From positions 114,501 to 178,500 of the forward strand of contig CAUYUJ010014617.1 in NCBI GenBank assembly GCA_963575745.1: 64,000 bases of DNA, given 5' to 3'. The stretch comes from Prorocentrum cordatum. Its lineage: Eukaryota > Sar > Dinophyceae > Prorocentrales > Prorocentraceae. The notes under the pieces were generated by a model. The model was given only the letters and a program-made list of their open reading frames with translations, did not search any database and was not told where the DNA came from. This document shows positions 1 through 64,000 of this stretch, one piece after another. The stretch's first letter is position 1. The number at the start of each line of letters is the position of its first letter. The position numbers and the translations under genes are program-made.

Positions 1-75
1 TCCGGCGTCGTCGTCGTCGTCGTCGTGTCGTCGTCGTCGCGTCGTCGTCGTCGTCGTCGTCGTCGCGTCGTCGTT
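1..75. repeat. TCG trinucleotide microsatellite
   Basis: Imperfect run of TCG/GTC units that begins at or before the window edge. Confidence 0.9.
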
Positions 76-694
76 CGGTCGGGCGGGAGATCGCGATATT
101 GGGGTCATCCGCCCACGGGGGAGACCGCTGTAGACGGCCCTTGGCAACAGAAACTGCGAACACTCAGCTAAACCCCACCTTGGGATGCCCAAACTCTACG
201 AAGCCCCCGTCCTCTGCGGGAGAAGCTGCAGTCGGACGCCTAGGCCAAAACAACATCCCTCAAGAACACGAGACCCCTCGTCGGCCAAGATACACAAAAC
301 ATGCGACGGCACCCTACCCCGAAAGCATAGGAGCATCCAACAATCACGAAAAACATTCGGACACTCTCCCCGAACCGACCTCGATGTTCTATTTCGGTCC
401 GACGGTACTCCAGACCACTCTCGGGGTGCGTCTCTGACGAAGGTCTCGAGGCGAATCCCAACGTTGCGACGACAACCCCCCCAGCAGGCCCTACAAAGCG
501 AAAACACTGGATGGATTTCAGCATCCGTCTGCCTCTGTACGGCAAGTTAGTGTCGTGACGACCCTGGGGTTGGTTTGTGACACCGAGGGGATCGTTCAAT
601 CTTGAACGATCGACCGTTTCCGAAACGGCACATCGTTCAACATCGATCGATTCTGGGTCGCCGCTGAAGACAGGACGCGATTTCTACTGTATGA
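76..694. other. no gene seen; small hairpin at 590-611
   Basis: No frame here has convincing codon structure. Positions 590-611 form a short hairpin (GATCGTTCAA, two-base loop, then its complement). Confidence 0.5.
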
Positions 695-822
695 GCATTA
701 ACTTTCGGAGGTCTGCGCATGCACCTCGGATCGGCGCTGCATCCTCCTGCCCTGGCGCGCGGAGCGCGCCAGGAGCGGCGCCGGAGGCGCCTCCAGGGGT
801 GTCCAGCGTCCGCGCGGACATC
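695..822. mobile_element. HP1 hairpin element, copy 1
   Basis: Member of the commonest short family in this window. HP1 has outer arms close to CTTTCGGAGGTCCGCGCGGA, then a GGATCGGCGCTGG box. At the centre are two palindromes, GGCGCGCGGAGCGCGCC and GGCGCCGGAGGCGCC, and the arms then return in reverse complement. This copy is diverged in the left arm. No coding capacity; looks like a MITE. Confidence 0.75.
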
Positions 823-1075
823 CGAAGACCTGCTGACTTCTTCGCAGTGCGAAGCCCGCGCGAAGAAAAACGAACACGAGGGCGGGGCATCGGCACCAGC
901 TCAGAAGACGCTCCCAGGAGCCCTTCTGCAAAACCACCTGGGTGGCCCGAGTGGCTCCTCCACTGGCCCCCAGTTGCCTCCGGCGGCCCCCCGCGAGCCT
1001 CCAGCGGCCGCAAGTGGGGCCCCCGGCGGCCTCCAGTAGCCTTCAGCGGTTGCCACTGGCAGCCTCTTGCCCCCA

Positions 1076-1255
1076 CACGTCGGTCGGAAGAAGTAGGTAG
1101 AAACATGAAGTAGGAAGACGGAGAAAGTGGATTGGGTCCAGGCCCCCCCAGGGAATAACAAAACACAGCAAAAGCGTGTCGATCCTTGAAGTAGGAAGGC
1201 GCTCGAAGTAGATTGGGATCTGGGAATCCAAAAATATCTACTTTCAACGACTGGC
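1076..1255 (+). repeat. R7 dispersed repeat, copy 1
   Basis: Contains GTCGGAAGAAGTAGGTAGAA and, further on, a GATCCTTGAAGTAGGAAG box and an ATATCTACTTTCAACGAC end. The same blocks recur at 11,225-11,610, inverted at 20,040-20,232, and in part at 27,955 and 29,583. Function unknown. Confidence 0.7.
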
Positions 1256-1312
1256 GTGTAGTGGCGCCAGCATACCGCTGCAGACCTCTGGAGGCGCAGG
1301 AAAGGCTCCCGG

Positions 1313-1490
1313 GGAGGCGTCCCAAATGGGGCCCGAGTACATGGGGTCGAAGGATCGCGCCGCACCGCCGATGCATATGCGTCGTTGGTGTGAGCAACGT
1401 CGGCCTCCGCATCGAGCCGCATCGCCGACTTATAGGCGATGCGTCGCGATCCGCTGACCCGATCTACTCGGGCCCCATCTGGGAGGCCTA
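1313..1490. mobile_element. HP3 hairpin element, copy 1
   Basis: Terminal inverted repeats around CCCAAATGGGGCCCGAGTA on the left and its near-complement ending TCTGGGAGGCC on the right. The interior is rich in GCCGATGCAT/ATGCGTCG palindromes. The whole unit can fold into one long hairpin. Related copies lie at 3,040-3,208 and 23,314-23,525. Confidence 0.75.
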
Positions 1491-1675
1491 GGGCCGAGGC
1501 TCGTCTTCTGAACAACGGTGTAAGCGATCTATAGACTGGTCGTCGACGGAATCAAGCAAAATGTCTATATGGGACGGCCCTCGAATGAATTCGGAGAACC
1601 GCCGAGCTCGTTGAACTCATCCGTAAATCTTCCTGGACACTGTTCAACAACTACTCTACGAGGGGAACGAACAGT

Positions 1676-1838
1676 GACATAAACATACAAACTCGGAGGT
1701 CCGCGCGGATTTCTCGGATCGGTGCTGGACCCCCCTCCCCGGCGCGGGGAGCGCGCCAGGGGCGGCGCCGGAGGCGCCGCCAGGGGGGACCAAAGCGCGG
1801 ATCCAAGAAATCCGCGCGGAGAACTCAAAGTCTATGTG
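1676..1838. mobile_element. HP1 hairpin element, copy 2
   Basis: One of the cleanest HP1 copies. The left arm reads TCCGCGCGGATTTCTCGGAT and the right arm is its near-perfect reverse complement (ATCCAAGAAATCCGCGCGGA). Both central palindromes are present. Confidence 0.85.
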
Positions 1839-2295
1839 TATTGGTTTTCTTCTTCGATGGACATTGTTCAAAACCTGTTCCTGAAGAATTCCGAAGGATT
1901 CTGAAGGATTCTAAGAATTCGGAAGAAGTCTGAAAGCTCTGCAACAATCTACTGCGCGCATGCACGCGCCCCGCCGCGCTCCAATCCGCGCCGGAGCCAC
2001 GTTCCAGCCCCACTTGCACGTGGATGCGCAAGGAAACCCAATTCAAAACTCTGTTCTACACACGTATATCTCCCCTCGGTCGGCGACTCCAAAGGGTGTG
2101 GTTTGCAAAGGGTGTGGTTTGCAACCGGCACCCTGGGGAACACCCGGGGGGGCACCCTGGGGGGCGCGCGGGGACCTCCATGGAGTTCTCCCGCGCCCCA
2201 GGGAAGCCCGACGAGGACAGCGCCGTGCCCCCCGGGCCCCAACGGTGCCGATCGCAAACCACACCCCGGGCGTAACCGTACCCTTTGTGGTCGCC
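1839..2295. other. no gene seen; start of a local duplication
   Basis: GC-rich sequence without a convincing gene. The last part (2,228-2,302) recurs at 2,555-2,620. Confidence 0.5.
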
Positions 2296-2302
2296 GACTC
2301 GG

Positions 2303-2463
2303 GTTAGGTCGGGCCTGTCCCCCTACAGGGGGATTTGGACGAAAAATAAAAAATACTCAGAACATATTCAAGAGATGCCCAAACATACTCCAAAATGGTC
2401 CCCAGAACCTATTTCTTGACTACTTTTGAACATCCCCCCTGTAGAGCGACAGGCCCGACTTGA
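2303..2463. mobile_element. TIR2 element, copy 1, with target-site duplication
   Basis: About 160-bp AT-richer element with ~28-bp terminal inverted repeats (left GGTCGGGCCTGTCCCCCTAC; right is its near-complement ending AGGCCCGACTT). The 7-bp sequence GACTCGG flanks it on both sides (2,296-2,302 and 2,464-2,470). A nearby duplicate at 2,614-2,640 continues straight through GACTCGGGTCCTCCACCGCG without the element, so it acts as a paralogous empty site. Non-autonomous DNA transposon. Confidence 0.88.
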
Positions 2464-2468
2464 GACTC

Positions 2469-2670
2469 GGCTCCTCCACCGCGTCCAGCTCCGCGCCTGG
2501 CGGACACCCCGGCGCAACCATACCCCGGGCGCAGCCATACCCCGGGCGTAACCACACACGGTGCCGATCGCAGACCACACCCCGGGCGTAACCGCACAAC
2601 CTTTGTGGCCGCCGACTCGGGTCCTCCACCGCGTCCAGCTCCGCGCCCGGCGGACACCCTCCGCCCTCGG
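2469..2670. repeat. duplicated flank of TIR2 copy 1
   Basis: The block CTCCTCCACCGCGTCCAGCT at 2,471 and again near 2,623, together with CCGGGCGTAACC-type units, shows a local segmental duplication of about 160-330 bp around the TIR2 insertion. Confidence 0.7.
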
Positions 2671-2776
2671 CCGCGGCCGCGCCGGCCGCGCGCGGCGCGC
2701 CGTGCGGGCCCGGCGCCAGGAGCAGCAGCGCCGGCAGCAGGCGCCCGCGCGCCAGGGGCCCGCCGCGGCCGGCCAT
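2624..2776 (-). CDS. possible first exon with a signal-peptide-like start
   Basis: On the minus strand an ATG at 2,776 opens a GC3-rich frame. It begins MAGRGGPLARGRLLPALLLL, basic residues followed by a hydrophobic run as in a secretory signal peptide, and runs to GCPPGAELDAVED near 2,624. The last 40 bp of this frame are duplicated at 2,469-2,510 next to the TIR2 element, where they read GCPPGAELDAVEEP. The gene would continue to the left and nothing further is recognisable. Composition alone could produce such a frame, so this is tentative. Confidence 0.3.
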
Positions 2777-2861
2777 GGCCGCGGAGGCGCGCTGGGCGCC
2801 CGCGCCCCGCCCGGGATCCGACATCGCTCGGACCTGCAGACCCCCTCGAGCCATGACAAGA

Positions 2862-3038
2862 GTCACGGCGGGAGGCGTTTCGTCGCTCTCGGCCTCTGGG
2901 GGCCCCATATAGCCTATAATAGCGGGCCTCGGGGCCGTCAAGGAACGACTCAGGATGGAAGGCCGGTCCTCGGGAATGGGTCCAGACCTCCGGGGGTCGA
3001 CGCAACACAAAATCATGACGTCGGGGGTCTGGGGAGAG
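2862..3038 (-). mobile_element. DR5 dispersed element, inverted copy
   Basis: In reverse complement it carries the DR5 blocks: a CATGATTTT-type end, GTCTGGACCCATTCCCGAGG, CCATCCTGAGTCGTTCC, a GACGG..CCGAGGCC box and the GTGACTCTTGTCATG end. DR5 recurs at 21.3, 21.95, 26.1, 30.7, 34.06 and 46.25 kb. Function unknown. Confidence 0.65.
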
Positions 3039-3039
3039 A

Positions 3040-3208
3040 GGCTTCCCAGATGGGGTCCGCGCAGATTCCTGCAGCATCCATCGCCGATGCAGCGCCAGTG
3101 CAGCGGGAACGTCGGCGCGGAGAAGACCCGTGACGCATCTGCGATGATGCATCGGCGATGCGGCACGATCCTCCGACCCCATCCACTCCGGCCCCGTCTG
3201 GGAGGCCT
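3040..3208. mobile_element. HP3 hairpin element, copy 2
   Basis: Ends CCCAGATGGGGTCCG and CCCCGTCTGGGAGGCC are inverted repeats of each other. The interior has repeated CATCGCCGATGC palindromes. Confidence 0.78.
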
Positions 3209-3540
3209 GGATCGGAGAAGAAGCTGCCGATGCAGCTGAGAGGTGCGAGGTGCGGGGTGCCAGGAGCCAGGTGGTGGAACGTGTCTGGGCATTTAAGCGC
3301 ATCTTGGTGGCCCCTCGTCGGCACGGCGGGATCCGCCGCGGAATCGTGGCCAGAGCGCACCCCCAGAGAGGCCCAGGGAGCGGCGGTGACGGCACCTCTT
3401 TGCTCCCCCGGCCCCGTCCTGGGGCCCCGACGGCTCGCCCCCGCCCCGAGCGCGGCCGCCGGAGGGGCGGGGCCGAGGCCTCCATAGTTGGGCTTCTCGG
3501 CGATGCCGCAGCTCTTTTCTCGCGGCGTCGGATCTCCGGC
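3209..3540. other. no gene seen
   Basis: GC-rich, several open frames in both strands, none with recognisable protein content. Confidence 0.4.
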
Positions 3541-3574
3541 GCCCCCCCCCCGCCCCCCGGGCTGCGCCCGGGGG

Positions 3575-3712
3575 GGGGGAGAAGGAGGGGGAGAAGAGGG
3601 GGGAGGAGGAGAGGAGGAGGAGGAGGAGGAGAGGAGGAGGAGGAGGAGGAGGAGGGGAGGAGAGAGGAGGAGGAGGAGGAGGGAGCAGGAGGAGGAGGAG
3701 GAGGAGGAGACT
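3575..3712. repeat. GGA/GAG microsatellite
   Basis: Imperfect purine tract of GGA units. The long frames across it encode only Glu/Gly/Arg or, antisense, Ser/Pro/Leu runs. Confidence 0.9.
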
Positions 3713-3893
3713 CCGGGCGGCGCCCCCGGGAGCGGGCGGCTCGAAGGCACCAGGCGGGGGAGGCGCGAGGGAAGAGGCGAGCGAGGGCCCCGTCGTCGCT
3801 CCGGCGAGGCGCGCACCGGGGGCGTTGGAAGGGGCCCGCGCAGGAGGGCAGCGGGAAAGCGCGGGACAATGCGAAGGTTTTTTTGTTTTTATT

Positions 3894-3916
3894 GATATAT
3901 ATATATATATATATAC
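3894..3916. repeat. AT dinucleotide run
   Basis: Pure alternating AT tract of about 22 bp in GC-rich surroundings. Confidence 0.9.
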
Positions 3917-3921
3917 GGCGT

Positions 3922-4128
3922 GGAGACATTGGGCGGAAGGGGGGGAGGGGAGGTGTCTGGCTCTGGACCCCTGCTTCGGGCGACCGTTTGCAACCGTCCC
4001 ACGGGGGATGCTCCGCCTGCTCGAGACAGGCGCCCGAAACAGCCAAGATCTATTTCATGGAGGGGGTAGGGAGGGACGCGAGGGCCGGCGCCGATCGGCA
4101 AAACAATTGATAAGAAAACAATCACAGT
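3922..4128 (+). repeat. R10 repeat pair, copy 1
   Basis: Starts GACATTGGGCGGAAGGGGG, includes CAGCCAAGATCTATT, and ends near a GAAAACAATCAC block. The second copy is at 4,686-4,903 in the same orientation, so this is a diverged direct duplication. Confidence 0.75.
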
Positions 4129-4252
4129 GAAACTTCGAGAGGTCCGCGCGGGTGTCTCGGATCGGGGCTAGAGTCGGCGCCAGAGGCGCGGCCAGGAGGT
4201 TCCAGTGCCGCCCCAAGAACTCTGCGCGGACCTCCGGAAATCTAAGCATGCA
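4129..4252. mobile_element. HP1 hairpin element, copy 3
   Basis: Arms GAGGTCCGCGCGGGTGTCTC and the complementary TCTGCGCGGACCTCCGG. The central palindromes are diverged. Confidence 0.7.
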
Positions 4253-4299
4253 AAAACTCGACCTCTGCCTCTGCATCTCCGTGCTCCTCCACATTATCG

Positions 4300-4452
4300 C
4301 CACCCTGTTCCTCATTCTCCTCCTCCTCCTCCTCCTCGGCGTCGTCTTCCGCCTCCTCCTCATGCGGCTCCTCCTCCTCCTCCTTCGACCTCGTCGTGGT
4401 CAACGTCGTCGTCTTCAGGGTCGGCGACACCGGCCGTGAGGCCTTCGCAATC
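4300..4452. repeat. CTC tract ending in the R13 motif
   Basis: CTC/TCC repeats, then GTCGTCGTC, then GGGTCGGCGACACCGGCCGT followed by GAGGCCTTCGCA. This end motif (R13) recurs at 6,054, 12,719 and 51,329, each time downstream of similar low-complexity DNA. Confidence 0.7.
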
Positions 4453-4685
4453 TATGCATGCGAAAGTTGTATTGTTTCTTCGGCCTTCGCTTCTCCGTGT
4501 GAGCAGCGTTACGTTTGAACAAATCCCGGCCCGACCGGCACAGTCCTGGCGCCACGGGTCGACTTTTACCCCCGTAGGCAGGGAGAAGTGCTGTTCCCCC
4601 TTCGGGCTACGCGGGGATGTCCTCACCTGGCGGGGGTGGGCTGGGGTGTGTGAGATAACATGGTGAGCGTTTTCTTATTCGGCGT

Positions 4686-4903
4686 TTCGACATTGGGCGG
4701 AAGGGGGTGGAAAGGGAGGGGTATGGCTCTGGACCTCTGCTTAATGCGGCTGTTTGGAACCGTGCGTCCTCTGGGGGAGACTCCACCTGCTCGAAACAGA
4801 CGCCCCAAACAGCCAAGATCTATTCCATGGGGGGGAGGGGAGGGTGCGACTCGCGAGGACCCGCGCCGATCGTCAAAGCAATGAATACAAAAACTATCAC
4901 ATG
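4686..4903 (+). repeat. R10 repeat pair, copy 2
   Basis: Diverged direct copy of 3,922-4,128, with the same GACATTGGGCGGAAGGGGG start and CAGCCAAGATCTATT block. The sequence on to 5,145 shows nothing recognisable. Confidence 0.75.
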
Positions 4904-5145
4904 ACCGTGGGGATGGGTATCGGTTAGACGATGCTGAAGGAGGCGGGGTTGGGGGGGAAGGAGCAGCATGGTTGGTTGCACGCGAGGCTTTGTGCAAGCG
5001 CGCCGCTCGAGTAAAGTAATGACGGGAAAAAGGGGGGAGGAAGGTCGGAAGGAAACATACACAAGGAGGATGAGGAAGGAAGAAGGGCGGAGTAGCGTTC
5101 AGGTGTCGCCACTATCGCTGAGCATTCGTCTCATTCAAATAACTG

Positions 5146-5150
5146 ACACA

Positions 5151-5193
<43 letters not shown>

Positions 5194-5382
5194 CCCCCCC
5201 CCACCCACCCACACCCACCCACCCACCCACCCACACAAACACACACACACTTCTTTCGTTGGCGGCTAGACAGAGGGACTGCGCTGGCGGATAATTAGAG
5301 CGTCAGTATCATACGTAACGCGAGTTAAGCCACGAAACAGACACACACACACACACACACACACGCAGACACACACACACAC

Positions 5383-5426
<44 letters not shown>

Positions 5427-5440
5427 GCGCGCGCAAAATC
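5146..5440. repeat. CACG and CA microsatellites
   Basis: CACG tetranucleotides (5,150-5,192), a CCACC tract, a 70-bp unique gap, then CA dinucleotides with CG interruptions to 5,436. Confidence 0.92.
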
Positions 5441-5803
5441 CGCTGACCTAGTCGGCCTGTGCGAAGGGCTGTTTCGTCTGACTCGTCGTCGTCGCCGTCT
5501 CGTTCCCCCCCCTTTCCCTGGGCCCTCCTCCTTAAGGCGCGCCAGCCAAAGCGGAACAGCCTAAACTAAATTGAGCAACGTCGCAATTTCGTAGAAAAGA
5601 AGCCCCTTCCCTTGATCCCTTCCCCGCCGAAGGGGGGTCCCCGGGAGAGGGGGTCCAGGGGGTTGTCCTGGGGGGTGGTCCTGGGGGGTGGTCCTGCATG
5701 GGTCAGAATGCCCACCCGCCCTGGGGCCCTCCAGCGCGAGTCGAAGAGATGCCCTCTCCACAGGGTCCCTTCCCCGCCGAGGGGGGGGAGGGTCCCCAGG
5801 AGT
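5441..5803. other. no gene seen; shares a block with 50.2 kb
   Basis: Contains AAATTGAGCAACGTCG followed by a TTGATCCCTTCCCCGCCG block that recurs near 50,235-50,295. The CCTTCCCCGCCGA..GGGTCCCC block is also repeated locally at about 5,618 and 5,768. Confidence 0.5.
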
Positions 5804-5810
5804 GGTAGGG

Positions 5811-5970
5811 TTGTGTCGGGCATGTCTCCCTACAGGCGGATTTTGGATGAAAATTTGAAAATACTCTAAACAGTACTCCAAGATGCAAAAAATACTCAAA
5901 AGATCGTCCCGGACTATTTGTTGTACTATTTTCGAATATTCCTCCTGAAGAGGGACAGGCCCGACTTCAG
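5811..5970. mobile_element. TIR2 element, copy 2, with target-site duplication
   Basis: Terminal inverted repeats TGTCGGGCATGTCTCCCTAC and the near-complement ending AGGCCCGACTTCAG. The AT-richer centre has repeated AATACTC words. It is flanked by the 7-bp direct repeat GGTAGGG (5,804-5,810 and 5,971-5,977). Confidence 0.88.
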
Positions 5971-6053
5971 GGTAGGGCTGGGGGGGCCCAGGAGGGGGTC
6001 CCAGCCGATCCCTGCCTTCCCGAATGCCTCTTCCATCATGGGGGTCCTCGTCC

Positions 6054-6090
6054 AGGGTGTGTGGCACCGGCCGTGAGGCCTTAGCACTAC
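6054..6090 (+). repeat. R13 motif
   Basis: GGCACCGGCCGTGAGGCCTT, a diverged copy of the motif at 4,418, 12,719 and 51,329. Confidence 0.6.
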
Positions 6091-6214
6091 CGCAAACAGA
6101 TGAGACACATCGCTATTTGGCGACCTTTTGCGAGGTGGGGCTGCCATCACAAGCACCCACTTGGTCAACCTAGCACAGGCCTTATACCGTCGTTCCCTGG
6201 CTGTCGGAGCGAGG

Positions 6215-6310
6215 GGAAGGAGGAGGAGGAGGAGGTGGAGGAGGAGGAGGAGGAGGGGAAGGAGGAGGGGGGAGCAGAACGAAGAAGCCAGAACAGAAGG
6301 GGAGGGGGCG
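6215..6310. repeat. GGA/GAG microsatellite
   Basis: Imperfect GGA units. The region from 6,310 to 6,785 shows no gene. Confidence 0.85.
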
Positions 6311-6784
6311 AGACGAGGGCGGTCGTCTTCAGAGCACGGCGGACGGAGCTCAGGAACCACTTCGTTTCCCGTGCGAAATTCGTGAGCGGAATGTGTATGA
6401 GGACGGAACTCCTCGGCACCGCCTACACCCCGGCCCGCCCTCCGGCCGCCTGAGGCCCCGCCCGCCTGTGCTCTGTCTCCCCAATTAGAGCTTTGCGTAG
6501 CTCGCCTAGCTTTTAACCGGAAGAGGCTCGCTCTCGACCCGCAGACTAAAAAGTGTATGAGGACGGAAAGGGCGACGACGACGACGAACCAGAGCGACGA
6601 GCACGAAGAAAGACAACGAGAACGACGAGACGAGGGGGAGGACGATGATGAGGAGGATCGGCACGTGGCAGCGGCAGCTAGGATAAGGTCCATAGGGGAG
6701 CAGTCGGGGCAGTGGGAACAAGCAGTGCCAACCCATTTCCTCGCCCTGAGCAACCTCCCGTAAACCCTGATCCACCAGAAGAGT

Positions 6785-6948
6785 GAATGGGGCCCTGGGA
6801 CACACAAATAAATAGACACAAACAACAGGATTCCCCATATTTTCCCATATGTTCTGAGTTTGCGTCTTCCCCCCCACTTCCCATATTTTCCCATCTGTTC
6901 TGGGGAATCGACGATGAATTGAGTCTGTGTGTTTTTTCCCTCCTGAAA
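6785..6948 (+). repeat. R11 repeat pair, copy 1
   Basis: AT-rich block with GGATTCCCCATATTTTCCC, GGGGAATCGACGATGAATTG and a TCCCTCCTGA end. A diverged direct copy lies at 12,768-12,898. Confidence 0.75.
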
Positions 6949-7044
6949 GAGGTCCCCGCCCCTTTGTCCGAGAGCGGAAGCGCGCCCGCGAGGAGGTAGG
7001 GAAGTAGGGAGGAGGGAGGGGAGGCGGCGGCGCGCCCGCGAGAC

Positions 7045-7215
7045 AACGAAAACGACGAGAAGAAGTGGAGGAGGAGGTAGATGAGGAGGAGGAGGTGGAG
7101 GAGGAGGAGGAGGAGGAGGAGCAGGAGGAGGAAAGGGAGGCGAAGGAGGAGGAGGAGCAGGAGGAAGGAGGAGGAGGAGGAGGAGGAGGAAAAGGAGGAG
7201 GAGGAGGAGGGAGGA
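7045..7215. repeat. GAG/GGA microsatellite
   Basis: Purine tract on the plus strand. Predicted frames are poly-Glu/Arg or antisense poly-Ser. Confidence 0.9.
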
Positions 7216-7429
7216 GAAGCCGAACACGACTGCGTTCTGCCAGCCGCCGACCGGACGCGCGCCTGGGCGCGCCGGGGCGAGCCGCGTTCGGCCGCCAGGG
7301 GGCAAGGGGGGGGGCCAGCGCGGCACGCCCCGGGGGAGGGGGGACGTCGCGCTGCGGGGGGGCGGCCAACAAAATGGCCCGGGCTGCCCTGTGGGGAAGA
7401 GTGCCGAGGGCGTGTCTTGATGGGCCTGC

Positions 7430-7622
7430 TTTCCACCACCACCACCACAGGTTGGAGGGGGGAGGGAGGTGGAGGAGGAGGATGAGGAGGACGAAGAGGA
7501 GAGGAAAAAGAGGAGGAGGAGGAGGAGGAGGTTCCCTTCTCCCTCCAACTTATGGTGGTGGTGGTGGTGGAAGACGGTTCCCTTCTCCCTCCAACTTGTG
7601 GTGGTGGTGGTGGTGGAAGACA
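7430..7622. repeat. ACC/GGT tracts with a tandem duplication
   Basis: CCACC run, GGA-rich middle, then two tandem copies of a ~65-bp unit (TTCCCTTCTCCCTCCAACTT followed by a TGG run) at 7,532-7,620. Confidence 0.85.
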
Positions 7623-8320
7623 GGCCCATCAGATTTTGGCGTTTGGGCATCAACGTTTCCTATACGCTTGGGGCGCCGTTTCTGTTGCGGCCTCGGGTCT
7701 GGGATCGGCCCCGTCGCGGGCCTGCCAGTGCTCTTTCCATTGCCACTGCGCTTCGACTACGTTTGCTTGAATATCCCCTATGCGGCCTGCCTGACGCCCA
7801 CTAGCTGGGGTGCCGGTTTCGACTCGACCAACACGTACGTGTTGGTCGAGTCGAAAGCGAAGCACTGGAAACGGAGGCAAAACGCCCCATAGTTAAGGAC
7901 GGGCCCCGACGGAAGTCCGTCGCGCAGAGCACAACAACGGCCGCGCAGGTGCCGCGCGAGGTCGCGTCAGCCTGTGCGCGTCTCGACGCACGGCACGGAG
8001 AGGCGGAGGAGTATGAATGTGAAGAGGGGGAGCGGGGAGGAGACGGCAGAGGAGCAGACGTGACGCAGGGGGGAAATGCGAAGAGGAAGGGAAGAGGAGC
8101 AGCGAGGATGATGGAGAGGAGGGGCGGCATGAACAAGAAGAGGGTGAGGAGATCCAAGATCAGGCACGGGAGGCCCGCAAACGCTCTAGCCTGCTGGAGG
8201 ATGCCAGGGGTAAGCAGCCATGAAATTCAGTGACAAATGGATGGGAAGATGGAGTGCCCTGCGTATGTGTAATCGGAGGGTGGGGGTAAGATCGCAGTGG
8301 AACGGAGAGCCACCCACGAG
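7623..8320. other. no assignable gene; contains a perfect 40-bp palindrome
   Basis: Several open frames but none recognisable. At 7,817-7,856 the DNA is a perfect palindrome with no loop: left half TTTCGACTCGACCAACACGT, right half its exact reverse complement. Confidence 0.6.
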
Positions 8321-8324
8321 GAAA

Positions 8325-9010
8325 TCGGTTTCGGTTTCGTGTTCGTGTCGTGCATGCGAGGCGAAGCTGCGTGGTCGCGCGAGAGGAATGGCCCCACGGT
8401 CGCTAGGGCGATTCGGACGCAATGGACCGCCCCTCCGCCCCAGGTGGGCGCGCGGTGGCCCCAGGTGTCCCGTCGTGGTGTCCTGTGGTGTCCCGTTGGT
8501 GTCCCGTCGGTGTTCCGTCGGCAGTGGGCGGGCCGTAGCCGGGCGTGTCCCGCCTTGGTGCCGATAGTGGGATCGATAGTGAGATCGATAGTGAGATCGC
8601 TAGAAGGTGATGGAGATTGAGATCAAAATAGTGATCGACAGTGAGGTCGATTCGAGGATTGGTTGTGAGATCGATCGTGAACTCAATAGAGAGATCGATA
8701 AAGGAATTGTAGGTGAGATCGATAGCGAGATCGATAGTGAGATCGATAGCGATATCCATAGTGATATCAAAAGTGATATCGATAGTGGGATCGGGTTTGA
8801 TCGATCGAGTGTGATCGATCCTGTGGGATCGATGATCGGATCGATAGTGAGGTAATCGTCATCACGCGTCGTCGCTAACTCGAGGCCGCGTCACCAGCAT
8901 CGTCATCATCGCACCCATCGCATTTGCCAGCATTTCGTTTCCCCCCCCACACCCCCCAAACCTCCATATTACCCGCACGAAGGGTGGTCGTATAGGTAAA
9001 CGTTGCGATC
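8325..9010 (+). repeat. R9 long dispersed repeat, forward copy
   Basis: About 690 bp: a CGTGTTCGTGTCGTGCATGC start, a GGTGTCCCGT-rich part, a degenerate GATCGATAGTGA minisatellite (8,565-8,850), then ATCGTCATCACGCGTCGTCG and a GGTCGTATAGGT end. All these blocks recur in reverse order and complement at 36,300-37,010, 28 kb away. Confidence 0.82.
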
Positions 9011-9089
9011 GCATGACGCACGGGGAGATCTAGACTTTACTGAATATCACCCATCATGTGCACGTGTGGTCTGCCATGTACCTCGAAAA

Positions 9090-9480
9090 CCTCAACGTCT
9101 TCCCCACGATGGACCCAGGCCTGACCCTCGAACCTCGGAATCCCCCCTTCAGTCTCCTCCCTCCTCCCGGCGAACCTCGAAGCCCCCTCCAGCTTCTCGC
9201 CGAGGCCCTCGAGATCCTCCCCTCTTCTCCTCGAAACTCTCGGAGTCCTCCCATCCTTCCGCCCCCTTCCCCATCGAGCCTCAAAGCCCCCCCCACCTTC
9301 CCACCGAAGTCCTCGAACTCCTCCTGTCCTCCTTATAGTTTTTCTTCTTCTTATCATTATTTTCCTCCTCCTCCTCCTCCTCCCATTGTTTTGTGTATTC
9401 TTAGTTATCTTCCGCCTCCTCCTCCTCTTCTCGAGCCTCGAAGCGTACCCCCCCCCCTCGAGCCTCGGAGCCTCGAGTCC
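9090..9480. repeat. degenerate CCTCGAA/CTC repeats
   Basis: Irregular copies of CCTCGAACCTCGAAGCC mixed with CTC runs. The plus frame reads recurring Leu-Glu-Pro-Arg, so it is treated as repeat-derived and not a gene. Confidence 0.6.
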
Positions 9481-9575
9481 CTCTTCGCGAGCCTGGACGG
9501 GCCTGCGGCTGGGCGATGCGCCTCTGCCCGCGAACGCCCGGCTCCGCTCGGCCGCCGCGCCCCCGGGGTGTCCCC

Positions 9576-9724
9576 CTAGCAGAGCGGGCCCTCGCGGAGC
9601 ACGCGGGCGGCGTCGTGCAGGATGCGCGACTCCACCGACCTGAGGAGGGGGTGGCAAAACGCAGCCGTCTTCCTCCTCCCCCTCCTCCTCCTTCGAGAGC
9701 TGACGGAGGCCCCGCCAGAGGAGC
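9576..9724 (-). CDS. possible last exon of the SET-domain gene
   Basis: On the minus strand a pyrimidine-poor GTCCCCAG acceptor at 9,725 opens a frame whose end reads LLRSVESRILHDAARVLREG before a TAG at 9,576-9,578. A nearer acceptor (CCTCCTCAG at about 9,643) would give only this last part. The E-x-R-I-L-x-x-A pattern resembles the C-terminal helix of RuBisCO-LSMT-like proteins, and it is downstream of and on the same strand as the clear SET exons. Inferred; no continuity of splice phase with a preceding exon could be shown. Confidence 0.3.
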
Positions 9725-9794
9725 CTGGGGACCCGCCAGGTGAGCGGGCTCAGGAGTTGGAGCGAGCTGTGGCACCCCCCTTTGGCTGCCCCAG

Positions 9795-10322
9795 CTGACG
9801 GCTTCGACGAGTACCGCGACGTTGGGTACAATTCTAACGGCCACCCGCTTCTTCACGCCACCGTGTGCGCCAGATCGGGTCGGGACCAAGGCCATCATCT
9901 TTTGCTGTGCTTGTGGAGCCTTTTTCAGTGCCGAGCGTCCGACGAGGGCCCTCCTCCAGCCGTGTCTCCGAGAGCACGCGGCTTCGGGCCTGAAGTACCA
10001 GCTGGCACTGATCAAGGCTGGCAAATACCCCTCGTACAGGGCGGGTCTGAAGGACCTCCGCCTCGACACCCCAATCGGCGTCCCGCTCGCAGTTCGCGTG
10101 CAAATGGCGTCGCTGTTTAGCTCTGGTGAGCCTTCCCCCAGCGCCTCGGCTCAGGACGTGGGGGGAGGTGGGCTTCGTGGGGCGAGTGCCTCTAGGGGGA
10201 TGACGTCCCGAGCTGAGGTGCTGATGGCTTTTGGTCTTCGGGAGTCCGACCTGGCGGCCACCCGTGCCGAAGGGGCCAGACTTCTCGAAGGAGGCCAAGC
10301 ACGGGCTCGACGAGGCCCATGA
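9795..10322 (+). CDS. unrecognised protein fragment with a Cys-rich motif
   Basis: A frame opens after a GGCTGCCCCAG acceptor-like site at 9,794 and runs 175 codons to a stop at 10,320-10,322. It contains IIFCCACGAFFSAERP followed by LLQPCLREH, which gives a C-x2-C...C-x3-H spacing suggestive of a zinc ribbon. Then come YPSYRAGLKDLRLD and a C-terminal MTSRAEVLMAFGLRES region. Codons mostly end in C or G. A GTGAG donor at 10,126 could end an exon there instead. Proteins with this kind of motif are seen beside reverse transcriptases in dinoflagellates, but I cannot assign it. Confidence 0.45.
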   Translation: MTASTSTATLGTILTATRFFTPPCAPDRVGTKAIIFCCACGAFFSAERPTRALLQPCLREHAASGLKYQLALIKAGKYPSYRAGLKDLRLDTPIGVPLAVRVQMASLFSSGEPSPSASAQDVGGGGLRGASASRGMTSRAEVLMAFGLRESDLAATRAEGARLLEGGQARARRGP

Positions 10323-10424
10323 TTGGGAATTCGAGAAGCCTCGGATGCCTCCAGGGGCGGGCGATAGGCGCCCGAACGCACCTGGCTTCGGGCCGCTTGC
10401 TCATCTCATCTCATCCCCCCACCT

Positions 10425-10620
10425 TCTCTTCCCCCTCCCCTCCCCCCTCTCCTCCCCCACCTCCCCCTCCCCCTTCCCCTCCCCTCCTCCCCCTCCTCCT
10501 CCTCCTCCTCCTCCTCCTCCTCCTCCTCCTCCTCCTCCTCTCATCTTTCCTTGTTTTTTCCTCCTCCTCCTCCTCCTCCTCCTCCTCCTCCTCCTCCTCC
10601 TCCTCCTCCCCCTCCTGAGG
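10425..10620. repeat. CTC/CCT microsatellite
   Basis: Two long runs of CTC separated by TTTCCTTGTTTTTT. Confidence 0.92.
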
Positions 10621-10837
10621 AGGAAGATGAGCGACCTCAGCCGTGGCTCCCGAAGTGGCTGTGTGGTGTCGGGAGGCGTTCCAGGTTGGCTGGCTGCGAA
10701 GGCTCTGCCAGGGCCACCGCCTTGACAAGGGGGCCGCGGAAACCACGCCTCTGGCAGGCTTGGGCGCAACAGTCACCGTCCTCTCATCGAAGGGAAAAAG
10801 GCAGAAGCAGAACAAGAACAGAGGAACAACATAACTG

Positions 10838-10985
10838 CATAAACATACTTTCTCGAAGGTCCGCGCGGATTTCTTGGATCGGCGCTGGACCCCCCTCTGG
10901 CGCGCGGAGCGCGCCAGGGGGCGGCGCCGGAGGCGCCGCCAGGGGGTCCCAGCGCCAATGCAATCAAGTGTTGTGGACCTCGCAG
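10838..10985. mobile_element. HP1 hairpin element, copy 4
   Basis: Left arm GGTCCGCGCGGATTTCTTGG and both perfect central palindromes. The right arm is eroded after GTCCCAGCGCC. Confidence 0.82.
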
Positions 10986-11041
10986 AAAAATAATCATTCT
11001 GCAGCTTCGTCGCCCTCCGAATGCAAGAAATATAAAACCTG

Positions 11042-11198
11042 CGTAATCGGAAACCTTCGGCGGTTCGCGCGAACCTCTTGAATCGGCGCTGGGTTCTCCT
11101 CTCCAGCGCGCGGAGCGCGCGAGGGGCGGTGCCAGCGGCGGCGCCAGGGAGAACACGCACCGATCCAACGAAATCTGCGCGGGCCTTCGGCAGATGTT
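11042..11198. mobile_element. HP1 hairpin element, copy 5
   Basis: Diverged copy 60 bp after the previous one: CCTTCGGCGGTTCGCGCGAA, the GCGCGCGGAGCGCGC core and the return arm GATCCAACGAAATCTGCGCG. Confidence 0.75.
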
Positions 11199-11224
11199 CC
11201 CCAAAACGGTGCTTGCACTTAGGA

Positions 11225-11612
11225 GTCCTTGCCCATAGGTCGGAAGAAGTAGGTAGAAACATGGCGCAGGAAGGCGTTGAAAGTAGATTGGGTGCCCGCC
11301 CGCCCGCCGAAGGAGGATGGAAAAGGTAAAGCCACTCGATCCTTGAAGTAGGAAGGAGCTTACAGTAGATTGGAATCTTCGGGGGCTGCCAAGAGGGGGA
11401 CGTCCAAGAGAGGGGGGCGCAAATCAAGGCCGGCGGCATGTGCGCGGCCCCGGGAGAGGGCCAGGGACCGAATGAAACAAGGAGCCGCACAATGAAACCT
11501 GGGGAGATACAATGCCCCACGCCATGATGTCCCCCCCCCTAGTCATCCCCCCCCTCTTGGCCGCCCCCGAAACCTGGGAATCCAGACATATCTACTTTCA
11601 ACGACCGATGGA
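11225..11612 (+). repeat. R7 dispersed repeat, copy 2
   Basis: GTCGGAAGAAGTAGGTAGAA at 11,237, GATCCTTGAAGTAGGAAGGA at 11,338 and ATATCTACTTTCAACGACCG near 11,588, the same order as at 1,076-1,255 but with extra sequence in the middle. Confidence 0.75.
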
Positions 11613-11624
11613 GTACTGCCACGG

Positions 11625-11905
11625 CCGCGCTAACGGCGATGTTGGTTAACGGCGATGTTGGGAACCCGATTTTTGTGACACCCAGCTCGCGCAGAACAAA
11701 TGGCAGGAAATCACGCCACACCGCTTCCTACATTTCAAACATATGCGACTGCATGGAGCGAGAACGACGCAGCGAAGTGCAGGAAAGCACGAGCCACGAT
11801 GGCCTACGATCGGTTTGGCCACGAACCAGTCCCACTTACAATGCCCAAACCAACATCGCCTGGTAACGCAGAACACGGGGTTACCACGGCAACAATCACG
11901 TGATC
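11625..11905 (+). repeat. R12 repeat pair, copy 1
   Basis: ACGGCGATGTTGGG, GGCAGGAAATCACGCCAC, AAGTGCAGGAAAGCACGA blocks. A diverged direct copy is at 13,008-13,205. No coding sense in either copy. The stretch 11,906-12,117 shows nothing further. Confidence 0.65.
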
Positions 11906-12117
11906 CACATGTGTCAATCTCCATGGGCGAATGTCACAACATGGGTATGCATTTCTGTGCTCATGAACTGGGGTATGATTACTGTGCTATCAGCCCCCCC
12001 TTCCGTTACCTACATTGCCGTTAGCGCGAGACCTGCCACGGAGCTGGGACCTTCCGCGGGCCCGGCGCGGCCTCTCGTGCCCGCCCATCGCCGCCCCAGT
12101 GCGAAAGGGGGGCCCAC

Positions 12118-12510
<393 letters not shown>

Positions 12511-12539
12511 GAGAGGTCAAATACAAAACAGCCCCAGGT

Positions 12540-12690
12540 TTCCCCCTAAGAAGCCCCCCCGAGAAGCCCCAAGAGGCCCCCAAGAGACCCCCAGGAAGCC
12601 CCAAGAGGCCCCACGAGGCTCCCAAGCGGCCCCCATGAGCTTCCCAAGGGGCCCCCAAACTACCCCCAGAAGCTCCCGAGATCTTCGTCG
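12540..12690. repeat. CCCCAAGAGGC minisatellite
   Basis: Irregular 10-12-bp units of the form GCCCCAAGAGGCCCC. The same kind of array is seen at 13,490-13,960, 50,400-51,020 and 54,010-54,590. Confidence 0.75.
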
Positions 12691-12718
12691 TTGTGGTCAT
12701 GGTTGCCGCCGCCGTGAA

Positions 12719-12752
12719 GGGTCGGCGGCACCAGCTGTGAGGCCTTCGCTAG
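12719..12752 (+). repeat. R13 motif
   Basis: GGGTCGGCGGCACCAGCTGT followed by GAGGCCTTCGC. It ends the minisatellite block and precedes the R11 copy. Confidence 0.7.
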
Positions 12753-12767
12753 ACACGCAAAAACCAA

Positions 12768-12898
12768 AGGATTCCCCAGATGTGTCCATACTTTCTGGGC
12801 TCTCGTCTTCCCCCCCACCTCTCATGGTTTCGCATATTTTCCTGGGAATCGACGATTCATTGTGTCTGTGTTTGTTTCCTCGTTTGTTCCCTTCCTGA
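12768..12898 (+). repeat. R11 repeat pair, copy 2
   Basis: GGATTCCCCAGATGTGTCC, GGGAATCGACGATTCATTG; direct diverged copy of 6,785-6,948. Confidence 0.75.
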
Positions 12899-13007
12899 CG
12901 GTGCTCAAGACAAGAGAGAGAAGAAACAAACAAGAAATAAAAAAAACGCCCGCGGGCCCGGCGGCCCCGTTCCCAGCCGCCGCCGCACCGCGCGGCTTAC
13001 CAAGGCC

Positions 13008-13205
13008 ACGCCAACGGCGGTGTTGTTTCACGGCGATGTCGGGGACCAGCATGTGGGAAATCACGACCTGCAATTTCCTATAATTCCAACGTGTGCAGGC
13101 GTATCGAACGACAACGGCACAACAAAGTGCAGGAACGCACGAACCGCGCGTTCCCACAACACCGAGATCTACATCGCCGTTACCATAATCGCCGTTAGCG
13201 CGTTT
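13008..13205 (+). repeat. R12 repeat pair, copy 2
   Basis: ACGGCGATGTCGGGGACC, GTGGGAAATCACGACC, AAGTGCAGGAACGCACGA; copy of 11,625-11,905. Confidence 0.65.
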
Positions 13206-13254
13206 ACGGGCTTCTACAACATAGCCCACGCCGCGCACAGCAACGCAGAATGCA

Positions 13255-13320
13255 CCGCACAACTCACACCAGATAGTTTGCACCACGTAGCGTGGATTGC
13301 ACCACATAAAATCACTAGCC
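13255..13320 (+). repeat. short GCACCACGTAG-type array
   Basis: A few copies of the TTGCACCACGTAG unit that forms the larger array at 14,390-14,600. The following 13,320-13,480 holds nothing recognisable. Confidence 0.6.
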
Positions 13321-13479
13321 CTCTGGGCGTAAGTGGTTGAGTGAAAACTGTCTTCCCTGTGCCCCAGATCCATCCTTCTCCTGCTCGGAGGAGGGGTCTA
13401 CCTCCCCCCCCCCGGGCCTGGGAAGAAAAAAGGGCGCGAGGCGTTAGAGCCCCCAGGATCGCCAAAGATGGCTACAGGA

Positions 13480-13975
13480 GGGCCTCAGAGACCCCAAGAT
13501 GGCCTCCAAGATGGCCCAAGAAAACTCACGATGGCTCAAGATAGCCTCCGCTGCACATCCAAGAGTACTCAAGACGGCCCCACGACAGTTTCAAGTGCCC
13601 TCCGAGCTCTCCAATGACCCCCCCCCGTAAACAAGAATGGTTCCAAAACCTTCGGGCAATTGTTGATTGTTGCCTTCTTTCCTTTTCCATTCCGATGGGC
13701 CTCGGAGGCCTCAAAGTTGTTTTGTTGGACGGCCCGGAGATGGCCCAAGACAGCCACCCAACAACGCCCCAAGACGGCCCCAAGGTGCAATTTGTGAGCC
13801 TCCGAAAAGGGATCTACATGTACGCCCCACTCCTTCTTTTGAGCAGTGAGCCCAGCATTGCCTCAAGAGGCCTCTCAGACCCCCCCCCCAGAGCCTCAAG
13901 AGGGCTCGTAGACCCCCAAAACAAGCCCAAAAGGGCCCCAAGAGCGCCCCAAGTGGCGCCGCAAAGACTCCAAGA
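13480..13975. repeat. CCAAGATGGCC minisatellite, interrupted
   Basis: Irregular units such as CCCAAGATGGCCTCC, with a unique AT-richer island around 13,625-13,730. No gene seen on to 14,390. Confidence 0.65.
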
Positions 13976-14389
13976 GAGACACCTCAAAAACAAATACTTC
14001 CAAGGCGGCTGTTACACTGCATGCTTCTACTTCCCTCATCAAGGCAAGTCGCCTGGCGATATGTTTCTGGATGGGCTGGTCAAGGTACCTTTTGTCCGCG
14101 AGCGATACGGCGCAACCGCGCGCCGTCAAAGAGCGAAGCAACAGCGCCACGATCTAAATTAGGCACCAAGCGCGCAGGAGCAAACTACGCTGCGACTCAG
14201 TAGGCGACGAGGGCGCTGAGGATCAGGTCCGCGTGAAACGCCAATGCCGAGAAGAAGACCAGGAGGTGCACCAGGTCCGCGTGCAACGCCAAAATGGCGA
14301 AGTAGGTCGAGCCCTGGTTCCCGAAGACTACCACCGCGTAGTCGCGGGGGACGATGACAAGCTGGTCAGGATACGCGAAGCGTCAATAA

Positions 14390-14605
14390 GTCAGACTTTA
14401 CACCACGTGGATTGCACCAAATAAATAGTTTGCACCACATACCTTCCACCACGCAAGTTGCACATCACTTAGCTTGCACCACGCAAATTTTACCGCGCAG
14501 ATTGGATCGAATACCTTGCATCACCGCCTGCACAACACAATTTGCACCTCATAGCTTGCACCGGATTGTTGCACCTTGTAGCTTACAGATCTCCAGTACA
14601 GAGCG
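14390..14605 (+). repeat. 13-bp GCACCACGTAGCTT minisatellite
   Basis: About a dozen degenerate TTTGCACCACRTAGC units. The next 300 bp to 14,920 shows nothing recognisable. Confidence 0.8.
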
Positions 14606-15017
14606 TACTGCTTGGGGTGTCGTTTTTCTGGCGGGGCCACCAAAACTTGCATTGCCACCCCGAGAATGGGATCCGAAGCGAAGGTCGTCACATATCGGCA
14701 ATGGAAATCAAGGAAGAGGCAATCTGTCTTCGGCTTGGGGGACCCGCTCTGGGTCAAGACCCCGTCAGAACTTGCCCCGGCATGAGTCTTTAGCCAGGAT
14801 TGGATGGAATCCAGAAGGGGTCAGGGGGCAAGTTTTAAGCTTGGATGTTCGACTCCAACAGCTTGAGGTCGAGGGAGGTGGGTGGATAAAATTCTCGAAT
14901 TAGGGACGCATGGGAACGAACACCGAATCGCGCTGCATCAACACCGGATCGAAATCGGGCCGAATCCACCGCGACAGGATATCCAACCCCGCCGTGCAGG
15001 CACCGGGCCGCCCGCAC

Positions 15018-15095
15018 CGAGACGCCGCACCGGACCGAGCCGAGCGAGACCCCCGATCTCGAATCGATCGGTCCGCGCTGCTCGGAGAGCGGCAT
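15018..15095 (+). repeat. 78-bp direct repeat, copy 1
   Basis: Begins GACGCCGCACCGGACCGAGC and ends near GCGCTGCTCGGAGAGCGGC. It recurs with few changes at 15,370-15,447, on the other side of the large hairpin. Confidence 0.85.
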
Positions 15096-15253
15096 GGTAA
15101 AACATGGCTAGGATCGGGATAAATCGCTCCAGAGCCTTCCGGAGCGCTCTCAGAGCCTTCCGGAACGCTCTGGAGCGGCCGCGGCGCCCAAGACATCCTC
15201 CAAACCCGCCGCTTCTCAGAGATTTCGAGCTATCCCGATCCGACTTTGTCCCG

Positions 15254-15366
15254 ATCTTCGCGTCGCTTTACATGGGCCCGGCCTGAGGTGCTGGGCCATG
15301 AGCCCCGCGGCGGCTGGGCTCATGGCCCAGCACCTCAGGCCGGGCCCATGTAAAACGACGCGAAGA
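15254..15366. repeat. large near-perfect hairpin
   Basis: Two arms of about 45 bp (CGCGTCGCTTTACATGGGCC ... GCTGGGCCATGAGCC) are reverse complements across a short CCGCGGCGGCT loop. One arm recurs a third time at 15,447-15,490. Confidence 0.9.
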
Positions 15367-15369
15367 TCG

Positions 15370-15490
15370 GGACGCCGCACCGGACCGAGCCGAGCGAGAC
15401 CCCCGACCTCGAATCGATCGGTCCGCGCTGCTCGAAGAGCGGCACGGGCCCGGCCTGAGGTGCTGGGCCATGAGCCCCGCGGCGGCTGGG
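15370..15490 (+). repeat. 78-bp direct repeat, copy 2, plus extra hairpin arm
   Basis: Copy of 15,018-15,095, followed at once by GGGCCCGGCCTGAGGTGCTG, the left arm of the hairpin at 15,254. Confidence 0.85.
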
Positions 15491-15652
15491 CGGTCCGTCC
15501 CCGTCGAGGGCACGGCGGCGTCCTCCGCCTCGTCGAGGGCGCGCAGCCGATCGGGCGTCGGCGGGAGGGGCCCGCGGCCCACGGCGTCCCCAGGGCTGCC
15601 GGCCAGGGAGGCCCCCCGGCGGTCCCAAGGAAGGCCAGGCGAGGCCCACCTT
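15491..15652 (-). CDS. possible exon of the SET-domain gene
   Basis: A minus-strand frame after a TTCTTAG acceptor at 15,653 begins RWASPGLPWDRRGASLAG and ends DRLRALDEAEDAAVPSTG. If spliced straight to the exon ending at 18,435, the reading phase fits (two leftover bases there, one here), though a third candidate lies between them. No family feature is visible in it. The 3' end runs into the hairpin repeat at 15,490. Confidence 0.28.
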
Positions 15653-15659
15653 CTAAGAA

Positions 15660-15762
15660 ACGCCTTCCTTGAACGAAGGATTGCAAAAAACGAAGGATTG
15701 CAAAAAAACGTTTTTTTTGCAATCCTTCGTTTTTTGCAATCCTTCGTTTTTTTGCATCACTG
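15660..15762. repeat. perfect long hairpin with A/T tracts
   Basis: Two copies of GAACGAAGGATTGCAAAAAA in tandem meet their exact reverse complements, giving arms of about 38 bp with almost no loop. Confidence 0.92.
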
Positions 15763-16260
15763 CATGTTCACCACAGAGGAGAGGCGGCTGACCCACGGTG
15801 TTTCCTCTGTCCGTTCGAGGCGCTGGCCATGGCCAGCGCTGCCACGGGTGAACTGCCCCTGGTCTTGGTCTGCAGGGTGGTGGTGGTGGTGGTGGTGGTG
15901 CAAACGCAGGCCCACGGCAGAATGAGCATCGTCTCGACGGTGCTCATCCCCGCTGGCGTGGCCTTGCCCCGCTGGCCGACAAACATTCTGAGCCGCTCGA
16001 GGCGACAAGTTCTCATGCCCCAGAGCCGTGCTCTGCTCTTTGGGGCATACGAACTGATGTGGCTGCTGACACAGATAGTCCCGTCCCCCTCCCCCTGATC
16101 CTCCTCGGATCTCTCCTCGTCTGGGCGTTGATGCTGGTCATACTTTCGCCGTTGCTGCTGCTGCTGATGCTGCTTCTGTTGCTGATGCTGCTCCTGCTGC
16201 TGCTCCTGCTGCTCGTTTTCGTGGAAGTCCTGCGCAGCAGGCAGAACAGGCAAAGCCAGC
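15763..16260. repeat. TGG and TGC tracts in unassigned sequence
   Basis: GGT run at 15,880-15,900 and TGC/CTG runs at 16,145-16,215. Both strands have open frames of 90-190 codons across this region, but they are ambiguous and unrecognised. Confidence 0.6.
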
Positions 16261-17130
16261 CAAACTAGTTGGACCAGCCAAATCACCAGACTTGCCAGAC
16301 TTGGTTCAGTAGCCAATGGACCAACCAATCAAGACCAACCAACCAACCAGACTATACCAATCAAACTAGGGCAGCCGAACCGGATGAACTACTCGACCAA
16401 CCAGAGCGGGCCAAATCAAGGCCACCCAAGAGAACCGAACAGACCAAACCGACCGAACCGGCAAGACCAAAGAAAAAACCTGCGCGACCACACCGATGAG
16501 ACCAACAAACGAATATTGGATTCAAAATAACCCTGCCGACTAACCAACCAGACCAACCGGACCAGCCAGACTAACCAGACCCAGTGAAGCAACCACGCCC
16601 GACAAAACAAACCAACAAGCCAGACCAACCAGATATGAGAATGGCCAGTCAACACCAACTCTGCCGAGCAGATCAGCCAGATGAGCTAGACCAACACAGC
16701 AATCCGAGCCAGACCAACCGAACCAGTCGGACGTACCAGACCAGACCAGCCAGACCAACCAGGTGAATTGCTCGACCAGACCAGACCAGACCAGCCAGAC
16801 CGGACCAATCCAACTAAGACCAGCCAGACGAATTCGACCAACCAGGCCAACCAAACCAGACCAACCGTGCCGCCCACACCGACCAGACCTATCGGGCCAA
16901 TCCAACCAGACCAACCAGATGAACGCTACCGCGGCTTGAATCACCAGGCGAACAAAGATCAGCAAATCGAACCGACGGAGAAGACCGCACACGGAGAAAC
17001 AAAACAGACGAGAATGCAGAACACTTGATCCAAGCAGGCCAGCAAGATCAGCGAGTCAAACCAGCGAAGTGAACCAACCAGACCAACCAGACCAGCCCGC
17101 CACCAGCACGACAACCATCCAGACCAGCCA
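16261..17130 (+). repeat. GACCAACCAGA minisatellite
   Basis: Long degenerate array of 5-11-bp units built from GACCAACCA and CAGACCAG. The frames read Gln/Thr/Asn/Pro or antisense Trp/Leu/Val, so none is called a gene. Confidence 0.85.
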
Positions 17131-17149
17131 GACGCACATCCAGCAGAGA

Positions 17150-17765
17150 CACAGCTGCACTCCGAAGCAGACTAAATCTGCACTGCAGAAACCAACTCCA
17201 ATGCGACAGAAAAACTGCAATGGCAAACGCACTGTGTTGCTGTCGTGGTGGTTAGCGCTGCTTGCCTCGCACCTCCCTGGAATCCCTCAAGTCGCATTCG
17301 GCTCGCACGCGGAATCAAAAGCTCAAGCTCTAGCAGAGGAACAGCGGCTCTCCGAAGCAGACCAACACTGCATTGCAAAAAAGTCAATGCACGAAGCAAC
17401 TGCAATGCACACAACGTGTTTTGCTGCCGTGGTAATTAGCGCTGCGCGCTTTGCACCTCCCTGGACCTCCTCAAGCCACATTCCGCTCGCACGCGGAATC
17501 GTCTGTACTCATGAGCTCAATCTCGAGCCTCTAGCAGCGAAACAACACCACTCCGAAGCAGACCAACACTGCATTGACATAAAAATACATATGCCAACAC
17601 ACACACACACACACACACTGCAACGCAAACACACAAATGTTTTGCTGTCGTCGTAGCGGTTGGCGCTGCTTCGCACCTCCCTGGACCTCCTCAAACCAGA
17701 ATCGCCTAGCACGCGCAATCAACATCATAAGCTCAAGCAGCGGCACTCCGAAGCTCAAGCTCAAG
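17150..17765 (+). repeat. three tandem ~200-bp units
   Basis: Blocks CCGAAGCAGACCAACACTGC, GTGTTTTGCTGCCGTGGTAA, GCACCTCCCTGGACCTCCTC and CTCGCACGCGGAATC repeat three times in the same order, with a CA insert in the last unit. Confidence 0.8.
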
Positions 17766-17854
17766 GCTGAAGCATTAATATTACACTCTTGAAATTTGGC
17801 GCCCCTTCGTACGCTACACGGCTAAGAACTTGATGACCCACCCAGGTGGGGATG

Positions 17855-17925
17855 TGTATATACTGCATGTATATACACACATGTATATGTATGTATGTCT
17901 TATATACAAATATGTATATACGTAT
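17855..17925. repeat. GTATATAC-rich tract
   Basis: Irregular TATATAC/TATGTA units. The sequence to 18,135 shows no gene. Confidence 0.8.
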
Positions 17926-18139
17926 GCCTGCGGTATCTGTGCATGTTGTGTGCCATATGCCTACTCCTGGAGATTCCGCGGGCCCTATCCCCACCTTGGA
18001 GGGGTGGGCTGGTGGGGCTGAGATGCCACGCCCCACTGGGGATGGGGACAGGTCAGACGATGCTGGCAGAAAAGGCGATGCCCGATGGCCCCGGCAGCCT
18101 CGGAGACCCCACTGGGCACAGGGACGCTCCCATCGACGC

Positions 18140-18268
18140 CCGAGACGCAGGCGCACGGCCGCGGCGGCCGCCTCCCGAGCGCGGGCCACGGCGCCGCGGC
18201 GCCGGCCCGCGACCGCCAGCAGCGCAGGCCAGGGGTCGCCGCCGCGCCGCGCGCCCCGCGCGGCAGAC
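18140..18268 (-). CDS. probable exon of the SET-domain gene (C-terminal region)
   Basis: A CTGTCAG acceptor at 18,269 opens a GC3-rich minus frame containing GDPWPALLAVAGRRRGAVAR and then AREAAAAAVRLRL. Its phase fits the end of the next exon upstream (18,435): two leftover bases plus one. The Arg-rich alpha-helical look with A-x-x-A-R matches the substrate-binding C-terminal half of LSMT-like SET proteins in general character only. The 3' splice position is uncertain. Confidence 0.38.
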
Positions 18269-18434
18269 CTGACAGAGCCTCGAGCTCCACCCCATCCCCG
18301 AGATCGACAAGCCCGAGCCGATGCCGAAAATCTCGGGGAGGCGCCTCCAGAAGCAGAGGGAACCCGCAGCATCGGCACCGAGGCCCAGAGATGCCAACCA
18401 CGGGAACGGGGATGTGCTTCCAGCTGGTCGAGAC

Positions 18435-18647
18435 CTCAGCTCCCGCCGCTCGGGCTCGCCCGCGGCCGTGACGGCTCCGACCAGCGCCGCGGCCGCGGCG
18501 TCCTCCGGCGCGAGCGCCGCCCGGCGCCTCTTCTTCGCGCCCGCGGGAGCGGCGCCCGCGCGGGGGCCGTCGTCGTACGCCTCGGCCGCGGCCTGCGAGG
18601 CGGCGGCCAGGACCTCGTCGTCCGCCAGCATCGTCGAGGAACGAACG
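18435..18647 (-). CDS. probable exon of the SET-domain gene
   Basis: Minus frame starting after TTTCGAG at 18,648. It reads VRSSTMLADDEVLAAASQAA, later KKRRRAALAPEDAAAAALVG, and ends EPERRELR at an AG|GTCTCG donor (18,434). The codons are strongly C/G-ending. The upstream edge abuts HP1 copy 6, so the acceptor lies within about 25 bp of that element's end. No motif identifies it; it is placed in this gene by strand, order and phase. Confidence 0.38.
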
Positions 18648-18654
18648 CTCGAAA

Positions 18655-18812
18655 CAAGCAGAAGCTTCCTCGGAGGTCTGGGTGGATTTCTTGCGTCGGC
18701 GCTGGAGCCCCCTGGCGACGCCTCCGGCGCGCTCCCCGCGCGCCGGGGAGGGGGGCCTCAAGCGCCGATCCAAGACTCATCCGCGCGGGCCCCCCCCGAG
18801 AGTTCATGATCC
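18655..18812. mobile_element. HP1 hairpin element, copy 6
   Basis: Diverged HP1 with CTCGGAGGTCTGGGTGGATT on the left and CGCCGATCCAAGACTCATCC on the right. It lies directly against the exon ending at 18,647. Confidence 0.72.
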
Positions 18813-18904
18813 CAGCGAGCTCTTGTCGCGACAGCTCCGGCGTCGGTCTCTGACACCGCGTGGATACCGCTCAACCTTGGAAGGATCGGCGGCTTCTCGA
18901 TCGC

Positions 18905-19445
18905 CAGAGCGTCCTACAGTAGGAGTTCGACCACAAGAAACCCTCCACAAGAAACCCAACCCTGATACCCCAGGGCGTCCATTGATTCTTCTGGCGTGTG
19001 GGAACGTCACGCTGTCCATAGCAACACCATCAAGACCCAAGAAACCTGGGGCACCCTGGAGGCAAGCAGGGTGCTTCTTGGCATGGGTCTCCTCTGTGCA
19101 CAAAACCTTTCGGTGGAAAGTTGCCCGCCGCCCGTCGGGCGCCCGCGCAGGCCGGGGCGCAGGGCGGGCGGGGCGCAGGGTTTGGCTGCCGCTGGGCTCT
19201 CTCCGCGCGCGCGCTGGGAAAAGGCAGCCAGGGACGGGGAGGAGGGGAGGCAGAGGGACAGAGAGGCAGAGAGGAGGAGGAGGAGGAGGAGGAGGAGGAG
19301 GAGGAGGGAGGAGGAGGAGGAGGAGGAGGAGGTGGAGACATGAGGTAGGAAGGCGGTTCAAGCAGCTTGGGTTCGGGCTGGTGCACAGAACACAAACGCA
19401 TTGAATTTTTTGTCTCGAGCGATCCCCCCCCCAAAACCTTCGACG
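18905..19445 (+). repeat. R8 dispersed repeat, copy 1
   Basis: GACCACAAGAAACC, GTCCATTG, GGCACCCTGGAGGCAAGCAG, GTCTCCTCTGTGCACAAAAC, then after a GC-rich and GGA insert GGTAGGAAGGCGGTTCAAGC and AAAACCTTCGACG. The same order, without the insert, is at 27,735-28,080. Confidence 0.78.
19268..19335. repeat. GGA microsatellite inside R8
   Basis: Pure GGA run within the insert of R8 copy 1. Confidence 0.9.
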
Positions 19446-19635
19446 CCTCTCCTCCTCCTCCTCCTCCTCCTCCTCCTCCTCCTCCTCCTCCCCTCCTCCT
19501 CCTCCTCCTCGCCCTCCTCCTCCTCCTCCTCCTCCTCGCCCTCCTCTCCTCCTCCTCCTCCTCGCCCTCCTCCTCCTCCTCTCCTCCTCCTCCTCCTCCT
19601 CCTCCCTCCTCCTCCTCCTCCTCCTCCTCCTCCCC
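19446..19635. repeat. CTC microsatellite
   Basis: About 190 bp of CTC with a few CCC/GCC interruptions. The 400 bp after it shows no recognisable gene. Confidence 0.93.
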
Positions 19636-20039
19636 TCCCTGCCATTCTGGGCGATTCTGGGCCCCTGGCGGCGTGCCACCCGGCACGCCCCGCGTCGGGG
19701 CCGGAGGCCGCCGCGTCGGCACGGCGCGAGCCTGCCGTGCGCGTGTGCCCTCTGCCTGCCGTGTTCGCCCCTCGAGGCATCAGGAGGCAGCAGCCCACCA
19801 GCGAGGCCGTGCCCGAGCCTGGGGGGAACTCGGCAGGTGCCGATCGGGCGGGTGGTGCTACAGGCCTCGGAACAAGTTAGCGAACACATGCCACATTCAT
19901 CCGTCAACGCCTCCCCTTCCCCCCAATGTTCAAAGTTGGCGGTGGGTCTGATGAGATGCACTTCGACCGCCGTCTCCCCCGCGCGTGCCAACATTGAGTT
20001 TTGGGGAGGGGGAGTGTTCAATAATTGTTTCCCTCTACC

Positions 20040-20232
20040 GTACCCATCGGTCGTTGAAGGTAGGCAGTGCGTGATTCCCAGGTGCCAGTATGATTCAGCC
20101 GCAGTCCTGCTTCAAGAGTCGAGTGTTTCGCCCTCTGCCCTCCTCTGCAGGAAGCGGGCGGAAGCCCGATCTACTTCCAGCGCCTTCCTGCTTCGTGTTC
20201 CTATCCAGCGCTTCCGACCGATGGGTAGGGGG
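20040..20232 (-). repeat. R7 dispersed repeat, inverted copy
   Basis: Reverse complement of the R7 order: CGTTGAAGGTAGGC, CCTGCTTCAAG, GATCTACTTCC, CTTCCTGCTTCG and CGCTTCCGACCGATGGGTAG. Confidence 0.65.
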
Positions 20233-20494
20233 TGACCTGAATGGGGGGTGAAAGGGGCCCTGCAGGGCCCCTTTTGGGGGCACCAGCTGGCTCCAATTAG
20301 TGTTAGGGCCCTGTACTTCACCCTCCAGCTGGGCCACCCCCCTATGAATTACCACCCGCCCCAACCGATGCCGCTACTCCACACTCTGCGGCGAATCCAG
20401 CTGTGGCGACGAGGGCCTCCCAGGAGGCCCAAAAGGACGGAACAGGGCCGAGGGGGTAGCGGTATGGGCAGAGGAAGCAAAAAACACATGAGCA

Positions 20495-20562
20495 TAACCT
20501 TTCGACAATCCGCGCGGATTTCTTGGATCCGCTCGGCGCACCGAAAGTTTAGGTTTATGTGC
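20495..20562. mobile_element. HP1 remnant, centre deleted
   Basis: CCTTTCGACAATCCGCGCGG ATTTCTTGGATC joined directly to GGCGCACCGAAAGTTTAGGT; outer arms without the core palindromes. Confidence 0.6.
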
Positions 20563-20755
20563 CTTTCTCTTCTTCCAATGGGCACCCTCTCCTCCTTCGA
20601 CTCCCCACCCTGGATCCCTCCTTCCTCCTCCGCCCTTCTCTCCAGCCTGCCTGCTCTCTCGCCCCCGAGATCTCTGGCCCTCCCACCCCCTCCCCTTGCG
20701 CGCCCCTCCCCCCCGCCTTGCTGGCCCCTCGCTCCTCTGTGACCCCTTCCTTCTC

Positions 20756-20911
20756 TTAGGTCGGGCATGCCCCCCGACAGGCGGGTTTTGGACGACAGAT
20801 AAAAAAACAGAAATTCTCAAAACTGATCAAACAATACGGGGAACATCGTCCCCAGACCATTGTTTTACTATGTCTGGAGATTCCTCCTGTAGGGGGACAG
20901 ACCCGACTTAA
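20756..20911. mobile_element. TIR2 element, copy 3, with 8-bp target-site duplication
   Basis: Terminal inverted repeats AGGTCGGGCATGCCCCCCGA and the near-complement ending AGACCCGACTTAA. Flanked on both sides by TCCTTCTC (20,748-20,755 and 20,912-20,919). This is the clearest duplication in the family. Confidence 0.9.
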
Positions 20912-20944
20912 TCCTTCTCCCGCCGCCCCCCCCCCTCCCTCCCC

Positions 20945-21055
20945 TGAAATCCTGGCGTTGCAATTTGTTCACAACGGGCGGTTCCGCTCAACTTCGGGCC
21001 CCGGGACCCTCACAGATCGAGCCCGTTCGAAAGATTGTGCAGAAAGCCCCCTCCC
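20945..21055 (+). repeat. repeat pair with 26,768-26,880
   Basis: Shared blocks AATCCTGGCG, CTTCGGGCCC..GGGACCCTCACAGATCGA and TGCAGAAAG/TGCAGGGC. Diverged direct copy. Confidence 0.55.
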
Positions 21056-21069
21056 CTTCTTCATCCTGA

Positions 21070-21280
21070 GGGGCAACGATCGGGGGGGACAGAGATAGGG
21101 GGGGAAACATCGACCTGGAATCGGGCGATACATCGCCGATAGATCGGCGACAGGCCACCGACAGTGAATGCGCACGTTCCTGGGCACGTTGGGGCTATCG
21201 GGCCCCTGTCGGCGCTCAATTGGCGATTGGGGGGTCGATGCGTCCCCCCCCCATGCCATCCCCCCCTGTCGCTGCCCCTG
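21070..21280. mobile_element. TIR4 element, copy 1
   Basis: Inverted ends AGGGGCAACGATCGGGGGGG and CCCCCCTGTCGCTGCCCCT. Internal TCGGCGATACATCGCCGAT palindrome and a TTCCTGGGCACGTTGGGGC block shared with the other TIR4 copies. Confidence 0.78.
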
Positions 21281-21299
21281 ATATCCCCCCTCCCCCAGA

Positions 21300-21480
21300 C
21301 CCCCGACGTCACGATGTTTTCATGACGTCGACCCCCCAAAGTCTGGACCCCTTCCCTGGGACCAGTCTTCTTTTTGTTGACGGTCCTGAGGCCCGGTATA
21401 GGGGCCCCCCGAGGCCGAAAATATGGAAAAACCTCCCGTCTTGATTTTCTCATGACTCGAGGGGGTCTGGGAAGCCTCGA
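21300..21480 (+). mobile_element. DR5 dispersed element, copy
   Basis: AAGTCTGGACCCCTTCCCTG, TTGACGGTCCTGAGGCCCGG, CCGAGGCCGAAAATATGG, CCGTCTTGATTTTCTCATGA. Confidence 0.65.
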
Positions 21481-21744
21481 ATATTTGAAACGCCGAGGGC
21501 CGGTGCCGGGCCGGGGCCCCGGTCGGCAGGAGAGCCCAGAATCGGGTCGATGTCGGATCTGCAATCGAAATGAGTCGGATCGGCGGAAAGCGGCAGCCGA
21601 GTCGGAGCAGTCGAATCGGCGGGCATCGGCAGGCCTCCGTAGGCCTCCGCAGGCCTCCATGGAGAGCTCTCGGAGCCCAAGTCGGAGTCTGAAGCCGAAC
21701 CGAATCGGAACCCAGGGGGGGTCTGGGTCATCGGCCCTCCCCCT

Positions 21745-21882
21745 CCGAGAGCCGCCCGCCGCCAGCTCCGCCGTCAGCTCGTGCCCCAGCCCGTCCCAGG
21801 GGCACGGCGCCAGCGCGCCCGCGAGCCGCAGCGCCTCCGCGCCGAGCTGCTCGCGCTCCGCGGGCGCCCGCCGCCGCGGCTC
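21745..21882 (-). CDS. possible exon of the SET-domain gene
   Basis: After a pyrimidine tract ending CCCCCCCCGAG, a minus frame reads EPRRRAPAEREQLGAEALRL, then APCPWDGLGHELTAELAAGG. The frame is C/G-ending and helical in character. Its order and strand fit a position after the exon at 23.5-23.7 kb, but splice phase to that exon does not match with the edges I chose, so the boundaries or the assignment may be wrong. Confidence 0.33.
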
Positions 21883-21944
21883 CTCGGGGGGGGGAAGGGC
21901 GAGAGAGCGAGGAGCCGCTCCGCCAGACCCCCCTCGAGGCAGGA

Positions 21945-22190
21945 AGAACTCGCGACGGGAGGTTTTCCCAGATCTTCGGCCTCTGGCCATTGGGGGCCCC
22001 CACACCAGGCCCTGGGAGCGTCGCGACGGGAGGTTTTCCCGTATCTTCGGCCACTGGGGGCCCCCAATACCAGGCCCTGGGAGCGTCCAGAAGACGGCTC
22101 GGGGTGAAAAGGCGGTCAGGGGACTGGGTCCAGACCGCTGCGGGGTCGACGTCATGAAAAACATCATGACGTGGGGGGTCTGGAGAGCGA
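21945..22190 (+). mobile_element. DR5 dispersed element, partly duplicated copy
   Basis: CGCGACGGGAGGTTTTCCC followed by TTCGGCCTCTGGCCATTGGG occurs twice in tandem (21,952 and 22,022), then the DR5 blocks in inverted sense (GACTGGGTCCAGACC, TCATGAAAAACATCATGACG). Confidence 0.6.
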
Positions 22191-22590
22191 AGAGCCGTGC
22201 ACGCCGGAGGCGCATTGGCAGACTGGTTCGGGCTCCATACCGACCAGGGAGCGACCTAAACCGCGGTGTTCGTTTCCGTGTCGTTTTCGCTTGGACTCGT
22301 TCTTTCTGCAAGCCGCCTCTGCCGAAACAAAAACATCGAGACGAAAACGGCCCACGAAATCGCCACAACACCGTCTAAATCGAGACCTGCTACTGACCCG
22401 GGCCAATCCAGACCCGGACCAGTCGGGCTGTGCAGGAGCCTGCCAGAGCCTGCACCCAACCCCGGGTCAATGCGCCACTGGCTCTGCAGGATCCTGCAAG
22501 ATCAGGCGCTCTGACTAACCCCCCTTTGCATTGACCCCGTCTCTTGAGCACCGAGCGGTGAGAAGCCGTGCACGCCAATTGTGCATTGTC
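22191..22590. other. no gene seen
   Basis: The word AGCCGTGCACGCC appears here at 22,194 and 22,564 and again at 22,861. No other feature was found. Confidence 0.45.
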
Positions 22591-22783
22591 GGCTACACGC
22601 AAGAGTGGCCCTAGGCAAGAATGACCTTTGCTGCGCGGCTTTCGGGTGGCCGCGAGAGGGCCAAACCCAAGCGCGCCAGTCGCTACTGTCGCATCGCGTT
22701 CGTCGATGGGGTCGATGGGGGGGAGGCAGTGAACCCGCACCACAGGTCACTCCTGCGAAGGGTCACTCCTACGTGTAATCGAC
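22591..22783. mobile_element. TIR6 element, copy 1
   Basis: Inverted ends with an internal double: CTACACGCAAGAGTGGCCCT then AAGAATGACCTTTG on the left, and the complementary AGGTCACTCCTGCGAAGGGT then CACTCCTACGTGTA on the right. A second copy is at 44,429-44,613. Likely a MITE. Confidence 0.8.
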
Positions 22784-22802
22784 GCTTACGGTTCCTGGGG
22801 GG

Positions 22803-22839
<37 letters not shown>

Positions 22840-22862
22840 AGAAATAGAGAGAGAGAGAGAAG
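22803..22862. repeat. GA dinucleotide microsatellite
   Basis: GA run with a GGGAGGGAGAAATA interruption. Confidence 0.92.
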
Positions 22863-23067
22863 CCGTGCACGCCAAAGATGCTTTGGTAGAGCGGTCAGAC
22901 AGGAGCCTCTGCCGGTGGCGCGGCTGTGAAACATGCAGGCGCCATGCATCAGAACGACAACTGTCCATGGGCATGGGATGCCTAGAAATCTCTTCACGCA
23001 TCAGAGCCACTTCCTCAACAAACTCGCCATCCGCCGCGGCTCCTTGATGCAGGGCAGAAGTGCATAA

Positions 23068-23250
23068 CTACCAAGGCTCTCACTTTGGGAAGTGTCCGCG
23101 CGGATTTCGTGGATCGGCGCTGGGAGCCCCCCCCCCCGGCAAGCGCGCGGAGCGCGCCAGCGGCGGCGGCGCTGGAGACCCCGGCAAAGCGGGCCCAGCG
23201 CCGATCCGAGAAACTCGCGCGGGCTCAGAGGAAGCGCATGTTTATGAACG
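23068..23250. mobile_element. HP1 hairpin element, copy 7
   Basis: GAAGTGTCCGCGCGGATTTC, GGATCGGCGCTGG, GCGCGCGGAGCGCGCC, and the return arm CGCCGATCCGAGAAACTCGC followed by a GTTTATGAACG end. A TTC run follows to 23,310. Confidence 0.82.
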
Positions 23251-23258
23251 TGCTTCGT

Positions 23259-23289
<31 letters not shown>

Positions 23290-23313
23290 TTCTTATTTTT
23301 CTTCTTCTTCAGC

Positions 23314-23525
23314 GGCATCCCAGATGGAGTCGGAGTAGGTGTGATGGGAGGATCGTTCCGCATCGTCGACGCATCGCCGATGGATCGGCGACGTCGGCGA
23401 TGCATCGGCGGCGTCGGCGATGATTCCGGCGACGTCGGCGCGGAGGCAATCGAGCTCCACATCGAGCCACATCGCCGATGCACCGGCGATGCGGCGCGAT
23501 CCTCCGACCCCACCTGTGAGGCATG
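23314..23525. mobile_element. HP3 hairpin element, copy 3
   Basis: Ends GGCATCCCAGATGGAGTCGG and CCACCTGTGAGGCATGG, with CGGCGATGCATCGGCG palindromes inside. The right end coincides with the splice donor of the neighbouring minus-strand exon (CACAG|GTGGGGTCGG), so the element starts exactly where the intron starts. Confidence 0.78.
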
Positions 23526-23724
23526 GACCCTGCGAGGTCCAGCAGCCCGTCGGAGCAGCCCGCGACCACCTGCGCCACCGAGATGGACACCACGTCGCCC
23601 GTGGGCGGACCACCGCGCTGCCGGCCGCGGAGCCCGGGGCCCGCGCTCGGGGCCGGGTCGGCGAAGCCGTAGCGGTAGATGAGGTCGGCCTGGGAGTCGG
23701 CGTACTCCTCGAGAGACAATGACT
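23514..23724 (-). CDS. SET-domain protein exon: C-terminal end of the SET fold
   Basis: Minus frame from a GAGCAG acceptor at 23,725 to a CACAG|GTGGGG donor at 23,513. It reads SLEEYADSQADLIYRYGFAD, then GDVVSISVAQVVAG and CSDGLLDLAGS. In LSMT/SETD3/SETD6-type proteins the GEEL motif is followed by an x-S-N-x-D-L-L-x-x-Y-G-F-V segment; SQADLIYRYGFAD fits this well. The phase joins correctly to the previous exon (one leftover base plus two), giving EEEK-SLSLEEYADS. The enzyme type would transfer methyl groups from SAM to protein lysines; the substrate cannot be predicted. Confidence 0.68.
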
Positions 23725-23725
23725 C

Positions 23726-24020
23726 TGCTCGGGTCGGGCGAAAGGGGGGGATAGCGAAGGGGGGGTTTGAGAATCAGCTCACGTAGCTGATTTTCCCGGC
23801 GCCTCCTGGCGCCGGAGGCGGCTATGTATCGAGGAGTGGGCCCCTCGGCGAGGCCGAAACCAGCTGCATGCAGCAAATTTCGTCCCCCCCCTTTCCCAAT
23901 CCCCCCCTTTCGTCCGGCCCGATCTGCTCAGTGACCACATGCAGTGGGGTGGGGTGGTGGACCTTGCCAGCTTCCCCGCAGCGCGAGAGGGGGGGCCCAC
24001 CGCGGGGAGCAGCCACGGAG
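23726..24020. other. no gene seen
   Basis: Intron-like DNA between SET exons with several C/G homopolymers. No repeat family recognised. Confidence 0.45.
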
Positions 24021-24140
24021 GAGAGGGGAGGAGGAGGAGGAGGAGGAGGAGGAGGAGGAGGAGGAGGAGGAGGAGGAGGAGGAGGAGGAGGAGGAGGAGG
24101 AGGAGGAGAGGGAGGAGGAGGGGAGGAGGAGGAGGAGGAG
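24020..24140. repeat. GGA microsatellite
   Basis: About 120 bp of nearly pure GGA. Confidence 0.94.
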
Positions 24141-24149
24141 CAGAAACCT

Positions 24150-24345
24150 TACAAGCATAAACTTGCGGAGGTCCGCGCGGCTTCCGTGGACCGGCACTGA
24201 CCCCCCCCCCCCCCGGCGCTTCGTGGACCGCCTCTGCCGCCGCCCCTGGCTCCTCCTCCTCCTCCTCCTCCTCCTCCTCCTCGCGCCACGGGAAGGGGGT
24301 GTCCAGCGCAGGTCCGAAAGTCCGCGCGGACCTCCGACTGAGGGG
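24150..24345. mobile_element. HP1 hairpin element, copy 8, interrupted by CTC repeats
   Basis: Left end CATAAACTTGCGGAGGTCCG and right end AAAGTCCGCGCGGACCTCCG. The central palindromes are replaced by a CTC run. Confidence 0.75.
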
Positions 24346-24399
24346 GCACGGCCAGGATGGCACTGGCCCGGGGTGGGAAGCGCTGCCCCGGAAGCAGCG

Positions 24400-24540
24400 A
24401 GACGTCGCCGACAGGTCGGCGAGATGGGCCCCCGACGACGAAACCGCACGTCCCTGGGCGGGTTGGCTCGGAGGCCCCTGCCGGTAACGGCTGGGCGATC
24501 AGGGGTCGATTACTCCCCCCCTCCCGCCCGCTGAGCCTAT
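24400..24540. mobile_element. TIR4 remnant
   Basis: GTCGCCGACAGGTCGGCGA, CGTCCCTGGGCGGGTTGG and GGGGTCGATTACTCCCCCC match the middle and right part of TIR4. The next 200 bp show no gene. Confidence 0.55.
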
Positions 24541-24751
24541 CTCGGGTCTATAGGGAGCGCCCAAAACACACGTACGCGAGCGACCATGTACATGAGCACA
24601 CCCCTCCCCCAACCCGCGAGACCGGACTCGTGCTACGAAGGTTCGCGCAATACGTACTCTCGAGTCCTGCGTGGATTCAGGTACGTGCACGTCCTTTTCT
24701 CGCGCCTGACTGCTCCCCACCTCACCTTGGCCCCCGAATTAAGGAATTAGT

Positions 24752-25395
24752 TCGGGCATGTCCTCCGCCAGGCGGATTCTGTAAGAAAAATGAAACAAAC
24801 CCAAAAATCAACAGTAGTCAAAAGAGCACGAATCATCGCTTTTGAAAATTATCCTGGCGAATGACCCAACCATGCAGTTGTGAGTAACGCCATTGTTGGT
24901 ATCGTCTTCGGTTGAGCTCCCCATGGGGCCACGAAACGTGTGAGGGGTGTCTCGAATGAGTGCGGTGGTGTCATGCGAGCGCAGCCACTGGGGCCTTCGG
25001 TTGAGCTCCCTATGGGGCCACGAAACGTGTGAGGGGTGTGCCGAAATTGGTGCGGCGGTGCCATGCGAGCGCAGCCACTGGGGCCTTCGGTGAGCTGCCT
25101 ATGGGGCCAAGAAACGCGTGAGTGGCGTGCAGACATGGATGCGGCGCTGCCATGCGAGCGCAGCCACTGGGGCCTTCGGTGGAGCTCCATATTGGGGCCA
25201 AGAAACGTGTGAGGGGTGTGCCAAAGTGGGGGAGGAGAGGAGGAGGGGGAGGATGGGAGGAGGGAGGGGGCAGCGGGATGAAGAAGCGAGACGCGAGGCG
25301 CTGTCTCTTCAAAACGAGGACCCAACACCACAGGATGTGTGGGACCTGTTCTTTTATACCACTCCTGTAGAGGGACAGTGCCCGACTCAAGCCTA
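24752..25395. mobile_element. TIR2-like ends enclosing a 90-bp satellite
   Basis: Left end CGGGCATGTCCTCCGCCAGG and right end CTCCTGTAGAGGGACAGTGC CCGACT are the TIR2 inverted repeats. The inside is not the usual 100 bp but about four 90-bp tandem units (24,897-25,225) and an inverted copy of sequence at 26,925-26,975. It could be a composite element, or two half elements. Confidence 0.6.
24897..25345 (-). repeat. left arm of a large inverted repeat (90-bp satellite)
   Basis: Units built from GGGGCCACGAAACGTGTGAG and CATGCGAGCGCAGCCACTGG, spaced about 90 bp, then GTCTCTTCAAAACGAGGACC. All are reverse complements of the right arm at 26,915-27,665. Confidence 0.85.
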
Positions 25396-25420
25396 GAAAG
25401 GCGATGCGTTTTGCGGTTAC

Positions 25421-25719
25421 TTTCTTCTTCGAACTCCTGGGTCAGCTCCTCGCCCGCCTGCACCGTGCGCAGGGCTCTGCCGATGACGGCGCGCCCCCCC
25501 TCGTCGCTCTCGAACCGCACGTTTGGCGGGGCGCTCGAGTAGTTCAGCGTACAGTTGAACGGGACGATGCTGCCTCCGAACCAGGGGTTGATGGTGGCCG
25601 ACACGAGCGCGCACACCTCGCGGTACTCGGCCCTGCCCGTGCGAAACTCGCGCGGGAGCTTCTCGTACTCCGTATCGAGGCGCACCAGCTTCGCCCACAG
25701 CACCTCGAGCAACGACAAA
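25421..25719 (-). CDS. SET-domain protein exon: core catalytic SET region
   Basis: Minus frame after a GTGATGCAG acceptor at 25,720, ending at a GAAA|GTAACC donor. It reads SLLEVLWAKLVRLDTEYEKL, then ALVSATINPWFGGSIVPFNC, TLNYSSAPPNVRFES and VIGRALRTVQAGEELTQEFE. N-Y-S-x-A-P-P-N-V corresponds to the N-H-S-x-x-P-N SAM/substrate motif (the usual His is Tyr here) and GEEL is the standard SET end motif. Length and order fit RuBisCO-LSMT/SETD-type enzymes. HP1 copy 9 begins about 10 bp from the acceptor and a TIR2 end lies about 25 bp from the donor. Confidence 0.72.
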
Positions 25720-25728
25720 CTGCATCAC

Positions 25729-25852
25729 GCACAATTTCTAGGTCCCCGCGGATTTCTTAGACCTGCGCTGCAGCGCGCCAGGGGCGGCGCCGGAGGCGCC
25801 ACCAGGGGGGCACAACGCCGATCCAAGCAGTCCGGATCGGACCTCTGAAGAA
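25729..25852. mobile_element. HP1 hairpin element, copy 9
   Basis: CAATTTCTAGGTCCCCGCGG, GCGCGCCAGGGGCGGCGCCG core, return arm CCGATCCAAGCAGTCCGGAT. It fills the 3' end of the intron before the exon at 25,719. Confidence 0.78.
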
Positions 25853-26090
25853 TTGCTGTCCGGATTTTTTCCTCAGCGTGTCGCCGCGGCGCTCCCGGCG
25901 TCAGGCTATGCGCTGCAAGCGGACAACTTGTCGCTCCGCCCCGCAGACCGGGAAGCTCAGGAAAATTCGGGGCTTCGACGCCTCGGGACCACGCCGTGGA
26001 TAGCGTGTCGCGCCGAACCGTGGTGGGCCAGAGCCAACGGAGCGACACGCTAAGCCAAACTTCCTGACAGTATGGTTATGCCGGGAACAG
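25853..26090. other. no gene seen
   Basis: Intron-like sequence with a short inverted pair GTGTCGC.../GCGACAC. Nothing else. Confidence 0.45.
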
Positions 26091-26091
26091 A

Positions 26092-26240
26092 TCCTTGTGG
26101 GAAACGGTTCCTGGACCCTGGAGCTCTCCCCCAAGACCAGCTCCGCCTCGTGAACCGTCTTTTGTGACGGCCCCGGGGCCCTGGTAGCCCGAAAAACTGC
26201 GAAACAACTCAGGACCGTTTCCCTCAGGACCCGATTCCCT
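26092..26240 (+). mobile_element. DR5 remnant
   Basis: GAAACGGTTCCTGGACCC, GTGAACCGTCTTTTGTGACGG and CCCGGGGCCCTGG match the central DR5 blocks. Confidence 0.5.
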
Positions 26241-26242
26241 AC

Positions 26243-26338
26243 CTAGAAGAAGAAAAAAAATAATAAGAAGAAGAAGAAGAGAAATAATAAGAAAGAGAAG
26301 AAGAATAATAATAAGAAGAAGAAGAAAAAGAAGAGGAA
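26243..26338. repeat. AAG/AAT-rich purine tract
   Basis: AAGAAG and AATAATAAG units, about 95 bp. Confidence 0.88.
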
Positions 26339-26351
26339 CGCCGAAAACAGA

Positions 26352-26498
26352 AACTGTTGGCGCTCCGCCCGGATTTCTCGGATCCGCGCTGGACCTCCTC
26401 TCCCTAGCGCGCGGAGCGCGATAGGGCGGCGCCGGAGGCGCCGCCAGGGGGTCCCAGAGCGGATCCAAGAAATCCGCGTGGAGTGCAAACAATTATAT
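26352..26498. mobile_element. HP1 hairpin element, copy 10
   Basis: GGCGCTCCGCCCGGATTTCT, GCGCGCGGAGCGCG, GGCGGCGCCGGAGGCGCCGC and AGAAATCCGCGTGGAGTGC. It lies at the 5' end of the same intron whose other end holds copy 9. Confidence 0.82.
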
Positions 26499-26550
26499 GT
26501 CCGCTTTTTCTTCTTCGCTTCCCCCATGATGGTTTGCTTGATTTTCCGAG

Positions 26551-26728
26551 CACGGGCGCGAGCTCCGTGCCGGCCAGGCAGCAGCGGCCGCTGGCCGGCC
26601 AGGTCCACGGGCACTGCGCGGCCGACAGAACCCGCAGCAGCGGCGCCCACGCCGAGCCGGAACCGGCCGCGCGCTCGCGCAGCAGCAGCCGCGCCATCCG
26701 GGCCTCCGCAGGACAGGAGCAGCCACAG
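26551..26728 (-). CDS. SET-domain protein exon: pre-SET/iSET region
   Basis: Minus frame following a GCACTGCAG acceptor at 26,729. It reads PAEARMARLLLRERAAGSGS, AWAPLLRVLSAAQCPWTWPA and CCLAGTELAPVL. LSMT-type proteins have the pattern L-A-x-x-L-L-x-E-x-x-x-G-x-x-S-x-W-x-P-Y-L-x-x-L-P...L-x-G-T-x-L at this point, which this matches closely. The 3' boundary is not clear (a GTGCTC donor would not keep the phase of the next exon). Confidence 0.68.
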
Positions 26729-26767
26729 CTGCAGTGCAGACACAAAACCTTTCGGGGGCGAAGCCCC

Positions 26768-26880
26768 TGAGATCCTGGCGGATCAGCTTTTCCGAGCGGG
26801 GCGTTTTCGCCCCACCTCGGGCCCTGGGGCCCTCACAGATCGATCCGGCGTGAAGAATGATGCAGGGCAGGAAGATGGGG
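26768..26880 (+). repeat. repeat pair with 20,945-21,055
   Basis: GATCCTGGCGGATC, CACCTCGGGCCCTGGGGCCC, TCACAGATCGA; see the first copy. Confidence 0.55.
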
Positions 26881-26914
26881 TCCAGGGCTCCGCTCGTGAC
26901 TTTTTGCAGTGTCG

Positions 26915-27665
26915 CATTTCTCCCACCCATCCTGTGGTGTTGGGTCCTCGTTTTGAAGAGACAGCGCCCCGCGTTCCTTCCTTCCTCCTCCCCCTCCCCC
27001 TCCTCCCTCCTCCTCCTCCTTCTTCCTCCTCCCCCTCCTTGCCTCTACCCTCCGAACGTCCATTTCGGCACACCCCTCACACGGCTCGTGGCCGCATACG
27101 GAGCTCCACCGAAGGCCCCAATGACCGCGTCCGCCTGCGTCCCTCCCCGCCCACCACGCGTTCATTTCGGCACACCCCTCACACGCTTCGTGGCCCCATA
27201 GGGAGCCCCACCGCAAGCCCCAGTGGCCGCGTCCGCATGCGCCCTCCCCGCTGGCCGCGCGCCCAACTTCGGCACACCCCTCACACGGTTCGTGGCTCGA
27301 TGGGGAGCTCCACGGAAAGCTCCAGTGGGCGGGTTCGCATGGCACCACCGTGCCCAATTCGGCACACCCCTCACAAGGTTCGTGGCCCCATAAGGAGCTC
27401 AACCGAAGGCTCCAATGGCAGATTCGCATGACACCACCGCGCCCAATCCGGCACACCCCTCACACTGTTCGTGGCCCCATAGGGAGTTCCGCCGAAGGCT
27501 CCAGTGGGAGGGTTCGCATGGCACCACCGCACCCAATCCGATACACCCCCGCACACGGTTCGTGGCCCCAGAGGATGCTTCACCGAAGGCTCCAATGGGA
27601 GGGTTCGCATGGCACCGCCGCGCCCCGTCCCTCACACAAGTCGTGGCCCCATAAGGAGCTCCTCC
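26915..27665 (+). repeat. right arm of a large inverted repeat (90-bp satellite)
   Basis: CATCCTGTGGTGTTGGGTCC TCGTTTTGAAGAGAC, then six to seven tandem units of about 90-100 bp starting CGGCACACCCCTCACACGGT and containing GGTTCGCATGGCACC. It is the mirror of 24,897-25,345, so the two arms enclose two SET exons. Confidence 0.87.
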
Positions 27666-27734
27666 GGAAGCGGTACTCACAACGCGGTACTCGCAGCTGC
27701 ATATGGTTGGGTCTTTCGTCAGGCTAATGTTTGC

Positions 27735-28080
27735 AATGACCGGCAGCCCGACCACAAGAAACCTGCCACAAAGAACCCAACCCTGGAACCCCAGGACGTC
27801 CATTGGCATTTTTGATTTTGGAGCGTCACGCTTTCCATGGCAGAACCATCGAAACCTGAGAACCAAGAGCACCCTGGAGGCAATCAGGGTGTTTCTTGGC
27901 ATGAGTCTCCTCTGTACATAAAACATTTCAGGGGCAAAGCTGCCCGCCAGTCGGAAGAAGTAGGTGGAGGCATGAAGCAGGAAGGCGGATAAAGCCGATT
28001 GGGTTCGGGCTGGCGCAAGGAAATGCAACACATTACCTTGCTTCGAGCAATCCGCCCCGAAACCTTCGACGTCTGTCCTT
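27735..28080 (+). repeat. R8 dispersed repeat, copy 2 (with R7 block)
   Basis: GACCACAAGAAACCTGCC, GGACGTCCATTGG, AGCACCCTGGAGGCAATCAG, CAGTCGGAAGAAGTAGGTGG, ATGAAGCAGGAAGGCGG, GAAACCTTCGACG; ends in CTC repeats as copy 1 does. Confidence 0.78.
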
Positions 28081-28170
28081 TTCCTCCTCCTCCTCCTCCT
28101 TTCCCTCCTCACCTCCTCCTCCTCCTCCTCCTCCTCCTCCTCCTCCTCCTCCTCCTCCTCCTCCCATCCC
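28080..28170. repeat. CTC microsatellite
   Basis: Pure CTC run that follows R8 copy 2 as it does copy 1. Confidence 0.92.
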
Positions 28171-28365
28171 TTCCTCCCTCCTCCACCCGTCCTCCTCCGC
28201 GAGGCCCGGCGCGCTGCTGATCATCACCGGAGGGCGCCGTGGCAGGGCGGCCCCCACATTTTCTTTTTATGTTGCATGCCTCCCAGGGGGCAGATCGACG
28301 CAACCTGCTGCAGCCAGAGCACAGACACGCGTAGCATGCCACGTTAACGCCACAAAACCTTCCTC
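28171..28365. other. no gene seen
   Basis: Unique sequence between two CTC tracts; nothing recognised. Confidence 0.4.
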
Positions 28366-28512
28366 CTTCTCCTTCCCTCCTCCTGCTCCCCCTCCCTCCT
28401 CCTCCTCCTCCTCCTCCTCTCCTCCTCCTCCTCCTCCTCCTCCTCCTCATCCTCCTCCTTCTCCTTCTCCTTCTGCTCCTCCTCCTCCTCCTCCTCCTTC
28501 CCCTTGCCTCCT
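28366..28512. repeat. CTC/TCC microsatellite
   Basis: Long CTC tract with CTT and CAT interruptions. Confidence 0.92.
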
Positions 28513-28734
28513 CCCCCTCCTGCTCCTCGCCCGCACTGTCGTGCTCGCACACTTCCGACTGCCGCGCGACCCCCGTCCCGGCAGCTGCACCTCCCCCGCC
28601 CGAACCAACTCTTCCGCGCGGGCCCCGGGGGAGTCGGACTCAAGCGCCGGGCGCCCGCTGGCAGGGGGGCCGCCGCCGCTGGCGCCGAGGGGTTCTGAGG
28701 CGGGAGCAGGTCTGACGTCTTGCTATGCCATGCG

Positions 28735-29570
28735 GTGCCAGGTCATGCTTTCCTCTGTCGTGCCCTGCTCCCTCGTGGCATGTTCGGTCCTGCTCTCCCA
28801 TCCCCTGCGTTCTCCTGAGCGCCGTTCTGCTCAGTTCTGAAAAAGAGGCTCGTCGGAGGGCCCGCGTGGCGGGATACTTCGGAGGACACTCGGTGGACCT
28901 GGGGATCTGGCGGCCGCGGTATGCAGGCTGGGCCTGTCGGGAGGTCTATTCTGAAAACGTGACGACCAAAAACCTGTCGGGTGGGGAAAGGTCTGATGGT
29001 TTCTGTCATGTTCTGCTCTGATAGTGTTGCTCTGTCATGCTCTCTTCTGTCATGCTCTCTTTTGTCATGTCCCTGCCATGCTCTGTTCTGTCATGCTCCT
29101 TTCTGTTCTGGTCTGCCATGCTCGTCAAAAGCACGGGTGGCGGGATACTCGGTGGACCTGGGGATCTGGCGACTCCGGTTTGCAGGCTGGGCCGGTCGGG
29201 AAGTCTGCTCAAAAAATCGAACCACTACAAAATTTCGGGTGGGGAGCACGCCCCAACCTGCCTGGTGGGGGACAAGTTTGATGTGTTATGCCATGTTCTG
29301 CTCTGGTATGTTATGTGATGTTGTGTTGTGCTCTCTTCTGTCATGCTCTGCCCTGTCGTGTTGCAATCGGCCATGTGCCTGTCATGCTCAGTTCTGTCAT
29401 ACTTTCTCGCGTTCTGTTCTGTCATGCTCGTCGAAGGCGCGGGTGGCTGAATACTCGGGGGACGCTCGGTGGACCTAGGGACCTGGCGGCTGTGGTATGC
29501 AGGGTGAGCGGATCGGGAGGCAGGTCTTCTGAATCTCTATTAGCCCCAACCTGTCGGATGGGGAATGATA
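28735..29570 (+). repeat. composite tandem array, three ~290-bp units
   Basis: Each unit has a TGTCATGCTCTGTTCTG minisatellite, then GCGCGGGTGGCGGGATACTC, CTCGGTGGACCTGGGGATCT, GGTATGCAGGCTGGGCC and a TGTCGGGTGGGGA end. The units start near 28,735, 29,010 and 29,285. No protein coding sense. Confidence 0.85.
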
Positions 29571-29582
29571 ATTACCTGTCCG

Positions 29583-29665
29583 TTCCTGACGTACGAAGGC
29601 GCATGAAGTATATTGGGATCTCCAGAGTCCCAAACACCTACATTCAACGACCACCACGAAGGGGG
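29583..29665 (+). repeat. R7 remnant
   Basis: AAGGCGCATGAAGTATATTG GGATCT and ACCTACATTCAACGACC match the end part of R7. Confidence 0.55.
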
Positions 29666-29689
29666 GTACAGGCTCGGGGGCAGATGCAT

Positions 29690-30030
29690 CGACCCCCACC
29701 CGCCCATTCATCGCCGATGGGGTCCTGAGATCCCAAGGTGCGCAGGAACGTGCGGCTTCACTCGACGTTGGGGTCCAGTGGCCAATTGTGACCCACTAGA
29801 CGCTGAGACCAATGCGAACCCTACCCATAATTACCTGTGCGCTCGACGCTGGGGTACAGGACACCCCCGCGGGGGCTCACCTAGCTGCAAATCTCTCCTG
29901 GAATCTGAAACCAAGCCCGTCTTTCACAAACCTGACCTGCACGGGTAGGGTTCACATGTAACTGCCTAGCTTCTCTGTCGGGGCCTATCGCTAATTTATC
30001 GGCGATGTGTCGCCGATTCCAGGTCAATGT
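29690..30030. mobile_element. fragmentary TIR4-like sequence
   Basis: CATCGACCCCCACCCGCC, CATCGCCGATGGGG, GCGCAGGAACGTGCGG and a later ATCGGCGATGTGTCGCCGAT resemble TIR4 parts in broken order. The next 300 bp hold TTTCCGTTTCGC-like words and no gene. Confidence 0.45.
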
Positions 30031-30331
30031 TTCCCACCCTGGGACAGCAGCCCCCCCTGCCTCAATGGGCCCTGGAACCGGCAAGACCGTTTTTGTTACA
30101 GTTTCCGTTTCGCTGGTTTTTGCCGGATCCGACGCGATTTTGTTTGCCGGTTCCGTCGCCGTTAGTTTCCCAGTTGCGGCTCCGGCTCCAATCGTGGAGC
30201 CGTTCTTTAGCCGTTTCCGGTCGCCGTTGTTTTGCCATTTACACATTCCAGAGACACTGCTTCGGAAACGAAGAAAAAACGGCCCTGCAGTTTCCGCGGT
30301 CCGCTAACCCCCGTGCCGTTCCCCCTCAAAC

Positions 30332-30520
30332 TCTCGCAGGTCCGCGCGGACTCCTGGGATCCGCGCTGGACCCACATCCCCGGCGCGCGGAGCTCGTCGA
30401 GCGCGGCCCCGAAAATGCGCGTTCATTCATTACCATACCTACGTTAGCTGGTGAGGAGGCTCCGCCTGGGGGCCCAGCGCAGATCCGAGAAATCACCGCG
30501 GACCTTCGAAAACCTCTGAT
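30332..30520. mobile_element. HP1 hairpin element, copy 11, with insertion
   Basis: CTCGCAGGTCCGCGCGGACT, GGATCCGCGCTGGACCC, and return arm AGCGCAGATCCGAGAAATCA CCGCGGACC. The core palindromes are split by about 60 bp of AT-richer DNA. Confidence 0.7.
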
Positions 30521-30715
30521 TGTTCAGGCGCGTTTCCCAATTACTCCGTTTTTCTTCTGTTATGTTCGATGTTCCTCGGAGCGCGCGTTAGTGCCAGCCT
30601 GCGCTTGTCCACGGAGGCCCCTCCATGCGACGAACGGCGGCGCAACGAGGGCCGACGCAGGCTGTGCGCCATCGGCTGAGCCGAACAGGGTGAACACCCA
30701 CTTGGGCACCAGAGA

Positions 30716-30915
30716 TCCGACGTCGTGATTTTTTCAACGCGGGGCCCCCGGAAGTCTCGTCCCATTTCCCAGGAGCGGTTTGTCATCCTGAACCGTTGTT
30801 TGGCGGTCCCGAGGCCCGGCGAAGGCCCCAAGATGCCGACGGTTGCGAACAAGTCTCCGTCTTGATTTGTTCGACGCGTTCGATCTCTGGGTCTAACGCA
30901 CGCCCTGGTGAGGGT
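30716..30915 (+). mobile_element. DR5 dispersed element, copy
   Basis: CGACGTCGTGATTTTTTCAA, GAAGTCTCGTCCCATTTCCC, CATCCTGAACCGTTG, GCGGTCCCGAGGCCCGGCGA, CTCCGTCTTGATTTGTTCGA. Nearly full length and collinear with 34,060-34,265. Confidence 0.72.
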
Positions 30916-31177
30916 CATCGACCCCCTGGAATACACGTCAGCAGATCTGTTTTGATTGCTCGTTTCCCCAGCGGCGGCTGCATTCGGAAGGGCCGTGCGG
31001 CATCTATAATTCCTCCCTTGACCATGTGTGTTTTACATCCTTTTCTGGAAGAACATTAGATGCGAGTGGATATCCCGCAACAACAGGTACGTCTAGATAC
31101 GATTGCTTACCTCTGGCGATAAGGAGAACATGTTTACTTACTATGTTTAGATACGGGGTCACGTTCAGATACGAATG

Positions 31178-31218
31178 TATATATATATATATATATACAC
31201 ATGTATGTGTGTGTGTGC
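31178..31218. repeat. AT and GT dinucleotide tract
   Basis: TATATATATATA then TGTGTGTG. Confidence 0.9.
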
Positions 31219-32340
31219 GTTGAGAAATGTTTAAATACGGATCAATATGGCGTTCGCTGCTGGAAAAATGTCTACCAACAACAGATGCGAATCGATGCGG
31301 CGCCGTATCACTGCCATGCCGAAGCCGCTCAATGACCACGAACAGGGAAGACAATGCACATGCCAGTCAGGACGACAACGATGAGGAGGAGGAGAAGGAA
31401 ATCATGACGAACCGATGGGATAGCGGGGACGGTTGGCGAACCGAACGATCACGGTGACGAGGAGGACGAAGCAGAGAAGCCACTCTCTTCAAGCATTGCT
31501 CTGCTGTATACCCGTCCGGGCTCCCCCTTCTCCACGTTATCCTCCTGACGCTCTGTCCTGCTCCATCCACCTCGCTCTTCTTGCCTCCTCGCCGCGCGCC
31601 CTCATCTTCACCCTCGTCCGCGCCCATCGTCCAAATCACTCCTCCCCATGCCTCCACATCATAATCCTTATGCACCCTCATCGAACATTTCGTCCTCACG
31701 CATCCAATTCGTCCTCACAGTTCTCCTCCTCTTCCTCCTCTTCATCCTCCTCCTACTCCCCCGTACTCCTCCCAAATTCGCCCTCAGGCGTCCCGTGATT
31801 TACTCCCCATGTTCGCCAACCTCCTCGGCACTCCCCCGCAATGGTCACCCTCATGCTCCTCCTCGCCATCCCCAGTACCGCCATGGCGATCGTCCCTCGA
31901 GTCCTCTGCGCACGCCCGCGATCGACCACTCTCGCTCCTGACTCGTGGATCGTCATCATCCGCCCTCCTCGGTGCTCATCTTCTCTTCGCCTTGCCCGCA
32001 CCACCCCTTTCACTCTCGATTTGACGCATCCTCCTCGTCCTCCGAAACCTCCTGCTCGTTGCTCTCCCCCTCCTAGGGTTCCATGGTCCTTCCCAATTCG
32101 CTCCCAAATTTCGTTTCAGCGATGTTATCCATTCTGCTCCTAGTCGTCTTTGTCGCCGTCGCTCATTTCCTCACTCCTTATCGCTACGGCTTCCCACCAT
32201 CCCCACCCCATTGCTCATTGCTTCGGCCAAACTTATAAAACCTGTTGGCTCCGAGGGCACAGCCAACAGCATCCGTTCTGACAGAACAGATACGAATCTA
32301 TACGGCGCAGCAGTCTTTGGACATAGATACGAATGACTAT
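31219..32340. other. no gene seen; scattered TAGATACGA words
   Basis: CT-rich, AT-richer than average. The word GATACGRAT or close variants recurs at about 31,093, 31,149, 31,171, 32,288 and 32,326 and again after the CATA array to 33,568. It may be remains of an old tandem repeat. Confidence 0.5.
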
Positions 32341-32344
32341 CTAA

Positions 32345-32914
32345 TATATATATATATATGTGTACATACATACATACATACATACATACATACATACATA
32401 CATACCTACATGCCTACATACATACATACATGCATGCATGCATATACACATGCATACACACATGCATACATAAATTTATGCATACATGTATGAATACATA
32501 CATACACACATTCATACATGCATACATACGTAATACACACGTACATGCATACATGCATGCATGCAATCATATATACATACATAGTGTGTATATGCATACA
32601 TGCATATACATGACTACATACATACATACATACATATATACATACATACATACATACATACATACATACACACACGTACATACACGCACATATATATATA
32701 TACATGCATACAAGCATGCATACATACATACATACATACATACATACAGACAGACAGACAGACAGACAGACATACACACATACATACATACATACATGTA
32801 TACATACATACATACATACATACACACATACGCATACATGCATTCATGCATGCATACATACATACATGCATGTATACACACATGTATACATACATACATA
32901 CATACATGTATACA

Positions 32915-32948
<34 letters not shown>

Positions 32949-32954
32949 CATACA

Positions 32955-32986
<32 letters not shown>

Positions 32987-33345
32987 CACATACACACATA
33001 CATGCATGCATGCATGCATGTATGCATGCATGCATGCATGCATGCATGCATACATACATACATACACGTGTATACATACATACACACATACATACATACA
33101 TACATACATACATACATAGATACATACATACATACAAGCATACAAACATACATATACATACATACATACATACATACATCCATCCATCAATCCATCCATA
33201 CAAATATATATACATACATACATACATGCAAAACATACATACATATATACATACATTTATACATACATACATACACACATACATACATACATGCATACAT
33301 ACATGCATACACACATGCATGCTTGCATGCAAGCATGCAGGCATA
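32345..33345. repeat. 1-kb CATA tetranucleotide array
   Basis: Almost continuous CATACATA with GCAT, CACA and CAGA variants. All frames read Tyr-Ile-His-Thr or antisense Met-Tyr-Val-Cys, so long frames there are not genes. Confidence 0.96.
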
Positions 33346-33570
33346 CACATACAGAGGCGTTATTCAAGAGATATCTCAGATAGATACGGTCCCAATGTTT
33401 AAGATATGCTTGAAAAAAGAATGCGACTGGATACGGCGGCGCTCCCGTGAAGGCCAGGGGCGCGCATCTGACACTGATCTCAATTTTGTCGTTCCAGAAT
33501 ATTAGATAGGACACTTATCGCCTGCACCAGGGCGCGATCGCATCTAAACACATCGATTATCTTTAGATAC

Positions 33571-33853
33571 GTCTTGCAGGGTTCCTCTTCGAGGCCTGGC
33601 TGTCCCTGGCCGGCGGGTCCGCGTCGGCGTGCGCCCGGCGCGCGCCGAAGCATGCCGCCCGCGGCACGCGACACACCACGGCGCCCTCCGGGATCGGCGC
33701 GGAAGCCACGCAGCCCCAGCCAGCCACCACGCCCTCCCGAGTGGTGGCCACCGCGTCCAGCCACTCCACGCCGCGCGCGGCGAGCCACGCCGCGAGGGCG
33801 CCGCTGGGGTCGTCTGGCCCGCCGGCGCTGGCGCCGGCGTCGCCAGGCGCCTC
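33571..33853 (-). CDS. SET-domain protein exon: N-terminal part of the SET fold
   Basis: Minus frame from a CATGAG acceptor at 33,854. After a Gly/Asp/Pro-rich lead it reads LAAWLAARGVEWLDAVATTR, EGVVAGWGCVASAPIPEGAV and VCRVPRAACF. LSMT-type SET domains begin with x-W-L-x-x-x-G-V ... G-x-G-V/L-x-A-x-x-x-I-P-x-G-E-x-V/L-x-x-V-P, which this fits closely. The exon ends either at a CAG|GC site (33,596) or at GAC|GTATCT (33,570). The acceptor is followed directly upstream by a TIR4 end. Confidence 0.7.
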
Positions 33854-33857
33854 CTCA

Positions 33858-34058
33858 TGTGAGGGGTGACGATCGTGGGGGACTGGCAGTTAGGGAGGGA
33901 TGCATCGACCTGGGATCGGGGATGCGTCGCCGATGGATCGGCGATGGGCCCCCGATCGTGAATATCCGCACCTTCCTATGTGCAGGCTGGGGCCATCGGC
34001 CCCCTGACGGCGATCAGTGGGCGATTGGAGGACGGTGCATCCCCCCTCTGTGCCTTCC
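33858..34058. mobile_element. TIR4 element, copy 2
   Basis: Left end GAGGGGTGACGATCGTGGGG, then CATCGACCTGGGATCGGGGA, CGTCGCCGATGGATCGGCGA, and right end GGTGCATCCCCCCTCTGTGC. Its left end abuts the acceptor of the exon at 33,853. Confidence 0.7.
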
Positions 34059-34059
34059 C

Positions 34060-34268
34060 ACAAATCCGATGTCATGATTTTTTCAATACGGTCCTCCCAG
34101 AAGTCTCGACCCATTCCCCGGGAACGGTTTTCCATCCTGAGTCGTTTTTTGACGGTCTCGGGGGCTGGCGAGGGCCGAAATCGGCGAAAAACCTCCGTCT
34201 TGATTTTTTCAATACGCTGGATCTCTGGGTTTCCCCCCCCTCTATCGTTGCCCCCGATCAAGGCGGCG
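34060..34268 (+). mobile_element. DR5 dispersed element, copy
   Basis: CCGATGTCATGATTTTTTCA, GAAGTCTCGACCCATTCCCC, TTGACGGTCTCGGGGGCTGG, CTCCGTCTTGATTTTTTCAA, followed by a TIR4-like CTATCGTTGCCCC end. DR5 and TIR4 are adjacent here. Confidence 0.72.
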
Positions 34269-35394
34269 CTTCCGCTTCCGGGTCCCGGTGCGCATCGCTT
34301 GCGCGCGCGCCAGCCTGGAACTGGGGGCTCGGGCTCCGGGTGAAGGGGCTGCAGGCAGCAGGGCCAAGGGAGGGAGGGGGGAGGGGGATCCTGGGGGAGG
34401 AGGAGGACGAGGAGGGGGAGGAGCGGGGATACGGCGCTGCGGGGAAGGTCGTCGCGCACGCGCCGAGACGCCTACCCAACGTGGGAGGCCCAGAAACTGG
34501 CCCCCCTCTCGCTGCTATAGCAGCCCGACCCTCGCGAACGTAACAGTTACAGGCGCGGCCACCCACGACTGGACCTCACCGACAGACCCCACTCTTCATG
34601 AGCCTGGCACCACCTTAGTAAAAGCGCTAATGGAGAAGCCGCTGGCAGCAGCTGTAGCTTGGCAAAGAGGGGAATGCACGATGAGCGGGATATATTCCTT
34701 GTATTTTTTCTGCACGTCATGAACAACATGCAGCGTCAAATGACGAAATACCAAGGAACAGCCAACTCTTACCAAACAATTGAAACTTGACCAGTTCACT
34801 ATAGGAGCGGACAAATAAAGCTCGGGCCAGTTTGGCTTGAACAAAAATCTGTCGAATCAACCCGAGCGAGAATATGACGGATATTGGCGCTTGCTCTGGC
34901 ACTTCTCTGCGCTCTTATCCGTTCATGCCGAATCCAGAAACACACATGAGTGGACTCAAGTGAATCATATGTGGTACATCTGGAAGCTTCGCACTGAATG
35001 CACATGCGGAAGCCCGACATGTACTGCCATACAAGGGCCGAGCCCTAGAAAGACATCTGGCAACACGTGTATCAAACTCTCGCCAACACTGGCCGCGTCG
35101 TGTATCCAGCTGTCTGACATAGTATCCCGGTTCCCTCGACTCCTCTGTCATCAACTTGATCCTCCTCCTCCTCCTCCTACTCCCTCCCCATCCAGGCCAT
35201 GCACCCTTTGCCGCCGTGCCGCCAAATCTGAGGCTCGCCCCAGCAGGCATGCTCGCAGCCTGCCACTGCGCCGCGCGAGTCCAATCCACTGATTCATCAG
35301 TGGGGACATGCCCGGCGGTGGGGAGGGTACACTCTAATTGAGGCCGCAAGGTTACGTTGCATCATCGTGGGACCTCGTCAATCCCATCACGCCC
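34269..35394. other. no gene seen; relatively unique region
   Basis: GC-rich start (to 34,540), then about 800 bp of less GC-rich, repeat-poor DNA without a recognisable frame. A TCC run is at 35,160-35,180. Confidence 0.45.
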
Positions 35395-35528
35395 GCAATA
35401 CGCGTCGAATCCGGTTCGAATCCATGCCGAATTTGTCGACTAAGCGTCCAATCCACGTCGATTCCGCGTCGACTCCACGTCGAATCCACGCCAAGTCCGC
35501 GTCGAACCCGCGTCGAAAGCGCATCGGG
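35395..35528 (+). repeat. 12-bp CGTCGAATCCA minisatellite
   Basis: About ten degenerate CGCGTCGAATCCA units. Confidence 0.82.
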
Positions 35529-35697
35529 CACACGATAAGGCAGCGATTTGTAGGACACACGAGGCCCCCCGAAGACACACCGTTAGAGGCGGGACGTATA
35601 CCCGCTCCACGTGCCCGTCCCCAGGAGGGCGTCGGGCTCCCTCAAACGGGGCAGCAGAGGCAGCAGAGGCAGGTGCTGGGAAAGCGGGGGAAGCGTT

Positions 35698-35848
35698 TGG
35701 CCGGGCATGCCCTCCTACGGCGGATTCTGAACCAACGACTTCAAAATATAGTCAAAATATTCACAAATAGTAGACAATCATCCCCATCTTTTTGTTTTTT
35801 TCACTACTTTTGGACTGTCCTCCTGCAGAGGGACGTGCCCGGCGCAGG
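35698..35848. mobile_element. TIR2 element, diverged copy
   Basis: Ends TGGCCGGGCATGCCCTCCTA and CTCCTGCAGAGGGACGTGCC CGGC. AT-rich middle with AAAATATAGTC. No clear target-site duplication found. Confidence 0.72.
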
Positions 35849-36299
35849 GGTAGGGTTGGCAATGCTCCTCTTCTCCAGTCGAGGGGGAATCAGGGGAGGC
35901 GCCCCGTGGGGGGGAAAGCTGCGGAGAAGCTTGAACACGTTCAAGGTCAACGTCGAAGAAGAATGGTATTGGCCATGGCTTCAAACTCCACCAAATCAAA
36001 AGACAGACACAGAAGACTATCACGCTTTTTACGTCGGCGGCTAGGTAGAGGGTGACTGCGCTGGCGATGAATGGCATGAACGGGGGTACGGTTGGGCCGA
36101 ATTGTGCCACCATGCAAGAGGAGGGAGGAGGGATGCGGCCGAGAAGACGATCACACAGACAAGCTGATGAATGCGCCCAGGCTGGACGGGGCTCGAACAT
36201 CACGAGAGATCTGCCAGGGGTGAACAGGAGACAAGGGACCAGAGCAGGAACAAGTGGAAGGGACCGATCCTGAACCACTGCTTCGATTCCCCCGGTTTG
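35849..36299. other. no gene seen
   Basis: Unique sequence; open frames without recognisable content. Confidence 0.4.
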
Positions 36300-37010
36300 T
36301 CGTGATCTTCACCTATACGACCACCCTTCGGGCGATAAGGAGGTTGGGGGTGCGAGGGGAATAGTTAATCAACTCCTGGCAAATGCGATGGGTATGATGA
36401 TGACGATGCTGGTGACGCGCCCTCGAGTTAGCGACGACGCGTGATGACGATGCTGCGCTGCAATGTACTGTCATTATCGTCCCCACTTTCGATCTCACTC
36501 GATCGATCTCACAGGATTGATCACACTCGGTCTATCTCACTGTAGATCCCACGATGGATCTCGCTATCGATCTTGCTTCAGATCTCTAGATCGATCGCAT
36601 TATCGATCTCACTATCGATTTCTCTATCGACCTCACTATCAATATCACAACCAATACCACAGACAACCTCACTGTCGATCTCGCTTTTGATCTCATTACC
36701 AAATCCCACTCGAGATCTCATTAGCGATCTCACTATCGACTTCACTACCGATACCAGGGCAAGACATCCCCGGCCACCGCCCGCCCACCGCCGACGGGAC
36801 ACCGACGAGCGGGAGACCAACGGGACGCGTCAGAACACCACGGCGAGACACCCCAGGCCACCGAGCGCACAAGGGGGCCGGAGAAGCGGTCCACTGCATG
36901 CGAATCGCCCTGGCGACGGCGGGGACACTCCTCTCGCGCGCCCCTGCAGCTCAGCGTCGCCCGCACGCGCGACACGAACACGAAGCCGAAACGACCACTC
37001 CGCAAATCAA
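36300..37010 (-). repeat. R9 long dispersed repeat, inverted copy
   Basis: Reverse complement of 8,325-9,010: ACCTATACGACCACCCTTCG, CGACGACGCGTGATGACGAT, a GATCTCACTATCGATC minisatellite, then ACGGGACACC blocks and the CGACACGAACACGAAGCC end. The far end (36,960-37,070) is itself an inverted repeat. Confidence 0.82.
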
Positions 37011-37630
37011 TTGTGGCTTCGTGTTCCTGTCGTGCGTGCGGGCGAGGCGAAGCAGCGTGGGCGGGCGAAAGGAATGACACTTGCTCTGGCCTTACACAAC
37101 GCGACGCCTGGCAACAACCTCGCGAGGAGATCGGGGGCAAGCCTGCGGAGACGACAAGTGGCACCCGATTGAGGCAGACAGGACAGGGGAGCGACACCTG
37201 ACACAAATCTCTGATATGCGCGGAATCGTGGACAAACGGCTCCAACGGATGTGACGAAGAACGGTTGGTGAACTTTCTGCTCCGGAGGATTTGGCCGTGC
37301 AACCCTCGGAGTCGATGCCGCTGGCCTTGCAATAGCAGCCTGAATATGCAACTCCGAACACACCACGAGGACGTGGAACCGGGAGAGACGAGAGCATCTC
37401 AGACGAGGGGCCTGGTCCTGCCGCCACTGCTGCGCCACGAGACTGGAAGATCGTGCCCGGGGGGGCGAGGGAAGCGCAAGGATGCCTGGCCACTGAACTC
37501 CTGGCAGAGATGAACTGGAGCAGCTGAGGACGGCGCCACGGCAGAATTCCAGGAAGAGGAGGGCGGCGGCGAATGGCGAGGAGGCCGAGGAACAGGAAGA
37601 GCCCGGGGCGGCGGCGGCGCCGAGGGCAGC
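37011..37630. other. no assignable gene
   Basis: The minus frame of the next exon stays open through much of this stretch but loses coding character. Confidence 0.4.
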
Positions 37631-37797
37631 CTCGATGGCGGAGGCGGAGGAGGAGGCAGGCCGATGCCAGCCTCACGCCACGCCGACGTGGCGCGGTCGC
37701 TCGAGGCGGGCGACGCGCTGGGCCCGTGCCGGAGGGTGAGCGCGTGTGCGGGACGGGGCAACACGGCTGCGGCTGCGGCTCGAACTTTAGCCCACAT
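37631..37797 (-). CDS. possible first exon of the SET-domain gene, starting in a relict spliced leader
   Basis: The minus-strand ATG at 37,797 lies inside a degenerate spliced-leader sequence. The frame begins MWAKVRAAAAAVLPRPAHAL TLRHG, an Arg/Ala-rich start without acidic residues like an organelle-targeting peptide, continues SSDRATSAWREAGIGL and becomes Pro/Ser-rich. A possible end is the TCGAG|GC site at 37,631. Being upstream of and on the same strand as the 33.85-kb exon, it could be exon 1 of that gene, but nothing proves the link. Confidence 0.35.
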
Positions 37798-37806
37798 GGC
37801 TACGGA
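37785..37806 (-). other. relict dinoflagellate spliced-leader sequence
   Basis: The minus strand reads TCCGTAGCCATGTGGGCTAA AG. The dinoflagellate spliced leader is D-CCGTAGCCAT-TTTGGCTCAAG, so 19 of 22 positions agree (differences at T-to-G twice and C-to-A once). The first T-to-G change creates the ATG of the downstream frame. Such relict leaders are known marks of genes copied back into the genome from trans-spliced mRNA. Confidence 0.6.
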
Positions 37807-38248
37807 TCCCCTGCCCTGGAGCAAGCAGGGGACGCAACTTGAAGACGGGCCCTCTTTTTTGTTGCTCTTCGGGCCTCCTGCAGCGCGCTATGTCTCAGCT
37901 TGAATGCTTATCCTACTCTTCCTCCTCTTCTTCCTTTACCGCCTTCGCTCTTCCACTCCTAGACGCCACGTCTGACTTTCAGCATCACCGCCTGCGAACT
38001 CTCATCATCACCATTGTTGTCGTCGTCCATGGTCCTGTCCCCTTCCTTCGCCTCCTAACCGTCGTGGTGTGTCCAGATTCAGGATGAACTGCAACATGAA
38101 ATACGAGGGTCGGAGGGAGCACAGACGCTAAGGTTAACGCGGGACACATGCAATACCTACGGCCAGAGGAAGCCGAGCTCGGGCGCCAGTAATAGCGCGG
38201 GAAATGAAAGCATAGACAACAGCCAATCGTTGGCCAATTCTTACCTCC
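37807..38248. other. no gene seen
   Basis: CT-rich, unique; nothing recognised. Confidence 0.4.
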
Positions 38249-38501
38249 ACGTCCGTGGAGCAAAGGCAGGAACGCTCGGCCCCGACCCCCCCAAGGAGCA
38301 GGAGAAATGAGGGAGGACGAAAAGGGCGGACGGGGAGGAGGAGGCAGAGGAGGAGCAGGGGGGAGGGAGTAGGGCTCCACGTCCGTGGAGCAAAGGCAGG
38401 AACGCTCGGCCCCGACCCCCCCAGGAGCAGGAGAAATGAGGGAGGACGAAAAGGGCGGACGGGGAGGAGGAGGCAGAGGAGGAGCAGGGGGGAGGGAGTA
38501 G
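38249..38501 (+). repeat. two tandem 125-bp units
   Basis: Unit starts with the perfect palindrome CTCCACGTCCGTGGAG and continues CAAAGGCAGGAACGCTCGGC. The two copies are nearly identical. Confidence 0.93.
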
Positions 38502-38938
38502 GGCAAGGAGGGGGGGCGGAGTGGGTGTTCCTGGCTCCACCCCTACATGTGAGGGCAGGGAGCGCATGCACTATCGCACGACATCTGCATCACAGGCGCT
38601 CTACTCGCCCAAATCCGATGTCGCGCTATATTCCAGAGAGCCTAGCACTAAGGGCTGGGCAACGGAAATGAGTAGGAGACGGGGTTAATTAGGAGGGAAT
38701 GCGCTTTCTTCAACACCTCCCAGCGATGGAGGACAATGAAAAGACAGAGAGGGAAGAAGGAGAAAGGACACGGAGGAAGCAGAAGGGAGGGAGGCGGATG
38801 AGCATGAGGAAGGGGGGCAGAGAGACGGGACGCGGAAATGGAAGCACGCGGACCCTTGACTGCCGGGGATGAAAGGGAGACGCTTGACTGTCCCCCTCCA
38901 TCTGGCTCCCCCTCCACATGGTGCAACCTCCTCGCCAG
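38502..38938. other. no gene seen
   Basis: Purine-rich on the plus strand; no recognisable frame. Confidence 0.4.
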
Positions 38939-39071
38939 AACGGGGGCGTTGTGGCGGGCGAGGGGCGTGGAGAAGGGCGCCCCCATCGGGCGACCCTCGG
39001 GGGGCCGCGGGGCCCTCCGGAATCGCTTGAGGAACAGGTGTGGACGAGACGGCTGCGACGACAGCTGGAGG
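38939..39071 (+). CDS. possible internal exon, unknown protein
   Basis: Bounded by a good acceptor (CCTCCTCGCCAG at 38,938) and a good donor (G|GTGAGAGG at 39,072). The frame between reads NGGVVAGEGRGEGRPHRATL and ends PPESLEEQVWTRRLRRQLEG. Product not recognised. Confidence 0.4.
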
Positions 39072-39747
39072 GTGAGAGGAGAGAAAGGCGAGAGAACACA
39101 CCATTTTGTATGAATGGTATCTCTCCCCCTCTCATCGTCGTGTAGTTATGTGTGGAGCGAGAAGGACGGTGAGGACGATAAAAAACTAACGTGCTCGCCA
39201 TTAGGCCGCAAAATCAAAACATGCGCGGCATGTCTATACCTTGCCTGCCAGTCATGTCGAGAAGCATCTGGCCAGCATCAGCGGATCCGAGTCCACGCTG
39301 CGCGTAGGAGTCTACAGTCTCAGTCGCATCGTCGCCGAGGCGTAGCTCTGTTGGCTAGATGGCGGGGAACGTCGTTCACACACAGCCCGCATCCATCGCA
39401 CGTGCCCGACGCACCACAACCATCGGACAGGGCAATCAGGCAGAGCACCTCGCGGCGACGGCGGAGCACACACTGAGGGCCGGGGGGGGGGGGAGCGGCT
39501 TTCCCGAGAGCGCAGGGAGCTCCTTTGGAGGGATCTACCAAAGCTGAGATGCCGAGATGCTTCTGACGAGTGATCCTCGGAGGGCCAGAGGGATTCCCCG
39601 AGGCCCGGCTCCCCGTCAGAAGGCTGCTCCGCCTCGCCCCGCACCCCTTCTGCGCGCCACCGAGGGCTGCTCGACCACCGGCCAGAACATGCCCCGATCG
39701 TCCAGCCACCGAGCCATCGAGGCCAGAAGCAGAAACGAGCACGAGCA
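39072..39747. other. no assignable gene
   Basis: A 62-codon plus frame from 39,359 (starts MAGNVVHTQPASIAR) is open, but nothing supports it beyond being open. Confidence 0.4.
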
Positions 39748-39749
39748 AG

Positions 39750-39908
39750 CATGAGCTTTCGGAGGTCCGCACGGGGTTCTCGGATCGGCCCCGAATCCGC
39801 CCTCACTGGCACGCGGGGCGCGACAGGGGCAGCGCCAGAGGCGCCGCCAGGGGGGGGGGGCACAGCGCCGACCCCAGAAATCCGAGCGGACCTTCGAGAG
39901 TTCGCGCT
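39750..39908. mobile_element. HP1 hairpin element, copy 12
   Basis: AGCTTTCGGAGGTCCGCACG, GGCACGCGGGGCGCGACAGG, GGCAGCGCCAGAGGCGCCGC and the return arm AATCCGAGCGGACCTTCGAG. Confidence 0.78.
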
Positions 39909-40013
39909 CGTGCCACTCGTGTTCCTCACTGACTGGGTGGCCAACAGCACCGCCTGACGGCGACGAATTCGGCCGTGTCAGAGGCCACACTACGGACCGC
40001 CATAGCAACTTGG

Positions 40014-40242
40014 GCGCCCGAGTTATCCGGGGTAACTCGGGTCCGGGGTATTTCGGGTTTGGATTCCCGAAAAACGAACCCGAGTTATCCCTGACCCGAG
40101 TTACCCCTGATGATTCTGGGGCTCTGGACGCCCGAATTATCCGGGGTAACTCGGGTCCGGGGTAACTCGGGTTTGGATTCCCGAAAAAGGAACCCGAGTT
40201 ATCCCTGACCCGAGTTACCCCTGATGATTCGGGGCTCTGAGC
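40014..40242. repeat. two tandem 114-bp palindrome-rich units
   Basis: Each unit contains CCCGAGTTATCCGGGGTAAC and its inverse (CCCGAGTTATCCCTGACCCG), so each can fold back on itself. The two units are almost identical. Confidence 0.92.
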
Positions 40243-40605
40243 AACGTCATCGCTTCAGCCAGCGAAGGCGGGCGCGCCCGGAGAAGCATCGAGAGGCGCC
40301 CCGCAAGCGGCTGTCACGGCACCGGCGTCAGGCAGGGCGGCCGGGCACCTGCGGGTGCACCTGGCTCACGGACGGTTGCATGCAGGGTGGCAACTCCTCG
40401 GAGACGTCTGTGGGCACGGCCTATCTTCAAACTGGACTCGGCAAGTCGCAGGTGATATGCCAGACGACGTGCCAAGTCTGCTGAACCCTGGCACGGAGCC
40501 AATGAGGTAACACAGTCGACGACTGACTCTCCGAGGGGCTGCCACTTGCGGAGGGTGAAGATACGCTTGAGGGCGCTGGCAAAGGCCAAACGAAAGATGC
40601 GACGA
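40243..40605. other. no assignable gene
   Basis: Open frames on both strands; not recognised. Confidence 0.4.
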
Positions 40606-40606
40606 G

Positions 40607-40965
40607 GAGGAGTGGGCCGCGGGCGGCGCTTACACGGTCTGGTCCATGGGTCAGCGCCGGCCTCCAAAAGCAGTTCCAAGAGGCTCTATGGAATTTGCAA
40701 CGTGCCGTCAGATCTCTCCGGGAGGGCCCCGCCGATGAGTCCCGAGACGCCCATGACGCCCCCCAGACGGATCTATTCTGGTGCGCGCATGCTCGTCAAA
40801 ACGATCGGTGGCCCTTCGAAGCCGCCCGTGGAGGGCAAGACGTTTCTGGACACGGCCGGACGGGCCCCGAGAGGTGGCACAGGGCGGCCCCCCGAGCGGT
40901 GTCCAGGCTACCCCAGGACGTCCCCACGAGGCAACCCAAACGGCGGAGGAAAAACACATATTTTC
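40607..40965 (+). CDS. possible exon, unknown protein
   Basis: A plus frame with mostly C/G-ending codons reads SGPWVSAGLQKQFQEALWNL, QRAVRSLREGPADESRDAHD, TDLFWCAHARQNDRWPFEAA and RAVSRLPQDVPTRQPKRRRK before running into TIR4 sequence. There is no family motif that I recognise, and the exon limits are guesses (an AG follows GAGGAG at about 40,606). Confidence 0.35.
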
Positions 40966-41007
40966 ACAGAGGTGCGCGCGGATTTGATGAGCCCCACTCC
41001 CCTTGAG

Positions 41008-41220
41008 GGGCAACGATAGGGGGGGATAGGCATAGGGGGGAAACATCGGATCGACCTGGAATCGGCGATACATCGCCGATAGATCGGCGATAGGCCCCCG
41101 ATGGTGAATCCGCGCGTTCCTGGGCAGGTTGGGGCCATCAGACTCCAGTCGGCGATTCATGAGTGATTGGGGGTCGATGCATCTCCATCTATGCCTATCC
41201 CCCCGTATCGTTGCCCCTGT
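41008..41220. mobile_element. TIR4 element, copy 3 (best preserved)
   Basis: About 212 bp with 29-bp nearly perfect inverted ends: GAGGGGCAACGATAGGGGGG ATAGGCATA on the left and its complement ending GTATCGTTGCCCCT on the right. Internal CGGCGATACATCGCCGAT palindrome. No coding capacity. Confidence 0.88.
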
Positions 41221-41221
41221 T

Positions 41222-41278
41222 TCCTGGCGCGCGGAGCGCGCCAAGGGCAGCGCCCAAGGCGCCGCTCAGGGGGGGGGG
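41222..41278. mobile_element. HP1 core remnant
   Basis: CCTGGCGCGCGGAGCGCGCC AAGG and a diverged GGCGCC palindrome; arms missing. It follows TIR4 copy 3 directly. Confidence 0.6.
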
Positions 41279-41279
41279 G

Positions 41280-41680
41280 GGCTCCTCCTCCTCCTCCTCC
41301 TCCTCCCTCCTCCTCCTCCTCCTCCTCCTCCTCCCTCCTCCTCCTCCTCCTCCTCCTCGTCGTCCGTCGTCGTCGTCGTCGTCGTCGTCGTCAATCTCCT
41401 CCTCCTCCTCCTCCTCCTCCTCCTCCTCCTCCCTCCTCCCTCCCACTATTTTCCCGCTATTTGACGCGCCATAATGGTCTCCTCTCCTCCTCCTCCTCCT
41501 CCTCCTCCTCCTCCCTCCTCCTCCTCCTCCTCCTCCTCTCCTCTCCTCCAATCCTCCTCCTCTTCTCCTCCTCCCCTCCTCCTCTCCGCGTCCTCCTCCT
41601 CTCCTCTCTCTCTCTCCTCCTCGTCCAACCTCCTCCTCCTCCGCGTCCTCCTCCTCCTCCTCCTCCTCCTCCTCGGCCTT
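41280..41680. repeat. CTC/TCC with GTC microsatellite tract
   Basis: About 400 bp of CTC with a GTC run at 41,360-41,395 and CT dinucleotides near 41,605. Confidence 0.95.
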
Positions 41681-42106
41681 TAGCCTCTGTCCACGGCTGG
41701 CCTCTTTCGGCAGACGACACGGGGAGGTCCTCCGGAGCCCCCGGCAGGAGGGGAGCTCCCCGCGGAGGCCCGCCGAGGAGTCCCCCGCGGAGGGCCCCAC
41801 TGGAGACTTCTGGAGGCCCCAGGGAGGCAAACACGAAGAGGGCCCTCGATCCACGAGCTCCGCAGACGAGGGATGGGACGCACAGAGACACACCAATACT
41901 GTACGTCCTCCTCGGAGGCGCGCGTCCGACCCGAACATCTAGTATACCTATCTTGTAGTCTATCGTTTCGCGAGCGGTGTGGCCAGAAAACGCCCCCCAC
42001 GACGCATATACTAGAAGACTTCTCGGTGCGCGCGTCGCCCCTGCGGGGGCGATGCACAGATAGTAGAAGTATGCTAGGGTGACGCCGAAGGGAGGGCGCT
42101 GCACAC
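41681..42106. other. no assignable gene
   Basis: Continuation of the minus frame described next is open but loses coding character; no repeats recognised. Confidence 0.4.
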
Positions 42107-42214
42107 GTCCTGCTGCCTCTGGGGCCACGTCTACGGGCGCAGAAACCTCCTCCTCGTCCTCTCCAAGCGCTTGGCTGGCACCGCCCTGCTTCTGCCAGGG
42201 CACCTCGCCTGGAG
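42107..42214 (-). CDS. possible internal exon, unknown protein
   Basis: On the minus strand between a CATGTTGCAG acceptor (42,215) and a GGAC|GTGTGC donor (42,106). Reads PGEVPWQKQGGASQALGEDE, EEVSAPVDVAPEAAG. The 108-nt length keeps an open phase. Product not recognised. Confidence 0.3.
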
Positions 42215-42399
42215 CTGCAACATGCGAGTATGGATGGCATGTCCAAGTCACTTGCACGGTGCGAGCACTGTGCAGCACGGCGGATCCTCAAGCAACAGAT
42301 GCAGAAACATCCATCTGTGGGTTCGCGTCGTGATGACGTGAACGTTGGTTTCTGACACCGCGTGGAGCGCTGTCTTGTGACGCCTTGTCGGCTTGCGAC

Positions 42400-42855
42400 A
42401 CAAACGCACACACACACATACACACACGCACACGCGCGCGCGCTGTTTGCGTTGCCGCGACGCGCGCGGCGGCGCGTCGTAGACAGTCGAATGGGGGCGA
42501 GCGCGCGCACACCCACAACCACCCATATGCACACACAAACACACACACACACACACGCACGCTCGCGCACGCATGCACGCAAGCACGCACGCACGCACGC
42601 ACGCATGCACACACACACACACACACGCACACACGCACGCATGCACGCACGCGCACGCGCGCACACACACACACACACGCACGCACGCACACACGCACGC
42701 AGGCACGCACGCACGCACGCACACACACGCACGCACGCACGCACGCACGCATGCACGCATGCACGCACACACATATACACACACACGCAACACACACACA
42801 CACACACACACGCACGCACACACGCACACACGCACGCACGCACGCACGCGCACCC

Positions 42856-42929
<74 letters not shown>

Positions 42930-43384
42930 ACACACACACACAAACACACACACACGCCCACGCCCACGCCCACGCACGCACGCACGCACACGCACACGCA
43001 CGCACACGACACACGCACACGCATACGCACACACACACACACTCACGCACGCACGCACATACACATACACACACACGCACACACACACACACACACGCAC
43101 GCACGCACGCAAAAACACACACACACACTCTCACACACACACACGTACACTCACACGCACGCACGCACACACAACCACATACACACACACACACACACGC
43201 ACGCGCCCACACGCACGCACGCACACAAACACACACTCAAATACACACGCCCGCACGCACGCACGCACACATAAACTCACACGCACACGCACACACACAC
43301 ACGCACACACACACACACACACACACGCGCACGCACGCATTTACGCACAGCACACACACACACACGCACGCACGCACGCACACG

Positions 43385-43446
<62 letters not shown>

Positions 43447-43458
43447 CGTGCGTGCGAA
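42400..43458. repeat. 1-kb CA/CACG microsatellite
   Basis: CA dinucleotides with CACG blocks, a C18-like run near 42,853, and CGCGCG patches. All long frames are Thr/His/Arg/Ala or Cys/Val repeats. Confidence 0.96.
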
Positions 43459-43957
43459 GCCATGCAAATGTAAAGAGAGGCCGGCGGACTGGCCAGGTTC
43501 GCGGAGCAGGGACCTGCATGGCCCACCCAAAGGGGACCACGCGACTCGACTTGCTTGGGGGAGGCCGCGAGGGGGTGGCGAGAGGGGACCGGCGGCGGGG
43601 AGGGAGAGGTGCGACCGAGGTGGTCGTGGCACGATGTCGGTGGTGAAAGTGCGAGGGGCGCGCAGGAGCGGCGGTGGACCCGCAAGGGGGTGAACCAGCA
43701 TGGCGCACTGAGCGCAGCTAGAGAAGGCGGTCAGAGGCGGCGAGGGTGACAAGGGCGTGGAAGGCCACTGGAAGAGGGGGTCCCCGACTGCCTCCGTGCG
43801 GCTACCGTCCTCGCGTCCCAAGTGTGGGAGCGGTGCTCGCTCCCACCGTGCCGGAGGGCCCAGGAAGTGCCAGGGCGATGAACGCCTGGGGGCGGCGGCC
43901 GCGCCGAGGCCCCGCGTGCCTGTGGGGGGGGGGGGCGGAACACGCCAGGAAATCGGT
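43459..43957. other. no assignable gene; 3' flank of a minus-strand gene
   Basis: GC-rich DNA downstream of the stop at 43,958 on the minus strand. Nothing recognised. Confidence 0.4.
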
Positions 43958-44145
43958 CTAGGTCTTCTGGCCGCCTTCCTTGTGGATGATCTTGACAACC
44001 TCACCCAGCCCCATGGGTGGGAGGGCCTCCGCGAGGCCGTAGCCGTCAAGGCCGTCAGGGTTGCACGACGGGGGAACAGAGCCAGCCGAGATGCCCTCGG
44101 ACCCGAAAGCACGGCCGAGAAACGCTCTCAAGGTCTCCGCGCACC
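43958..44145 (-). CDS. terminal exon of an unidentified protein gene
   Basis: Strong coding signal on the minus strand. After a GAGGAACAG acceptor at 44,146 the frame reads CAETLRAFLGRAFGSEGISA, GSVPPSCNPDGLDGYGLAEA, LPPMGLGEVVKIIHKEGGQK T and stops at TAG (43,958-43,960). Codons are C/G-ending where expected and the composition is normal for a globular protein, unlike the repeat-derived frames around it. I do not recognise the family. The upstream exons must lie above 44,145; a short open frame at 44,325-44,392 (starts MPDPRDALSPRPGAFQRALS) is a candidate but its phase is not shown to fit. Confidence 0.62.
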
Positions 44146-44242
44146 CTGTTCCTCTTCAACGGCGGGGTGGCGACACCGTCGCGATGCACTAAGCCGGGAC
44201 ACGCTTGAGCGAATCACCATCTGGCATACCAGATGGGTGGAC

Positions 44243-44322
44243 TGGGAATAGGAGGAGAAAGAGGAGGAGGAGAAAGAGGAGGAGGAGAAAGAGGAGGAGG
44301 AGGAGGAGGTGGAGGAGGAGGA
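44243..44322. repeat. GGA/GAAAGA microsatellite
   Basis: AGGAGGAGAAAG units, then GGA. Confidence 0.9.
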
Positions 44323-44428
44323 CTCCCTCTGCCCTGCGCTGAGGGCCCGCTGGAAGGCTCCCGGCCGCGGGGAGAGGGCGTCCCGCGGGTCGGGCATTAC
44401 TAGGCTGCCCGCCCGCGAGATTCAGTTC

Positions 44429-44613
44429 GGCTACACGCAAGAGTGACCCTGGGTAAGAGTGACCCTTGGTGCGCGGCTTTTTGGGTGCCGCGGGGGGATC
44501 AAACACAAGCGCAGAAGCCGATGCTGTCGCATCGCGCTCGGTGGTCGGGGGACCCCGGTGGGCCCGCACCAAAGGTCACTCCGGCGAAAGGTCACTCTTG
44601 CGTGTAGTCGATC
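44429..44613. mobile_element. TIR6 element, copy 2
   Basis: CTACACGCAAGAGTGACCCT, GTAAGAGTGACCCTTGG at left, complementary AAAGGTCACTCCGGCGAAAG GTCACTCTTGCGTGTAG at right. Possible 5-bp target duplication TCAGT. Confidence 0.82.
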
Positions 44614-44671
44614 AGTGCCCGTGCGGGCCTGGCGGGCGGGTCCAGACGGGCCTCCTGCAGGGCGGAAAGGG

Positions 44672-44815
44672 ACATGAGGAGGAGGAGGAGGAGGAGGAGG
44701 AGGAGGAGGAGGAGGAGGAGGAGGAGTGGTGGAGGAGGACCGACATACACACACACACACGCACGCACACACATGCACACACACACACACACACAGACAC
44801 GCACACACTCACACG
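44672..44815. repeat. GGA then CA microsatellites
   Basis: GAG run to 44,725 and CA/CACG run from 44,747. The stretch to 45,597 shows CT-rich DNA and no assigned gene. Confidence 0.92.
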
Positions 44816-45597
44816 CAACTGTCCGATACCGCAGCTCGCTCTCGATGCTGGCCGATTCCCGGCCACGGGCGGCGCTCCAGCCAGCCAGCGCGGCGCGAAA
44901 CCCACCCACAGAGCCACTCGCGGGTGGGGAGGAGGCCTGCCCCGCCGCTCCACCTCCCCACCCCTCCTGCGCCTCCCTGCCCCCCCGCCCTCCCGCTTCC
45001 CATCCTGCACCTCCCCCCCCCTCCACCTGCCCTCCTTCACCTCGCGGCCCTCCCATTCTGAGGCCCATTCTCCCTCGCCCCCGACTTGGCAGCTTGTTCT
45101 CGACGCGGGCCCCCGGGGATCTCGACCGGCTAGACCCCCTCCCAAGGGCCGGCTCTTCATCCTGACCATTTTGTGACGGTCCAAGGGCCCAGTGACGACC
45201 CCCAGAGGTCGAAAAGCCGCAAAAGCTGGCCGACGTGTTTTTGTTGTTGCGTCGCCTGGAGCTGCAGGTGCCTCTCCCCCTCCCCATCCGCTCGCTCTTG
45301 AGATGAAGCCATAACAAGGACAAAATCCGACCAGGACGCGTCGGTGATGTCTGAGATCCAGCAACTCTGGAGGATGAATTGGACGCCGCGGCCATTACAG
45401 AGCGCTCCGGAACGCTCTGAAACAATGTATTCCGGTCCAAGCCCCGCCCGATCCTTGCCTTGGAAGTCCCAAATCCGCGTGGTGACAGCTAGACCGTGCG
45501 GTGACCTTGAAACCCCAAAGGATCTCACCTCGCCGCACAGTCCTTCACCGCACTGTTTAGGGACCTCGGAGACCGCAGTTGAGAAAGACATCCCTAG

Positions 45598-46247
45598 AGA
45601 ACGACCCGAGTGTCAAAACTGAGCGGTGACCCTGAATCCTTACTGACTCACTGCACGGTGTGGTCACCAACCCATTTGGAGGCCCCTGACACCAACCCCG
45701 CGGATTGGGGGTCACAACTCGGATCTCCAGTAGCAGTTTGGGACGATCTGGGCCACCCGAGAGCACCCGCGGCGAGACGCAGCTGCTGGAACGCATCCCG
45801 AGGCTGGAAAGCCGCCAGGAACCGAACCTGGAATCCCCTGAGCCCCTAAGCCTGTCCTCCCGACCCTGCAGGGGCCTCGCCATGGCGCCCCCAACAGACC
45901 ATCCGCGAGCTGATTATATTGTTTTGCAGATCTCGGTCGCGCCGAAGTTTGGTCGCGAACGGATGAGCCGGATGAGGTCGAATGTCGGTGACGAAGGCAC
46001 GGCGCGCAGGGGTCCAAGCGAGGGTTTCGAAGACGTCGACGGTTCGCTCGTCCAGAGCGTTACCCAAAAATGTGGGTAACGGATGATGCGGGCTCTCGGC
46101 CTCTGGGAGCAGTTATCTGCCACAAGGCCGCCAAGGAGAAGGCTCAGGACGAAGAACGGAAGCCGCCAAGCGACTGGTAACCACACCGTGTGGTGAGTCA
46201 GTGGGGCTTCGGGGTCGCCGCACAGTTTTGGAACTCGGGTCAACAGA
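45598..46247. mobile_element. 650-bp element with ~90-bp imperfect inverted ends
   Basis: Left end ACGACCCGAGTGTCAAAACT, GAGCGGTGACCCTGAATCC, ACTGACTCACTGCACGGTGT GGTCACC; the right end repeats these in reverse complement (GGTAACCACACCGTGTGGTG AGTCAGTGGGG, TTTTGGAACTCGGGTCAA). The interior does not read as a protein. Confidence 0.68.
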
Positions 46248-46249
46248 GC

Positions 46250-46535
46250 CCCGTCGTCAAATGTTGTTTCACAGCGTCGACTTCTAAAAGTCTCGACCCA
46301 TTCCATGGGACCGGCTCCTCCTCCTCCTCCTCCTCCTCCTCCTCCGCCTCCTCCTCCTCCTCTTCCTCCTCCTTCTCCTCCTCCTCCTCCTTCTCCTCAC
46401 TCTTCCCCCCCTCGGGCGCAGTCTGCAGTGGAGTCGCTTTTCGACGGCCCCGAAGCCTGGCGAGGGCCCCCAGAGCCCGAAAACAGCGGCAGACCTCACG
46501 TCGGGACCGCATCACGACCCGAGGGGACCTGAGTC
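46250..46535 (+). mobile_element. DR5 element with CTC insertion
   Basis: AAGTCTCGACCCATTCCATG GGACCGG, then a CTC microsatellite (46,317-46,400), then TCGACGGCCCCGAAGCCTGG CGAGGGCCC and CACGTCGGGACCGCATCACG. Confidence 0.7.
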
Positions 46536-46559
46536 GCTCTCCGAGAACGTCTCGGGGCC

Positions 46560-46800
46560 TGGGGAGGGCGAGGTCCAGGAGGAAGACGAAGCAGAGGAGG
46601 GGGGGGAGGAGGAGAAGGAGGAAGGGGAGAGGGGGAGGAAGAGGAGAAGGGGGAAGAAGAGAAGGGGCAGGAGCAGGAGGAAGAGGAGGAAGAGGAGGAG
46701 GGGGAGGCGGAGGAAGAGGAGGCAGAGGAGGAGGACGAGGAGAAAGAGGAAGAGGACGAGGAGAATGAGGAGGACGAGGAGGAGGACGACGAGGAGGGTA
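46560..46800. repeat. GGA/GAAG purine tract
   Basis: Irregular GGA and GAAGAG units. Confidence 0.88.
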
Positions 46801-46814
46801 GGTGGAGGGGGAAG

Positions 46815-46911
46815 GCTTCTTAGAAGCAGGCTGCTTCTTCGAAGGCGCCGGCCTTACATCTACAGAAAATGCCCGCACCTTCGAAGAAGCAGGGGTGCTT
46901 CTGAGAAGCCT
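46815..46911. repeat. 97-bp hairpin
   Basis: Left arm GGCTTCTTAGAAGCAGGCTG CTTCTTCGAAGG; right arm is its reverse complement with a few changes. Loop about 30 bp. Confidence 0.85.
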
Positions 46912-46949
46912 CCCCCCCCCTCCCCCTACCCCCCTCTGCGCGTGGCCGA

Positions 46950-47110
46950 AAGAGGATGATGAGGAGGAGGACGAGGAGAAGGAAGATCCATGAGGAAGAG
47001 GAAGAGGAGAAGGAGGAGGAAGAGGAAGAGGAAGAGGAAGAGGAGGAGGAGGAGGAGGAGGAGGAGGAGGAGGAGGAGGAAGAGGAAGAGGAGGAGGAGG
47101 AGGAAGAGGG
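46950..47110. repeat. GAG/GAA microsatellite
   Basis: Long GGA/GAAGAG run. Confidence 0.93.
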
Positions 47111-47176
47111 TCGTGCTCCGAGAGGGGTCCAGGGACCCCGCCTGGGCCTCCGCAAGCCCCCCCCCCCTCGGCGGAG

Positions 47177-47270
47177 ACGGGCGGGCGCCTGCACCTGCGG
47201 AGCGGGCCAAGGCTGCGGCTGCGCGACGCCCTGGAGCAGCTGCGGGCCGGCCTGGCGGAGAGGACCACGA
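47177..47270 (+). CDS. possible exon, unknown protein (plus-strand gene)
   Basis: After a C-rich tract ending TCGGCGGAG, a plus frame reads TGGRLHLRSGPRLRLRDALE, QLRAGLAER and then dissolves into the GAC repeat. It is helical and GC3-rich. Probably the same gene as the exon at 47,811, with the GAC array in the intron. Confidence 0.35.
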
Positions 47271-47475
47271 CGACGGCGACGACAACGGCGACGGGGACGG
47301 CGGCGGCGACGGCGACGACGACGACGGCGACGACGACCACGACCACGACCACGACCACGACGACGACGACGACGACGACCACGACGACCACGACGACCAC
47401 GACGACGACGACGACGACGACGACAACGACGACGACGACGACAACGACGGTGGCAGCGACGACGAGGAGGAAGGG
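47262..47475. repeat. GAC/ACG microsatellite
   Basis: About 210 bp of GAC with GGC and CAC variants. Confidence 0.94.
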
Positions 47476-47639
47476 GGGGAGCGGCGGTGAACGGTGACTT
47501 GTACGCTGGGTTGAGTTCGGGTCGTGGGGCCTCTCAAGGGCTGGGCCTGCACGAGGCCGCTGAGAGATGAAGCCTCGGAGGGCGAATCACTGGAAAGACC
47601 GAAGCTCTGCCCTCGGGCCACGAAGTGGCCTGGGAGGAC

Positions 47640-47810
47640 CCTGGGGCCCAGGGAGGAAGGAGGGTGGGGGGGAGGGGGCCATGGGGGAGAAGGGGGTGGA
47701 CGAAGGGGACGGGAGGGGGAGGGGGGGGGCGGGAGGGAGAGGGGGGGAGCGGGAGCAGGACGAGGACACAGGAGGAAGGAGGAGGGAGGGAGGGGAGGAC
47801 AGCAGAGCAG
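47640..47810. repeat. G-rich GGGGGAG/GGAGG tract
   Basis: Irregular purine tract. On the other strand it is a long pyrimidine stretch. Confidence 0.75.
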
Positions 47811-47922
47811 ACGATGGAGCAGCACGGGGCGGCGGATCCGTCCGCTCGGGCGCCCTCGCAGGACGAGGACGCTTGCGGGGCCCCCCGGGTGCGGTGGCAC
47901 GAGCGGCGCGGGGCAAGGGCAC
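47811..47922 (+). CDS. probable exon, unknown protein (plus-strand gene)
   Basis: Bounded by a CAGCAGAGCAG acceptor (47,810) and a GGGCAC|GTGAAC donor (47,923). The frame reads TMEQHGAADPSARAPSQDED, ACGAPRVRWHERRGARA, with mostly C/G-ending codons. Product not recognised. A further short frame near 48,435-48,495 (PWNLHAGRLVLLGRAE) could be a later exon. Confidence 0.42.
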
Positions 47923-48078
47923 GTGAACGGTGCCAGCAGCGAAGCAGAGAAGCGAAGCGCCCGACGCGCGGCCAGACCACGAGCTCGTGCCCACCTTGAG
48001 CCGTCCCCACGCCGCTGGCCAATGTCGCACGCAACTTCTCTCGTCAATGATGCTGTGACCGAGTGACTGTCTTCAAGA

Positions 48079-48130
48079 GACTCCGCGGCCGATTCACGGG
48101 GGACCGAAGCCGATCGCCCCTCCTACCTGT
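48079..48130 (+). repeat. 50-bp direct repeat left of TIR2
   Basis: GACTCCGCGGCCGATTCACG GGGGACCGAA...CCCCTCCTACCTG; recurs at 48,303-48,352 on the other side of the TIR2 element. Confidence 0.85.
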
Positions 48131-48291
48131 ATGTCGGGCATGTCCCCCTACAGGCGGATTTTGGACGAAACATACAAAAATGCCTCAAACAGATCCCCAA
48201 ATGGTCAGAATAATTCTCGAAACATCGCCCCCAGGCTATTGTTTTACCATTCTGGAATCATTCCTCCTGTGGAGGGGCGCGCCCGACTTAC
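48131..48291. mobile_element. TIR2 element, copy between direct repeats
   Basis: TGTCGGGCATGTCCCCCTAC on the left and its near-complement CTCCTGTGGAGGGGCGCGCC CGACTTA on the right. No short target duplication, but 50-bp direct repeats flank it. Confidence 0.85.
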
Positions 48292-48302
48292 GACTAGTTC
48301 CA

Positions 48303-48352
48303 GGACTCCGCGGCCGCTCCACGGGGGCCCGAAACCGGCCGTCCCTCCTGCC
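48303..48352 (+). repeat. 50-bp direct repeat right of TIR2
   Basis: GACTCCGCGGCCGCTCCACG GGGGCCCGAAACCGGCCGTC; copy of 48,079-48,130. Confidence 0.85.
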
Positions 48353-48499
48353 TCCGCCCCCCCTCTGGGGGCCCGGAAGGGGGGGAGGGGGCCCTCCGCC
48401 TCCTCCAACCTCGTTGGCCCTCCGCGTGCCTGCCCCCGCGCCCCGATGTCCCTGGAATCTGCACGCGGGGCGGCTCGTGCTGCTCGGGAGGGCAGAGAA

Positions 48500-48534
48500 C
48501 CATCATCAGCAACATCATCATCATCAGCATCAGC

Positions 48535-48589
<55 letters not shown>

Positions 48590-48690
48590 CCACCACCATC
48601 ATCATCACCACCATCATCATCATCACCACCATCAGCATCATCATCATCAGCATCATCATCACCATCGCCATCACCACGACCATCACCATA

Positions 48691-48724
<34 letters not shown>

Positions 48725-48855
48725 TCATCATCATCATCATCATCATCACCATCATCGCCATCATCATCATCATCATCAGCAGCATCACCATCACCATTAC
48801 CATCACCACCATCATCAGCATCATCAGCACCATCACCATCATCATCCCCGATAAG
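48500..48855. repeat. CAT/CAC microsatellite
   Basis: About 350 bp of CAT with CAC, CAG and ACC variants; a poly-His frame runs through it and is not a gene. Confidence 0.96.
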
Positions 48856-49255
48856 AAACACCCCGACGCGCGAAGCCGTTTCGCAAGCGCACCCAAAGAA
48901 GGAGGCAAACATGGCGGGGCTGATCAGTGAACGCGCATGGCCGTTCAGTAAACGCCAAGTGTCCAGTCCGGGTGGTTTTTCCTCCCTTGATGTTCACACC
49001 GAATCTCCCGCCCGAAACTACATCCATGAAAGAGTTCGTGGCGACGTCCGCGATGAATCGGTCAGTTGGTCCCTTCAGAGCATGGGCGTAAGTCGCATCA
49101 CCAGCAGCCCCAGAAGTCGTCGTATGCGAGCGTGCGGAAAAACCCAGGGAGGTGCCCGGATCAATGTGTGTGACTGGCCAAGAATGTGTTGGCGGCGAGC
49201 CCAGGCGGGAATTGAGAGGGGGCGGGCCTTCTCGGAAGGCTCGGAAGTCTCCCAT
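48856..49255 (-). CDS. doubtful open reading frame
   Basis: A 137-codon minus frame includes DATYAHALKGPTDRFIADVA, TNSFMDVVSGGRFGVNIKGG and is protein-like in composition, but an overlapping plus frame (starts MAGLISERAWPFSKRQVSS) is just as open. Neither is recognised. Confidence 0.22.
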
Positions 49256-50235
49256 CCTTCCCCAACGTTGTTTTAAACCTTCTTCGAAGACACAGAAAAC
49301 CCCTCAGAAAGCCGAAGGGAAGCCCCGCCGCCTTCTGAGAGGGCTTTCTCTTTCTCACACACACACACCCCCGCTCGCCGCCGAATGTGACCACGCACTC
49401 GTCGAGCGAGCTCGCGACCGAATGGTATGTGCTGCGGTGCCTGGCAACAAATGCCCCTGGCGACCTCGCAGACTACCAACGGAAATGGCGCAAGAGCAGC
49501 GAACAGCACCCGACCACCAGCGCAAACGAACCAAGGGGAGGTACCCCAAGCTGATCGTCCGCATCGAGGAGCGTAGCCGACGACGCCTGCACCGTGACCA
49601 TGACTGTCCTGCGACCAGACGAGCGTCCTCAGCAAAACCAGGGCCACGGACATCCACTGTCAGGCAAAACCGCATCTGGCATGTCGTCAGCTGCCGTCCC
49701 GCTGCCCCCAGGCCCTCCAGAGAGCTCGCCCGGCACGCGCGATGCGCTCGTCAGCAAGAAGAGAAAAGCCCAGCCACGCAGGGCTGTGGGGCCAACGGCG
49801 GGGACGAGGCCAACAGTGGGGGTAAACAGCGCGGTGGGGCACGCCAGAAGCTTCCATCCCGTGATCGAAAGCGAAACGATGCAAGCTGTGTCTGATCTAC
49901 GTTCTGATGCTTGTTGCAGATCCGGCTCGTCACATCCGACCGCGGGACAATCAGCGAGTCCACTGCGGAGGACATCCGCGCATCACCGAAATCAAAAGAA
50001 TGCGCCGCAGTCCCAAGCAGTCGAAGAACCATACTCCGTAGGTGCAATATGGTGTCTGGACTCCAAAATCCAAATCCGCCGACCCTTCTCCTTTCGAGTC
50101 GTAGTCGCCGTCATTCGTTCATCGTCGTCTCTGTCGTCATCGTTCCCTGCGCTTTCCTTTCCTCTCCCTGTGCCCGTCGCCGCTCCTCTCCTCTTTCTTC
50201 GGCTCTCCTCCTCAAACGCGTCTCTCAAAGCGAAA
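49256..50235. other. no assignable gene
   Basis: Unique sequence with a long plus frame from 49,594 that shows no family features and continues into the following minisatellite. Confidence 0.4.
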
Positions 50236-50399
50236 TTGAGCAACGTCGTCATCCACTCAAAAAAAAACCTTGCTTTTGATCCCTCCCCCGCCGGGACGGG
50301 GGGGGGGTCCCGGGTCTGGATTCGGGGTGGGTCCCGGGCCTGGACCCGGGTCCAGACCCAGTGGGTCCTTGGTCAGATACGTTTTCACTCCGGAGGCTC

Positions 50400-51025
50400 C
50401 CCGGCCGCAAAAAAGCCTCGAGATGGACCAAGACTGCCCCAAAATCTCCCAAAGACAGTCCACGAGGGCTCCGAATCGTCGAACGATCTGTCCAAGACGC
50501 CTGGACGGCCTCCAGACGGCCGGAGAATCCTGCAAAACGCGCAAAGAGGCCTCCATGAGCAGTCCCAACAGTGCCTCGAAGACAAAAACGGTAGATTTTC
50601 CATAGTTGTTTGCAGATTTCGGCGTTCTCGCCTCTCCCGCTTCCCGACGCTCCAAGACGGCCCAAGCGGCCTTCCGGATCGCCCTCCAGACAGCCCCAGA
50701 GGGCCCCACGAACGACCCAGTCCAAGAGAGCCCCAAGACGGCCCAAGACGCCTCCAAAAGGGCCCCAAAGGCCCCCAAGACGGCCCCAAGACGGTGCCGA
50801 GACGACTGACCAAAACGGACATTTCGAGCCCTCCGCCCCGAGTGCTCACAGGAGAAACCAAGAGGGCCCAAAAAGGCCCCCAAGAAGCCACGAAGGGACC
50901 CCAAGATGCTCCCGAGAGGCCCCCGGGGAAGCCCCCACAGGCCCCCATGAGGCTCCCAAGAGACTCCTACACTGTCCCTCGAGGACCCCCATAGCGTCTC
51001 GACCAGACCCCAAGAAACATCCTTG
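50400..51025 (+). repeat. CCCCAAGACGGCC minisatellite block, copy 1
   Basis: Irregular CCAAGACGGCCC units around the unique words CTCCCGCTTCCCGACGCTCC. It shares this layout with 53,990-54,590, so the two are diverged copies of one repeat. Confidence 0.78.
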
Positions 51026-51299
51026 AGGACGACTCTGACCCACGTCAGTGTCGTCGTCGTCGGCAGCCCGACGGTGCATACACACTAAAATGTTTGCCGC
51101 GATGCCCTTTTGTTTTGGTGGCGACACACCACCCCTATCCTGGTAAACGGCGAAGCCGTGGCGACTCCTCCGCAATCCACGTCCTCATCCCTCCTCCTCA
51201 TAATTGCCTTCCCTCCTCCATCCTTTTCCCCTTCCCCTTCACCTCCTCCGTCCCCCTCTTCTCCTCCCTCCCATTCCTGAGTTTTTTGAATATGTTCAT

Positions 51300-51363
51300 C
51301 GTCGTTGTTTTCGTCGTCGTCCCCCTTCAGGGTCGGCGGCACCAGCCGTAAGGCCTTCGCAAT
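51300..51363 (+). repeat. R13 motif after GTC tract
   Basis: CGTCGTTGTTTTCGTCGTCG then GGGTCGGCGGCACCAGCCGT AAGGCCTTCGCA. The rest of 51,026-51,690 shows no gene. Confidence 0.7.
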
Positions 51364-51694
51364 CAGCCCGAACTCCATTGCAGGCGCTCTACCAGCGGCA
51401 ACTATTGTTTGACGTGCCAGTGACTTCCCGCGTTCGGCCTGCAGCAGAGACGCTCGCGCGTGAGCGCGGCGTGCTAGGTTGAACGCAGCGACCGCGAGCC
51501 GAAGGCGATTCGAACGGTGCGCCCATGTTCCCGCCTACGTAGCGCATGCGGTGAGACACCGCACACGACGCGGCGTGCGTTTTGAGCGATCGGCACAAGC
51601 TCAAGCAGGACCCGCGACGACTCCAGACGCACCTGGCTCGAGGTGAGCACGCGGGACAATGTAGATCTGCGGCCGCGCCTATCGTATAAAAACA

Positions 51695-51738
51695 AAAGCA
51701 GCATGTACTTGATTTGTCTGAGATCCGCGCGGACCCCG
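51695..51738. mobile_element. HP1 remnant
   Basis: GTCTGAGATCCGCGCGGACC; arms only, no core. Confidence 0.45.
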
Positions 51739-52744
51739 ATAATCATGGTTATGCAGCTCGCTGTGCTTCGAAATCAGGCGACGATGACTGCGCGACCCGC
51801 GCACACTGCGCAGCACTGCGGAAAAGCTGCCCGTCAACGCGCAGCGGAGGAACGCCCCTGGCAGGCGAGGGGCCTTGCCACGGTGAGGGCGAGAGCAAGG
51901 GGGAGGGGGCAAAGGATTAAAGAGGGGGCGCGCAGCCCTTTCTTGCGCAAACCACATGGAATCTCGCTGGGATAACCGCAAGATTGCGCCACACAGGCGC
52001 GAGGAGCAGAAGCAGGAGCATGATGATACTAGAAGGTAATACACTTGCGACTCACGCCTGCCTTCCTTCTCGAATCTGCGACAAGAAGAGCGGCCTTGAA
52101 CTGCAAGAAGATCAGTGTCCGCTGCTTGCGGTAAAGCACCGTAGTTCGACCGTTAATTATGCAGGGGGGCACCACTGGCCACGCGCGAGGAATTTTGACT
52201 TGGAAACCTAGAGGCCACGCCGAGGCACCGTCGCACCTGCAAGCACATGAGAAGCGACGAGTGGACCCCTCAAGTAGTGTCAGATGTGACTGGCTCCATG
52301 CAACTGAAGCCAGCTGCATCAAATAACATGAAGGAGCAACAACTTCCGAACTCAAAGCACCAAAAAAACAAGTGGGAAAAAGCAACTGTCACTGGTCAGC
52401 ATTATGTCGACAGTCTCTGCTTAGAGGGTGCGTTGCTAGAGTATCACGAATGTTTTACAATTGTTTTTAAAAATTGGGGAGACACTTTAAAAAATGGTTC
52501 CCCCGGCGCTGTAGCGCGCCTATAGAAAACAAAAAGGAGGCGGGGCAAACTGGATCGCTGGACACATCCCCGCGACCGCCCTGGCGCCCTGCGTGCAAGG
52601 GCAAATTCCTGCGCACCCCCTCTTGGCGTCAGGCCACGCCTGTCACGCCCTGCGACCCCCCAGCGTGGATAGAGACTGCGCTCAGGGACCACTCCCTGCG
52701 CACCGCGCGCCCTGTCTGGGTTGCGAAGCGGCACTGAATACGCA
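51739..52744. other. no gene seen; unique, less GC-rich DNA
   Basis: Repeat-poor stretch without recognisable frames. Confidence 0.45.
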
Positions 52745-53875
<1,131 letters not shown>

Positions 53876-53989
53876 GGCCCGGGACCCCAGAAAAGCGGCA
53901 CACGGTGCCCCCCCCCAAAAAACGAATTTCGGCCTCCCCGAACCTTTGGGGCGCTCCTAAAGAATGCTCCGCGTCTGTCCTGCGAGTGC

Positions 53990-54592
53990 GACGCGACAAA
54001 AAAAACACGACGGCCAAAGAGGGCCCCGAGACACCCAAAGATCGGCCCAAGACGCCCAATCTGGGCCCAAGACTGCCCAAGACGCGTCCAAGACGCCCCC
54101 AGACCCCCAAGAGGCCTCCCAAGAGAGCCCCGAAAGGCTACAATTGTTGATTTTCCTGTGTGTTTTTCGATGTGTTTGGCCTTCTCGCTTTTCCCGCTTC
54201 CCGACGCTCCACAATGGCCCAAGAGGCTCCCTAGATCGCCCCAGTACTGCCCAAGAGGCCCCCAAGAAGGCCCCAACACGGTCCAGGAGGGCTCCGAGAC
54301 CGCCCAAGAGGCGCCCAAGACGGCCCAAGAGAGCACCAAGACGGCCCCAAGAGAGACCCAAGAGGGCGCCCAAAAATTCAAAAACTAAATTTTCCGCCGC
54401 GAGAGGGCCCCAAGAGGCCCGGCGAGATCCCCATGAGGCCCCAAGAGGCTCCCAAGAGGCCCCAAGGAGCCCCCAAGAGGCCCCCAAGAGGCCCCCAAAA
54501 GATCCCAAGAACCCCAAAACACCCCCAAGAGGCTTCAAACTGCCTCCCAGAGGGCCCCGAGAGGCGCACCACGAGATCCCAACACAGCGGTC
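53990..54592 (+). repeat. CCCCAAGACGGCC minisatellite block, copy 2
   Basis: CCCAAGACGCCC and CCCCAAGAGGCC units around TTCCCGCTTCCCGACGCTCC; matches 50,400-51,025. Confidence 0.78.
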
Positions 54593-54734
54593 TCCCCCTC
54601 TCATTATCCCTTCTCTTTGTCGTCGCCTTCTTCGTCGTCGTCGTTGTCGTATCAAATGGCGCAGCGAGGCCATTTTTCGTTCAAACCACCGAAGGACCCA
54701 AGAGCTCCCCCTCCTCTTCCTCATTCTCTTCCTC

Positions 54735-54761
54735 CTCTACCTCCTCCTCCTCCTCCTCCTC

Positions 54762-54808
<47 letters not shown>

Positions 54809-54815
54809 ACTAATC
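54735..54815. repeat. CTC and GTC microsatellites
   Basis: CTC run then GTC run. The stretch to 55,390 shows no recognised gene. Confidence 0.92.
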
Positions 54816-55394
54816 TTCATTGTCTCTCCCCTCGTCCTTCACCCCTCCTCCCTCCTCCTCCGAGAGAGAGGAACCGAGAATGGATCAAGGTTTTCGGATT
54901 GTTTGTTCTGGGGGTTTTCCGGCCTGGGGATTCCTTCAGTATCTGCGACTCGCCGGAAGCGTTTTGGGGGCGCCGGAAACGTCGCGAACGGCCCCCAGAG
55001 GCCCGAGTCATGGCCCGAAAACCACGCGGGGGCATCAAGGGAGGAGAAGGAGGGGGAGGGGGGAGGAGGATGAGGGGGAAAAGGGGGGCGAGGACGAGGG
55101 GGAGGGGGACATGGAGGAGGGAACGAAGACGAGGGGAGGGGGATACGGGGGATTGAGCACCTGGACGCGGTGCCATTGCCTACCTTACCGGAGAGGGCCG
55201 GCCGAATCCGAGGAGCCCCTGGGGGATTTCAAAACCTGCGCCGCCTCTTGCACTACCTTCGGGCCCCCTTGGCGGCTTGGGAAAAACCGTTCCTAATTCG
55301 GGGGGTTCTCTCACCCTTTGCCGCTTGACTCGCAGAGAGGCCGAGCGGCGCCGCGCCGTGCCGCCAGGGACGGGGAGAATGGACAAAAAAAGAA

Positions 55395-55515
55395 GCGGAG
55401 AGGGGGGAGAGGAAGAGGAGGAGGAACAGGAGGAGGAGGAGGAGGAGGAGGAGGGGGAGGAGGAGGAGGAGGAGGAAAGGAAAGGAAAAAGGGAAGGAGG
55501 AAGAGGAGATAACGG
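55395..55515. repeat. GGA microsatellite
   Basis: GGA run with AGG variants. Confidence 0.92.
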
Positions 55516-55559
55516 AAAGTAGTCTAATCCGCTTCGCCAGAGATATGCTCGCAACTCCG

Positions 55560-55960
55560 ACCTCAGAAGCGCCTTGCTTCGCATCGGTCCCGCCGTTTTC
55601 GCTTGAGACATCATCGCAGCTCTGGGGCCCGAGACACTCTCAGTTGAGGTGTTCCAGCCACTGTCGCCTGAGACACTCTCGCAAGTCTCACTTCGGAGGT
55701 GCCTTGCACCATGGTGGTTCGGCCACTTTCGCGTGCGACTTCTCGCAACCCTAAGTTCAAGGATGCCCTGAGCAGAGGTGTTCAGACCACTCCTCGCTTG
55801 AAACCTCCTCGCACGGCTGACTTCGGATATGCCCCCCCTGAGCGGAGGTGCCCAGGCCATTTTCAACCGGGACGTCCTCGCAACACTGACCTCCGCGACG
55901 CACTGTCCCATGGTAGTCTGACCACGTTTGCCTGAGACCCTCGCGCCCTGTAGTGGCGCG
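55560..55960. repeat. degenerate ~72-bp minisatellite
   Basis: About five units built from CTCGCAACNCTGACTTCGGA, GTGCC, and GGCCACTTTCGCCTGAGAC. A 120-codon minus frame is explained by the 72-bp (24-codon) period. Confidence 0.72.
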
Positions 55961-56088
55961 ATGATTTGAGCAACTGGTCAGGCCACTACCGCCTGATATA
56001 CGCATGTGTCTGCGCACGCATAGTTACACTGACCATTTGAATATACGCGTACATATCCATACAATCGTATACAGGTATATGTATATAT

Positions 56089-56223
56089 ATGGGTGAGTGA
56101 GTTTGTGAACGTTGATTTTCAGATAGGTTAGCGAAGGGGCCATAGGGCGGGATATGTCTTGTTGTTTCGGACGTTGTCTCCAGGTCTTGCCTGCGCCCGA
56201 AACCGTTTCAAGTTCAAGGCACC
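56089..56223 (+). repeat. 135-bp direct repeat, left copy
   Basis: Begins ATGGGTGAGTGAGTTTGTGA and ends CAAGTTCAAGGCACC. Base-for-base identical to 63,753-63,887. It carries the first codons of the Gag frame from its ATG at 56,154, and a TTTTCAG that could act as a splice acceptor. Confidence 0.95.
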
Positions 56224-57863
56224 ATGACTCACTGACAGAGTTTCGAGGTGCCTCCGCGGGCACCCTCTTGCAGGTCTCTCCGCGGCACCCGAGGGGTGCC
56301 GCTGTGTTCCACCAGACGCCAGAAGTGCCCGCCATGACGCTGGGGGCCGACTCGGCCACGGCGGGTGCGCCGCCGGGACTGGACGCCACCGCTGCGGGCG
56401 AACCGTCGCCGCCGGCCCCCGAGAGCTCCGCCGCCGACGTGAACCAAGGCAGCTGGTGGCTCGCGGCGGCGTGGGGACTCCTCGCCCTGGCAGGCGGAGG
56501 AGGAGCCCTGGCTGCCCAGCTGGGCTCGACAGGACGGGCCCGCCTGGCGGGCCTCACCGTATTCGGGCTGGTGGGCTTCCTCGCCACAGCGAGGGTCGTG
56601 CGCCAGGCGTGGTGGCTCTACTGCGACCAGGAGACGACGAAGGCGCAGATGGCCGCCCTCACGGCCCAGATGCAGCAGCTGGCCCTGTCGGGAGCGATGG
56701 GCATGCCAGGAGGAGGTTTCCCTGGCGGCGGTCCGCCTGACGAGGTCATGCCCGGGTGGGCCGACGTGGGGCCGCCGCCGCCGGGGATCCCGCAGGTGCC
56801 GGGCGTGGCGATGGCGGGGCCGGCCGCAGGACCCATCGGTCCTCCAGTGGGTCAGGCCAGCCACGCGCCCGCGGGCGCCTCGAGCCTGGACGCGCTAGGC
56901 GCGTGGGCTGGCGCGGCTGCCCCACCCGCCACGGGTGCTGGCGCCACAGCTGGGGCTGGGGGCTCGCCGCACGTCCCTCAGTACAGGCCGCCCGAGCTGG
57001 ACAGCAAGGTCCGCCAGCAGGCCAAACAAGTGAAGGAGCTCCTGACAGCGCTCGCGAACGCCAGGGGTCAGGACTATATGTGGGGTCGACGCTTCTGGTC
57101 CAACATCTACGCGATGGATTCGAGTGGGCAGCTAGTGCCCGAGGTGAAGCGTCTCCTGACGGGTTTCGGCTACGTGGGCGAGCAGACGGTGACGGCCCCC
57201 CGCCATGAGGAGCTCGGGGCCGCGCTGGACCGCCTCGCGTCGGAGGCCGCACTGACCGCTGGCGCAGGCATCTGGCAGTCCACCCCCAGCCAGGGCTTGG
57301 CCGCGGCGGCAGGAGGCTCAGAGGAGACGCGATGGGGCTCCTCGTTGCCAGCGGACCTCCAGCGAGCGGCCCCCGAGATCTACAGGGCGATGCGGGGCGA
57401 GGGGTCGACGAGCGCCCGCGACTGGATCGCCCAGCGCTACCAGGGGAGTCGAACCAGTCCGGTGTGGGTCGACCTTTGGACGCTGGCCACGTCGGTCGAC
57501 TTCCGCCTCCGCGACTGCGGCAGCGACCTGGAGATCATGCAGGTGCTAGCCAAGGACGACATGATGGAGATAGGCCTCCGCCGCCTCGCGGCATGCGTGT
57601 ACGAGCAGCGGAGTGGGGACCGCGTCGGCGCCCAGCACACGTTGGGCATCGCACCGCCTGGCGGCTCAGCCGATGTGGCCCCGACGTGGATGGTGGCCTC
57701 AGCGACGATGCACTCGAAGATCGAGCACCAGCGCAGGGAGAGAGTCGAGGCTGAGGCGCGCCACAGGCGAAAGAACGACAAGGGCGGAGGTCGAGGCGAC
57801 GGTCGTGGAGGTGGTCGAGGGGGAGGCCGGGGCGGCAAGTCCGCCGACTCCAAGCATGAATAG
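56154..57863 (+). CDS. Gag-like protein with two membrane helices
   Basis: 569 codons from the first ATG, or 509 from the ATG at 56,334, which has better context (GCCATGA). Residues about 101-121 (WWLAAAWGLLALAGGGGALA) and 131-148 (LAGLTVFGLVGFLATARV) are hydrophobic and predicted to span a membrane. A short coiled coil (160-180) and a Gly/Pro-rich linker follow. The C-terminal half contains DYMWGRRFWSNIYAMD, a helical region with EIMQVLAKDDMMEIGLRRLA and VYEQRSGDRVGAQHTLGIAP, then a basic R-G-G-G-R-G tail that could bind RNA. There is no zinc knuckle. By position and tail it is taken as the nucleocapsid-type protein. It ends at UAG (57,861-57,863), and the same frame stays open beyond. Confidence 0.75.
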   Translation: MSCCFGRCLQVLPAPETVSSSRHHDSLTEFRGASAGTLLQVSPRHPRGAAVFHQTPEVPAMTLGADSATAGAPPGLDATAAGEPSPPAPESSAADVNQGSWWLAAAWGLLALAGGGGALAAQLGSTGRARLAGLTVFGLVGFLATARVVRQAWWLYCDQETTKAQMAALTAQMQQLALSGAMGMPGGGFPGGGPPDEVMPGWADVGPPPPGIPQVPGVAMAGPAAGPIGPPVGQASHAPAGASSLDALGAWAGAAAPPATGAGATAGAGGSPHVPQYRPPELDSKVRQQAKQVKELLTALANARGQDYMWGRRFWSNIYAMDSSGQLVPEVKRLLTGFGYVGEQTVTAPRHEELGAALDRLASEAALTAGAGIWQSTPSQGLAAAAGGSEETRWGSSLPADLQRAAPEIYRAMRGEGSTSARDWIAQRYQGSRTSPVWVDLWTLATSVDFRLRDCGSDLEIMQVLAKDDMMEIGLRRLAACVYEQRSGDRVGAQHTLGIAPPGGSADVAPTWMVASATMHSKIEHQRRERVEAEARHRRKNDKGGGRGDGRGGGRGGGRGGKSADSKHE

Positions 57864-59150
57864 GGGCTCGCGGCGCGCCCCGACGAGCCTGCCGTCGGGG
57901 CGCGGAGCCCGCCAGCGCAGTGGGTGCCCAGAGTGCGCGACGATCTGCACCCCTCGCTGCAGCAGGTGATCTCGGCCCAGCCGGGACAAGAGGCGTTCTT
58001 CCCCATCGCGCTGGTGGATCGCCCTACCCCGATGACGAGCCGATCTAGTCGACTTCGACATCGATTCAAGCGGAAGCTCGCTCTGTGGGCTCTCGCCAAC
58101 GAGTTCGTGCAAGGGATCAACTCCATGGACACGGGCTCGTGCACGGACCTCACCCGCCCCCGCCGTAAGGAGAGCTTGTCGATGAACATGCGGAGGCTGC
58201 GCGGCCAGGTGCATAGGGTGGCTCTACGAGAAGCTAAGCGGCTGGCAGAGGCGCGCCGGGACTGCGGTCTGACAGGCGTCCCCGCGGTGCTGGAGCTAGC
58301 TCGCGTGGAGGAGGTGGGCTATGGTCGGCCTACCCGCCTGTCGACCCATGAGGCCCTGAGAGCGGAGGACATTGATGAGCCGCAAGTAGTGAAGAGTGTG
58401 AACATGCTCGAGGTGCTCGAGCCGGAGGAGGCCAGGTACTACAGCGACGAGAGTCTCGTGGTGGCCCCGACGGAGCTGCGCAGCCGGGTGATCTTCGAGG
58501 AGCTACAGGCCAAGTTCGGTTTCGTTGGAGGTACTCAGGAGGAGTACGAGAAGTATTTCAGCCGCCAGGACATGCCGCCCAACCTGTGGCACTTCGGCGG
58601 CCCGCAGGAGGTGAAGGCCATCGCGGGCTTCAGCACGGTGGGCAAAAAGACCAGTGGGCGTCAACGTAAGATCATCATGATGGTGGCGGCTAACTATATG
58701 TTTCAGGACGTGAGAGGTCGAGCCGAACACGGACTACACGGAGGAGGTGCCTTGGCCAGCCTGCACGTCCCGTCGGACGACTGGGCGGCTGCGGCGTTCG
58801 ACGAGAGCAACGCCTTCTCTTTCGTGGAGGTTCCGAGCTGGATGTGGGGCTGGCAGTGCGTGCCACCCGTGAGGGCGGCCGCCGTCTGGTGGCGTCTGTC
58901 GCCCAGCCAGCGAGACTCTTTGAATCCTGAGAGCTGGGTCTATCCGATGTGGCGCCGTTTAGTCATGGGCAGCTCCCACAGCGTACACATCCTGATGTCC
59001 ATCAATTCGAGGATATGCTCCATGACGCTGAGGCGCAGCTTGGTAGACCCGCAGCAGGATCACACTCTGGCGTGGCAGGCCGGATACCAGATGCTGAAGG
59101 ATGACGACTGGGCCGAGCGCCAACGACTTCGACGAGATGGCCCCCCCCCC
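57864..59150 (+). CDS. reverse transcriptase, N-terminal half (fingers/palm, motifs 1, 2, A, B)
   Basis: Same frame as the Gag protein, directly after its UAG, so it may be made by stop-codon readthrough. An internal start is possible (GTG 57,924 or ATG 58,032). An N-terminal region of unknown role is followed by the RT signature. Motif 1/2 is KKTSGRQRKIIMMVAANY (about 58,645-58,700). Motif A is AFDESNAFSFVEVP with the first catalytic Asp at 58,801. Motif B is LVMGSSHSVHILMSI (58,959-59,005). The frame reaches a run of eleven C at 59,141-59,151. Beyond it the present frame ends at 59,288 without RT content, whereas the -1 frame continues into the methyltransferase. So an indel or a -1 frameshift is needed here. 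Confidence 0.78.
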
Positions 59151-60005
59151 CGAGCGGGTTTTCCGTGGCGAGCTGGTGCGAGGCAGTACGCCACGCACGG
59201 CGTCAGGAGACCCGCGTCTTCGTGGTCATGCACCTGTTCGCGGGGGCCCGGAGGGAGCAGGACGTGCAGCACTACGTCGAGGCGATGATGACCGACCTGG
59301 AGCTGAAGGTGCTCATGATCTCGGTGGACCTGGCCGAGGACTCGCGGTGGGACCTCGGGCGCGTCGACACCTTCGAGTTGCTCTGGCCCCTGGTGTCCGA
59401 GGGCCTGGTGGACGTGATCCCGGGCGGCCCCCCCTGCTCGACCTGGAGCCGAGCGAGGTTCAGGCCTGGAGGACCACGACCCCTGCGCCGTCGAGGGAAG
59501 TACGCATGGGGGCTACCCCGCGAGAGACTGCGGCCTTCTGAGGTGGAGCGGCTGGACGAGGGCAACCGCCTGATGGTCAACCACCTGGCGCTGTGCGGCG
59601 GGGTGGGGGACCGCGGGGGAGCCTGGGCCCTCGAGCATCCAGACGATCCCGGGGAGGACCCGTACCCGTCCATCTTCGACACCGAGATCTTGAAAGGATT
59701 GGAGTCCAGGACGGGAGCGCGGCACATCATCTTTGACCAATGCATGATGGGCGGGCCCTCGCAGAAGCCCACGAGGGTAACAGGTACGGTACGACTGGCG
59801 GCCACCGAAGCACTAAGGTGCGACGGCGCCCACACACACGAGCTGAGCTACGGTGAGGTTAACGGTAACTTTCGGACGACCAAGCTGGCCACCTACCCAC
59901 CTCGACTGTGCAGGTGGATAGCAGAGGGCATAGTGGCCACGCTGTCGGAGATGGCGCAGACCGGCGGCGGGCCAACAGGACACGTACGAGACGGAGTGAA
60001 GTGTC
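59150..60005 (+). CDS. DNA (cytosine-C5)-type methyltransferase domain within the Pol protein
   Basis: Frame 2, open from before the C run and continuous with the RT C-terminal half. Motif I is VVMHLFAGARREQDVQHY (SAM binding; C5 enzymes have D-L-F-A-G). Motif IV is VIPGGPPCSTWSRARF, with the Pro-Cys catalytic pair at 59,427-59,440. Motif VI is probably WALEHPDDPG (E-N-V in typical enzymes; here E-H-P). A KPTRVTGTVRLAATEAL stretch and TTKLATYPPRLCRWIAEGIV follow, the latter like the C-terminal motif X region. It is short, with little room for a large target-recognition domain. C5 methyltransferases inside retrotransposons have been reported from dinoflagellates. The methylation specificity cannot be read from sequence. 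Confidence 0.72.
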
Positions 60006-61216
60006 AAAGGATAACGTGCTACTCGGGGCCGTTGGACCTCGGCGCCTTCCATTTCCTGAACGAGACGTCCTCGCGAGGCCGCGGGGCAGTGCTGGGCGCG
60101 AGGGACACGAGCTTCTACCTCCACATCGACGACGGCCTGATCGCAGCGGACGGCGGGTCCCGGCGGTCAGGCGAGAAGAAGGTCAACAAGCTGGTCCACC
60201 AGGTGGCGGACGCGCTGGAGGACGTGGGCTTTGTTGTGAAGGACCGGAGGGAGCACGGCATGGTGGATCGCATCGTGGGCTACGAGGTGGAGTCCAGCCC
60301 CGCACGAGTGCGGGTCCCGAAGCGCAAGGCGGCGCTCATGTATGAGGCGCTGCTGCTGCTCACGAGCCGGGACTGGGTGCACCTGGACCACCTGGCGTCG
60401 GTCATTGGGGTCTGGATCTGGGCGGCGCTGCTAGCCAGGCACTGGCTGTCGGCGCCTCAGCACCTGTTCCAGTTCGCACGCCAGGAGGGCCCGCGCTGGA
60501 GACGGCGGTGGCCGTCGGCCCGTCGTGAGGCCGTGGCCATGCGACGAGGCATCATGGGGCTCTACGCCGACCTGGGGGCCCCGCTACTGCCGATGGTCTT
60601 CGCCTCGGACGCCGAGGGCGCGCAGGACTTCGACGCGGGCGGCTACGGCATCGTCGTGGCCGCGGCGAACTCGAAGATCGTAGAGGAGCTGTGGAACGCT
60701 GGTGCCCGCCCTGGCGTGGCCGTCGCCAAGCCAGGACAGCTGCAGAAGGTGCTGGAGCGGGGCCCTGAGACGCTACAGCCTTTCCTGCCAGTGAGCTCAG
60801 TTGAGAGGGGTTGGATCGACGGAGAGGCCTCCTGGATCCCGGTTGAGTCTGGGCGCTGGAAGGTGCCTGACCACATCGTGCTGGGAGAAGGGCGGGCCGC
60901 ACTGAAGGTCCTGTCGCGTCTGGCGCTGCTGCCGGAAGCTCACCGCTCGAAGGTCCTCAGCCTCGAGGACAACATGGCTTTCGCGGGCGCTGCGGCCAAA
61001 GGCCGATCGGCCGCCGGCCCCGTGAACTACTTACTCAGGCGGAGGTGCGCGTTGTCGAGCGCCACGGAGATCAGGATGCACCTCCCCTGGGTGGAGACCG
61101 AGAGGATGCCCGCGGATGGCCTCTCACGCATGAGAGGATGTGGTCAGGATTCAGAGGGGCACAACGCCCCGGTGCCGAGAGTAGACGCGCGCAGCGTGCG
61201 CATCATCCAGAACTGA
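60006..61216 (+). CDS. reverse transcriptase C-terminal half (motif C) and RNase H
   Basis: Continuous frame with the methyltransferase. Motif C is FYLHIDDGLIAADG (60,113-60,154), with the two catalytic Asp. It is followed by KVNKLVHQVADALEDVGFVV and RIVGYEVESSPARVRVPKRK, the thumb-side motifs with a VxYExxxxPxxVxxP pattern typical of DIRS/gypsy-like RTs. RNase H follows: LPMVFASDAEGAQDFDAGGY (first Asp), LSLEDNMAFAGAAAKGRSAA (D-N with K-G-R-S) and ETERMPADGLSRM (last Asp) up to the TGA at 61,214-61,216. Confidence 0.8.
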
Positions 61217-62184
61217 CTTTTTCGAGCCCGAGGGTGCCAGACGACAAGCACCTGGAGGGCCGTGTGCAGCCCGAGACATTGCTAACCTATCGCAAGCGAG
61301 CAGCGGAGTTTTACCAGTGGTGCGTGGCCGAGGGGGCCCGCCCCTGGAGCCCTGACGAGTGGGACGACACGATCATGGAGTACAAGGCCTCAGTGGACTT
61401 GCTCAAGAGTCATTTCACCTCCCTGCTCGCCGCTATCGAATTCAAGTTTCCGCGGCTGAAGGGCCGCCTTTGCAGATGCCACGCTGCCTTGCGTGGCTGG
61501 GAGTTAGAGCACCAGACCAAGCACACAGTGCCGATGGTGAGCACCGCCCAGGCTTTCGTCAGCGTGCGGCTCAGCGCGCTCGGAGAGCCTCGCCTGGCCA
61601 TCGGCCTCATGTTGCAGGGAAAAGTCGGGATGCGGCCCAGCGAGATGCTGGGGATCGTCACGTCCGATCTCGTCTTCCCCGAGGAGTCTGGGTACGGTCG
61701 AGGTCGAGGGCCCCTGATAGTAGGCTTGGGTATCAAGGCGAACACCAAAGCGAAGCGCCCCCAGTCGAACGCCATCCTGGAGGCCTCCAGCCCTGTATTG
61801 GTGGATCTCCTGAGGACCCTGAAGGCCCACACGCCCCCAGGGGGCCGCATGTTCCCCTACACCCTCGAGAAGTACCGCAAGTTGCTCGCTCGCATCCAGT
61901 CGGAGTGTAACCTACCAATGGGATGGGCCCCCCACAGTGCCCGAGCAGGTTTCGCTTCAGAGGCCACAGCGTGGGGTATGTCTTTCGAGCAGATTCGAGA
62001 AACAGGCCGTTGGAAGGTGGACAGTTCCCTTCGAGTATATATCGACATGGTCCAGGCCGCCCACATAGCCGTGGGGCTCAAGGCGGCTGGGTGGGGTCCA
62101 GCTTTCGATTGGGCCGGCCAACACTGGGCCTGGTGTGCGCTACGGGCGTTGCATGGCACCGAAGGGCTCCAGACGCCTGGCTGA
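61217..62184 (+). CDS. tyrosine recombinase (integrase function)
   Basis: Frame 1, -1 relative to the RNase H frame. It is open from 61,045, overlaps the RNase H end by about 170 bp, and is conserved from LEGRVQPETLLTYRKRAAEF (core-binding domain) onward. Catalytic residues are visible: Arg in GKVGMRPSEMLGI (61,633-61,635), His and Arg in WAPHSARAGFASEA (61,933 and 61,942), the Trp of ETGRWKVDSS in place of the second His/Trp, and the Tyr nucleophile in LRVYIDMVQ (62,038-62,040). This would join a circular DNA copy into the genome without a target duplication. Translation may use a -1 frameshift in the overlap, or an internal start. Confidence 0.83.
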
Positions 62185-63382
62185 CGGGTCATGGGCGACA
62201 CCAGAGACGATACCGACGGCCAGATCGAGCACGCCACCGCCATCACCTTTCTCTACCGGGAACTCGTCCTGGGTACTACCGAGCTACCCACCTACGCCGA
62301 CTAGTTTGGTTTCACCTTTTGGGCTGACGCCGTCACCAACGCCGACGGGTACGGCAACACCGCCAATGGCTAAGGCGGCGCCTGGAGTGCCGACTTCATG
62401 GGCGACCCCCAGGCCGCAGCCGACCCGCCGACGAGTTTCTTCTGTATGGTACCTGTGGAAGTTGGCTAAGTTGTCTTCCAGCTGCAGCGGGGGCTGCAGC
62501 TGTGCTGTGCTCATCTTGGCGGTGCTACTGACTACGGCGTGGAGCCCCCTGTTCGCACGCTCGATGAGCATCGCCTCGGACGTGGCCGAGGAAGTCGGAG
62601 GGGCGGCAGGCCGCATGATGGGCGCAGGTGCGAACGTGTCGTCGAGCGCGGCACGGATCTTCAGCGCCCTCACCGACAACACCCTCAGCCTCGCCGAGAC
62701 CGCTTGGGAAGGCATCGACCTCACGAATGTTACGGTCAACAGTTCCGCCGGCCGCATCTTTTTCGATGGAAACGAGTACGCCGAGGACGTACTGACTACG
62801 CCAGAGGCTCGAGCGGTGATGGGACTGCCCGACCACTGGCTCCAGGCTTTGGCGGATATTTTGATTTTTGCATCACCTTCTCGCCCGCTGGTGGAAGTAC
62901 ACAAGCACCTCTTCATCAGCGACTCATCCTATACCTCCCTGGACCTCTGGATGGCCTGGTTCGATACGGGCCACGTGGGCTTGGCCTGGAGGACTGCAGG
63001 TGTTACCTACAACGTACGCTGGGCCAACCCCCTGTGGTCGCTGACCGAGGACGCTACCACTCAGACGGTTCGGATCTCAGAGCTGCTGCAAGAAGCTATC
63101 CAGGCGACTATCGACAAGCCAGACCTCACTCTATCCAAGTCAGCCCTACAGCACGCTCCAGCCATCACACCACCCTCAGTGCCGATGAGGATCTGGAGGT
63201 GGAGCAAGCGCCTAGCCGCCTGGGCTTGGCCGCGAGACGGGAACGGGGCCTTTCGCTCGTCATCGGCGCCGGGCGCCGAGGACGAGCCCTCTGCCGCCGA
63301 CGGGATCGCCGCCGACGAGGGTTCCCCGGACACAAAGACGGGCGAGGGCGCCAGCCACAGCGTGCCCGAGCCCTCAGCATAG
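62153..63382 (+). CDS. single-pass membrane protein, env-like in layout
   Basis: 409 codons from ATG 62,153, overlapping the recombinase end by 32 bp in another frame. A Pro/Ser/Thr-rich first ~90 residues is followed by a basic stretch (QPTRRRVSSVWYLWKLAKL), a Cys cluster CSGGCSC and one hydrophobic segment AVLILAVLLTTAWSPLF at about residues 118-134. The following ~270 residues contain possible N-glycosylation sites (NVS, NVT, NSS) and a structured-looking region with several Trp and Tyr. The C-terminus is acidic and Ser/Ala-rich. No homology is recognised. It could be an envelope-like accessory protein or a captured cell gene. Confidence 0.65.
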   Translation: MAPKGSRRLADGSWATPETIPTARSSTPPPSPFSTGNSSWVLPSYPPTPTSLVSPFGLTPSPTPTGTATPPMAKAAPGVPTSWATPRPQPTRRRVSSVWYLWKLAKLSSSCSGGCSCAVLILAVLLTTAWSPLFARSMSIASDVAEEVGGAAGRMMGAGANVSSSAARIFSALTDNTLSLAETAWEGIDLTNVTVNSSAGRIFFDGNEYAEDVLTTPEARAVMGLPDHWLQALADILIFASPSRPLVEVHKHLFISDSSYTSLDLWMAWFDTGHVGLAWRTAGVTYNVRWANPLWSLTEDATTQTVRISELLQEAIQATIDKPDLTLSKSALQHAPAITPPSVPMRIWRWSKRLAAWAWPRDGNGAFRSSSAPGAEDEPSAADGIAADEGSPDTKTGEGASHSVPEPSA

Positions 63383-63752
63383 GCCGCAAGCGAGTACGGG
63401 TGGTGGAGCGAGGACCTAGCGAAGATCAGGTCGACCGAGTGCCTTTCTTTCAACGCAGGCTTTTCATCAGATCACACGTTCATTCCAGTCTGCCGGGGAG
63501 GTGTGCGTGACCGCACACAGATGTGAATATTTCTCAGCAGTGAATGATAACAAGTTATCTCTCGAGGTCCGTGCAGGAAAATATTGAGTGAGTTTCGTAT
63601 TCAGCAGCGCCACGCGCAGGCACGTCCCGGCCGCTAGGGCCCAAGTGCCCAGAGCCTCTAGGGTGTGGCGTCTAGGGCTGTAGGCTAAGGCTCTCTTAGG
63701 TCCTCTTAAGGTTCACTGGGGTGGGGCCCCGTTCTTTGGGATCGCACCTGAA
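63383..63752 (+). other. 3' untranslated part of the retroelement
   Basis: Non-coding, with short tandem words CTAGGGC/CTAGGGTG and GAGTGAGTTTCG, the latter resembling the start of the 135-bp repeat. No copy of the sequence after 63,887 was found here. Confidence 0.6.
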
Positions 63753-63887
63753 ATGGGTGAGTGAGTTTGTGAACGTTGATTTTCAGATAGGTTAGCGAAG
63801 GGGCCATAGGGCGGGATATGTCTTGTTGTTTCGGACGTTGTCTCCAGGTCTTGCCTGCGCCCGAAACCGTTTCAAGTTCAAGGCACC
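63753..63887 (+). repeat. 135-bp direct repeat, right copy
   Basis: Identical to 56,089-56,223. It is followed by unrelated DNA (CTCCCAGCCCTCGGTCC) to the window end, where nothing further can be assigned. Confidence 0.95.
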
Positions 63888-64000
63888 CTCCCAGCCCTCG
63901 GTCCTCGGTACAGGTCTCACTTGCTGCCCGTTCGTTCTGCCGTCCCCCCCGAGCCGTGGTCAGCACCACGCAGCGGGGGGTTCTTACCGTTTCCCTTCAG

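Follow-up and report, generated by a model that had tools for sequence, protein, structure and literature searches.

We found that a tyrosine-recombinase (YR) retrotransposon of the dinoflagellate Prorocentrum cordatum encodes a pol protein that is almost certainly a reverse transcriptase (RT)-RNase H with a C5-methyltransferase-like domain in the loop that leads from the motif-B helix to the motif-C hairpin. The element occupies the final 8 kb of the 64,000-nt stretch of DNA analyzed here (contig CAUYUJ010014617.1, positions 114,501 to 178,500 of the forward strand; called the window below). The copy's B2 repeat lies beyond the window edge (in L033) and ends at approximately 64,359 in window coordinates, and with this repeat counted the whole element is ~8.27 kb long. 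Its features are as follows.

56089..56223, + strand: A1 split direct repeat, 135 nt, left end of the element (100% identical to 63753-63887; edge also found in sister copies)
56127..57863, + strand: ORF1, gag-like, 578 aa from stop to stop, terminated by TAG at 57861-57863 (frame list)
57864..57911, + strand: stem-loop immediately 3' of the gag stop (-40.3 kcal/mol over 60 nt; inverted repeat I3)
57864..59100, + strand: first part of pol, RT fingers and palm as far as motif B (motifs, fold)
59141..59151, + strand: run of 11 C residues at or near which the window copy departs from the pol frame (frames of copies)
59213..59974, + strand: nested C5-methyltransferase-like domain (profile, motifs, fold)
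60047..60136, + strand: re-entry into the RT palm (FHFLNE, 60047-60064) and motif C (FYLHIDDG, 60113-60136) (motifs, fold)
60137..61216, + strand: remainder of RT and RNase H (D-E-D-D, 60599-61129) (motifs, fold)
61220..62184, + strand: tyrosine recombinase (frame 60871-62184) (PF00589, motifs)
62453..63382, + strand: ORF4 (frame 62069-63382), hydrophobic segment at 62495-62542 (similar protein in three other subfamilies)
63412..63752, + strand: B1 split direct repeat, 341 nt (sister copies)
63753..63887, + strand: A2 split direct repeat, adjoining B1 (100% identical to A1)

The initial annotation, made from the letters of the window, had proposed that RT motifs 1/2, A, and B are followed by methylase motifs and then by RT motif C, and this layout was confirmed with exact motif coordinates. 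With the usual motif names for RT, RNase H, recombinase, and C5 methylase, we placed the RT fingers (VGKK..RQRKIIM) at 58,638-58,679, motif A (AFDESNAF) at 58,794-58,835, and motif B (LVMGSSHSVHILMSIN) at 58,959-59,006. The methylase motifs are motif I (FAGARR, within 59,213-59,254), an acidic motif (SVDL, 59,318-59,344), PPC (59,420-59,458), EHP (59,630-59,650), and FDQC..G...KPT (59,732-59,776), and RT motif C and the RNase H residues lie beyond them at the positions listed above. In the alignment of relatives, the RNase H D-E-D-D residues are kept in all 21 rows with letters, and PPC and the motif VI Glu are kept in 20 of 21, the exception being P0031. The distance from motif B to motif C is 385 to 416 residues in 13 of the 14 nested rows in which both are present, and it is 230 residues in P0003, a spliced gene model without part of the methylase. 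A usual spacing of about 40 residues had been assumed, which proved too short, as insert-free relatives have 62 (P0028 and P0030) or 54 to 55 (P0025 and P0022). A complete RT elsewhere in the element would have contradicted the nesting, but in the window and 18 sister copies no RT motif keys were found outside the pol frames. With the insert-free P0028 as the query, none of the 45 matches scored in this genome (~30% identity) spans the insertion site; the match edges fall at residue 360-376 (end) or 393-398 (start), and both halves are present at nine loci among the matches scored, separated by 1,000 to 1,041 nt.

Pfam fails to recognize the RT and the methylase, so the identity of both rests on fold. 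The HMM check that had been proposed gave a weak positive for the phage_integrase profile (PF00589), no match to RVT in 26 of 26 rows, and no match to PF00145 above its curated cut-off (weak matches in 3 of 26 rows, best E value of 0.088), while Pfam returned 0 families for eight further relatives. A PDB sequence search with the alignment yielded nothing but a nitrite reductase (E value of 2.6), and when the profile was compared with that of a single canonical dcm-type protein from the same genome, motif IV alone aligned (E value of 0.05). The structure prediction, which had also been proposed, recovered both folds: the predicted RT fold matches the RTs of MMLV and HIV, with the HIV RT match reaching model residue 1116, and the insert is predicted to have a C5-methylase fold, with DNMT3A as the top match, tied with M.HhaI. 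The predicted fold, the motif IV Pro-Cys, and the motif VI Glu together mark the insert as a putative C5 methyltransferase.

The genome search covered the 4.13-Gb assembly, and 63 of 15,667 candidates were scored, so the locus counts are lower bounds. With the 703-aa methylase-motif C-RNase H frame as the query and a required coverage of ≥94% in one piece, we found at least 36 loci (window included) that are colinear over methylase, motif C, and RNase H; at least 35 of them have no internal stop, and at least 23 lie in an open frame of ≥1,000 aa. Three other subfamilies, each represented by a single copy, have the same order in frames of 1,134, 1,141, and 1,146 aa, with methylases 48 to 52% identical. 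The complete order is also present in one chain in eleven database proteins of 906 to 1,187 aa (P0006, P0008, P0009, P0011-P0016, P0032, and P0033). Three Prorocentrum cordatum proteins are, by piece, 91 to 95% (P0027), 74 to 97.5% (P0003), and 45 to 53% (P0004) identical to the window frames. A supported branch sets the nested methylases apart, and they hold the same position through deep divergence.

When the window copy was compared with seven distant copies, methylase dN/dS was 0.15 to 0.34 in six comparisons and 0.46 for L029, with values of 0.11 to 0.23 for the N-terminal RT part and 0.07 to 0.37 for the motif C-RNase H part in the same seven comparisons. In ten close copies pooled, the values were 0.42, 0.15, and 0.32 for methylase, N-terminal RT, and motif C-RNase H, respectively. 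The close copies are ~98% identical, and the window copy, L013, L017, L018, and L024 each have two A repeats without a difference between them, which argues that transposition has been recent.

We also found that gag and pol share one frame with a single stop codon between them in the window, L030, and L032, and that the order with a gag-like ORF1 is repeated in L030 and L032. As read from the sequence, this junction resembles a readthrough-type arrangement, and the stop-codon contexts in these three copies are similar to known readthrough signals. The window has TAG GGG with a stem directly after it (z of -2.29; 4 of 200 shuffles as good), and L032 has TGA CGG plus a stem (z of -2.09; 7 of 200). 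The stem in L030, which has TGA CTA, is no better than chance (z of -0.39; 71 of 200), and L031 has TGA CAG after a mere 83 open codons. Within pol, the proposed layout holds in the window but not in a single frame, with motif B in frame 57,864-59,288 and the methylase in frame 59,105-61,216; the frame change is at or near the 11-C run and may be an assembly error, a mutation, or slippage. In 8 of the 18 sister copies (L014-L019, L021, and L025), a single frame does span motif B, the methylase, and motif C, with 362 to 383 residues between the motif keys and frames of 1,117 aa in five of the eight; such a frame was found neither in the other 10 sister copies nor in the window copy. At L009/L016 (G000:C15757:208140-210215), an in-RT copy lies within a 3,962-aa open frame, compared with sister pols of 1,117 aa.

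The remainder of the element is that of a tyrosine-recombinase retrotransposon (DIRS order), with RT and RNase H in pol and a recombinase in the element. The recombinase domain matches PF00589 with an E value of 4.2e-4 and 20.6 bits, under the curated cut-off of 27.1, and has the R, HxxR, and Y motifs (MRPSE, 61618-61647; HSAR, 61930-61953; Y within 62005-62046); recombinase alignment rows were left out of the comparison, as they possibly begin out of frame. The repeat pattern in sister copies is A1-ORFs-B1-A2-B2. In the stretch examined of each, B1-A2-B2 is present in 14 of 18 copies (L012-L029), 11 of which also have A1, while the repeats are partial in L013, L015, and L029 and absent in L022; L030, L031, and L032 have repeat pairs of the split-direct pattern too. 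No inverted terminal repeats were found in the window, where three inverted pairs of 21 to 23 nt are all nonterminal. ORF4 is 36 to 38% identical in L030 and L031 and 23% identical over a shorter part in L032, and its dN/dS is 0.16 to 0.37 in six of seven comparisons and 0.69 against L028. To our knowledge, a protein of this type is no usual component of YR retrotransposons.

These features set the element apart from the known classes as the consulted portions of the literature describe them. It shares RT-RNase H, a tyrosine recombinase, and split direct repeats (A1..B1-A2-B2) with PAT-like, Ngaro-like, and VIPER-like elements, so that its repeat pattern is of the PAT-like/Ngaro-like type, but it differs from them in the C5-type methylase nested in RT and the extra conserved ORF4; Ngaro-like elements are described, in the part of PMC4157794 consulted, as having no methylase domain. 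DIRS1-like elements also have a pol with RT, RNase H, and methylase but differ in their RT-RNase H-methylase order, their inverted repeats, and a methylase described as Dam-like, and the direct repeats at the ends here, instead of inverted terminal repeats and an internal complementary region, exclude DIRS1-like membership. Close likeness is also seen in the SymbioDIRS-Dnmt3 elements described from Symbiodinium (PMC5890265, de Mendoza et al., 2018, from the available text). These too are dinoflagellate tyrosine-recombinase retrotransposons with a cytosine methylase in the pol frame with RT, a separate ORF for the recombinase, A-coding-B-A-B repeats, and a divergent RT poorly aligned by Pfam. 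That text describes C5 methylases in pol of dinoflagellate DIRS elements, with two domain orders and with independent acquisitions; the SymbioDIRS-Dnmt3 methylases were found via PF00145 and cluster with Dnmt3, whereas PF00145 matches the nested family weakly. SymbioLINE-Dnmt elements in the same text are likewise dinoflagellate retrotransposons with orphan methylases, but there the methylase sits in LINE ORF1. In P0058, P0059, P0060, and P0062, an N-terminal extension precedes a distant methylase of the nested family (FFSGYRR..GGPPCETF or similar), and these may be of the SymbioLINE-Dnmt kind.

The C5-type methylase family occupies three positions in this genome: in RT, within RNase H, and behind it. 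The last of these is found in L036-type elements, which have the RT-RNase H-methylase order of DIRS1-like elements but carry the C5-type family. The contrast that had been drawn with classical DIRS elements, which carry a Dam-like methylase after RNase H, was thus broadly correct, although here the nested family itself is found within RNase H and behind it as well. With methylases of this kind at two further sites in related elements, incorporation into the copying machinery appears to have happened more than once. The broader proposal, that YR retrotransposons of dinoflagellates repeatedly built one C5-type family into the RT palm and RNase H and so formed single-chain polymerase-methylases, is one to which we give an even chance; such proteins, if real, could copy and mark DNA in one step and would represent a design of retroelement polymerase that the consulted text does not describe. 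P0028 and P0030 have a marginal methylase signal after RNase H (i-E of 0.2 and 2.5, respectively), so a degenerate methylase may lie there. A scan of viral contigs with P0022 identified three distant loci (L001-L003).

The probable explanation of the whole is, in our view, a model in which pol is made by readthrough, the palm closes round the insert, and new element DNA is methylated in cis. Under this model, readthrough of the gag stop would yield pol, the RT palm would close around the insert during folding with the methylase as a separate globe in a palm surface loop, and pol would copy element RNA to DNA. The same protein would then methylate the new element DNA in cis, and the DNA presented to the recombinase would thereby resemble methylated host DNA. 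Cytosine methylation by the nested domain is plausible by analogy, since CG was methylated in yeast by SymbioDIRS-Dnmt3 domains taken in isolation (PMC5890265, available text). A cis role is favored by the fusion to the polymerase, by the fusion to RNase H in other families, and by conservation, and we give this role about an even chance. The element has no CpG depletion (its observed/expected ratio is 0.93, and seven further 8-kb blocks in the window have ratios of 0.86 to 0.96). Among nine copies, transitions at CpG are only 1.5 times those at non-CpG sites, so there is no strong sequence sign of CpG methylation; in SymbioDIRS elements, too, CG is not significantly depleted according to the available text of PMC5890265. 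Of the initial interpretation, the nested C5-type fold stands, while cutting-out of the methylase and cis marking of new cDNA stay hypotheses.

Other roles for the insert appear less likely. It is improbable that the insert is chiefly structural, propping or dimerizing the RT palm with methylation secondary or lost in some lineages. The persistence of nested methylases in place would fit such a role, as would P0031, whose B-to-C stretch of 295 residues holds an insert at this RT site that lacks PPC, EHP, and the motif-I F and that a methylase profile does not recognize. However, PPC and the catalytic Glu are kept in all rows other than P0031, the methylase in the more distant copies is under selection similar to that on other parts of pol, and relatives carry the same family outside RT, where propping the palm is impossible. 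A similarly low probability applies to a methylase that targets the host genome or element RNA, in self-limitation or silencing relief, and not cDNA. The undepleted element CpG is compatible with this, and the available text of PMC5890265 discusses, for related cases, methylation of RNA as well as a host-benefit role that slows the rate, but linkage to the RT palm, and elsewhere to RNase H, points to reverse-transcribed nucleic acid, and SymbioDIRS-Dnmt3 domains, albeit ones found via PF00145, methylated CG in yeast. We consider it less likely still that the polyprotein is processed, with the methylase excised and both RT halves remaining together: model residues 409-432 ahead of the insert have a pLDDT of <50 and residues 727-757 behind it have hardly any regular structure, but the latter are confidently modeled (block means of 86 to 94), so that disorder is apparent on one side only, a surface-loop insert requires no cleavage, and Pfam found no protease in five window frames, although it missed RT too. 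Accidental insertion or misassembly of a methylase gene in a dead RT has a negligible probability despite the discontinuous frames of the window and 10 of 18 sisters, as the colinear loci, the long single frames, the eleven one-frame database proteins, and the low dN/dS refute it; chance motifs and a dead single copy are ruled out by the copies and dN/dS as well.

Few enzyme cores are as conserved as the RT palm. That it accommodates an entire second enzyme in the motif B-to-C loop, under selection and at dozens of loci, speaks to the tolerance of the RT fold. If the proposed cis role holds, a DNA mark would be coupled to reverse transcription within one chain, which offers a testable handle on why retrotransposons carry DNA methylases, and one methylase family at three positions in one genome provides a natural comparison. 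Surveys based on PF00145 could overlook the nested family. No description of a methylase nested in the RT palm or RNase H was found in the available text of PMC5890265, and a search of the open literature, including the accessible parts of PMC6338049, PMC6681497, PMC3266345, and PMC4157794, found none for the RT palm. As far as the PMC5890265 text goes, the exact, structurally supported nesting between motifs B and C, a methylase family that scores under the PF00145 cut-off, the nesting inside RNase H of other elements, and the presence of the family at three positions in a single genome are new here; Figure 1e of that paper may already draw an RT-DNMT-RNase H order, so overlap is possible.

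The left flank is common to L012 and L024, so these may be one insertion and not two independent ones. Most of the flanks compared are AT- or GTAT-type simple repeats, and from these sequences the recombinase has an apparent target preference for AT/GTAT-like simple repeats. The junctions read ..CTGAA then AT on one side and AT then GGGTGAG on the other (window 56030-56088 and L033).
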